Source of the DNA: Candidatus Gastranaerophilales bacterium
GTDB taxonomy: Bacteria; Cyanobacteriota; Vampirovibrionia; Gastranaerophilales; Gastranaerophilaceae
DNA length: 35,282 bases
Assembly (NCBI GenBank): GCA_944322665.1
Contig: CALUPM010000013.1
Coordinates: 1 to 35,282 of the forward strand
Direction of reading: 5' to 3'
Shown here: piece by piece, positions 1 to 35,282 of the stretch
Layout: each line of letters opens with the position of its first letter
How positions within the stretch are numbered: position 1 is the first letter of the stretch
Made by a program: the position numbers and the translations under genes
The notes under the pieces: generated by a model
What the model saw: only the letters and a program-made list of their open reading frames with translations
Told to the model about the DNA's origin: nothing
The model's database searches: none

Positions 1-432
1 AGTGTTGTTCTGCCGGCACATACCCCTGTACTTTTGCGCAATATGAATACAATATCAACGAATAATATTATAAGCGGATCTAATGTAAATTTTTTAGTAA
101 TGTCTGATGTCAAAGACAGACTTGGAAATATATTAATAAAAGCCGGAACTCCGGCAACTGCTCAAATTACGTTTGCAAGACAAACCGGAGATAATTTAGG
201 AATGGAAGGTAAAATAGAAATAAACGATTTCCATACAACAGCAGTTGACGGTTCGTTTGTGCCTTTATCCGGCTCGCTTTCTGCAAAAGGTGAAAACAGA
301 ATGGCTCTTTCCATAGTCCTTAGTGTTTTAATTTGTCCGTTGTTTTTATTAATGGATGGAAACGAAGCCACGATACCTGCCGGAGCTACTAAAACAGTAT
401 TTACTGTATCTGAAGTTTATATAAATCCCTAA
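1..432 (+). CDS. C-terminal part of a hypothetical envelope-type protein (5' end outside window)
   Basis: The frame is open from the first base of the window, so the gene begins upstream and only its last 143 codons are visible. Residues read LPAHTPVLLRNMNTIS, then a stretch with IKAGTPATAQIT and VPLSGS, and it ends IPAGATKTVFTV. This pattern of 'PAGTPV' and 'IKAGTPV' beta segments is typical of small surface or periplasmic proteins that list physical properties but have no known activity. One hydrophobic segment (ALSIVLSVLICPLFLLM) lies near the C terminus. A TTG at 34 is available in frame but has no ribosome binding site, so I do not take it as the start. The function is unknown. A strong terminator follows 18 bp after the stop. 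Confidence 0.7.
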   Translation, partial: SVVLPAHTPVLLRNMNTISTNNIISGSNVNFLVMSDVKDRLGNILIKAGTPATAQITFARQTGDNLGMEGKIEINDFHTTAVDGSFVPLSGSLSAKGENRMALSIVLSVLICPLFLLMDGNEATIPAGATKTVFTVSEVYINP

Positions 433-449
433 TTAAATTTTACTAATTT

Positions 450-495
450 AAAAGAGTCTCAAGTGGTTTTAATTCACAAAAGACTCTTTTTATTT
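450..495 (+). terminator. Rho-independent terminator after the first gene
   Basis: AAAAGAGTCT (450-459) pairs perfectly with AGACTCTTTT (481-490), and the right arm runs into a T-rich tail. It ends the transcript of the partial gene at 1-432. Confidence 0.85.
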
Positions 496-599
496 TATAA
501 AATGATAATATAAAAATATAGATATAAAAAATATTTTTGTAATAAAATAAAGAAAGACCCGTTCTTTGAGATGAAATTTTGAAAAATATAAAAGGCGGA

Positions 600-675
600 C
601 GGTTTATCCGTTACGGTTATCCTGAACTTGTTTCAGTATCTCAGGCAGAGAGTGACAAAATTCAGTATGACAAAC
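600..675. repeat. Degenerate copy of the ATCCTGA/GATGAC intergenic repeat
   Basis: Between the terminator and the ROK kinase, the sequence ATCCTGAACTTGTTTCAG...TATCTCAG...CAGTATGAC resembles a decayed member of the palindromic repeat family seen intact at 12623, 18358, 22103 and 29660. No gene is visible in 433-730. Confidence 0.45.
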
Positions 676-730
676 AGACCGTTGAAAGAAAAAATTTTAA
701 AAGTACATAAAATTTAAGGGGAGATAAGAA

Positions 731-1684
731 ATGGCTAAAAACAGAATTGGAATTGATGTTGGCGGAACAAATGTAAAGATTGCGCTTGTGGATACAAAGG
801 GCAAGATTGTTTATTCAAACTCTGTTCCGACACGTGCTGAAATGGGTTATGAATACACCGTAAACAACATTAAACAGGCGATTTATGACCTGCTTAAAGA
901 AACCAAATTAACGACAAAAGACATTGAAGGAATCGGATTTGGTTTTCCGGGACAGGTTGACTACAAGGCCGGAATTGTCAGAAACGCTCCGAATATTCCG
1001 GGATGGGTGGAAGTTCCGATTGCAAAACTTATTGAAGACGAATTCAAAATTCCGACGCGTGTTGATAACGACGTAAGATGCGCGGCGCTAGGTGAACTGA
1101 ATTACGGTGCGGGCAAAGGCTGTGAAAATCTTATCTGTATTACTGTCGGCACAGGTATCGGGTCGGGTTTGATTTTGAACGGAAAACTCGTAAGAGGAGC
1201 TTCCAATGCGGCAGGTGAAATCGGGCATATTAAACTTCAAATGAACGGCGGCCCTATTTGCGGATGCGGAGATACAGGATGTCTTGAAGCTTTCGCGTCA
1301 GGCCCTTCAATTGTTGCAATGGCAGAAGATTATATCAGAGGCGGCAAGTCTACAAAATTCCGAGAAATGGCAAGCGGTGGACAGATTACGCCGTATATTG
1401 TCTGCGAAGCTGCTAAAGCCGGCGATCCTGTCGCTCAGAGAATTTTCACAATTATGGGCGAATACATTGGAATAGGTCTTGCAAGTGTTGTAAACCTCTT
1501 AAATCCTGAAAGAATAATTGTCGGCGGCGGAGTTGCGGATGCCGGCGAAATCCTTCTTACTCCGATGGCAGAGGCTTTGAAAAAACGTGCTATGAAAATT
1601 GCAGGCGCTGCTGTGGAAATTGTGCCTGCCCAGCTCGGCAATACGGCCGGCGTTATCGGTTCAAGCTTGCTTATTGAAAGCTGA
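731..1684 (+). CDS. glcK: ROK-family sugar kinase, probably glucokinase
   Basis: This 317-aa protein would phosphorylate glucose (or another hexose) with ATP in the cytoplasm at the entry to glycolysis. The N-terminal phosphate loop is IGIDVGGTNVKIA (residues 6-18). The catalytic aspartate lies in RVDNDVR (D114 by analogy). The ROK zinc site is complete: GEIGH (His166) plus CGCGDTGC (Cys177, 179, 184). Length is normal for bacterial glucokinases of this family. The start is ATG with AAGGGGAG 6 nt upstream. It is a single-gene unit, closed by a hairpin terminator. ROK proteins also include N-acetylmannosamine and fructose kinases and repressors. There is no N-terminal helix-turn-helix, so it is an enzyme rather than a repressor; the exact sugar is inferred. 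Confidence 0.88.
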   Translation: MAKNRIGIDVGGTNVKIALVDTKGKIVYSNSVPTRAEMGYEYTVNNIKQAIYDLLKETKLTTKDIEGIGFGFPGQVDYKAGIVRNAPNIPGWVEVPIAKLIEDEFKIPTRVDNDVRCAALGELNYGAGKGCENLICITVGTGIGSGLILNGKLVRGASNAAGEIGHIKLQMNGGPICGCGDTGCLEAFASGPSIVAMAEDYIRGGKSTKFREMASGGQITPYIVCEAAKAGDPVAQRIFTIMGEYIGIGLASVVNLLNPERIIVGGGVADAGEILLTPMAEALKKRAMKIAGAAVEIVPAQLGNTAGVIGSSLLIES

Positions 1685-1739
1685 TTTTAATCAACAACTT
1701 AGAGTCTGATTTCTGCGCGGAACCTTCCAAAAAATATAC

Positions 1740-1772
1740 AAAAGTCCTTCCGGAAAAGAAGGACTTTTTAAT
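1740..1772 (+). terminator. Rho-independent terminator of the ROK kinase
   Basis: AAAAGTCCTT (1740-1749) pairs with AAGGACTTTT (1759-1768), followed by TTAATTTTTG. It lies between convergent genes, and the A-rich left side gives T-rich RNA on the other strand too, so it may serve tyrA as well. Confidence 0.85.
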
Positions 1773-1793
1773 TTTTGTTTAAAAATTTGATAT

Positions 1794-2549
1794 TTAGAAC
1801 ATTTTAGAGCGTTTGTCTTTTATTTTTTTGATTTTTGCACTGTAGTCCGATGTAATCAAATCTCCGACTGATTTGTAGAGTTTAAGTATTGCGTGTTCAA
1901 TGTTTTTGCTGTTCATTGAAACCATATCTTCTGCCATTTCGGTATTAGACATAGCAAGGCGGGTCATATCCCTGAACCCGCTCGAGGCAAGGTCAAGCGC
2001 AAGCGGATTTTCTTCCGCTGCCGCAAAAAGCGCCTGTGAAATTACCATCGGCATGTGAGAAATCATCGCAACCGCTTCATCATGAAGTTCAGGTTTTGTA
2101 ATTATCGGGTTTGCTCCGAGAATTTGAATTATTTGAATAAGTTTTGTAATGTCATTTGTGCCAAAAGCCGGAGTTATCGCCCATTTTGCCCCCTCAAAAA
2201 GTTCCGGAAAAGAGTTTTCAAATCCCTGATGTTCTGTTCCTGCCATCGGATGTGAAGGGATAAAATTGTAAGGGCGTTGTTTTTTGCATACAAATTCTTT
2301 CAGGCTGCAGACATCTGTCACAAGGGTTTCGGGCTTTAAATATTTTTCAAGTTCATCAAGAACGGAAAGGGTTTTGTTCATTGCAGAGCATACAAAAACA
2401 ACTTCACAGTCTTTAAGAACGTCATAATTTTTGTAAATACTTTCGCCCTGCTGTGACTGTGAAACACCTTTTACATCAAAGCCTTTTGCCTTTAATCCTT
2501 TAAAAATCGACCCGCCTATAAGCCCGAGTCCGACAACTCCGATTTTCAT
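1794..2549 (-). CDS. tyrA: Prephenate (or arogenate) dehydrogenase
   Basis: This 251-aa enzyme oxidatively decarboxylates prephenate or arogenate in tyrosine synthesis. The N terminus is a Rossmann fold with GLGLIGGS (residues 7-14), and the diagnostic HPMAGTE motif follows at about 100-106. There is no chorismate mutase domain and no ACT domain, so this is a short monofunctional form, as in cyanobacteria. I chose the ATG at 2549 because AGAGG lies 8 nt upstream of it. An in-frame GTG at 2558 would overlap the proA stop and sits directly on that ribosome binding site. It is the last gene of a proB-proA-tyrA unit. NAD versus NADP use and prephenate versus arogenate preference cannot be read reliably here. 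Confidence 0.9.
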   Translation of the reverse strand: MKIGVVGLGLIGGSIFKGLKAKGFDVKGVSQSQQGESIYKNYDVLKDCEVVFVCSAMNKTLSVLDELEKYLKPETLVTDVCSLKEFVCKKQRPYNFIPSHPMAGTEHQGFENSFPELFEGAKWAITPAFGTNDITKLIQIIQILGANPIITKPELHDEAVAMISHMPMVISQALFAAAEENPLALDLASSGFRDMTRLAMSNTEMAEDMVSMNSKNIEHAILKLYKSVGDLITSDYSAKIKKIKDKRSKMF

Positions 2550-2551
2550 TT

Positions 2552-3841
2552 TTAACACCTCTTGATTGGCAGGCCTCCGGGCGGAAGCTGAAGTTTGTTT
2601 TTATAATTGAATTGTTTTCTGCCTTCAACATAGTCCGCAACTATCTGCCCGTTTCCTTCAAGTTTGTATTTGTAAATTGTAAGCCCTTCAAGTCCGACAG
2701 GGCCTCTTGCGTGAATTTTTGCGGTTGAAATTCCGACTTCCGCGCCGAAACCGTAGCGGAATCCGTCCGCAAATCTTGTCGAAACATTAAAGTAGACTCC
2801 GGCAGAATCCACATTGTTCATAAATTTTTCCGCATTTTCAATGTTTTTTGTAATTATGCAGTCAGTGTGACCCGAACCGTAGGTGTTGATATGGTTTATT
2901 GCCTCATCAAGATTTTTTACGGTTTTGAATGCGAGAATTTTGTCACCGTACTCATGCGCCCAGCTTTCGGGATTGTCTATCAGTTTGATTTCCTCAAGCT
3001 GAAGTGCTGCGAGAAGTTCGTCTTTGTGTGCAAAATTTTCGTGGATTAAGAGAGTTTCTACGCTGTTGCAGGCGCTTGGATACTGGGTTTTGGCGTCTAT
3101 AATAATTTTTTCAGCCTCTATAAGGTCTGCGCTTTCGTCGACAAAAATATGACAGATTCCGTCTGCGTGCCCGAGAACCGGAATTTTTGTATTTTCTTTG
3201 ACAAATTTTACAAGGCTGTTTCCGCCTCTTGGAATAATAAGGTTAATATACTTGTCGCATTTAAGCATCTCTCCGACGTCATCGCGTGTAAATACCTGCT
3301 GAATAACGTTTTTCGGGAAGCCTTCAACTTTATCAAGTGCTCCGTTAATTATTTCAAGAATTTTTTTATTTGTATTTGTCGATTCTTTGCCACCTTTGAG
3401 AATTACCGTATTTGCAGATTTAATTGCAAGCGATGAAATTTGCGAAATTACATCAGGACGCGCTTCAAAGATTATCCCGAGAACGCCTATCGGGCATGAA
3501 ACTTTGGACAGTGTTAAATTTTCATCAAGTTCACGCACAAAAAGCTTTTTGTTGACAGGGTCAGGAAGCTTTGCAATAGCACGGACTCCGGCAATCATAT
3601 CCCGCATTTTGTTTTCGTCGAGTTTCAGACGGTTGAGAGTTGATTTTGAAATTTCTCCGTTTTCAACAAGAGGAGAAGCAAGCTCTAAGTCAATTTTGTT
3701 TGCCTCAAAAATTTCATCTTTTGCCTCTTCAAGCGCATCAGCTATTTTATTAAGCGCTTCATTTTTAATCTCTTTGCTCAAAGATGCCGTCATAAGTGAG
3801 GCTTCTTTTGCTTTTTTTGCAATTTCAATAAAATTCGTCAT
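2552..3841 (-). CDS. proA: Glutamate-5-semialdehyde dehydrogenase (gamma-glutamyl phosphate reductase)
   Basis: ProA reduces gamma-glutamyl phosphate with NADPH to glutamate semialdehyde, the second step of proline synthesis. The 429-aa length is normal. An aldehyde-dehydrogenase fold is evident: IFEARPDV at about 124-131, the nucleotide-site segment VILKGGKES (146-154), and the catalytic cysteine in YPSACNS (C258). It ends with GLTIYKYKLEGNGQ and a short tail. AAGGAG lies just before the ATG, within the 9-bp gap after proB, so the two are co-transcribed. The stop is 2 bp before the preferred tyrA start. Confidence 0.97.
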   Translation of the reverse strand: MTNFIEIAKKAKEASLMTASLSKEIKNEALNKIADALEEAKDEIFEANKIDLELASPLVENGEISKSTLNRLKLDENKMRDMIAGVRAIAKLPDPVNKKLFVRELDENLTLSKVSCPIGVLGIIFEARPDVISQISSLAIKSANTVILKGGKESTNTNKKILEIINGALDKVEGFPKNVIQQVFTRDDVGEMLKCDKYINLIIPRGGNSLVKFVKENTKIPVLGHADGICHIFVDESADLIEAEKIIIDAKTQYPSACNSVETLLIHENFAHKDELLAALQLEEIKLIDNPESWAHEYGDKILAFKTVKNLDEAINHINTYGSGHTDCIITKNIENAEKFMNNVDSAGVYFNVSTRFADGFRYGFGAEVGISTAKIHARGPVGLEGLTIYKYKLEGNGQIVADYVEGRKQFNYKNKLQLPPGGLPIKRC

Positions 3842-3850
3842 TTAAACTCC

Positions 3851-4993
3851 TTACAAAATTGTTATGTTGTCGCGTGTGATTATTGCATCATAATTTTTGA
3901 ACCCGAGAATTTTGATGATATCGTCAGAATGGCAGCCGATGACTTTGCGGCAGGAGTCCGAATCATAATTAACCATACCGCGGGCAAATTCGTGGTCATT
4001 TTCGTCAATAATTGATATTACGTCGCCTTTTTTAAATTCATGGATTACGTCGATAACGCCGATTGGAAGAAGGCTTTTTTCTTTTTCTACAAGTGCTTTT
4101 TTGGCCCCGTGGTTTACCTTAATTTTTCCGATAATATTTGTCGCATAACCTATCCATCGTTTTTTGTCGGAAAGACCTTCTGTCTGCGGCAGAAACATCG
4201 TGCCGAGTTCTTCGCCTTCAAAAACTTTTTTAATAACATAGGGAATTTTTCCGTTTGCGATGAGAACTTTCCCGCCGAAACGGGTCACCATTCTTGCTGC
4301 CATCAATTTTGTTCTCATTCCGCCGCGGCCGCCGTCAGAAGCGTCGGTTCCAAGGTCCAGAATTTCATCCGTTACTTCATTCACAACCGGAATAATTTTT
4401 GCATCAGGATTTTCTTTAGGGTTTTTGTCATAGAGTCCATCGACGTCTGATAAAATCAAAAGCAAATCTGCGTCAAGTTCGCTTGCAACAAGCGCGGAAA
4501 GTTTGTCGTTGTCTGAAAAACAGACCTGCATGTGTTCATACCGCGGGTCAACTTCAATGCTTGAAACAGTATCATTCTGGTTGATTACAGGAATTACGCC
4601 GAGTTCCAGAAGTTTGTTCAGGGTTGTTCTAAGGCTCAGATATCTTGTTCTTATCCCGAAGTCGTCTTCCGTCAGAAGAATTTGTGCTGCCACAAGCCCG
4701 TAGCCGTCAAATCCGCTTTCGTAAATAGACATAAGTTTTCCCTGTCCGATTGCCGCACAGGCTTGCTTCAGAGCTGTGCCGGTTGTTCCTTCAAGCCCTA
4801 AGCGTTTTCTGCCCAGACCTACGGCACCTGATGTGATGAGAATAACTTCTTTTCCTGATTTTACAAGAGATGCCATATCTTCAATAAATGAAAAAATCCT
4901 CGGCAAGGAAACATTCCCGTCGCTGTTTCTTAAAATATTTGTTCCTAATTTTACGACAACGCGTTTTGCGTTTATAAATTCACTTCTCTTCAT
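3851..4993 (-). CDS. proB: Glutamate 5-kinase with C-terminal PUA domain
   Basis: ProB phosphorylates L-glutamate, the first and usually proline-inhibited step of proline synthesis. The 380-aa form has an amino-acid-kinase domain: VVKLGTN near residue 13, ITSGAVGLG, the aspartate-rich ILSDVDGLYDKNP, and GGRGGMRTK (lid/ATP site). A PUA domain covers roughly the last 100 residues (KVNHGAKKAL onward). No Shine-Dalgarno precedes the ATG. Instead a TATAAT box ends 6 nt upstream, so the message is probably leaderless. First gene of proB-proA-tyrA, divergent from the methyltransferase gene at 5038. Confidence 0.97.
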   Translation of the reverse strand: MKRSEFINAKRVVVKLGTNILRNSDGNVSLPRIFSFIEDMASLVKSGKEVILITSGAVGLGRKRLGLEGTTGTALKQACAAIGQGKLMSIYESGFDGYGLVAAQILLTEDDFGIRTRYLSLRTTLNKLLELGVIPVINQNDTVSSIEVDPRYEHMQVCFSDNDKLSALVASELDADLLLILSDVDGLYDKNPKENPDAKIIPVVNEVTDEILDLGTDASDGGRGGMRTKLMAARMVTRFGGKVLIANGKIPYVIKKVFEGEELGTMFLPQTEGLSDKKRWIGYATNIIGKIKVNHGAKKALVEKEKSLLPIGVIDVIHEFKKGDVISIIDENDHEFARGMVNYDSDSCRKVIGCHSDDIIKILGFKNYDAIITRDNITIL

Positions 4994-4999
4994 AAAATG

Positions 5000-5028
5000 A
5001 TTATAGCATGGAAAAAATTTTATGCTAA
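5000..5028 (-). promoter_or_regulatory. Promoter of proB-proA-tyrA, leaderless type
   Basis: On the minus strand TTAGCA (5028-5023), a 17-nt spacer and TATAAT (5005-5000) precede the proB ATG (4993) by exactly 6 nt. Transcription would begin at or next to the A of ATG. Confidence 0.65.
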
Positions 5029-5037
5029 AATCAGGAC
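5003..5037 (+). promoter_or_regulatory. Promoter of the pterin-binding methyltransferase gene, leaderless type
   Basis: An extended -10, ATGCTAAAAT (hexamer TAAAAT 5026-5031), is followed by 6 nt and then ATG at 5038. It overlaps the divergent proB promoter. TAGCAT (5004-5009) and ATGCTA (5022-5027) form an inverted repeat shared by the two promoters. Confidence 0.6.
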
Positions 5038-5955
5038 ATGATATTGATTGGCGAAAATATTCATGTAGTTTCGGCGGCTGTAAAAGAAGCGCTTTTAAAA
5101 AAGGATGAAGCTTTTATAAAACAGCTTATTTCTCTCCAGAACAAAATGGATTATGCAGATTTAAACGTCGGGCCTGCAAGAGGTGAATTGAGAGGAATTT
5201 TGAATTTTCTCTGTCCTGTTGTTGAGGCAAATTCGGATTTGAAAATTTCTCTTGATACTGTAAATTTTGAAGATATGAAGGCCTCTTTTGAATTTGTCAA
5301 AAATCAGAAGGATGTAATTTTAAACAGCACAGCGGGCGACAGTGCACAACTTGATATGATGACAGATTTTGCCCTGGAAAAAGAATGTAATCTGATTGCG
5401 CTTACAATGACAAAAGCGGGTGGAATTCCTGACACGTGCGATGGCAGAATGGAAATTGCGTTTGAGATTTACGAACAATGTTTAAAGAAAAATCTTTTGG
5501 AAAAACTTTATTTTGACCCGCTCGTACTTCCGCTGACGGCTGCTCAGGCTCAGGCAAAAGAAGCACTTGATACTTTAAAAATGCTGAAAGAAACTTTTGA
5601 AGTTCCGGTAAAAACCGTTATCGGACTTTCCAACATTTCAAACGGTTCGCCTGCAGGATTAAGGCGGTTAATCAACAGGGTTTATGCCTCTCTTTGCATT
5701 GGTGCCGGTCTTGATGCAGTGATTATGGATGCGGCTGATGATGAATTAATAAGAATTCTTAAAATGCTGGACTCTCAAAATCCGGAAAATGAAACCGACA
5801 AACTTTATCTGGATTTGAGTGATATGATAAAAAATTTCACTGATTTAGAAGAAATCAGCTATGACAAAAGTAATCACGAACAGGTCAGAATAATAAAAAC
5901 CTGCGAAGTTCTTTTAAATAAAAAAATATATTCTGACAGCTTTGCACAAGTTTAA
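5038..5955 (+). CDS. Pterin-binding methyltransferase (AcsE / MetH pterin-domain family)
   Basis: A 305-aa TIM-barrel protein of the pterin-binding superfamily that includes methyltetrahydrofolate:corrinoid methyltransferase (AcsE) and the folate domain of MetH. Pterin-contact motifs are visible: DLNVGPARG (residues 41-49), SLDTVN (71-76), LNSTAG (95-100), FDPLVLPL (159-166) and GLSNISNGSP (196-205, with N199). The GLSN(I/V)S motif favours methyl-H4folate enzymes over dihydropteroate synthase. No corrinoid-binding domain is fused and no Wood-Ljungdahl or cobalamin gene lies nearby, so the methyl acceptor is unknown. It could work with a separate corrinoid protein. No Shine-Dalgarno is present; the -10 box places transcription start at the ATG. 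About 50 residues longer than AcsE at the C terminus. Confidence 0.8.
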   Translation: MILIGENIHVVSAAVKEALLKKDEAFIKQLISLQNKMDYADLNVGPARGELRGILNFLCPVVEANSDLKISLDTVNFEDMKASFEFVKNQKDVILNSTAGDSAQLDMMTDFALEKECNLIALTMTKAGGIPDTCDGRMEIAFEIYEQCLKKNLLEKLYFDPLVLPLTAAQAQAKEALDTLKMLKETFEVPVKTVIGLSNISNGSPAGLRRLINRVYASLCIGAGLDAVIMDAADDELIRILKMLDSQNPENETDKLYLDLSDMIKNFTDLEEISYDKSNHEQVRIIKTCEVLLNKKIYSDSFAQV

Positions 5956-5970
5956 ATTTTGTGCTAATAT
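5942..5970 (+). promoter_or_regulatory. Promoter of the TPR-lipoprotein unit
   Basis: TTGCAC (5942-5947), a 17-nt spacer and TGC-TAATAT (hexamer 5965-5970) form a good extended -10 promoter. It begins inside the last codons of the methyltransferase gene and leaves a leader of about 60 nt before the proposed ATT start at 6039. Confidence 0.6.
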
Positions 5971-6038
5971 ATTGGCATAAATACAAAAAATGTATTTAGA
6001 AACGGTTAAGGTTATTATTTTAAATCAGGAGCGGAAAA

Positions 6039-8165
6039 ATTAAAAAGCAGATATTAACAGTTTCGGCAGTTTTAGCGTTGATGCTTACGGGAATTCCGGC
6101 AACGGCTTATATGCCGCCGGAGGCAAATTCTTTATACCAGCAGGCTTGCACTCTGGAATACCAGCACAATTTTGATGAAGCAATCTTAAAAATTCAGGAG
6201 GCTATAAAAATAGCCGGAGAAGACGCTCTGCTTTATACAAAACTCGCAGGGCTTCTGGCAGAAACCGACAGGTATGATGAAGCAATTGACGCGTATAATA
6301 CGGTTGTGAAACTAAGGCCCGATGATGCTTTTGTCTACATAAGCATTGGAAATATTTACGAAACCCAGTCAAAATATATTCAGGCACTTGAAGCTTACAA
6401 TCAAGCGCTCAAACTTTTTCCGCAGTATAAATATAACTATTTGAATATTGCAAACGTTGAATATTTGATGAACGACTACAACGCGGCAATAGAAAATTAT
6501 ACAAAATTCCTCGAAACTTATTCAAACCACAGAGAAGCCAGAGAAAGCCTTGCAAATGCCTATCTTTCCGCAAACAAACCAGACAAAGCCGTTGCGGAAT
6601 ATGCAAAACTTTACGAAGCTGAACCTGACAAATTCAAATTTAATTCCAACTATGGCTTAGCTCTTTTCCAGACGGAAGATTACGCAAAGGCAGTAGAATT
6701 TCTTGAAAAAGCAATCGAGCAGGAACCGGACAGTCTTTCTTCCCACATAAGTCTTGCGCGCTCTTATCAGGAACTTAACAAAAAAGAAGAAGCCTTAAGG
6801 CAGTATGAAATTGTCTTTAATCAGGCGCCGAACCTTCATTCAATAAGGTTTGATTATGCGAACCTTCTTGCAGACATGGACAAAAACGGAGAGGCAATTG
6901 CGCAATACAAAATTTACGCGGAACATTATCCGGAGGACGTCAGAACTTTCAAAAACATGGCAATTGTTTACAAAAGACTCAACGACTATGACAACACAAT
7001 TGCAAACTACGAAAAAGCTCTTATGCTTGACGGCAAAGACCTCGGCGTCAAAAAAGAACTTGCGACCTGCTATCATATGAAAAAAGATTACGCAAATGCG
7101 CTTAAATATTACGATGAAGTTCTGAAAGCCGAACCTGACAATTATGATATCAAAGTCAATAAAGCAATAGCGCTTCATGCTGAAGAAAAATATGAAGATG
7201 CAATTGCACTTTATAAAGAAATTTTATCGCAGAAAGAAAATCCGATAGTTGACAGCAATTTGACAGAAGCGTTGGTGTCACAGGGCAAAATTGATTTAGA
7301 CCTGAAAAATTATTCAAAAGCGGCGGATGAATTTGAACAGGCAATATCACGCGGCGCAAAAGACGGTTTTGCATACTACGGGCTTGCAAAATGCTACCGC
7401 GTCAGCGGAACAACTGATAAGGTCGGAGAATTGTACGAAAAAGCAGTGGAACTTTCACCGGAACAAAAGATTTTTAGCGATGAATATGCAGATTTTATAG
7501 CGGAAACAAACGCCGCCTCCGCAGCCTCCGCTGCAGCAGGTACAGCTTCAACGGATTCTCCTGCCGCTACAGCACCGGAGGCGTCCTCCTCAGCTGTACC
7601 TGCTGCCGTAGAAGAAACAGCCCCTTCTTCAGGAACCACGGACGGCAAACTCCCTTCAATAAGCGTTGAAAATACTGAAGAAAATGTTGTTGCCGTTGCA
7701 AATGTTGACAAAAGTAAGGATTTTATCGCAAAAGGTGATGAAAATTACAAAAAAGATAATTATGACAAGGCTATCGAAAATTACAAAGAAGCTTTAAAAA
7801 TTAATGCAAACGATGAAGAAACTCTTTTGAAAATCGGAAACATTTACAAAATGCAGGATGACAACGGCAAAGCGCTTGATTTTTATAAAAAAGCGATTTT
7901 CGTAAATCCTGATTATGCAGACGGCTGGTTCAATTTAGGGCTTGTCTACGCAAATGACAACAATATTTCAAAGAGCAAGGAATGCTTTGAAAAGGTAATT
8001 TCGCTGGATGCTGAGTATGCATACGCATATTATGCCCTCGCAATTGCTTTTGAAGAAGAAGACAACAAAGAAGAAGCAGTTAAGAATTACCGGTCTTTTC
8101 TGAAATACAACAAAGATACGAATATGGTTAAAGTCGTTGAAGACAGGATTAACAACTTACAGTAA
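6039..8165 (+). CDS. Exported tetratricopeptide-repeat protein, apparent ATT start codon
   Basis: A 708-aa secreted or periplasmic TPR scaffold. A signal peptide is visible only if translation starts at the ATT at 6039: Lys-Lys, then QILTVSAVLALMLTG and an ATA cleavage site before YMPPEA. AGGAG lies 7 nt upstream of this ATT, while the nearest conventional starts (TTG 6078, ATG 6081) have no ribosome binding site and fall inside the hydrophobic core. An in-frame TAA at 6021 excludes an earlier start. A long array of 34-residue TPRs (A..Y..A/L...P) fills residues 20-480. A low-complexity Ala/Ser/Thr/Pro linker spans about 487-535, and three more TPRs close the protein. It overlaps the lipoprotein gene by one base (TAATG), suggesting joint function at the envelope. 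Specific partners are unknown. Confidence 0.85.
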   Translation: MKKQILTVSAVLALMLTGIPATAYMPPEANSLYQQACTLEYQHNFDEAILKIQEAIKIAGEDALLYTKLAGLLAETDRYDEAIDAYNTVVKLRPDDAFVYISIGNIYETQSKYIQALEAYNQALKLFPQYKYNYLNIANVEYLMNDYNAAIENYTKFLETYSNHREARESLANAYLSANKPDKAVAEYAKLYEAEPDKFKFNSNYGLALFQTEDYAKAVEFLEKAIEQEPDSLSSHISLARSYQELNKKEEALRQYEIVFNQAPNLHSIRFDYANLLADMDKNGEAIAQYKIYAEHYPEDVRTFKNMAIVYKRLNDYDNTIANYEKALMLDGKDLGVKKELATCYHMKKDYANALKYYDEVLKAEPDNYDIKVNKAIALHAEEKYEDAIALYKEILSQKENPIVDSNLTEALVSQGKIDLDLKNYSKAADEFEQAISRGAKDGFAYYGLAKCYRVSGTTDKVGELYEKAVELSPEQKIFSDEYADFIAETNAASAASAAAGTASTDSPAATAPEASSSAVPAAVEETAPSSGTTDGKLPSISVENTEENVVAVANVDKSKDFIAKGDENYKKDNYDKAIENYKEALKINANDEETLLKIGNIYKMQDDNGKALDFYKKAIFVNPDYADGWFNLGLVYANDNNISKSKECFEKVISLDAEYAYAYYALAIAFEEEDNKEEAVKNYRSFLKYNKDTNMVKVVEDRINNLQ

Positions 8166-8572
8166 TGCGAAAAATTTTATTTACGGTTTGCATATTATTC
8201 ATAATGATTTTCACAACGGCCTGCGATAAAGAAAAACCGGGGATACTCTTTAACAAATATCCGATAACCGTTGACACGGTAATGGGTCATGAACAGGTTT
8301 TTGAAAGAGGTACAAGAATTTATTATCTTGTTGTTATGCCTCAAAAAATCCATTCCAGATATATGTACCTGCAGATTGTGAAAAAAGACAACGATTACGG
8401 GCGGCTGGGGTATAAAGTTTATTACGGCAAAGATATACGACTTAAAGATGAGCAGGTATATTATTATGACGATTATATTGTAATAAACCAGTCCGGAGCT
8501 TATGTTATGCAGATTTTCTCCCGCGACAACCCGCAGAAAGTATTAACTATGAACGAATTTTGGGTTAAGTAA
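8165..8572 (+). CDS. Small predicted lipoprotein
   Basis: This 135-aa protein has a lipoprotein signal: basic MRK, hydrophobic residues 4-16, then TTAC with Cys20 as the lipidation site. The -3 position is Thr rather than the usual Leu, but the layout is convincing. The mature part is rich in Tyr and beta-strand-like segments (IYYLVVMPQ, YMYLQIVKK, VYYYDDYIVI) and ends in MNEFWVK. I recognise no family. Its ATG overlaps the TPR stop (TAATG), so it is translationally coupled to the exported TPR protein and probably sits with it at the membrane. Confidence 0.8.
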   Translation: MRKILFTVCILFIMIFTTACDKEKPGILFNKYPITVDTVMGHEQVFERGTRIYYLVVMPQKIHSRYMYLQIVKKDNDYGRLGYKVYYGKDIRLKDEQVYYYDDYIVINQSGAYVMQIFSRDNPQKVLTMNEFWVK

Positions 8573-8723
8573 CTGTTGTTAATCAGGAAAATTCTGATAA
8601 AATTTTCTTTTTTGCTGTATGTTAAAAAATGTAAAGATGCCTGTAAATCTTATCAATTAATTTGAGTGGATATTTTTTATATAAACATGCAATAAACAGG
8701 GGATTAAGAAAGGAGATTTTTGC

Positions 8724-9140
8724 ATGGGAAGTCAGATTAGTTCATTACAGGCAAAACTGCCATAGGGGTTCACTTCAATTACAGAAGATTACAAAGTTGC
8801 CAGAGTAACAACTGTTGAAGAAAATGGCAAGAAAACAGAAATAGCTTATAATAGAAGCGGTCAAGTTTTAAGGACATCAATATTTGTTGATAGAAACCGC
8901 GACGGACAGTATGACAAATCAGAAGCCGTTTCAATAAAATTTAACCACGTAGATTCCAGATCTTGCAACACAAGAGAATACAGAGATCTTGATAATGACG
9001 GAAGGTATGACGAGATTATAGAAAGCGACTGGACAGGTGATGAAAGAGTTCAGAAATTTACGACTTTGGACGGATCAGATAATCGTAAAATGAGCGATGC
9101 CTATGGTTCTGCCAGTGATACAATAAATGAATGGTTTTAA
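8724..9140 (+). pseudogene. EF-hand-like calcium-loop protein interrupted by an in-frame TAG
   Basis: An ideal ribosome binding site (AAAGGAG) precedes ATG at 8724. The frame runs 13 codons (MGSQISSLQAKLP), meets TAG at 8763-8765, then continues open for 124 codons to TAA at 9138-9140. The downstream part contains a perfect 12-residue EF-hand loop, DRNRDGQYDKSE (56-67), and a second one, DLDNDGRYDE (88-97), resembling dockerin or other Ca-binding loops. No signal peptide is evident. There is no start with a ribosome binding site after the TAG. TAG ends several ordinary genes here (24331, 29905, 31980, 33900), so it is not globally reassigned. The simplest reading is a recent nonsense mutation; readthrough is an alternative. 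A terminator follows. Confidence 0.7.
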
Positions 9141-9162
9141 AAAATCGTATAAAATTTAATTT

Positions 9163-9199
9163 AAAAGGCGGCAGGATTTTTTATTCTGCCGCCTTTTTT
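9163..9199 (+). terminator. Strong terminator between the EF-hand ORF and gyrA
   Basis: AAAAGGCGGCAG (9163-9174) pairs perfectly with CTGCCGCCTTTT (9186-9197) and continues into TTTTTTA. A-runs on the left make it usable on the minus strand for gyrA as well. Confidence 0.88.
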
Positions 9200-9222
9200 A
9201 TCTAAAAACTAATTCTGTTTAA

Positions 9223-11775
9223 TTAATTTCCGTCATCAATGAGTTTAGTTTGTTCGACATTCGCGTCCGACTGAGCGGATTTTTGCATATCAGCAGGGAT
9301 TGCGGTGTCGTCATCTTCGGGATTTAGAATTTTGTTGACCGAAACAACTGTATCATTATCCATCAGGTTCTGTGCTCTAACGCCTGTTGCCGGTCTGCCC
9401 TGACAGCTTATTGAACCTGCGTTGATACGGGTTACGACACCATTTGCGGTCACCATCATAATGTCGTCTGATTCTTTAACTATTGTCAGCGCAACAAGTC
9501 TTGATTGCGGTGATTTGAATTTAGTTGCAATAAGTCCTATTCCGCCTCTGTTCTGGCTTCTGAATTCTGAAAGTTTGGTGCGTTTGCCGAATCCGTCAGA
9601 AGTTACCACAAGAAGATCCGCGTCATAATTTCTCGGAACAATGTCGCAGCCGACGATTGTATCGCCTGTTCTGAGTTTCATCGAAGTTACGCCACGTGCA
9701 CTCCGTCCAAGCGGTCTTAAATCTTCAATCGGGAACCGGATTGCCATACCGCATGAGGTTCCGATAATAATTTCATCATGCGCTGTTGCAAGTTTAACCC
9801 AGCAGAGTTCGTCCCCTTCTTCAAGTCCGATTGCAATAATTCCGTTGCGGCGGATGTTAGAGAAGTTGTCAAGTTCAATCCGTTTGATGTAGCCTTTGCG
9901 TGTCAGCATAATCAAATTCAAATCATGCGAGAAGTTGCTGACCGGAACGACTGCCGTAATTGTTTCATTCTGTTCTATCGGAAGAACGTTTACTATCGGA
10001 AGTCCTTTTGCCTGACGTCCGCCTTCGGGGAAGTCGTAAACATTCAGGCTGTAAACAGTTCCTTTTGATGAGAAGAACAGAACTTTATCGTGCATCATTG
10101 CAGTGAAGAAGTGCTGGATATCGTCATCCTCTTTTGTTTTAATACCGGATTTACCGCGGGTTGCACGGTTCTGGCGCTCAAACGTGTCAAGAGAAATTCG
10201 TTTTAAGTATCCCTGATGAGTTATAAACACAGCCATCGGAGTGTTCGGAGTCAAATCTTCAATAGTTACTTCACCCTGTTCGGGCAGAATTTGTGTTTTT
10301 CTGTCGTCGCCGTATTTTTCTTTATCCTCAAGAAGTTCTGTTTTGATAATTTCAAGGATTTTGTGGCGGCTTGCAAGGATGTCCTCGTATTCCGCAATTT
10401 TCTTGACTAATTCGTCATATTCGGCTTTTACTTTGTCCTGTTCCAATCCTGTCAATCTTCTCAATTGCATTTCAAGGATGGCATTCGCCTGATCCGTATC
10501 AAGCCCGAACCTGCTCATCAAGCCTTCTCTTGCGTCGTCTGTTGTTTTTGAATTTTTGATTAATTCAATAACTTCATCAATTGACCCGAGAGCAATAATC
10601 AAGCCTGCCAAGATATGCGCTCTGACTTTTGCTTTTTTGAGGAAGAAGATAGTTCTTCTTGTAACGATTTCAACCCTGTGTTCGACAAATTCGTCGAGCA
10701 CCTGTTTCAAATTCATTAATCTCGGCTGTTTGCCGCATAGTGCAAGCATATTTACCCCGAAAGTTGTTGAAAGCTGGGTGTATTTGAAAAGGTTATTTTT
10801 AACAACATCCGGTTTTGCATCACGTTTAAGCTCAATAACAATTCTCATCCCTTCGCGGTCTGATTCATCGCGGATGTCGGAGATTCCTGTAATCCTCTGA
10901 TCTTTAACAAGTTCTGCTATTTTTTCAATAAGCATAGACTTGTTGACCTGATAAGGAATTTCTGTTACAACGATTGCCGTACGCGCCTGACGTCCGCCGC
11001 CGCCTGCGATTTCTTCAATTGTCGCAACAGCAGACATTTTGATAGAGCCGCGGCCGGTTTCGTAAGCCTGCCTGATGTCATTCAAACCTATGATTGTTGC
11101 AGCCGTCGGGAAGTCAGGGCCTTTGATATATTCCATAAGTTCCGCTACAGTAATATCAGGATTGTTAATAAGAGCGATTGTTCCGTCCACGATTTCACAA
11201 ACGTTGTGCGGCGGAATATTTGTTGCCATACCGACCGCAATACCGGAACATCCGTTCAATAAAAGCATCGGAAGTCTGACAGGCAAAACAGAAGGTTCCT
11301 GCAAAGAACCGTCAAAGTTCGGTTCAAATTCAACTGTTTCGCAGTCTATATCAGCAAGCATTGATTGCGTAATTTTGTGCATACGGGCTTCTGTGTACCT
11401 CATAGCAGCCGCCCCGTCGCCGTCGACAGAGCCGAAGTTTCCATGACCGTCAACCGTCAGATATCTTGTTGAAAAATCCTGCGCCATACGAACTAAAGCC
11501 TCATAAACGGCACTGTCGCCGTGAGGGTGGTATTTACCGAGAACTTCCCCGACGATACGGGCGCATTTCTTAAACGGTTTGTCAGGTGTCATCCCGAGTT
11601 CGTTCATAGCGTACAAAATACGTCTGTGAACAGGTTTCAGCCCGTCGCGGACATCAGGAAGCGCACGTCCGACAATTACACTCATTGCGTAATCTATGTA
11701 CGACCGTTTCATCTCTTCTCTTATATTAACCGGAATTATTTTCCCGTCTGAAAACATGCTCTGCTGGTTACTCAA
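9223..11775 (-). CDS. gyrA: DNA gyrase subunit A
   Basis: GyrA cuts and rejoins DNA in the A2B2 gyrase that introduces negative supercoils. The 850-aa length is normal. The catalytic tyrosine lies in AAMRYTEAR (Y127). The quinolone-resistance region reads [13 protein letters not shown], with Ser88 and Glu92 in the positions of E. coli Ser83 and Asp87, i.e. an ordinary unmutated form. The C-terminal half carries the six-bladed propeller repeats ([44 protein letters not shown]). A GyrA-box-like [10 protein letters not shown] segment resembles cyanobacterial GyrA more than the classical QRRGGKG. The start is TTG with GGAGG 8 nt upstream. An ATG six codons later has no better signal. gyrB is not in the window. 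Confidence 0.96.
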
Positions 11776-11802
11776 TCTCTTATCCTCCAGTGTCTGATAT
11801 TC

Positions 11803-11831
11803 TATATATCCATATCATAGCATAAAAACAA
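11803..11831 (-). promoter_or_regulatory. Candidate gyrA promoter
   Basis: On the minus strand TTGTTT (11831-11826), a 17-nt spacer and TATATA (11808-11803) lie about 28 nt before the gyrA start. An overlapping TGC-TATGAT is a second possible -10. Confidence 0.45.
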
Positions 11832-11956
11832 GCTTTTAGGTAATTTTAAATTAATCTTTACAAATCATTGAAACGGTTTTATAACCTTCCGAACATTTTA
11901 ATTGGGCTCTCTCCTGTTAAAATTTTTCCGTGGTTATTTGTTGGAAAACTATTTTT

Positions 11957-12358
11957 TTATTTAATTTCAACAGCATTGCAATCTTGTAAAAGCTGTTGTT
12001 CTTTGTGATGCGTAATTTGATACGGAATTGCACCGCAGATTATGGCACCTGCAACTGCGGCATAAGCTGGTAAATCAATATCATTAGCCAGAAGGCTTTT
12101 GGGATGCTTTTTGGCAATTTGCAGCATAAGTGCGCCGGCTCCTAAAAATCCGGCCAAACCGCTTAGCGCTATGGAAATAAAGGATGTCTTTTCTGTCTTT
12201 TTATATCTTTTTACAAATTCGTCGGTTTTATCTGTCGGCACAACAAAATTTTTCAGGTTTTTCCGTTTAATTTCACCGTTCAAATTGATTTCATCGTATG
12301 ATGAAACACGGAATGAATTTGTATTCGGAATTTTGGTCGTTTCAAATTTTAATGTCAT
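11957..12358 (-). CDS. Small hypothetical membrane protein
   Basis: A 133-aa protein. The first 55 residues are polar and basic (FRVSSYDEINLNGEIKRK, then VKRYKKTEK). Two hydrophobic segments follow, SFISIALSGLAGFLGAGALM and AYAAVAGAIICGAIPY, joined by a Lys-rich loop. The short tail ends DCNAVEIK. Such small two-helix proteins with an N-terminal cytoplasmic arm are common in this kind of genome and I recognise no function. The start is uncertain: no Shine-Dalgarno is seen, and a TATAAT lies directly against the ATG, too close to be its -10 box if transcription starts 6-7 nt downstream. It stands alone between gyrA and a repeat-filled spacer. Confidence 0.6.
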   Translation of the reverse strand: MTLKFETTKIPNTNSFRVSSYDEINLNGEIKRKNLKNFVVPTDKTDEFVKRYKKTEKTSFISIALSGLAGFLGAGALMLQIAKKHPKSLLANDIDLPAYAAVAGAIICGAIPYQITHHKEQQLLQDCNAVEIK

Positions 12359-12410
12359 ATTATAATTAAGACATGAAAAATAGTAAATTTGCGCTAAAGA
12401 AGGATGATTG

Positions 12411-12955
12411 TTAATAATTATTAAAGCAAGTAGGCAGGATTTGCAAAGTCGACAAAAGCTAAGACATCAGGACACTAAGGCGATAAGGTCGTTATGTTCA
12501 AAAAGGCTATAAGACCGCAAGGCGATAAGGCGATAAGTTCTTATCAGAGTGAGGAGTGAAGGGTGAAGCGTGAGGAGAGTTGAGGAAGGTGATAAGAAAT
12601 CGCCCCATTTTGTCTAAGTCATGTCATTCTGAGGGAGTGAAACGACCGAAGAATCTTCTTGTGTTTCCAGAAGATCCTTCGGCTAAAGCCTCAGGATGAC
12701 GTTGAGATCCTGCGGAAAACCGGACATTTTGCACAAAATCAAAGATTTCGGCAAAAGTAGTCAAATAAACTCAGCAGACAAAATGGGGCGAAAGTGAAGA
12801 GTGAGAAGAGTTGATAAAGGCGATAAGACGATAAGACGTTAGGACGAAAAGTTCGTTACGTAAAATAAATCCCATCTCCCAGCGGGAGAGGGTTAGAGTG
12901 AGGGGGCGGACTAAAAAGTGAAACGTGAAGGGCGAAGAGTAGTATGATTGAATGG
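12411..12955. repeat. Repeat-filled spacer upstream of holA
   Basis: No gene is visible in 12359-12991. The stretch is made of degenerate short units: GGCGATAAG tandem pieces (12470-12540, 12820-12840), GTGAAGGGTGAAG-like pieces (12548-12590, 12790-12815, 12917-12940), a CTCCCAGCGGGAGAGGG palindromic piece (12876-12892) and one complete inverted-repeat-bounded element (separate entry). The spacer after holB carries the same units on the opposite strand. Confidence 0.7.
12601..12790. repeat. 190-bp element with perfect 14-bp terminal inverted repeats
   Basis: CGCCCCATTTTGTC (12601-12614) and its exact reverse complement GACAAAATGGGGCG (12777-12790) bound the element. Inside is a palindromic unit, 12623-12700, beginning GTCATTCTGAGGG and ending CCTCAGGATGAC. 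No coding capacity and no clear target-site duplication. The left 110 bp recurs almost unchanged at 18336-18447. Confidence 0.75.
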
Positions 12956-12956
12956 T

Positions 12957-12985
12957 TTGTTTCTGAAAACCGTTTGTGCTAATAA
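12957..12985 (+). promoter_or_regulatory. Promoter of holA-holB, leaderless type
   Basis: TTGTTT (12957-12962), a 17-nt spacer and TGC-TAATAA (hexamer 12980-12985) lie exactly 6 nt before the holA ATG at 12992. No Shine-Dalgarno is present. Confidence 0.55.
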
Positions 12986-12991
12986 TTAATT

Positions 12992-13948
12992 ATGGCAGTA
13001 TATTTTTTCTACGGCGACGAAGATTTTAATATTGAAAAAGAAATCAACAAGCTCAAAAAAGGTCTGGATAAAAATTTTCTGGAAATGAGTTTCAAAACTT
13101 ATGACAACCCGAAGTTTCCGGATTTAATTTCTATTCTGCGCTCCCAGCCGATGATGTTCGGGAAAATGCTTGTCGTCATCAACTGTCTTGATTATTTCAC
13201 AAAAACTTTCGACGACAAACAGATTAAAGAGATAGAATCCGCACTCGAAAACAACAATGAAAACCTTGATATAGCTTTTGTTGCCTCTCTTCCGCGCGAC
13301 GGCGGCAAAAAACTCGACAGCAGAAAAAAATTGTTTAAAATCTTAGCAAAACACAACCCGAAAGAATGCGCCTCAATTCCCGGCTACAAAACCGCAGAAC
13401 TTGAGGACTGGGTGAAAAAAGAAGCAAAGTCAAAGTCCTTAAAGATTAATCCTGATGCCGTGACAGCCCTTATTATACAGGTCGGAAACAACCTCCGCCA
13501 GCTTGACGGAGAATTAGAGAAACTGAAACTTATGTGCTATCCGGACAAAATCGCAACTAAAGAAACAGTCAAAGAAATCTGTATTTCAAACGAAGATTTG
13601 TTTGCGTTTTCTGATTATCTGATGACAGGCGAAAAAGATAAGGCTCTTCTGGAATACAGAAAACTCTTAGAAAAAAAATATCCGCTTGAAATTTTATCAA
13701 CCCTTCAGACAATGCTCCGCCGCTGGATAATAATTAAGGCAAAAGCGTCGGAACTTTCTACTTTTGAACTCGGCAGACTCACAGGTCAGCATGAATATGT
13801 CGTTAAACTCGCAATACAAAAACTAAAAAAAACAAACCTTAAAGATTTAGTAAATATGAAAAAGAATTTGACGGAAGCCGAGTTTAGAATAAAATCCGGT
13901 CAATCTTTTAACGTGGAAGACGAGGTGGAAAATGCTTTCCTCAAATAA
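12992..13948 (+). CDS. holA: DNA polymerase III subunit delta
   Basis: HolA is the 'wrench' subunit of the clamp loader that opens the beta clamp. The 318-aa protein begins AVYFFYGDEDFNIEKEI, the family's N-terminal YGxD/E element, followed by a degenerate AAA+ fold with no Walker A. It ends in an all-helical collar region (LRQLDGELEKL, ISNEDLFAFSDYL, MLRRWIIIKA). Start: ATG directly after a -10 box, with no ribosome binding site. It overlaps the holB start by 17 bp, so the two clamp-loader genes form one unit. holA and holB are usually unlinked in model bacteria, which makes the pairing worth noting. Confidence 0.88.
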   Translation: MAVYFFYGDEDFNIEKEINKLKKGLDKNFLEMSFKTYDNPKFPDLISILRSQPMMFGKMLVVINCLDYFTKTFDDKQIKEIESALENNNENLDIAFVASLPRDGGKKLDSRKKLFKILAKHNPKECASIPGYKTAELEDWVKKEAKSKSLKINPDAVTALIIQVGNNLRQLDGELEKLKLMCYPDKIATKETVKEICISNEDLFAFSDYLMTGEKDKALLEYRKLLEKKYPLEILSTLQTMLRRWIIIKAKASELSTFELGRLTGQHEYVVKLAIQKLKKTNLKDLVNMKKNLTEAEFRIKSGQSFNVEDEVENAFLK

Positions 13949-14801
13949 AATAAGAGAAGATTATCCGAAACTTATCGAATATTTTGAAAAGGGGATTAAC
14001 AATCCTGAAAGACGCATTGCACACTGTATTCTTCTCTACGGAAATGACCTTAATGCCCAGTATCAGATTGCGCTGGAAGTTGCAAGAATGCTGAATTGCA
14101 AGGGTGATCATACTCCTGATTGCGAATGCCTGAACTGCCGCTGGATAAGAGAAAACAACCACCCCGAAGTCAGAACAATTTCAAAAGTTGACAACAAACC
14201 CTCTGACGATGATGCAAAAACCGTAATTTCAATCGCACAGGCAAGAATGATTAAAAATGATTTGCTCGTAACTTCAGAATACCATAGAGTTTTGATTTTT
14301 TGCGATAAAGACAAAGACGGAAATATCTGCCCGCTGAATGAAATAAATTTTCCTGAAGCCGCCGCAAATGCACTTTTAAAAACCTTTGAAGAACCGCCTT
14401 CCGGCACGACTTTTTTCTTTCTGACAAAAGATAAAACTGATGTTATTACAACAGTTTTATCCCGCGCGCAGAGCTTTTTTGTTCCGTCAAAACTTACGGA
14501 AGACAGAGATTTTTCAATTGTGAAAGACGTGATGGATTTTTTTCTGGAAATCGAGCGCGGTCAGGTGCTGGATTTTAATGAAAAACTTCTTGTGCTTGCG
14601 CAGGAGCATGAACCGCTGGTGATTTTGACGCAAATGCAAAATTATCTTGCCTCAGTGATAGAAGGCGGCAGTCTTACAAGAGCCAAACAGTATGAATTTA
14701 TAAAGTATATGAAATTAATTGAAAAAGCAAAAAAAGAGTTTGAAGTGAATATGAACCCGCAGACTGTTTTTGAAACACTGAGTTTTGACATGGTTTTGTA
14801 A
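13932..14801 (+). CDS. holB: DNA polymerase III subunit delta' (clamp loader)
   Basis: This 289-aa AAA+ protein is read as the stator subunit of the clamp loader. The nucleotide loop is degenerate (LYGNDLNAQ, residues 35-43, in place of GxxGxGKT), as is known for delta'. A four-cysteine zinc module is visible (Cys56, 64, 66, 69; CKGDHTPDCECLNC). Sensor-type motifs follow: NALLKTFEEPPSGTTFFFLT and TVLSRAQ. The C-terminal third is helical collar. The start ATG lies within the end of holA, implying translational coupling. gamma/tau (dnaX) is an alternative but is excluded by the missing Walker A and the short length. Confidence 0.87.
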   Translation: MLSSNKIREDYPKLIEYFEKGINNPERRIAHCILLYGNDLNAQYQIALEVARMLNCKGDHTPDCECLNCRWIRENNHPEVRTISKVDNKPSDDDAKTVISIAQARMIKNDLLVTSEYHRVLIFCDKDKDGNICPLNEINFPEAAANALLKTFEEPPSGTTFFFLTKDKTDVITTVLSRAQSFFVPSKLTEDRDFSIVKDVMDFFLEIERGQVLDFNEKLLVLAQEHEPLVILTQMQNYLASVIEGGSLTRAKQYEFIKYMKLIEKAKKEFEVNMNPQTVFETLSFDMVL

Positions 14802-14814
14802 GCGGGTGAATTTA

Positions 14815-15105
14815 TAGGGAATCAAGCAGCCTTTTGGGATGTCATTCTGAACGAAGCGAAGAATCTCCTCGGATTTTCAGGCGATCCTGAAATAAATTCA
14901 GGATGACACTGAAAGACAAAACGGGGCGATTTCTTATCGCCTTTATCCCGAAACCTCTTAGTGCCTTAGCGCCCTAGCGCCTTAGTATCTTTTTCCGAAA
15001 CAAACTATTCACCCTTTCAACTGTTCAACCATTCAACTCTCCTCACTCTTCACCCTTCACCCTTCACTTTATAACGCCTTATCGTCTTGCAGACTTATCA
15101 CCTTA
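14815..15105. repeat. Repeat-filled spacer after holB
   Basis: No gene is visible in 14802-15176. A palindromic unit at 14841-14907 begins GTCATTCTGAACGAAGCGAAG and ends CAGGATGAC. GACAAAACGGGGCG (14915-14928) is a one-mismatch copy of the 14-bp end of the 12601 element. The rest (TTAGTGCCTTAGCGCCC, CACTCTTCACCCTTCACCC, CGCCTTATCG) is the reverse complement of the degenerate units in the spacer before holA. Confidence 0.65.
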
Positions 15106-15106
15106 T

Positions 15107-15135
15107 TTGCTTTATTTTTTTGTTTTTTATAAAAT
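15107..15135 (+). promoter_or_regulatory. pgk promoter
   Basis: TTGCTT (15107-15112), a 17-nt T-rich spacer and TAAAAT (15130-15135). Transcription would start near 15142, giving a leader of about 35 nt that holds the AAGGAG of pgk. Confidence 0.6.
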
Positions 15136-15176
15136 TGGATTGCAGGATTTTTTATTTTTAAATAAGGAGAAAAAAT

Positions 15177-16379
15177 ATGAAAAAATCTATTCTTGATTTA
15201 GAAGACATCAAAGGAAAACGTGCGTTAGTACGTGTTGATATCAACGTTCCTCTTGATGCAGACAAAAATGTTACTGATGATACAAGAATTCAGGCAATTT
15301 TGCCGACAATCAAATACTTAAAAGATAAAGGTGCAAAGATTATTCTTATGGCACACTTAGGCCGTCCGAAAGGTGAATGGAACATGGAATTTTCACTGGC
15401 TCCTGTTGCAAAATACATGTCAAAAGTTCTGGGTGAAGATGTGTTGTTTGTTTCATCAAAAGTAGGCGAAGGTGCAGAAAAAGAATTGGCAGACTTAAAA
15501 GACGGTCAGGTAGCACTTCTTGAAAACATCCGTTTCTACAAGGCTGAAGAAGCAAAAGATGACGATATGACATTTGCGGAAGAACTTGCAAAACTCGGCG
15601 ATTTCTATGTAAACGACGCATTCGGCGCTGCTCACAGAAACCACACTTCAACAGCAAAACTGGCTAAAGTTCTTAAACCGGCAGTTTCAGGTCTTTTGAT
15701 GGAAAAAGAAATCAGATGCCTTTCACAAGCTCTTGACAACCCGACCCGTCCGTTTACTGCAGTTGTTGGCGGTGCTAAAGTTTCATCAAAAATCGGTGTT
15801 CTTGAAAACTTGTTAGACAAAGTTGACAATATGATTATCGGCGGCGGTATGGCTTATACATTTGTAAAAGCAAACGGCGGCAAAATCGGCAATTCAATCT
15901 GCGAAGACGACCAGCTTGAAGTTGCAAAAACAATTGAAAAGAAAGCAGCAGACAAAGGCGTTAAACTTGTTATGGCAACAGATGTTCTTGCAACTGATGA
16001 CTTCTCAGGAAACGGTAAAAACGAATTCGTAAAAATTAACGAAATTCCCGATGGATTTGAAGGCGTTGACGCCGGCCCGGACTCAAGAAAAGCATTTGCT
16101 GAAGTTTTGAAATCTTCAAAAACAATCTTGATGAACGGTCCTGTAGGCGCATTTGAAAATCCGAAATTTGCTGAAGGCACAAAAGCAGTTCTTGAAGCTA
16201 TCGTTGAAGCTACAAAGAATGGTGCAACTTCAGTTATCGGCGGCGGCGACTCAGTTTCAGCGGCTAAAAAATTCTTTAAAGCTGAAGATTTCACACACGT
16301 ATCAACAGGCGGCGGCGCATCTCTGGAATTCATTGAAGGAAAAGTTCTCCCCGGCGTTGCAGCGTTGGATGACAAGTAA
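15177..16379 (+). CDS. pgk: Phosphoglycerate kinase
   Basis: Pgk transfers the phosphate of 1,3-bisphosphoglycerate to ADP in glycolysis. The 400-aa length is typical. The substrate loop is VRVDINVPLD (18-27), followed by MAHLGRPKGE (about 60) and FVNDAFGAAHRNHTS (about 150, seen as YVNDAFGAAHRNHTS). The C-terminal nucleotide domain has GGAKVSSKIGVL, MNGPVGAFE and VIGGGDSVSAA. AAGGAG lies 7 nt before the ATG. Its own promoter and perfect terminator make it a single-gene unit. tpiA lies 4.8 kb away rather than next to it. Codon choice is even and AT-rich, as expected for a well expressed gene. Confidence 0.98.
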   Translation: MKKSILDLEDIKGKRALVRVDINVPLDADKNVTDDTRIQAILPTIKYLKDKGAKIILMAHLGRPKGEWNMEFSLAPVAKYMSKVLGEDVLFVSSKVGEGAEKELADLKDGQVALLENIRFYKAEEAKDDDMTFAEELAKLGDFYVNDAFGAAHRNHTSTAKLAKVLKPAVSGLLMEKEIRCLSQALDNPTRPFTAVVGGAKVSSKIGVLENLLDKVDNMIIGGGMAYTFVKANGGKIGNSICEDDQLEVAKTIEKKAADKGVKLVMATDVLATDDFSGNGKNEFVKINEIPDGFEGVDAGPDSRKAFAEVLKSSKTILMNGPVGAFENPKFAEGTKAVLEAIVEATKNGATSVIGGGDSVSAAKKFFKAEDFTHVSTGGGASLEFIEGKVLPGVAALDDK

Positions 16380-16396
16380 ACAAAAATTAAACAAAC

Positions 16397-16430
16397 AAAA
16401 AAGAACCGGTATATACCGGTTCTTTTTTAT
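16397..16430 (+). terminator. Terminator of pgk
   Basis: A perfect 28-bp palindrome (16399-16426) centred on GGTATATACC, ending in TTCTTTTTT. It separates pgk from the convergent TM2 gene and is likely bidirectional. Confidence 0.88.
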
Positions 16431-16445
16431 ATTGTATTCCAGTTG

Positions 16446-16826
16446 TTATTGAACCTGTATCTGTCCGGCTGGCATTGAATTCATTAAAGCGCCAAAACTG
16501 ATAAAGAAAAGTATGGTGCAGAGGATTCCCAGTATTAAGAGTAATATAACAAGTATACGTGCACCTTTAGCGAATTGTGTATCATAATTTATGAGCGCCT
16601 GTCCGTTTGCGTCTTTGTATTTATTCATCAAAAGTGAAATCAAATCAATAAACACCCAAATAGCACCAATACCTCCGCATAAACATAATATCAGCTGAAG
16701 TATGCCAAGTCCTATATAGCCTGTGTAGTATCTGTGTGCTCCAAGTCCGCCAAGGAATGCACACAAAAGCAGTGTATTCGGGTATTTTCGTTGTTTTGCC
16801 TGTACCTGAGTACTGTCATTAGCCAT
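16446..16826 (-). CDS. TM2-domain membrane protein
   Basis: A 126-aa protein with the TM2 signature: LLCAFLGGLGAHRYYTGYIG (residues 20-39), a second helix GILQLILCLCGGIGAIWVFID, and LISLL. A further membrane segment (ARILVILLLILGILCTILFF) lies near the C terminus. TM2 proteins are widespread small membrane proteins of unknown biochemical role. GAHRYYxG is the loop between the two helices. The start ATG is preceded by AAAGGAG at 6 nt. It is transcribed alone from a promoter with a 75-nt leader. Confidence 0.85.
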   Translation of the reverse strand: MANDSTQVQAKQRKYPNTLLLCAFLGGLGAHRYYTGYIGLGILQLILCLCGGIGAIWVFIDLISLLMNKYKDANGQALINYDTQFAKGARILVILLLILGILCTILFFISFGALMNSMPAGQIQVQ

Positions 16827-16882
16827 AGTTGTCTCCTTTCCTTACTTTTAACCAACCATTGATAAACAGATTTATACGAGCT

Positions 16883-16911
16883 AATATATCATCCGGTTTC
16901 AAATAAGTCAA
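16883..16911 (-). promoter_or_regulatory. Promoter of the TM2 gene
   Basis: On the minus strand TTGACT (16911-16906), a 17-nt spacer and TATATT (16888-16883), close to the sigma-70 consensus. Confidence 0.6.
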
Positions 16912-16950
16912 TTAAATCCTGCATGAATTCATACTTTAGTTTGAATTAAC

Positions 16951-17005
16951 ACCCTCACCTGAATTTTCGGCGAGCGCAGCGAGCCGATGGAATTCTGGTG
17001 AGGGT
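16951..17005. repeat. Long hairpin repeat just upstream of the Fe-ADH promoter
   Basis: ACCCTCACC (16951-16959) pairs with GGTGAGGGT (16997-17005). GAATT and CGGC pair inside with AATTC and GCCG around GAGCGCAGCGA. It ends 11 bp before the -35 box. No T-run follows, so I read it as an intergenic palindromic repeat rather than a terminator. A related CTCTCCC/GAGAGGG piece lies near 12876. Confidence 0.6.
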
Positions 17006-17016
17006 TTAAGTATCTC

Positions 17017-17045
17017 TTGCAAATCTGTAAAACATTTCTTATAAT
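17017..17045 (+). promoter_or_regulatory. Promoter of the iron alcohol dehydrogenase gene
   Basis: TTGCAA (17017-17022), 17 nt, TATAAT (17040-17045), followed by GTTGGTG exactly as at the tpiA promoter. Confidence 0.7.
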
Positions 17046-17075
17046 GTTGGTGTAATTGAGAAAGGAGAGTTTAAT

Positions 17076-18284
17076 ATGTTTGAAAAAGATATTAACATCA
17101 ACGACATTAAAGAAATTAGAACGAGAACGACCGTTTACTTTGGTGTTGGCGCAATCCAAAAGATTAACGAAATTGCGCAGATTCTGAAAAATAAAGGAAT
17201 AGATAAAGTAATTGTAATGTCAGGCCGCAATGCATACAAAGCAACCGGCGCGTGGGATGTTGTTGAAAAAGCATTGAAAGACAACGAAATCGGATACGTA
17301 AACTATGATCAGGTTACCCCGAACCCGACAACACATCACGTAAATGATGCCGCAAAACTTGCAAGAGATTTTGGTGCAAAAGCGGTCGTTGCAATTGGTG
17401 GCGGCTCGCCTACAGATGCCGGCAAATCAGTTGCAATTTTGCTTGAATATCCGGACAAAACAGCAAATGATATTTATGAATTCACATTCACGCCGGAAAA
17501 AGCAGCTCCGATTGTTTCAATCAATCTGACCCACGGAACAGGAACAGAAACCAACAGATTTGCAGTTGTAACAGTTCCGGAAAAGAACTTCAAACCGGCA
17601 ATCGCTTATGATTGCATCTACCCGATGTTTGCAATTGATGACCCGCAGTTGATGACAAAATTAAGCCCGAAACAGACAAGATATGTTTCAATTGATGCGG
17701 TAAACCACGTAATAGAAGCCGCAACTTCAACTGTCATGTCACCATACAGCATTACACTTGCGCGTGAAGTTATCGCACTTGTTCACAAATACCTTCCAAA
17801 AGCAATTGAAAATCCGGAAGATTTGGAAGCAAGATATTATCTGGCTTATGCTGCAATGATGGGCGGAGTATGTTTTGATAACGGCTTATTGCACTACACC
17901 CATGCGCTTGAACACCCGCTCAGTGCTGTTAAACCTGAACTTGCACACGGACTCGGGCTTGCAATGCTTCTGCCGGCTGTAATCAAAACTATGTACAAAG
18001 ACAGATGCCACGTGCTTGCCGAAATCCTTAAACCGATTAACCCTGATCTTGAAGGATGTCCTGAAGAAGCTTACGCTGCTGCAAAATCCGTTCAGGACTG
18101 GCTGTTCTCTGTTGATGTAACCTCAAAACTTGAAGACGAAGGCTTTACAGAAGCAGATGTTGAAAATTTGACAAACCTTGTTTATACAACGCCTTCACTC
18201 AGCGGACTTCTTGATATTGCCCCCTCAGGAAACGGCAAAGAAGTTGTAGAAACTATTTACAGAGAATCAATTAAACCTTTGTAA
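17076..18284 (+). CDS. Iron-containing alcohol dehydrogenase
   Basis: A 402-aa group III (iron-type) alcohol dehydrogenase, which would reduce an aldehyde such as acetaldehyde or butanal with NAD(P)H to regenerate cofactor in fermentation. The nucleotide site is AIGGGSPTDAGKS (about 107-118). HGTGTE follows at about 150. The metal ligands are seen as DAVNH (Asp and His four apart, near 206-210) and HALEHPLSAVKPELAHG (three His). The usual HPLG is HPLS here, and the spacing to the last His is one longer than in FucO, a small deviation. AAAGGAG precedes ATG. It stands alone, with no aldehyde dehydrogenase partner. The substrate cannot be told from sequence. Confidence 0.9.
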   Translation: MFEKDININDIKEIRTRTTVYFGVGAIQKINEIAQILKNKGIDKVIVMSGRNAYKATGAWDVVEKALKDNEIGYVNYDQVTPNPTTHHVNDAAKLARDFGAKAVVAIGGGSPTDAGKSVAILLEYPDKTANDIYEFTFTPEKAAPIVSINLTHGTGTETNRFAVVTVPEKNFKPAIAYDCIYPMFAIDDPQLMTKLSPKQTRYVSIDAVNHVIEAATSTVMSPYSITLAREVIALVHKYLPKAIENPEDLEARYYLAYAAMMGGVCFDNGLLHYTHALEHPLSAVKPELAHGLGLAMLLPAVIKTMYKDRCHVLAEILKPINPDLEGCPEEAYAAAKSVQDWLFSVDVTSKLEDEGFTEADVENLTNLVYTTPSLSGLLDIAPSGNGKEVVETIYRESIKPL

Positions 18285-18299
18285 TTGGTTTGGAAAAAG

Positions 18300-18668
18300 G
18301 CGCTAGGACTGCAAGGCGATAAGGCGATAAGGAATCGCCCCATTTTGTCTAAGTCGTGTCATTCAGAGGGAGTGAAACGACCGAAGAATCTTCTTGCGTT
18401 TCCAGAAGAAACTTCGGCTAAAGCCTCAGGATGACGTTGAGATCCTGAATAAAAAATCCGACGGGATTCTTCGGGCTCCGCCCTCAGAATGACATGAAAA
18501 AAGAGACGTCATCCTGAGCAAAGCGAAGGATCTCCTTAAAAACGTAATGGGATTCTTCGGACTAGCGTCCTCAGAATGACAAGTAAAATAGTATGTCATC
18601 CTGAGGCGCACGAGTAGATGGTGAAAGGCGTCAGCCGTACCCGTTTACTGCGGGTGCGAAAAGCCGGA
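18300..18668. repeat. Cluster of intergenic palindromic repeats after Fe-ADH
   Basis: No gene is visible in 18285-18751. A GGCGATAAGGCGATAAGG run leads into CGCCCCATTTTGTC (18336-18349) and a full palindromic unit (18358-18435). This is followed by shorter units: ATTCTTCGGGCTCCGCCCTC (18462-18481), GTCATCCTGAGCAAAGCG near 18509, ATTCTTCGGACTAGCG near 18551 and GTCATCCTGAGGCGCACGAG near 18595. The segment with GTACCCGTTTACTGCGGGTG (18637-18656) reappears inverted at about 29815-29855. Confidence 0.75.
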
Positions 18669-18696
18669 AAATCTGATTGAATATATGTTTAAATAG

Positions 18697-18732
18697 AAGG
18701 CGCCGCGGCATCAGCCGCGGCGCCTTAGTTTT
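18697..18732. terminator. GC-rich hairpin, probable terminator
   Basis: AAGGCGCCGCGG (18697-18708) pairs perfectly with CCGCGGCGCCTT (18715-18726) around CATCAG, followed by AGTTTTT on the plus strand. It lies just beyond the stop of the minus-strand gene at 18752. The T-run favours plus-strand use, but the stem is strong enough for both. Confidence 0.65.
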
Positions 18733-18751
18733 TCCTTCTTTAAATAAAATT

Positions 18752-19216
18752 TTAATCTTCTTTTCTTGCTCTCCAGTAGGACATTGCGCCCATCACGACG
18801 CCGAAGATTCCGTTCCAGATAAGAGAAGACTTCATACTTGTTTTCATCTGTTTAAAGATAACTCCGACGAGCCTGTCCAGTCCGATACCTATGCCGAACC
18901 AGAATAAACCGCTTGTGAGTCCGACTGCGGCAGGAGGCATATTTTCTATTTTTTTTAAAAAATCGTCGGTTTTTTCACCGGTTATTTTTTTAGCCGGAGC
19001 TGCCGCAGGTGTTTGAACGGGGGCCTGTGTTTGAGTGCCGGCGGAATTTTGAACAGCGGCCGGCGTCTGTGCTGGCTGAGGCTGAGAGGCCGGCTGTGTA
19101 TTATTAGCCGGCGCAAAATTTGCAAACGGCGAAGGCGATTCTCCTGCCCCGAATGAAGGATAACCGTACCTTTTAGAATGCGTTTGAGAGTCGTAATTAA
19201 CCGGAGTAACTGTCAT
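18752..19216 (-). CDS. Hypothetical Pro/Ala/Gln-rich membrane protein
   Basis: A 154-aa protein with three parts. An N-terminal polar arm (TVTPVNYDSQTHSKRYGYPSF) is followed by a low-complexity Pro/Ala/Gln/Thr linker at about 25-75, then a short amphipathic segment DDFLKKIENMP. Two membrane helices follow, GLTSGLFWFGIGIGLDRLVG and WNGIFGVVMGAMSYW, with a short basic tail RARKED. Likely a small inner-membrane protein with a disordered cytoplasmic arm. The family is unknown to me. AAGGA lies 6 nt before ATG. It is divergent from the U32 gene, with 77 bp between. Confidence 0.7.
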   Translation of the reverse strand: MTVTPVNYDSQTHSKRYGYPSFGAGESPSPFANFAPANNTQPASQPQPAQTPAAVQNSAGTQTQAPVQTPAAAPAKKITGEKTDDFLKKIENMPPAAVGLTSGLFWFGIGIGLDRLVGVIFKQMKTSMKSSLIWNGIFGVVMGAMSYWRARKED

Positions 19217-19258
19217 ATTTATTCCTTCTGCTGTTCTTGCTTATATTAAATAAAAAAG

Positions 19259-19287
19259 TTTAAAAAATTGCCAATTTATACTATAAT
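19259..19287 (+). promoter_or_regulatory. Promoter of the U32 gene, leaderless type
   Basis: TTTAAA (19259-19264), 17 nt and TATAAT (19282-19287), which ends exactly 6 nt before the ATG at 19294. No Shine-Dalgarno is present. Confidence 0.6.
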
Positions 19288-19293
19288 TGCTTT

Positions 19294-21108
19294 ATGAAAC
19301 TTAACAAAACAGTAGAGTTATTGGCTCCGGCAAAGGACAAGGAAACGGCGATTGCGGCGGTTAATGCCGGTGCAGATGCGATTTATATCGGCGCTGTGAA
19401 GTTTGGGGCAAGGCAGAATGCTTCAAATTCTCTTGAAGATATAAAAGAAATAGTCGATTATGCACATAAATTTAACGTGCGTGTTCATGTGACATTGAAC
19501 ACAATTTTGTCGGACGATGAACTTAAAGAAGCGGAAAAACTTGTACACAAACTTTACGAAATCGGAGTTGATGCGCTTATTGTGCAGGATATGGGAATTT
19601 TAGGACTTGCAATTGAAGGAAAGCTTCCTCCGGTGGAGCTTCACGCAAGCACGCAATGCAACAACAGAACGCTTGAAAAGGTTAAGTTTTTTCAGAATAC
19701 CGGCGTAAAACGGGTTATTTTAGCGCGCGAACTTACGCTTTCAGAAATTGAACATATCTGTGAAGAAGTGAGAAATAGTGATTTTAATCCGGATATGGAG
19801 ATAGAAGTTTTTGTCCATGGTGCATTATGTGTGTCATACAGCGGACAGTGCTATTTGAGCGCTTCAATCGGCGGAAGATCCGCAAACAGAGGAGAGTGCG
19901 CCCAGCCGTGCCGCAAAAAATATTCGCTTGCGGATGAAGACGGAAAAATTTATGCAAAAGAGAAATATTTATTGAATTTAAAAGACTTCAATGCCTCAAA
20001 ACATATTGAGCGCCTGATTAATGCCGGCGTAAAATCCTTTAAAATAGAAGGCCGGCTGAAAGACTCCGGCTATGTAAAAAATGTGACGGCATATTATCGA
20101 AAAGAAATAGATAAATATGCGGAAAAAACTTCCTCAGGGCAAATTTTCACTGATTTTGAACCCGATTTGAACAAAAGTTTCAACAGAGGATTTACAGATT
20201 ATTTTTTGCCTTCTGTGACGCCTGACAAAAAGGGCAGAAGAAAAAATATAAACAATTTCGACACCCCGAAGTCGCTCGGCGAAAAAATCGGCAGGGTTGA
20301 AAAATTAATAAAAGGCGGCTTTATCCTTAACAGCGCAAAATTAAACCCGCAGGACGGTCTTTGCTATTTTTCGGACGGTGAACTTCTGGGATGTCTTGTA
20401 AATATAGCGGAAGGCAATAAAATTTACCTGAATAACCCGGGAAAAATCAAAGAAGGAACGGTTATTTACAGAAATTTCAACAGCGAATTCGACCGTATCC
20501 TCAAAAACTCAAAAACCGCACGAAAAATCGGGGTTAAATTTGTCTTGAAAGACAAAATTCTGACAGCCGCAGACGAGGACGGAAATACGGCGCAAGTCCC
20601 AGCCGCCTCCGGCGAACCTCCGAAAAATCCGGACAAAATGCGCCTGACTTTAGAAACACAGCTTGCAAAAACAGGCGAAAGTGATTTTTACGCAGAGAGT
20701 ATTGAAATTCTTGGTATTCCTGATTTTATGCCGGTATCTGTAGTAAATGAAATGAGGCGGAAAATTCTTTCAGAATTGAGCGCAAAAAGGCTTGAAAATT
20801 ACAAACGACCGTTTCAGACGCCCTTAAAATACGCAAAATTTCCACTTGAAACTTACGACTACCACGCAAACGTCCTGAATGAAACCGCAAAACAGTTCTA
20901 CAAAAACTGCGGCTGTGAAATTACGGAGGATGCATTAGAAAAAACGCACGATTTTAAAGGAAAAGAACTTATGTGCACAAAATACTGCCTCAAATTCGCC
21001 TTTAACCTGTGCGGGGTCAGGAAAAATCTCTTCCTGACAGACGAAAAAGGGAAAAAATACCCCCTCAAATTCGACTGCAAAAACTGCCGCATGATAATAC
21101 AGGGCTAA
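19294..21108 (+). CDS. U32-family protein, probable 23S rRNA cytidine hydroxylase (RlhA-like)
   Basis: A 604-aa protein of the 'peptidase U32' family. Members of this family are now known to act in hydroxylation of RNA bases (RlhA on 23S rRNA C2501, TrhP/TrhO-type on tRNA U34) rather than proteolysis. It begins VELLAPAKDKETAIAAVNAG, a TIM-barrel start. The family signature EVFVHGALCVSYSGQCYLS is at about 171-189, followed by RGECAQPCRKKY, giving the four cysteines thought to bind an iron-sulfur cluster. IEGRLKDSGYV follows near 255. The C-terminal extension, with further cysteines (CGCE, CTKYC, CKNC), matches the longer RlhA architecture better than the shorter TrhP. No ribosome binding site; leaderless promoter. 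Confidence 0.8.
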   Translation: MKLNKTVELLAPAKDKETAIAAVNAGADAIYIGAVKFGARQNASNSLEDIKEIVDYAHKFNVRVHVTLNTILSDDELKEAEKLVHKLYEIGVDALIVQDMGILGLAIEGKLPPVELHASTQCNNRTLEKVKFFQNTGVKRVILARELTLSEIEHICEEVRNSDFNPDMEIEVFVHGALCVSYSGQCYLSASIGGRSANRGECAQPCRKKYSLADEDGKIYAKEKYLLNLKDFNASKHIERLINAGVKSFKIEGRLKDSGYVKNVTAYYRKEIDKYAEKTSSGQIFTDFEPDLNKSFNRGFTDYFLPSVTPDKKGRRKNINNFDTPKSLGEKIGRVEKLIKGGFILNSAKLNPQDGLCYFSDGELLGCLVNIAEGNKIYLNNPGKIKEGTVIYRNFNSEFDRILKNSKTARKIGVKFVLKDKILTAADEDGNTAQVPAASGEPPKNPDKMRLTLETQLAKTGESDFYAESIEILGIPDFMPVSVVNEMRRKILSELSAKRLENYKRPFQTPLKYAKFPLETYDYHANVLNETAKQFYKNCGCEITEDALEKTHDFKGKELMCTKYCLKFAFNLCGVRKNLFLTDEKGKKYPLKFDCKNCRMIIQG

Positions 21109-21113
21109 TCTTG

Positions 21114-21142
21114 TTGCATTTGGTTTTTGTCTTGATTATAAT
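21114..21142 (+). promoter_or_regulatory. tpiA promoter
   Basis: TTGCAT (21114-21119), 17 nt, TATAAT (21137-21142), followed by GTTGGTGG. The leader is about 30 nt and contains AGGAGAG before the ATG. Confidence 0.72.
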
Positions 21143-21178
21143 GTTGGTGGCTCAAGAACAAAAAATAGGAGAGAAATT

Positions 21179-21979
21179 ATGTCAAGAAAACCAATTATTG
21201 CAGGAAACTGGAAAATGAATCTTATCCGCTCAGAAGCCGAACAGGTTTTTGAAGGGATTAAAACATTTGTAAACGACTATACAGCCGTTGAATTGCCGAC
21301 AATCGTAATTGCTCCGGTATTCACATCAATCAGCGCCGTAAGAACAGTAAAATGCACCTGCGGCTGCGGCGGCAACAAAATTTCAATTGCCGGTCAAAAC
21401 TGCCACTGGGAAAATTCAGGTGCTTATACAGGCGAAATTTCTGTTGAAATGCTTAAAGATGCAGGCTGTGATTATGTAATCATCGGTCACTCAGAAAGAA
21501 GACAGTATTTCGCTGAAACTGATGAAATGATTAACAAAAAAGCAAAAGCAATCCTTGCAGGCGGTTTAATTCCGATTATTTGCTGCGGCGAAACTCTTGA
21601 ACAGAGAGAAGCAGGTATCACTGACAAATGGATTGCAGGACAAATCAAGGCTGCTTTAGACGGAATTTCATCAGAAGATGTTGCAAAATCAGTTATCGCT
21701 TACGAACCTATCTGGGCTATCGGAACAGGCAAAACCTGCGATGCTGATGAAGCTAACAGAGTTATCGCAATGATTAGAAACGTTGTTAAAGAAGTTTCAG
21801 GCGCCGATGCTGCTGATTCTATAAGAATTCTCTACGGCGGCTCTGTTAAACCTTCCACAATCGCCGAACAAATGTCAAAATCAGATATCGACGGCGCTCT
21901 TGTCGGCGGTGCTTCTCTTAAAGCCGAAAGCTTCAACGAAATTATTGCTAATACAATGAAAGTTGCAGCTAACGTTTAA
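21179..21979 (+). CDS. tpiA: Triosephosphate isomerase
   Basis: TpiA interconverts glyceraldehyde-3-phosphate and dihydroxyacetone phosphate. The substrate lysine is in AGNWKMN (K12). The electrophilic His is in IIGHSERRQYF (about 102-112) and the catalytic Glu in AYEPIWAIGTGK (about 175). The phosphate loop is LYGGSVKP, and GALVGGASL lies near the end. At 266 aa it is somewhat longer than the usual ~250. The extra residues include a Cys-rich loop, KCTCGCGGNK (about 58-67), before the conserved GQNCHWE segment, which is unusual. AGGAGAG lies upstream of ATG. It has its own promoter and terminator, separate from pgk. Confidence 0.97.
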   Translation: MSRKPIIAGNWKMNLIRSEAEQVFEGIKTFVNDYTAVELPTIVIAPVFTSISAVRTVKCTCGCGGNKISIAGQNCHWENSGAYTGEISVEMLKDAGCDYVIIGHSERRQYFAETDEMINKKAKAILAGGLIPIICCGETLEQREAGITDKWIAGQIKAALDGISSEDVAKSVIAYEPIWAIGTGKTCDADEANRVIAMIRNVVKEVSGADAADSIRILYGGSVKPSTIAEQMSKSDIDGALVGGASLKAESFNEIIANTMKVAANV

Positions 21980-22010
21980 GTTTTTAATCGCAAATAATCG
22001 CAAATTCAAT

Positions 22011-22047
22011 AAAAAAGCAGGAGAATATTCTTCTGCTTTTTGTTTTT
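22011..22047 (+). terminator. Terminator of tpiA
   Basis: AAAAAGCAGGAGAA pairs with TTCTTCTGCTTTTT (one G-T pair) and runs on into TGTTTTT. Confidence 0.82.
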
Positions 22048-22079
22048 AATATTTAATTTTCGTATCAGTTTTCCGGAGA

Positions 22080-22480
22080 TCCTTCGCCCTGTTATTTTAC
22101 GTCATTCTGAGGGAGCATAGCGACCGAAGAATCCCATCGCGCGCCCCGTCATTCTGAGGGCGAAGCCCGAAGAATCTCATTGAGGTTTTTGTTTTGTCCT
22201 GCGCGGACGGCGGTCGCTTTGGTGGCAAAGCGACGCAAACCAGCCGCACGCTCCGTTCTCTAATAATTTGCTAGACCCGGCTTTTCAGGCGGGTAAACTC
22301 GCAGCGCTCAAACAATACTCGCCTTTGTTGTCTGCCTCGTCTGCAATTATTGTTCACTACGCTATCGCGGCATTTTTTTTTTTTATTATTCATGTCATTC
22401 TGAGGACACTAGTCCAAAGAATCCCCTTACGGTTTAAAGTGTGCCTCTGCCTTCGGCTCAGGATGACGTAGTTTTGAAAT
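22080..22480. repeat. Repeat cluster between tpiA and the MFS gene
   Basis: No credible gene in 21980-22584. Palindromic units GTCATTCTGAGGGAGCATAG (22103) and GTCATTCTGAGGGCGAAGCC (22149) are followed by a GC-richer block with a 9-bp hairpin, GTCGCTTTG/CAAAGCGAC (22213-22234). A further unit runs from GTCATTCTGAGGACAC (about 22393) to CGGCTCAGGATGAC (about 22467). A 67-codon open frame at 22268-22471 is built almost wholly from these repeats. Confidence 0.72.
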
Positions 22481-22520
22481 TTTTTCTGGAATTTGCTGTA
22501 TAAGTCACGGCGTATTAATA

Positions 22521-22549
22521 TTGACTAAGCGCTTTGTTCATTGTATTTT
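22521..22549 (+). promoter_or_regulatory. Promoter of the MFS transporter gene
   Basis: TTGACT (22521-22526), 17 nt and TATTTT (22544-22549), about 30 nt before the GGGGAG ribosome binding site region of the ATG at 22585. Confidence 0.5.
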
Positions 22550-22584
22550 TATATAGCATGAGAGTTTATCCTGGGGAGAAATGG

Positions 22585-23979
22585 ATGGAAGACAATAACA
22601 TGAAAAAATTTACGGCAGTTCAATTTTTGAACTTTGCACTGGGCTTTTTCGGACTTCAGTTTGCCTGGCAGATGAGAATTATTTTGTCAGGGCCGGTTAC
22701 CGAAAACCTCGGCGCTTCTCCGCTTTTATACGGATTAATCTGGTTAGCCGGCCCTTTCACAGGTATGGTTGTGCAGCCGTTAATCGGAGCTGTTTCAGAT
22801 AAAACAATTTCTCCGTTCGGAAGAAGAAGACCTTATCTTCTGGGAGGTGCTTTGATTGCATCTGTTGCATTGTGGATTTTCCCTAATTCCGCAAATGTTG
22901 CAGATTTCTTTTCAAGATTTTTACATTTGCAGCTGCCTGAACTTACGGCATTGTTAATCGCAGCGATTATGATATGGGTTATTGATGCCTGTATTAATAT
23001 TGCGCAGGGCCCATATAGAGCATTAATTCCGGATGTCGTTCCGCCCGAACAGCATTCAATTGCAAATTCGTTTATTTCACTTGCAATCGGGCTGGGGTCT
23101 GTTGTTGCTGCGGGAACTGCACCTTTTTTGAAAATCGTTTTTGATTATCAGATGTCTGTTACGGCGCAATTTATTATGGCTGCTCTGGCGTTTACTCTTG
23201 CTATGCTGTGGACTTGTATCACTATAAAAGAACATTCAATAAGAAAAGAAGTTGAACTGGCTCACGTCGCAGAAAAACAGGAAGATTCATTTGTTGATTC
23301 AGTTAAAGATTTTTTTGCGCTCTCGCCTGAAGTTTCTAAAATTTGTCTTATGCAATTTTTCACGTGGATTGGCACAATGTGTCTGTTGATTAATTTTACT
23401 CAATTTGCGGTTCATACTATTTATAATGTACCGGATCTTTCAGGTGCAGAAGATGCTGTTAAAGTTTTATTTACGCAGGCGGTGACAGACGGAACAAACT
23501 TTTCTTCAATTTGTTTTGCTATATTTAATCTTGTTTGTTTCCTTGTTGCAATTCCGATTGGAATTTTATCTGCAAAATTTGGAAACAAAAAAGTGCATAT
23601 CATATCTTTAATTTCAATGATTGCAGCATATTTAGGATTGGCTTTTGTTAAGTCACAGCTTGCCGTTGCGATTCTTATGGGAATTGCCGGAATAGGCTGG
23701 GCAAGTATTTGTGCGCTGCCGTTTGCTATGCTGTCACAGTTTATAAAAAAGGGAACTGAAGGTTCCGTTATGGGGATATTTAATATCTTTATCGCAGGTC
23801 CTCAGGTGTTTGTTTGCACTCTTGTTGCCTGGTTTATTTCAAGCTGTTCGTTTCCGGCAGGCGAGTCAGGGTGCATAAATCATCACTGGGAATATGTTTT
23901 TATTATCGGCGCAATATGCCTTGCTCTTGCTGCGGTGATAGCATCAAGCGTTAAAGAAAAAACAACGGTTACTGTTTAA
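22585..23979 (+). CDS. MFS transporter of the SLC45/sucrose-transporter-like type
   Basis: A 464-aa inner-membrane protein with about 12 hydrophobic helices. The segment QPLIGAVSDKTISPFGRRRP (loop 2-3) carries the SDxxxxxFGRRRP motif typical of SLC45 and plant/bacterial sucrose or maltose proton symporters. A central hydrophilic loop holds HSIRKEVELAHVAEKQED, and a larger extracytoplasmic loop follows near residue 280. I chose the ATG at 22585 because GGGGAG lies 6-7 nt upstream; an in-frame TTG at 22534 lies inside the promoter region. A sugar or glycoside is the likely cargo by family, but the exact one is unknown. No glycosidase is adjacent. Confidence 0.85.
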   Translation: MEDNNMKKFTAVQFLNFALGFFGLQFAWQMRIILSGPVTENLGASPLLYGLIWLAGPFTGMVVQPLIGAVSDKTISPFGRRRPYLLGGALIASVALWIFPNSANVADFFSRFLHLQLPELTALLIAAIMIWVIDACINIAQGPYRALIPDVVPPEQHSIANSFISLAIGLGSVVAAGTAPFLKIVFDYQMSVTAQFIMAALAFTLAMLWTCITIKEHSIRKEVELAHVAEKQEDSFVDSVKDFFALSPEVSKICLMQFFTWIGTMCLLINFTQFAVHTIYNVPDLSGAEDAVKVLFTQAVTDGTNFSSICFAIFNLVCFLVAIPIGILSAKFGNKKVHIISLISMIAAYLGLAFVKSQLAVAILMGIAGIGWASICALPFAMLSQFIKKGTEGSVMGIFNIFIAGPQVFVCTLVAWFISSCSFPAGESGCINHHWEYVFIIGAICLALAAVIASSVKEKTTVTV

Positions 23980-24058
23980 TGTTTATTCCGATAGTTACCA
24001 GCACTTCTGACAATGTAAAACCGTTTTTGAATGATATATTACTCATAACAAATTCTTT

Positions 24059-24087
24059 TAAAATGGAGCATGTAATGCTTCATTTTA
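24059..24087. promoter_or_regulatory. Near-perfect palindrome upstream of the XRE regulator, candidate operator
   Basis: The arms TAAAATGGAGCAT (24059-24071) and ATGCTTCATTTTA (24075-24087) match at 12 of 13 positions around GTA. It ends 28 bp before the regulator's ATG, and AATAAT-like -10 sequences follow it. No T-run, so an operator is favoured over a terminator. It could be the binding site of the regulator itself. Confidence 0.5.
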
Positions 24088-24115
24088 ATTTCAATAATAT
24101 GGCAAAATAAAAGTA

Positions 24116-24331
24116 ATGTCAAATAAAGATGCAAGATTAATAGATATAGGCAAACAGATTAAACTATTAAGAAAAAAGAAAAATCTTTCTCAGCTAAAGT
24201 TATCAATAATGCTTGGAATTTCAAGAGAACATCTGTCTAAGGTTGAACGGGGTGCAACACCGCCAAGTATTACCCTTTTATTTGATATCATCGCTTTGAC
24301 GGACGGGCAGATATTAATAACTAAAAATTAG
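24116..24331 (+). CDS. Small XRE-family helix-turn-helix regulator
   Basis: A 71-aa protein that is almost entirely a Cro/C1-type helix-turn-helix: IGKQIKLLRKKKNLSQLKLS, then IMLGISREHLSKVERGATPP and a last helix ending DGQILITKN. The pattern 'LRKKKNLSQ...GISREHLSKVERG' is diagnostic of DNA binding. No second domain. No clear Shine-Dalgarno. A 29-bp palindrome sits upstream, which suggests autoregulation. It stands between the MFS transporter and a terminator. A toxin-antitoxin or phage role is not supported because no partner gene is present. It ends with TAG. Confidence 0.85.
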   Translation: MSNKDARLIDIGKQIKLLRKKKNLSQLKLSIMLGISREHLSKVERGATPPSITLLFDIIALTDGQILITKN

Positions 24332-24365
24332 TAAACAACTTTTAATATTTGATTATAATAAAAAC

Positions 24366-24397
24366 AAAAGCAGGATTTTTTAGTCCTGCTTTTTGTT
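24366..24397 (+). terminator. Bidirectional terminator between XRE and the winged-helix gene
   Basis: AAAAGCAGGA (24366-24375) pairs with TCCTGCTTTT (24384-24393), T-rich after and A-rich before, between convergent genes. Confidence 0.85.
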
Positions 24398-24418
24398 TTG
24401 GAATTATATCGGAGTTAT

Positions 24419-25132
24419 TTACACATGCAATACAAATCCGCCCTTGTCGGCGTTGTCAAGTTTATCGCCTTCAATTTTTGCACGGAGGTTTTTAATATAT
24501 TTGTACACATAGTCTCTGGGCAATTCAAGAAGTGTTGCAAGATCCTTTGCGTAAACTATTTTGTTGCTGTTTTCAAGAAAGTAATCGAAAACTTTCTGTT
24601 CTCTGTCTGTCAAAGCTTTTTTGAAAACAATTCTTACTTCTTCTCTCAGGCTGTCTGATTTTGAAGACTTAGATTTAGACGTTGTTTTTGTTGTTTTAAC
24701 AGTTTTTTCTGATTTTACAGCTTTTGTAGATTTAGCTGTAGTTTTTGGTTTCTTTTCAGTTTTAACGGTTTTGGGCGCCGTTTTAGCTGCGGCTTTTTTA
24801 GCGGCAGTATGAGCTTTTGATGCTTTTTCGGCTGCCTCTTTTACATCAGCGTCAAGTTTTATATTGGAAATAGAAAACGGTGAAGGGGCAATCTCTCTTT
24901 CTCTCTCGTAAGCTCTGTCTGCTATAGTGCTGAGTCTTTCTGCTTTTGACGGCATCCAGTCGTCGGAAGTTGAAACTACAGGTTTCCCTTTTAAAACTAT
25001 ATCAACCAGATCATTAGTCGGCTTTGCTTCTTCAATCTTTTTTCCCAACCTTGCTGCAAATTCTTCTAATGTAATCTTTTCTAATGAGCTTCTCCATTGT
25101 TTTATCTCTTCTTTGCTCAGGTATTCAGACAT
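24419..25132 (-). CDS. Histone-H1-like Lys/Ala/Thr-rich protein with C-terminal winged-helix domain
   Basis: A 237-aa protein with three parts. The N-terminal 90 residues are acidic and helical (SKEEIKQWRSSLEKITLEEF). Residues about 100-160 are a low-complexity arm of Lys, Ala, Thr and Ser (AAKKAAAKTAPKTVKTEKKP, then KSTKAVKSEKTVKTTKTTSK), resembling bacterial H1-like and eukaryotic H1 tails. The last 65 residues (LTDREQKVFDYFLENSNKIV, LATLLELPRDYVYKYIKNLR, GGFVLHV) look like an OmpR-type winged helix. A DNA-binding, possibly nucleoid-associated, role is inferred. AAGGAG precedes the ATG. It follows the thymidylate-kinase pair with a 153-bp gap and probably has its own promoter (TATAGT upstream). 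Confidence 0.75.
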   Translation of the reverse strand: MSEYLSKEEIKQWRSSLEKITLEEFAARLGKKIEEAKPTNDLVDIVLKGKPVVSTSDDWMPSKAERLSTIADRAYEREREIAPSPFSISNIKLDADVKEAAEKASKAHTAAKKAAAKTAPKTVKTEKKPKTTAKSTKAVKSEKTVKTTKTTSKSKSSKSDSLREEVRIVFKKALTDREQKVFDYFLENSNKIVYAKDLATLLELPRDYVYKYIKNLRAKIEGDKLDNADKGGFVLHV

Positions 25133-25285
25133 TAACTAATCTCCTTTTTACACTATAATTGGTCTCACTAACTATTCTTAATGTACCATAAATCAGGCTC
25201 TTTGGCGCAAAATGTTTCGGTACGTAAATTTTTATGTTTATTAGTTTACAAAGTATTGAAAAACCTTTTAAAAAGTTGTTCTGAT

Positions 25286-25957
25286 TTAGTACATAACTCC
25301 GGAATCAAGAATTTTCTGTACTTCCGACTGCATTATTGTATGAATTTCTTCTATGGATTTGGTTCCGTCAATGCTGATAAAATTGTATGTGCTTTTCATT
25401 TTGTTGTATTGTTCAAGGCATTTTTTCTGGTAGATTTCAAAGCTTTTGTAAAAGTCTGTTGAAAATCCGACATCTCTGCCGCTTTCGTAAAAGTCGAGTC
25501 CGGTTGTGCCGATAATACGTTTCAACAAAACATCCACCGGCATATCAAGATAAAAAATCAAATCCGGTTCCGGGGCGTATTCGTACAGGTTTTTAACCCA
25601 TTCTATATCCTGACCTCTTACGACATCGCGCGCAAGGGCAGTATAATAATACCTGTCAAGAAGTACGATAAATCCTGACTTTAAAGCTGGTATTATTGTG
25701 TTTTCAAGCCTGTCCGCAAAGTCTGCCGCATAAAGAAGGCTGTAAGTTGTGGCGTTTAAGAGGTTTCTGTCTTTTGCCTCGTCGATTACTTTGGCAATTA
25801 ACCTTGACGTTTTCCATTCTGACACCATAACACCGTAAGACTGATCTTCGATTGAGCGTTTCAAAAGTTCAAGCTGGGTTGATTTTCCGCTTCCGTCAGT
25901 ACCTTCTATTACTATCAAAAGCCCGTCATAGTTGTGTTTTTTCTTGAATTTTTCCAT
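25286..25957 (-). CDS. Thymidylate-kinase-like P-loop kinase, second of a tandem pair
   Basis: A 223-aa P-loop kinase of the thymidylate kinase family. Walker A is EGTDGSGKST (residues 18-27) and the DRY motif is DRYYYTALARDV (101-112). The phosphate-donor/substrate arginine region, usually FTREPGGT, is replaced by VSEWKTSRLI. This marks a TMK-like subfamily rather than the classical dTMP kinase. It is clearly paralogous to its upstream neighbour, aligned almost without gaps at the same residue numbers. It starts with ATG overlapping the upstream stop (TAATG), so the two are translated together. Compared with the first copy, the segment SNDPYESY has become STDFYKSF, so substrate contacts may differ. 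Product: nucleotide kinase, substrate not proven. Confidence 0.78.
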   Translation of the reverse strand: MEKFKKKHNYDGLLIVIEGTDGSGKSTQLELLKRSIEDQSYGVMVSEWKTSRLIAKVIDEAKDRNLLNATTYSLLYAADFADRLENTIIPALKSGFIVLLDRYYYTALARDVVRGQDIEWVKNLYEYAPEPDLIFYLDMPVDVLLKRIIGTTGLDFYESGRDVGFSTDFYKSFEIYQKKCLEQYNKMKSTYNFISIDGTKSIEEIHTIMQSEVQKILDSGVMY

Positions 25958-26631
25958 TAAATTTCAACTCCTTTAGCTTTTAGAACTTCTCTCAGCATTT
26001 CTCTGATTTTGGTTTGTTTTTTGTGAATGGATTCCGTGGCGTCGATTTTTACAAGCCCGAATTCATCGACCATTTTTTGATATTCTTTTATAACCCGTCC
26101 CTGAAAAATCATATAGCTTTCGTAAGGGTCGTTGCTTAGTTTTAAATCCATACCGGCTTCGTAGAATTTAGGCGCGCGGTTTGAGCAAATCCGCTCCATT
26201 GATACTTTCGGGTTTATGTCAAAATAAACCGCAAGATCCGGTTTGATTGCGAAGTCGTAAACTTTTCTGACCCACTGTGCATCGACTCCTCTTGCAACAT
26301 CACGGGCAAATGCCGTATAGGCATACCTGTCTGCAAGAACTATAAAACCTGCTTTCAGCGCAGGATCAATAACCTGTTTTAATCTGTCCGCAAAGTCGAC
26401 CGCATGAAGAAGCGAGAAGGTTCTTGGCGAGAGCATATTTTTTTTCTTAGCAAGCTTTGTTGTTTTGCTGATTAATTCTGAGGAGTTCCATTCCGTAAAA
26501 ATTACATCCTGCCCGATTGACTTGAGCCAGTCGCGCAGAAGCACAAGCTGTGTTGACTTTCCGCTTCCGTCAATCCCTTCTACACATATTAATGTCCCCT
26601 TTAAATCGTGTTTTTCTTTTAATTTAGACAA
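25957..26631 (-). CDS. Thymidylate-kinase-like P-loop kinase, first of a tandem pair
   Basis: A 224-aa protein with Walker A EGIDGSGKST (18-27) and DRYAYTAFARDV (101-112), followed by LAVYFDINPKVSMERI and a C-terminal SNDPYESYMIFQGRV segment. This is the less diverged of two tandem paralogs. FTEWNSSELI replaces the FTREPGG motif of classical Tmk, a feature of the dTMP-kinase-like subfamily I know from cyanobacteria and some other phyla. Start is TTG with AAGGAG 8 nt upstream; no better start exists. It lies 23 bp after the YhaM-like gene and overlaps the next kinase by one base. Likely in nucleotide metabolism with the nuclease upstream. Confidence 0.8.
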   Translation of the reverse strand: MSKLKEKHDLKGTLICVEGIDGSGKSTQLVLLRDWLKSIGQDVIFTEWNSSELISKTTKLAKKKNMLSPRTFSLLHAVDFADRLKQVIDPALKAGFIVLADRYAYTAFARDVARGVDAQWVRKVYDFAIKPDLAVYFDINPKVSMERICSNRAPKFYEAGMDLKLSNDPYESYMIFQGRVIKEYQKMVDEFGLVKIDATESIHKKQTKIREMLREVLKAKGVEI

Positions 26632-26654
26632 ATTTACAACTCCTTTTATTTTTA

Positions 26655-27488
26655 TTATGCCTCAAGCATAGACGCATTAATTTTACCGAACTTGGCAGAC
26701 ATATTGTCTATCAGGTGGATAAGATAAAGTTCCGGCTCCAGATCTTTGCCGTCAAGGTCGATTATAGCCCCCCATTCTGCCCGTCCGTGGTGTGCCGCAA
26801 TCATTTTTGCAACTTCTTTAAATCCTGCGGTCATACAGATTGAAAATCCGTACTGGGAGTGTGTCAGCCATTCAGAGCGGAAGTTTTCATCATAATCTAT
26901 CAGACCTGTTTCAAGGTTAATGGTGTATTCAAAAATTTTGCCGATGTCGTGGAGTATGCACGCCGCATAAATGTTGTCGCGGTTTGGTTTGTAATCCATT
27001 ATGTCCATATTAGTTTCGGCAAACTTCAGGCATTCAAGCGTGTGCACCATAAGTCCGCCGACATAATTGTGGTGCATTAATTTGGCCGCCGGCGCAACTT
27101 TAATCTCTTCCTGATGTTTTTCAAAATAGCCGCTTATGAATTTCTTCAACTCCGGATTTTGAATTTTTTCAAAATATGCGGTCAAATTTTTGTAATATTC
27201 TTCCCGTTCGTTTTCATCAAGCCCCATTTTGGCTTCTTTTACAAGCTCTAAGGATGTCACAAGGCAGTTGTTGAATTTTTCATTGAATGAGCCTGAAACT
27301 ATTCTCAGCAGATTTCCGCATCTGAAAAGTTTGCTGTCCATTCTGTTCAGGGCTTCTTCCCATAAAATGCAGTTTAAAAGAGAACCGTCCTCTGTGCTTT
27401 TAAGCTGGAGTTTGCCCATCTTTGTGCCGGCTTTTGTGTCGCCTATTGAAAATACTACTACTTCATAAATTACATCTCTGCTAAACAT
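26655..27488 (-). CDS. HD-domain 3'-5' exoribonuclease, YhaM-like
   Basis: A 277-aa protein with an N-terminal OB-fold nucleic-acid binding domain (residues 1-85: VFSIGDTKAGTKMGKLQLKS, LNCILWEE, GNLLRIVSGSFNEK) followed by an HD phosphohydrolase domain. The metal ligands are seen in HHNYVGGLMVHTLE (138-151), CILHDIGK (H180, D181), THSQYG and AAHHGRAEWG. This order is that of Bacillus YhaM (about 314 aa), which trims RNA and single-stranded DNA from the 3' end. AAGGA precedes ATG. First gene of an operon with the two thymidylate-kinase-like genes, fitting recycling of nucleotides, though that is inference. Confidence 0.85.
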   Translation of the reverse strand: MFSRDVIYEVVVFSIGDTKAGTKMGKLQLKSTEDGSLLNCILWEEALNRMDSKLFRCGNLLRIVSGSFNEKFNNCLVTSLELVKEAKMGLDENEREEYYKNLTAYFEKIQNPELKKFISGYFEKHQEEIKVAPAAKLMHHNYVGGLMVHTLECLKFAETNMDIMDYKPNRDNIYAACILHDIGKIFEYTINLETGLIDYDENFRSEWLTHSQYGFSICMTAGFKEVAKMIAAHHGRAEWGAIIDLDGKDLEPELYLIHLIDNMSAKFGKINASMLEA

Positions 27489-27662
27489 AAAAAATCCTTC
27501 TATACTTATTATTTTAAAATTTTACCATAAAGAATTCATGTAAAACACAGATGTAAACATTTATATCTGTTTTCATACATTTAAATAATTGCAGGACAGA
27601 AAATATTAATATATAATAATAACGTAGTAGAAAAAAGGATAAAATGTATAAAAAAGCTTGAT

Positions 27663-27701
27663 ATGATTGAATTTCAGGGGGAGGGGGGCACCCGAAAATA
27701 A
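27663..27701 (+). CDS. Candidate 12-codon leader peptide ahead of pilin-like gene A
   Basis: MIEFQGEGGTRK followed by TAA. It lies in a different frame from the pilin. A five-codon ORF with an AAAAGGA ribosome binding site (ATG 27644, stop TGA 27659-27661) ends 1 nt before its ATG, so re-initiation is possible. Its sequence is repeated with three substitutions before the second pilin-like gene (33108-33146), two of them synonymous in this frame. TTCA and GGAG (27673-27683) pair with CTCCTGAA (27703-27710) across the stop codon. Confidence 0.35.
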   Translation: MIEFQGEGGTRK

Positions 27702-28416
27702 GCTCCTGAACAGGAAAATCAAAGGATTTACTATTGCTGAAGTATTGATAACGCTAGGTATAATCGGAATAATTGCCTCAATGACAATGCCGATGATTAT
27801 TGCAAAATACCAGAAAAAAGTGACTGTAGAGCGGCTGAAAAAATTTTATTCCGTGATGATGAATGTAATAAACCTCTCCGAGTCTGAAAACGGAGAAATG
27901 GCAGACTGGGACTTTCCAAAAGAGTCGTATGATAAAAGCATTGATAAATTTTTTCAGAGATATTATCTTCCTTACCTGAAAGATGCGAAAGAATGCTATT
28001 CTGCGAATTGTTTCACAAAAGAAGTCTACGCAATAAAATATTTAAATGGACAACCTGCGGACGGTGTTGTCGTTGTTAATTATATCGTAAAAACCAATGA
28101 CGGTATGTATATTTATTTATTGCCTAATATTCCAGCCGGTTATATATGGATGTTTGTTGATATAAATGCACATCAGAAACCAAATCAAATCGGACGTGAT
28201 ATATTTGTTTTTGATGTATATGGTCATCCAAATTATCTTAACAGAAAAAACTATTATTTAAAATTTTGGGGCTCCAATTATTATAAAACCACAGAAGATT
28301 TAATATCTACTAATAATTATGGCTGTAATGAGTCGGCCGCAGATTATTCCGGATTTTTGTGCGGCGCGCTGATATTTAGAAGCGGCTGGAAAATTCCCGA
28401 TAATTATCCGTGGTGA
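27667..28416 (+). CDS. Prepilin-like protein A (type IV pilin N-terminal motif)
   Basis: A type IV pilin/pseudopilin-like protein of up to 249 residues. The prepilin peptidase site is KG-FTIAEVLITLGIIGI: cleavage after Gly, methylatable Phe, Glu5 present, and a long hydrophobic helix through the membrane. The body is rich in Tyr and Asn, and the end has CGALIFRSGWKIPDNYPW, shared with the copy at 33112. The longest open frame begins at TTG 27667, but no ribosome binding site serves it. Codons before about 27702 show no constraint in this frame, so the true route into the frame is unclear (see findings). No pilus assembly genes are nearby. It is probably a minor pilin or pilin-like surface protein processed by machinery encoded elsewhere. 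Confidence 0.8.
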   Translation: MNFRGRGAPENKLLNRKIKGFTIAEVLITLGIIGIIASMTMPMIIAKYQKKVTVERLKKFYSVMMNVINLSESENGEMADWDFPKESYDKSIDKFFQRYYLPYLKDAKECYSANCFTKEVYAIKYLNGQPADGVVVVNYIVKTNDGMYIYLLPNIPAGYIWMFVDINAHQKPNQIGRDIFVFDVYGHPNYLNRKNYYLKFWGSNYYKTTEDLISTNNYGCNESAADYSGFLCGALIFRSGWKIPDNYPW

Positions 28417-28434
28417 TTTCGTATAGCGGCTATT

Positions 28435-28473
28435 AAAAAGCAAAACAGTCATGATTTATTCAGACTGTTTTGC
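28435..28473 (-). terminator. Terminator of ilvC
   Basis: GCAAAACAGTC (28440-28450) pairs with GACTGTTTTGC (28463-28473). On the minus strand the stem is followed by TTTTTAATA, so it ends the ilvC message; it may also stop the pilin transcript. Confidence 0.75.
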
Positions 28474-28500
28474 ATAAAGAATAGTTTGAAACAATGGGTT

Positions 28501-29529
28501 TTAATTTCTGCTTCTGTCGATGATTTTTTTGTCTTTGCCCCAGACGAATGAGGAGCGGATTTCTTCTCCTATTTTTTCAAGCGAATGTTCGCTGTTTATG
28601 CGTCTGAGTTCGTCGAATACAGAACAGCCGCTCTGCATTTCTTCCATAAATTCATCCGAAAATTTGCCGCTTTGAATATCTTCTAAGATTTTTCGCATTG
28701 CATCTTTTGATTCTTTGCCGATTACACGGGGGCCTCTTGTCATATCGCCGTATTCTGCCGTGTTTGAAATTGAATAGCGCATATCCTTTAAACCGCCTTC
28801 ATAAATCAAATCCACAATAAGTTTCATCTCGTGAAGAGTTTCAAAATATGCCATATATGGTGAATATCCGGCTTCAACAAGAGTTTCAAAGCCTGCTTTA
28901 ATAAGTGCGCTGATTCCGCCGCAGATAACAGCCTGTTCGCCGAAAAGGTCGGTTTCTGTTTCTTCTCTAAATGTTGTTTCAATAATTCCTGCTCTGCCGG
29001 CGCCTATTGCAGCTGCATAAGACAGCGCGATTTCTTTTGAGTCACCTGAGCCGTCCTGATAAATTGCAATTAGAGCCGGAACCCCTTTTCCGGCTTCATA
29101 TTCGCTTCTGACAGTGTGTCCGGGGCCTTTCGGGGCAACCATAATTACATTAACATCCTCAGGCGCCACAATCTTTTTGAAGTGAATATTAAATCCGTGT
29201 GAAAACATCAAATACTGGCCTTTTCTCATATTCGGTTTAATCTGACGCTCAAAAATTTCCGCCTGAATTTCGTCAGGGATAAGAATTTGTACAATATCAG
29301 CTTCTTTTACGGCGTCTTCAATGCTCATAATTTTAAATCCGTATTTTTGAGCTTTCTCAAAACTTCTTCCGCCTTCTCTTAAGCCGAGAATAACGTCGCA
29401 GCCTGAATCTTTCAAATTCATCGACTGCCCGTAGCCCTGAGAGCCGAAACCGATAATTGCGATTTTTTTTGTTTTGATTAAATCTTTGTTAATATCCTTG
29501 TCAAGATAGATTTTAAGTTCGTTTTCCAT
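28501..29529 (-). CDS. ilvC: Ketol-acid reductoisomerase, class I
   Basis: IlvC converts acetolactate (or acetohydroxybutyrate) with NADPH and Mg2+ in valine, leucine and isoleucine synthesis. The 342-aa length is that of the short class I enzyme. Rossmann loop: [12 protein letters not shown] (25-36). Cofactor loop: [12 protein letters not shown], with Arg and Ser as in NADPH-specific enzymes. [15 protein letters not shown] and the metal ligands in [14 protein letters not shown] and [12 protein letters not shown] follow, then [22 protein letters not shown] lies before the ATG. It stands alone here, without ilvBN or leuABCD, flanked by a terminator and a repeat-filled spacer. Confidence 0.97.
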
Positions 29530-29619
29530 ATCTGCCTCTCCTTAGACCTGTTTATCTACTTAGTCTAACACAAAAAGAAAAAGTTACGAAAACTGGCGTG
29601 CGGATTTTTACAAAGTTAA

Positions 29620-29880
29620 TAAAAGGCGATAAGGCGACAGAGAACGCCCCATTTTGTCCGTCATGTCATTCTGAGGGCGAAGCCCGAAGAATCTCATCGG
29701 ATTTTAAGGGGATCCTTCGCCTGCGGCTCAGGATGACGTGTTATTTTCCTCTGTCATTCTGAGGGCGAAGCCCGAAGAATCTCATCGGATTTTCAGAAGA
29801 GCCTTCGGCTTTTCGCACTCGCAGTAAACGGGTACGGCGAATCCTTCCCCCCTCTGCTCGTGCGCCTCGGGATGGCAAAA
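29620..29880. repeat. Repeat cluster upstream of ilvC
   Basis: No gene in 29530-29904. AAGGCGATAAGGCGACAG leads into CGCCCCATTTTGTC (29645-29658). Two successive palindromic units follow, starting GTCATTCTGAGGGCGAAGCC (about 29664 and 29754) with ends near CGGCTCAGGATGAC. Then comes CTTCGGCTTTTCGCACTCGC and GTAAACGGGTACGGC, which is an inverted copy of the segment at 18600-18665. Confidence 0.75.
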
Positions 29881-29904
29881 AGGGCGAAAACGTAATTTAA
29901 ATCC

Positions 29905-30894
29905 CTAATTAGTCAAAATTCCGCTGTTTTCGCCGAATATAAATACCTGAAGCGCGTTTTCCGCTGCCTTTACAGGTTTATAAAAATTCTTCACAAGGAT
30001 TATTTGATTCTGGATTGCCTGATAATTTTTCCCTCTCAAATATTCCCCGAGTTTTTCGGAGGTTTTTGTATAATTTTTTTGTTTCACAAACGGGTAAAAA
30101 ACACTTCTTCTTCTGGAAATTTCCGAGATTGCATAATTCAGAACGTCGTCGTAAGAAATGTCATAGCCGTCGTTTGTCGTAAAATCTATTATAAAATTCA
30201 AATTGTCGCTTGTTGTGATTGAAATATACCCGATAATCCTTTTTTTAGAAGGTTCTTCAATTACATAACGGTTTTTGTAAAACTGTGAATATCCTCCGAA
30301 AATCGGGTCTTCAAACTCCTGCTTTATCCTCTCCAAAGACGGTTTGTAAATTGTTTCAATTTCAGCGTTGTAGAGTCTGCACACGGCTTTTGCGTCCCCG
30401 TTGCAAAAATGCCTGAATCCGTATGGTACATCAGGATTTTTGTTGAAATTTTCGATTTTCCATAAGGTTTCGCTTGCACACTGCCTGAAGCCGCAGCCGT
30501 CAGTGAAAAGTTTCAGAAGTTCGTCGTGGCACTCGTCGACCGAAACTATGAATGATGACGCGCCTTTTGCCGAATATCTCGACGTTACAAAATCTATAAG
30601 CTGTTTACCGGAATCATAAAAATTGTTCTGAAATACAAGACGGGTAATATTGATTTTGTAAGGGTTTCCGATTGCCGGCTCCGTTGTAATCAGCCCTAAA
30701 ATTTCTTTCCCGTCAAGAAGTATAAAGGATTCATTCAAGAACCTGTACCTGAGCGGCAAAATTGAATTGACAAATCCGAACGGTTCATTTAGCAGGGCTT
30801 TCATAAAAAATTCACCCTCCGGCGAGCCGAGATAAGAGATCATTTTTTTTAGTTTCGGATAGTCAAAGCAGTTTAACTTTCGGATACGTGTCAT
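29905..30894 (-). CDS. GNAT-like acetyltransferase-family protein
   Basis: A 329-aa protein with the general look of tandem GNAT folds. The N-terminal half holds FILLDGKEILGLITTEPAIG (beta4-like) and a following RLVFQNNFYDSGKQLIDFVT helix. The second half holds RYVIEEPSKKRIIGYISITT and an ISYDDVLNYAISEISRR helix, which fit an acetyl-CoA-type fold. The classic Q/RxxGxG/A pyrophosphate loop is not clear in either half, so activity is uncertain. It begins MTRIRKLNCFDYPKL, typical of N-terminal GNAT segments. No Shine-Dalgarno; the -10 box lies 6 nt before ATG. Divergent from the zinc dehydrogenase pair. Substrate unknown. Confidence 0.6.
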   Translation of the reverse strand: MTRIRKLNCFDYPKLKKMISYLGSPEGEFFMKALLNEPFGFVNSILPLRYRFLNESFILLDGKEILGLITTEPAIGNPYKINITRLVFQNNFYDSGKQLIDFVTSRYSAKGASSFIVSVDECHDELLKLFTDGCGFRQCASETLWKIENFNKNPDVPYGFRHFCNGDAKAVCRLYNAEIETIYKPSLERIKQEFEDPIFGGYSQFYKNRYVIEEPSKKRIIGYISITTSDNLNFIIDFTTNDGYDISYDDVLNYAISEISRRRSVFYPFVKQKNYTKTSEKLGEYLRGKNYQAIQNQIILVKNFYKPVKAAENALQVFIFGENSGILTN

Positions 30895-30900
30895 ATTCTA

Positions 30901-30929
30901 ATTATATATTTTATTTTAATGTTTCGCAA
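30901..30929 (-). promoter_or_regulatory. Promoter of the GNAT-like gene, leaderless type
   Basis: On the minus strand TTGCGA (30929-30924), 17 nt and TATAAT (30906-30901), ending 6 nt before the ATG at 30894. The best of the five leaderless-type promoters in the window. Confidence 0.7.
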
Positions 30930-30969
30930 GTTTGTGTTAAAATTTTTGTATAGAGGGAGATGATTAATA

Positions 30970-31980
30970 ATGCGGACAGCCGTAATTGGTAATGACGAAA
31001 TTGTGATTAAGGAAGCGGGACGATTGACTCTCGAAGGTAGAAAAGGCGCTGTTGTAAAAGTTCTGGGCTGCGGGCTGTGCGGGTCGGATATCGTCAAATT
31101 CAGAGAGAAAATCTCACCTTCCGGAACCGTTTTAGGGCACGAGATTGTGGCGCAGATAGAAGAAATAAATTCAGATACTTTATTTAAAAAAGGTGACAAA
31201 ATTGTGACTTCCCATCATATTCCGTGCGGCAAGTGTGTTTTTTGTAAATCCGGCAATGTTTCTATGTGTACACATTTTAAGAAAACCAATATAATTCCGG
31301 GCGGATTCAGCGAGTATGTGTATTTGTCCGAAGAACACCTGAAGCAGGTTGCGCATCTTCTTCCGGAAAATCTGACGGAAATTGAAGGTTCGTTTTATGA
31401 ACCTCTTGGCTGCTGTGTCAGAGCTGTTCACAGAACCGGTTTAATAGAAAATTCCACAGTTCTCGTTGTCGGGCTGGGGTCTATCGGAATTCTGATGGCG
31501 CAGGCTCTGAAGGCGCACGGAATGAATGTTATCGGGTGCGATCTTCTCGAAGAAAGAGTCGGTATTCTGAAAAATCTCGGAATTGAGGCGATAAATTCTT
31601 CAGACATTGATAAAACCAGAAAATATATTTTTGATAAAACCGGAGGTTACGGAGTCGACGCTGTTTTTATGACGTCAGGAGCGGATAAAGCAATTGACTT
31701 TGCTCTGAAAATGATCAGAAACGGCGGCAAAATCCTTGTTTTTGCAAGCACTCCGAAAAATTCCGGATACGCAAACAATGAAATCTACTACCGCGAATTG
31801 ACGGTTCTCGGCAGTTATTCGCCTTCTCCGTCGGATTTGAAAGAATCGCTGGAACTTTTGAAAAGCGGAAAAGTAAAAGTTAAGAATTTGTCAACGGTTT
31901 ACGATTTTGGTAAAATAAACGAAGCATTCAAAGATACAATCGCAAACAGAATTTTGAAAGCTTACATAAAAATTTCATAG
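30970..31980 (+). CDS. Zinc-dependent medium-chain dehydrogenase 1
   Basis: A 336-aa MDR-family alcohol/polyol dehydrogenase. Catalytic zinc ligands: GCGLCGSD (C37) and LGHE (H57, E58). The structural zinc lobe is CGKCVFCKSGNVSMC (four Cys, about 88-102). The NAD(P) loop is VVGLGSIGILMA. Sequence type is that of sorbitol, threonine or galactitol dehydrogenases; the substrate is not evident. GAGGGAG lies about 10 nt before the ATG. Followed after 48 bp by a second MDR gene, so the pair likely acts on related sugar alcohols or on two steps of one route. Ends with TAG. Confidence 0.85.
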   Translation: MRTAVIGNDEIVIKEAGRLTLEGRKGAVVKVLGCGLCGSDIVKFREKISPSGTVLGHEIVAQIEEINSDTLFKKGDKIVTSHHIPCGKCVFCKSGNVSMCTHFKKTNIIPGGFSEYVYLSEEHLKQVAHLLPENLTEIEGSFYEPLGCCVRAVHRTGLIENSTVLVVGLGSIGILMAQALKAHGMNVIGCDLLEERVGILKNLGIEAINSSDIDKTRKYIFDKTGGYGVDAVFMTSGADKAIDFALKMIRNGGKILVFASTPKNSGYANNEIYYRELTVLGSYSPSPSDLKESLELLKSGKVKVKNLSTVYDFGKINEAFKDTIANRILKAYIKIS

Positions 31981-32028
31981 CGGCTGCGCTGAAAAGGTTG
32001 TCAGGGGCGTTGCAAAAAAGGAAACTAA

Positions 32029-33087
32029 ATGAAATCAATACAATATTACGGTCCGCAAAATATTAAATACGAAGATGTTATGGTAAAACCGCCTGAAGAA
32101 GGCGAGATTGTCGTAAAAATAATGTCTGCACTCACCTGCGGAACTGATGTGAAAACCTACAGACGCGGGCATCCCGTGTTAATTAAGAATATCCCGTCAG
32201 GTTTCGGGCATGAGTTTGCGGGAATTGTTGACAGGGTCGGCTCCGGTGTTACAAAATTCAAACCCGGCGACAGGGTTGTCTGCGCAAATTCCGCGCCCTG
32301 CGGACACTGCTTCTATTGCAGGCGGGAAGAATATAATTTGTGCGAAAATCTTGACCTTTTAAACGGAGCTTATGCTCAATACATAACTGTTCCGGCGCGC
32401 ATTGTTGAAAAAAATACCTACATTTTGCCGGATGACTTAAGTTTTGACCGTGCGGCATTTTGTGAACCGCTGGCAAATGTTGTTCACGGGGTTGAAAGAA
32501 CAGGCATTAAAGAAGGCGATACCGTAGGAATTATCGGTATCGGGCCGATAGGGTTGATGTTTGCGCGGCTTGCAAAACTCAAAGGTGCACGGGTTATTGC
32601 AGCAGGCCGAAATCCAATTAAACTTAAGCTTGCGGAAGATTTTGCACATGCGGATGAAGTCGTAGATTTGAAAAAATACCCGAATCCCGAGAAAATTTTT
32701 ATGGATTTTACCGAAGAAAACAAAGGGCTTGATGTTGCTATTGAGTGCGTCGGGCTTCCGGAAATCTGGGAGCGGATTTTTACATTCGTCCGTCCGGGCG
32801 GAACAGTGCACTTTTTCGGCGGCTGCAAATCAGGTTCTACTGTAACACTTGACACTACAAAAATGCACTACGGCGATATCCGCCTTATGAGCGTGTTCCA
32901 TCATACTCCGAAATATTTCAAGCGGGCGCTTGATTATATAGCATCGGGTGACATCGAGGTTGAAAAACTGATTACTGATACTCTTGAATTGAAAGATGTC
33001 GAATACGCAATGCAGGAGCACATTGCAGGACGTGCAGTTAAATTTTTAATAAAACCGTGGATGAATAAAAATGAAGAAAAGGGGTAA
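32029..33087 (+). CDS. Zinc-dependent medium-chain dehydrogenase 2
   Basis: A 352-aa MDR-family enzyme. Catalytic ligands: LTCGTD (C37) and FGHE (H61, E62). Structural zinc: CGHCFYCRREEYNLC. Nucleotide loop: IIGIGPIGLMFARLAKLKGA. It is related to, but clearly diverged from, the neighbour at 30970. It resembles threonine 3-dehydrogenase and sorbitol dehydrogenase; the exact substrate is unknown. GGAAAC, a weak ribosome binding site, precedes the ATG. The stop is 2 bp before the start of the leader ORF of pilin-like gene B, whose ribosome binding site AGGGG lies within the last codons of this gene. Confidence 0.85.
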   Translation: MKSIQYYGPQNIKYEDVMVKPPEEGEIVVKIMSALTCGTDVKTYRRGHPVLIKNIPSGFGHEFAGIVDRVGSGVTKFKPGDRVVCANSAPCGHCFYCRREEYNLCENLDLLNGAYAQYITVPARIVEKNTYILPDDLSFDRAAFCEPLANVVHGVERTGIKEGDTVGIIGIGPIGLMFARLAKLKGARVIAAGRNPIKLKLAEDFAHADEVVDLKKYPNPEKIFMDFTEENKGLDVAIECVGLPEIWERIFTFVRPGGTVHFFGGCKSGSTVTLDTTKMHYGDIRLMSVFHHTPKYFKRALDYIASGDIEVEKLITDTLELKDVEYAMQEHIAGRAVKFLIKPWMNKNEEKG

Positions 33088-33089
33088 AA

Positions 33090-33146
33090 ATGGCTAAAAT
33101 ACAGAATATGATTGAATTTCAGGGGGAGGGAGGCATCCGGAAATAA
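33090..33146 (+). CDS. Candidate 18-codon leader peptide ahead of pilin-like gene B
   Basis: MAKIQNMIEFQGEGGIRK followed by TAA (33144-33146). AAGGGG lies 5-6 nt before its ATG, the only good ribosome binding site for the pilin region. The last 12 codons match the leader before gene A. It is coupled to the dehydrogenase, starting 2 bp after its stop. TTCA and GGAG (33118-33128) can pair with CTCCTGAA (33148-33155), masking the purine-rich tract across the stop codon. Going from this frame to the pilin requires a +1 shift near AAA-TAA-G or re-initiation. Confidence 0.4.
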   Translation: MAKIQNMIEFQGEGGIRK

Positions 33147-33900
33147 GCTCCTGAACAAGAAAAACAAAGGATTTACAATAGCGGAAGTTCTGATAACTCT
33201 CGGAATTATCGGAATTGTTGCGGCAATGACTTTCCCTTCAATGCTAGGCAACTACAGGAAAAAAGTCGTAGGAAACAAGCTCAAAGTTACTTATTCAATG
33301 ATTTCTCAAGCCTTACAAAAGGTTCAGGGAATTTACGGATTGGATTTTGTGCCTGACGAGTTATTCAGTACATACGACACTGCGGACGTAAACGGTTATT
33401 CCTGGGAGTTGAGCCGTGATGTGTTTGAACATTATTTTGCACAGCATTTTAATATTGTAAAACGATATCCTACCAAAAACGATTCAAGTATTATGCTTGC
33501 TGGTGCTAGCAAGGATGCAGCCGCTCAACTTCAAAATATTCACTATGCTGTGACCTTAAATAACGGCGTGACATTAGGTTATCAACAGCAGTATCAGAGT
33601 AATGTACATAGTTCTATGACGTGGTTTGTAATGTTGAAGCCGATAACCAAAAGAGATAACAAATTTATTGAAGGAAAAGATGTATTTATTTTTAGGGTAG
33701 AACGCAGCAATTGGAATGCGACAGGAAATATGATACTTACAGTTAAAGATTATCCTGAATTATCAAGGGATAAAATAAAAGAGTACTGCACCTCCTCCAG
33801 TGCGTTCCCTTATGATTATCATGGACGGGCATATTTTTGTACTCTGCTGATATTCAAGAACGGACTGGAGATTCCGGATGATTATCCTGTAAGATTTTAG
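33112..33900 (+). CDS. Prepilin-like protein B (type IV pilin N-terminal motif)
   Basis: Up to 262 residues, with the prepilin site KG-FTIAEVLITLGIIGI and MTFPSMLGNYRKK after the membrane helix. The body is unrelated in detail to copy A except the end: CTLLIFKNGLEIPDDYPVRF. The N-terminal 50 residues and the upstream 40 bases match copy A closely, while the rest diverges, as in minor pilins with variable heads. The open frame begins at TTG 33112 without a ribosome binding site; translation probably enters via the leader ORF. Likely exported and inserted in the membrane as a pilin-like surface protein. Strong terminator after the TAG stop. Confidence 0.8.
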   Translation: MNFRGREASGNKLLNKKNKGFTIAEVLITLGIIGIVAAMTFPSMLGNYRKKVVGNKLKVTYSMISQALQKVQGIYGLDFVPDELFSTYDTADVNGYSWELSRDVFEHYFAQHFNIVKRYPTKNDSSIMLAGASKDAAAQLQNIHYAVTLNNGVTLGYQQQYQSNVHSSMTWFVMLKPITKRDNKFIEGKDVFIFRVERSNWNATGNMILTVKDYPELSRDKIKEYCTSSSAFPYDYHGRAYFCTLLIFKNGLEIPDDYPVRF

Positions 33901-33909
33901 TTTTCATAT

Positions 33910-33946
33910 AAAAAGCGGTTTAGTGATTTCCTAAACCGCTTTTTTA
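33910..33946. terminator. Strong bidirectional terminator after pilin-like gene B
   Basis: AAAAAGCGGTTTAG (33910-33923) pairs perfectly with CTAAACCGCTTTTT (33931-33944), with T-runs on both strands. Convergent use with the small ORF at 33982. Confidence 0.9.
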
Positions 33947-33981
33947 GCTCTCAACTTCTTTAAATCTTGCTGCAAACACAC

Positions 33982-34137
33982 TTACTTAACAACAGCAAGT
34001 TTCGGCCTTATGCCTGATTCCATATTGATGTTTCTGGCATTTGCCACCGCCATACTCCGGCGTTTTCTCGCTCCTCTTAATATGTATTCAACACTGCCGC
34101 TAACATTACACGCAGGTTTTACTATTTTTTTGAGCAT
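33982..34137 (-). CDS. Small basic protein, 51 aa, unknown function
   Basis: A short open frame on the minus strand begins MLKKIVKPACNVSGSVEYIL, continues through RGARKRRSMAVANARNINME and ends IRPKLAVVK. TTGGAG lies 11 nt before ATG, a slightly long spacing. It is rich in Lys and Arg (about a quarter of residues) with one Cys and no membrane segment. The frame stops at TAA, and the bidirectional terminator lies 38 bp beyond. Codon use is unlike repeat-derived frames, and no palindromic repeat overlaps it. A nucleic-acid-binding role would fit the charge but is inference; I recognise no family. Confidence 0.5.
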   Translation of the reverse strand: MLKKIVKPACNVSGSVEYILRGARKRRSMAVANARNINMESGIRPKLAVVK

Positions 34138-34282
34138 ATATTTTTAATCTCCAATTGTCTAGTTACATTTTTGTTATCGTCAGAGAGGAGAGAAAACTTT
34201 AAGAATTTTGAGGTAAATGTTTACATTGTTTAACAATTGCAGACAAAATTATTTATTAATGCGCTGTAATTATAAAAATCTG

Positions 34283-34410
34283 TCATTCTGAGCAGAAGGC
34301 GAAGAATCCCCTTAAAATCCTATGAGATTCTTCAGTCGCTGCGCTCTTTCAGAATGACATGTCAAGTGCAATGAGATTCTTCGGTCACTTCGTTTCCTAA
34401 GAATGACAGA
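34283..34410. repeat. Two intergenic palindromic repeat units before rpmA
   Basis: GTCATTCTGAGCAGAAGGCG (34283) to CTTTCAGAATGAC, then GATTCTTCGGTCACTTCG to CTAAGAATGAC, members of the family seen at 12623, 18358, 22103 and 29664. The rest of 34138-34282 shows no gene; ATGTTTACAT-type sequence lies at 34214-34226. Confidence 0.7.
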
Positions 34411-34435
34411 CTTTTATATATAATATAAATTCCTA

Positions 34436-34474
34436 AAAATGAGCCTTGCGCTCAAATAAATAAACGCAAGGCTC
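34436..34474 (-). terminator. Terminator of rplU-rpmA
   Basis: GAGCCTTGCG (34441-34450) pairs with CGCAAGGCTC (34465-34474). On the minus strand the stem is followed by ATTTTTAGG. Confidence 0.75.
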
Positions 34475-34517
34475 AAATACGATAATCTATTTTAATGTTC
34501 TTTCGTACTGTGCAAAA

Positions 34518-34772
34518 TTATACAGCGTAAACGCTGACCTGTTTACGATCGCGTCTGTGAGATTCAAATTTCACCTGCCCGTCAATCAATGCAAACAAAG
34601 TATCATCAGAACCGATACCTACATTGTTTCCGGGGTGAATTTTAGTTCCGCGCTGGCGGACAAGAATATTTCCTGCTTTAACAGCTTCGCCGCCGAATTT
34701 TTTAACGCCGAGCCGCTTTGCTTCGGAGTCACGTCCGTTACGGGTAGATCCCATACCTTTTTTATGTGCCAT
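34518..34772 (-). CDS. rpmA: Large ribosomal subunit protein bL27
   Basis: bL27 lies at the peptidyl-transferase centre of the 50S subunit. The 84-aa protein begins [20 protein letters not shown], then [20 protein letters not shown] and [10 protein letters not shown], all classic. I place the start at 34772, where AGGAG lies 8 nt upstream; upstream in-frame codons (CTNPIGDII) are leader sequence. It is the short form, without the N-terminal extension that is cleaved by a protease in Firmicutes. Downstream partner of rplU (79 bp apart), as in most bacteria; no gene for the L27 protease lies between. Confidence 0.97.
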
Positions 34773-34851
34773 AATTATATCTCCTATCGGGTTCGTACAC
34801 ATATCTGCGTACGGTTGTTTGTATCATCTGTGCCGGTTTTACGGCTGTGTT

Positions 34852-35211
34852 TTATGCTTCTTCGGTTGTTTCTGCAGCGTCAGAAGCTTTTTTCTGGGCA
34901 GAAGTTCTGATTTTGTTAATCATTACTCTTGTGAATCCCTGTCTGTGACCCTGTTTTTTTCTGTAGCCTTTTTTGGGTCTTTGTTTGAATACGATAATTT
35001 TTTTTGCTTTATCTTCCTTAACAACAGTGCCTTCAACCGAAGCGCCTGCAACGTAAGGCTGGCCAACTTTTGATTTTTTGCCGTTTACTATCATAACGAT
35101 GTTGTCAAAGACAACTTTTGAGTCAGCTTCCTGATTGAGAAGTTCTATATCAACGTAGCGTCCTTCTTCAACCTGATACTGTTTTCCGCCTGTTTCTACA
35201 ATTACGTACAT
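34852..35211 (-). CDS. rplU: Large ribosomal subunit protein bL21
   Basis: bL21 binds 23S rRNA in the 50S subunit. The 119-aa protein begins MYVIVETGGKQYQVEEGRYV and has KIIVFKQRPKKGYRKKQGHR, the conserved rRNA-binding stretch, then QGFTRVMI. The C terminus has an acidic Ala/Glu/Thr tail (AAETTEEA). The start at 35211 is chosen because AAAGGA lies 7 nt upstream and family members begin MY.IVETGGKQY; an earlier in-frame ATG at 35256 would add unrelated residues. First gene of rplU-rpmA. The promoter and most of the leader lie at or beyond the window's right edge. Confidence 0.97.
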   Translation of the reverse strand: MYVIVETGGKQYQVEEGRYVDIELLNQEADSKVVFDNIVMIVNGKKSKVGQPYVAGASVEGTVVKEDKAKKIIVFKQRPKKGYRKKQGHRQGFTRVMINKIRTSAQKKASDAAETTEEA

Positions 35212-35282
35212 TTGTTTGTCCTTTCTAATTGAGGTTTCGTAACCCTTTCTGCACAAGCTTTGCGGGGTTTTGTAAACGATTT

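Follow-up and report, generated by a model that had tools for sequence, protein, structure and literature searches.

Leaderless mRNAs are a known class of transcript. The survey of Zheng et al. (2011) puts the leaderless share at about 20% in Actinobacteria and about 40% in Deinococcus-Thermus, and describes the TA-led genes of these groups as having a TANNNT-type -10 box, its first T about 12 bp before the start codon, and no Shine-Dalgarno (SD) sequence; in TA-led genomes of low GC content the box comes closer to a strict TATAAT and is joined by a TG peak, and the low-GC leaderless genes of the Lactococcus type have TATAAT with a TG element (PMC3160421). The passages of that survey that list groups with leaderless genes do not name Cyanobacteria, which are placed among the clades with many 'atypical' genes (PMC3160421). 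In Deinococcus-Thermus, the '-10-motif adjacent to ORFs' of Zhong et al. (2025) lies a few bp upstream of the coding sequence and has been shown by experiment to drive leaderless mRNA, and an added -35 raises reporter expression (PMC12340547). The scan in that study covered the bacterial domain; its text, in the sections on the motif, names neither Cyanobacteria nor Melainabacteria, and its Figure S7 spans the common phyla, among which Cyanobacteriota may be included (PMC12340547).

A similar arrangement had been proposed in an earlier note for five genes in one stretch of DNA, each with a -10 box ending exactly 6 nt before the ATG and no SD sequence. This stretch, the window in what follows, is 35,282 bp long (40% GC) and comes from a draft genome of 1,913,809 bp belonging to the Gastranaerophilales of the Melainabacteria, which are mostly uncultured gut bacteria. 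The layout here is like that of the TA-led genes in its box, in the place of the first T (-12 or -13 from the start codon) and in the lack of an SD sequence, and like that of the low-GC genomes in its TATAAT and TG, including those of the Lactococcus type, which belong to a different phylum; the share of genes, at about 7%, is below that of Actinobacteria and of Deinococcus-Thermus (PMC3160421). It is also like the Deinococcus-Thermus motif in having the -10 box a few bp upstream; the latter differs in having been tested experimentally (PMC12340547). The earlier note knew of no description for this lineage, and literature searches agree with it: searches for leaderless with Melainabacteria, Vampirovibrio or Gastranaerophilales, and for Gastranaerophilales with promoter or Shine-Dalgarno, found nothing on the lineage, in which leaderless mRNAs would, as far as these searches go, be new.

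Boxed genes of the window and their relatives

The features concerned are as follows, with the sequence from box to start given for each gene.

3851–4993, minus strand: proB (glutamate 5-kinase), Pfam AA_kinase and PUA; predicted leaderless
5000–5008, minus strand: extended -10 of proB, TGC (5006–5008) and TATAAT (5000–5005), 6 nt before the ATG at 4991–4993 (TATAAT-CATTTT-ATG)
5023–5031, plus strand: extended -10 of the pterin-binding gene, TGC (5023–5025) and TAAAAT (5026–5031), 6 nt before the ATG at 5038 (TAAAAT-CAGGAC-ATG)
5038–5955, plus strand: pterin-binding enzyme gene, Pfam Pterin_bind; predicted leaderless
12977–12985, plus strand: weak extended -10 of holA, TGC and TAATAA (12980–12985), 6 nt before the ATG at 12992 (TAATAA-TTAATT-ATG)
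12992–13948, plus strand: holA (DNA polymerase III delta), Pfam DNA_pol3_delta; possibly leaderless
19282–19287, plus strand: -10 of the U32 gene, TATAAT, 6 nt before the ATG at 19294 (TATAAT-TGCTTT-ATG)
19294–21108, plus strand: peptidase family U32 gene, Pfam Peptidase_U32; predicted leaderless
29905–30894, minus strand: GNAT-like gene (name from the earlier note), without a Pfam match; predicted leaderless
30901–30906, minus strand: -10 of the GNAT-like gene, TATAAT, 6 nt before the ATG at 30892–30894 (TATAAT-TAGAAT-ATG)
30924–30929, minus strand: -35-like TTGCGA of the GNAT-like gene, 17 nt upstream of TATAAT

In all five genes the box is exactly where it had been said to be, and there is no usable SD sequence upstream, the AGGA in the spacer of the pterin-binding gene ending just 1 nt from the ATG. 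Four of the five boxes match TANAAT. The exception is holA, whose TAATAA is without the final T of that pattern, although a TGN-TA core is at the same place in several relatives; holA fits the leaderless layout weakly. The start of the GNAT-like gene at 30894 is borne out by its orthologues, which align from residue 1, but the gene has no Pfam match that would confirm the name it had been given. Its promoter reads TTGCGA-17-TATAAT, and an 'aaacttgcg'-like sequence at the -35 position is common to several relatives. The statement that promoters elsewhere in the window leave leaders of 28–75 nt is only partly upheld, since TANAAT is found, except for a box 1 nt before the L27 gene, at spacers of 17–90 nt at the SD-led genes of the window, with the shortest implied leaders about 11 nt.

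The proB and pterin-binding genes diverge from start codons 44 bp apart, with a TGC preceding both -10 boxes. For either gene, the place of the -35, at 17 bp upstream, coincides with the other gene's -10, which would mean that the promoters overlap and can be expected to be mutually exclusive. Back-to-back pairs of the leaderless type are present in the window (4991–5040) and also at 16650 in L014 (45 bp) and 9951 in L045 (47 bp); in these the two -10 boxes are on opposite strands at a distance of 19–22 bp, which makes overlap of the promoters unavoidable. In 1.37 Mb there are seven divergent box pairs with a gap anywhere between 8 and 45 bp, and none for the shifted-spacing control. Two other TATAAT sequences in the window, both on the minus strand, are not explained by the leaderless layout. 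That at 12359–12364 is at spacer 0 before the ATG of the gene at 11957–12358, and that at 34774–34779 is 1 nt before the start of the L27 gene, after an SD-like GGAG.

For comparison with relatives, orthologue starts were placed by tblastn and a box was taken to be TANAAT or TANNNT at a spacer of 6 or 7 nt from an in-frame start near residue 1; the window's own copy is included in the counts for the U32, GNAT-like, pterin-binding and holA genes, and not in those for proB. The scan for proB gave 33 loci, of which 29 were used (L021–L049, 78–98% identical) and the distant L050–L053, including L050 with no box, were left out. The box is kept in 27 of the 29 proB relatives (TANAAT, spacer 6–7) and in 11 of 17 pterin-binding orthologues (17 of 17 matches). 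Among the matches listed, it is present in 24 of 30 orthologues of the U32 gene (30 of 80 genomes with a match), 20 of 30 of the GNAT-like gene (30 of 38) and 13 of 29 of holA (30 of 39), with one more holA at a contig edge and the window's own holA not among the 13.

Stacking 26 of the proB loci with the window at the ATG gives 27 rows, which leave out L044 and L048 (no box) and L047 (spacer 7). Positions -12 to -7 of this stack are T, A, T, A, A and T, invariant except for a C in one row at the third of these (T in 26/27), and -1 is T in 26/27, while information is at most 0.9 bit at -36 to -23 and at most 0.64 bit in the spacer from -6 to -2. The upstream DNA beyond about 20 bp differs widely among many proB loci, which would suggest that the box signal travels with the gene. 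The box is absent from 2 of the 29 proB loci and 6 of the 17 pterin-binding loci. Some box-less orthologues have an SD sequence in its place (pterin-binding L090 and L097–L099; proB L048; GNAT-like L143, L145 and L146), which suggests that genes have switched between leaderless and SD-led modes.

The spacing peak and its promoters

If the five genes are leaderless, enrichment of -10 boxes at this distance from start codons might be expected across the genome, as the earlier note had recognised, and it is present both in this genome and in all 48 genomes of its family. The sample from the window's own genome consists of 20 stretches of 20 kb and the window (435,282 bp, 39% GC), with 362 called genes having 60 bp upstream. 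The gene caller used a codon model trained on the genome and picked starts from coding score, start type and SD, without any use of the -10 box. Among these genes TANAAT is found 17 times at a spacer of 6 nt and 9 times at 7 nt, where the background is a mean of 3.6 per position (spacers 14–53) and the counts at spacers 2–5 and 8–13 are 1–3 each. A spacing of exactly 6 nt, as had been claimed, is therefore true of the five window genes but not of the genome, where it is 6 or 7 nt (17 + 9 of 362 genes); the corrected spacing corresponds to predicted leaders of 0–1 nt. The peak is robust to the start rule, with counts of 17 and 9 again when SD is left out of the choice (359 genes) and when the most upstream ATG is taken (334 genes).

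Each of the 26 box genes has an SD score of 0 and an ATG start; all are within the 143 genes that score 0, and there are none among the 187 that score 2 or more. That box genes lack SD sequences and SD-led genes lack a box at 6–7 nt is in part geometric, because the box occupies the place of the SD sequence. With the looser TANNNT there is no significant excess at spacers 6 and 7 over all of the sampled genes (38 observed, where 31 would be expected; p 0.12), the enrichment being confined to the SD-less genes (38 at the two spacers against 5.3 per position). The proB, pterin-binding and U32 genes of the window are in the set of 26; holA is outside it because it does not have the TANAAT motif, and the GNAT-like gene because the caller chose a later start (29905–30804, 90 nt downstream). 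By layout, about 7% of the sampled genes are boxed and 52% are SD-led, the remainder being unclassified. If about 7% of genes are indeed leaderless, gene finders guided by SD sequences will misplace starts, as the SD-using caller did once in the window, at the GNAT-like gene.

The boxes have further promoter features. The hexamer is preceded by TGN in 14 of the 26 box genes (the frequency of TG upstream is about 5%), and in 14 of 26 there are at least four of six matches to TTGACA at 16–18 bp, compared with about 3.4 in shuffled upstreams. In five family genomes, the base at -1 is T in 30/35 spacer-6 genes as against 125/324 SD-led genes (Fisher p 8e-8), and in 155/309 genes that are neither; the start is ATG in 49/49 spacer-6/7 genes and 293/324 SD-led genes. 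Bacterial RNA polymerase usually favours starts with a pyrimidine at -1 and a purine at +1.

Distribution within the Cyanobacteriota

Sites of the form TATAAT-N6-7-ATG were compared with the shifted control TATAAT-N9-10-ATG in 117 genomes of the phylum, split by the presence (47/117) of the photosystem reaction-centre family PF00124 (Photo_RC). The window's own genome has 148 against 79, its family (f1) has 9850 against 6085 with the N6-7 count higher in 48/48 genomes, and a second family of the same class (f2) has 358 against 276, higher in 3/3. Among the other families without PF00124, there is an excess in f5 (416 against 220, higher in 5/5), f9 (32 against 12, 1/1), f12 (28 against 5, 2/2) and f13 (65 against 15, 2/2), little in f16 (586 against 526, 2/2), and none in f3 (36 against 31, 3/5), f19 (2 against 3, 0/1) or f30 (81 against 90, 0/1), the last of these represented by G116, which has no Photo_RC match yet falls inside the cyanobacterial RpoB clade and was counted as non-photosynthetic. 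Across the 47 genomes with PF00124 there is no excess (3148 against 3274, N6-7 higher in 20/47). One of them, G089, is a strong outlier (21 against 3). It was considered as a counter-example and rejected, as 12 of its 21 TATAAT-N6-7-ATG sites are in one near-identical sequence that looks like a repeat family, the repeat containing TATAATTTAAA[G/C][C/T]ATG.

Counts based on called starts were also made. In samples of 100 kb from four more genomes of the family, TANAAT is at spacers 6 and 7 in 6/76 genes of G055, 9/86 of G003 and 6/82 of G138, and in 2/76 of G120, which is not significant alone. Around the 29 proB loci (442 genes, a set that includes the proB genes and close relatives) the counts at spacers 6, 7 and 8 are 53, 10 and 1, and in the three f2 genomes pooled (218 genes) they are 6, 5 and 8, with a background of 1.25 per position. 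The pool of five photosynthetic genomes (382 genes) has 2 and 0 at spacers 6 and 7, where the background is 1.5 per position. In the pool of seven other non-photosynthetic genomes (447 genes) TANNNT occurs 15 times at spacer 6 and 4 times at spacer 7, on a background of 5.2 per position, and G001 alone (68% GC) has 5 and 2 against 0.3 (7 in all, where 0.55 would be expected); single genomes of these other families are mostly not significant by start-based counts, only G001 and the pool standing out. In the E. coli control (50 kb, 40 genes) there is no TANAAT at spacers 6–7, and TANNNT occurs twice at spacer 7 against 0.6 per position. Deinococcus radiodurans MP1 (50 kb, 41 genes), with TANNNT at 6–7 in 3 genes against about 0.45 expected, is a weak positive control.

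The leaderless reading and its history

A sigma-70-type promoter with its +1 at the A of the ATG would fit the spacing, the ATG-only starts, the extended -10, the -35 matches and the T at -1. Together with the enrichment, these features support the reading put forward in the earlier note, and leaderless mRNAs made from a -10 box abutting the ATG are the best explanation of the signature and, on the sequence evidence, very probably the right one. The housekeeping sigma-70-type RNA polymerase would bind the -10 box that ends 6–7 nt before the start codon, a box that is in many cases extended (TGN-TATAAT) and in many accompanied by a weak -35. Transcription would then begin at the A of the ATG or 1 nt before it, and the resulting mRNA, leaderless and with no SD sequence, may be translated as in other bacteria by the 70S ribosome engaging the 5'-terminal AUG. 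If so, expression constructs for Gastranaerophilales should place the -10 box against the ATG.

The mRNAs might instead have real leaders of 1–8 nt and be initiated through the 30S subunit and S1 rather than by 70S ribosomes on a 5' AUG. Spacer 7 is within the peak (9/26), that of f2 is broader, at spacers 6–8, and the figures given for Prochlorococcus put 6–8% of primary starts no more than 10 nt from the start codon (PMC5607370); the steep drop at spacer 8 around the proB loci of the Gastranaerophilales and the T at -1 of spacer-6 genes nevertheless make such leaders unlikely. It is less likely still that the true starts are further downstream and that the boxes serve ordinary short leaders. 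The start codons were called from sequence only, and for the GNAT-like gene the caller preferred the later start, which has an SD-like stretch. Against this, for all five genes the protein alignments with nearly all relatives begin at residue 1 or no more than 7 residues from it (at residue 1 in the 29 Gastranaerophilales proB loci), codon 2 of proB is variable in its third position whereas the codons that follow are conserved, as in coding DNA, and the next Met of ProB is residue 40, beyond the VVKLGTN stretch. That AT-rich upstream regions give TANAAT-like boxes anywhere, those at 6 nt having been hand-picked, is refuted, even in a genome as rich in TATAAT as this one (TATAAT-N0-20-ATG at 818 sites, compared with 617 for the reversed control), by the sharp peak at 6–7 nt, by an excess over shifted spacing that runs through the whole family and is missing from the photosynthetic pool, and by the register kept in orthologues, and is barely credible.

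If the genes are leaderless, the distribution has a bearing on the history of the trait. An RpoB tree was made from 23 members of the phylum and two outgroups by a quick method, with one gene and long outgroup branches; G013 (a fragment) and G021, G041, G044 and G144 (no match) were left out, and f9 and f12 are hence absent. The f3/f13 and f5/f16/f19 families form separate early groups, with the order of the first branches not settled, and f1 and f2 together are sister to the photosynthetic clade (SH-aLRT 99% for f1, f2 and the photosynthetic clade, 99% for f3/f13 and 92% for f5/f16/f19). The Gastranaerophilales are among the closest non-photosynthetic relatives of Cyanobacteria, with which this tree agrees.

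The excess in other non-photosynthetic families makes a loss in oxygenic Cyanobacteria possible. With the signature in f1, f2, f5 and f13 (and in f9 and f12) but missing from the photosynthetic clade, a single loss would be simpler than several gains, but against it there is little or nothing in f3, f16 and f19 in the TATAAT count. A joint reading, offered tentatively and with rather less than even confidence, is that leaderless expression is ancestral in Cyanobacteriota and was lost, or fell below detection, toward the oxygenic Cyanobacteria, while genes of the Gastranaerophilales switch states. By this hypothesis leaderless expression would have persisted in the Gastranaerophilales, in their sister family and in non-photosynthetic lineages that branch deeper, oxygenic Cyanobacteria would have moved to leadered initiation without SD sequences, and a change of neighbourhood would let single genes pass in either direction between an SD-led state and a -10 of their own against the ATG. 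The contrast with photosynthetic Cyanobacteria would then point to a branch where one way of initiating translation may have disappeared. The Prochlorococcus starts near start codons reported in PMC5607370 indicate that a missing box peak need not mean an absence of near-leaderless mRNAs.

In the rest of the window, an Rfam search gave no match. Two pilin-like genes (N_methyl) have nearly identical 5' sequence, ATGATTGAATTTCAGGGGGAGGG.GGCA.CCG, at 27655–27700 and 33100–33145, which may represent a leader common to both or a start in a different frame. Two thymidylate-kinase-like genes on the minus strand (25286–26631), both SD-led, are arranged so that the end of one touches the start of the other.
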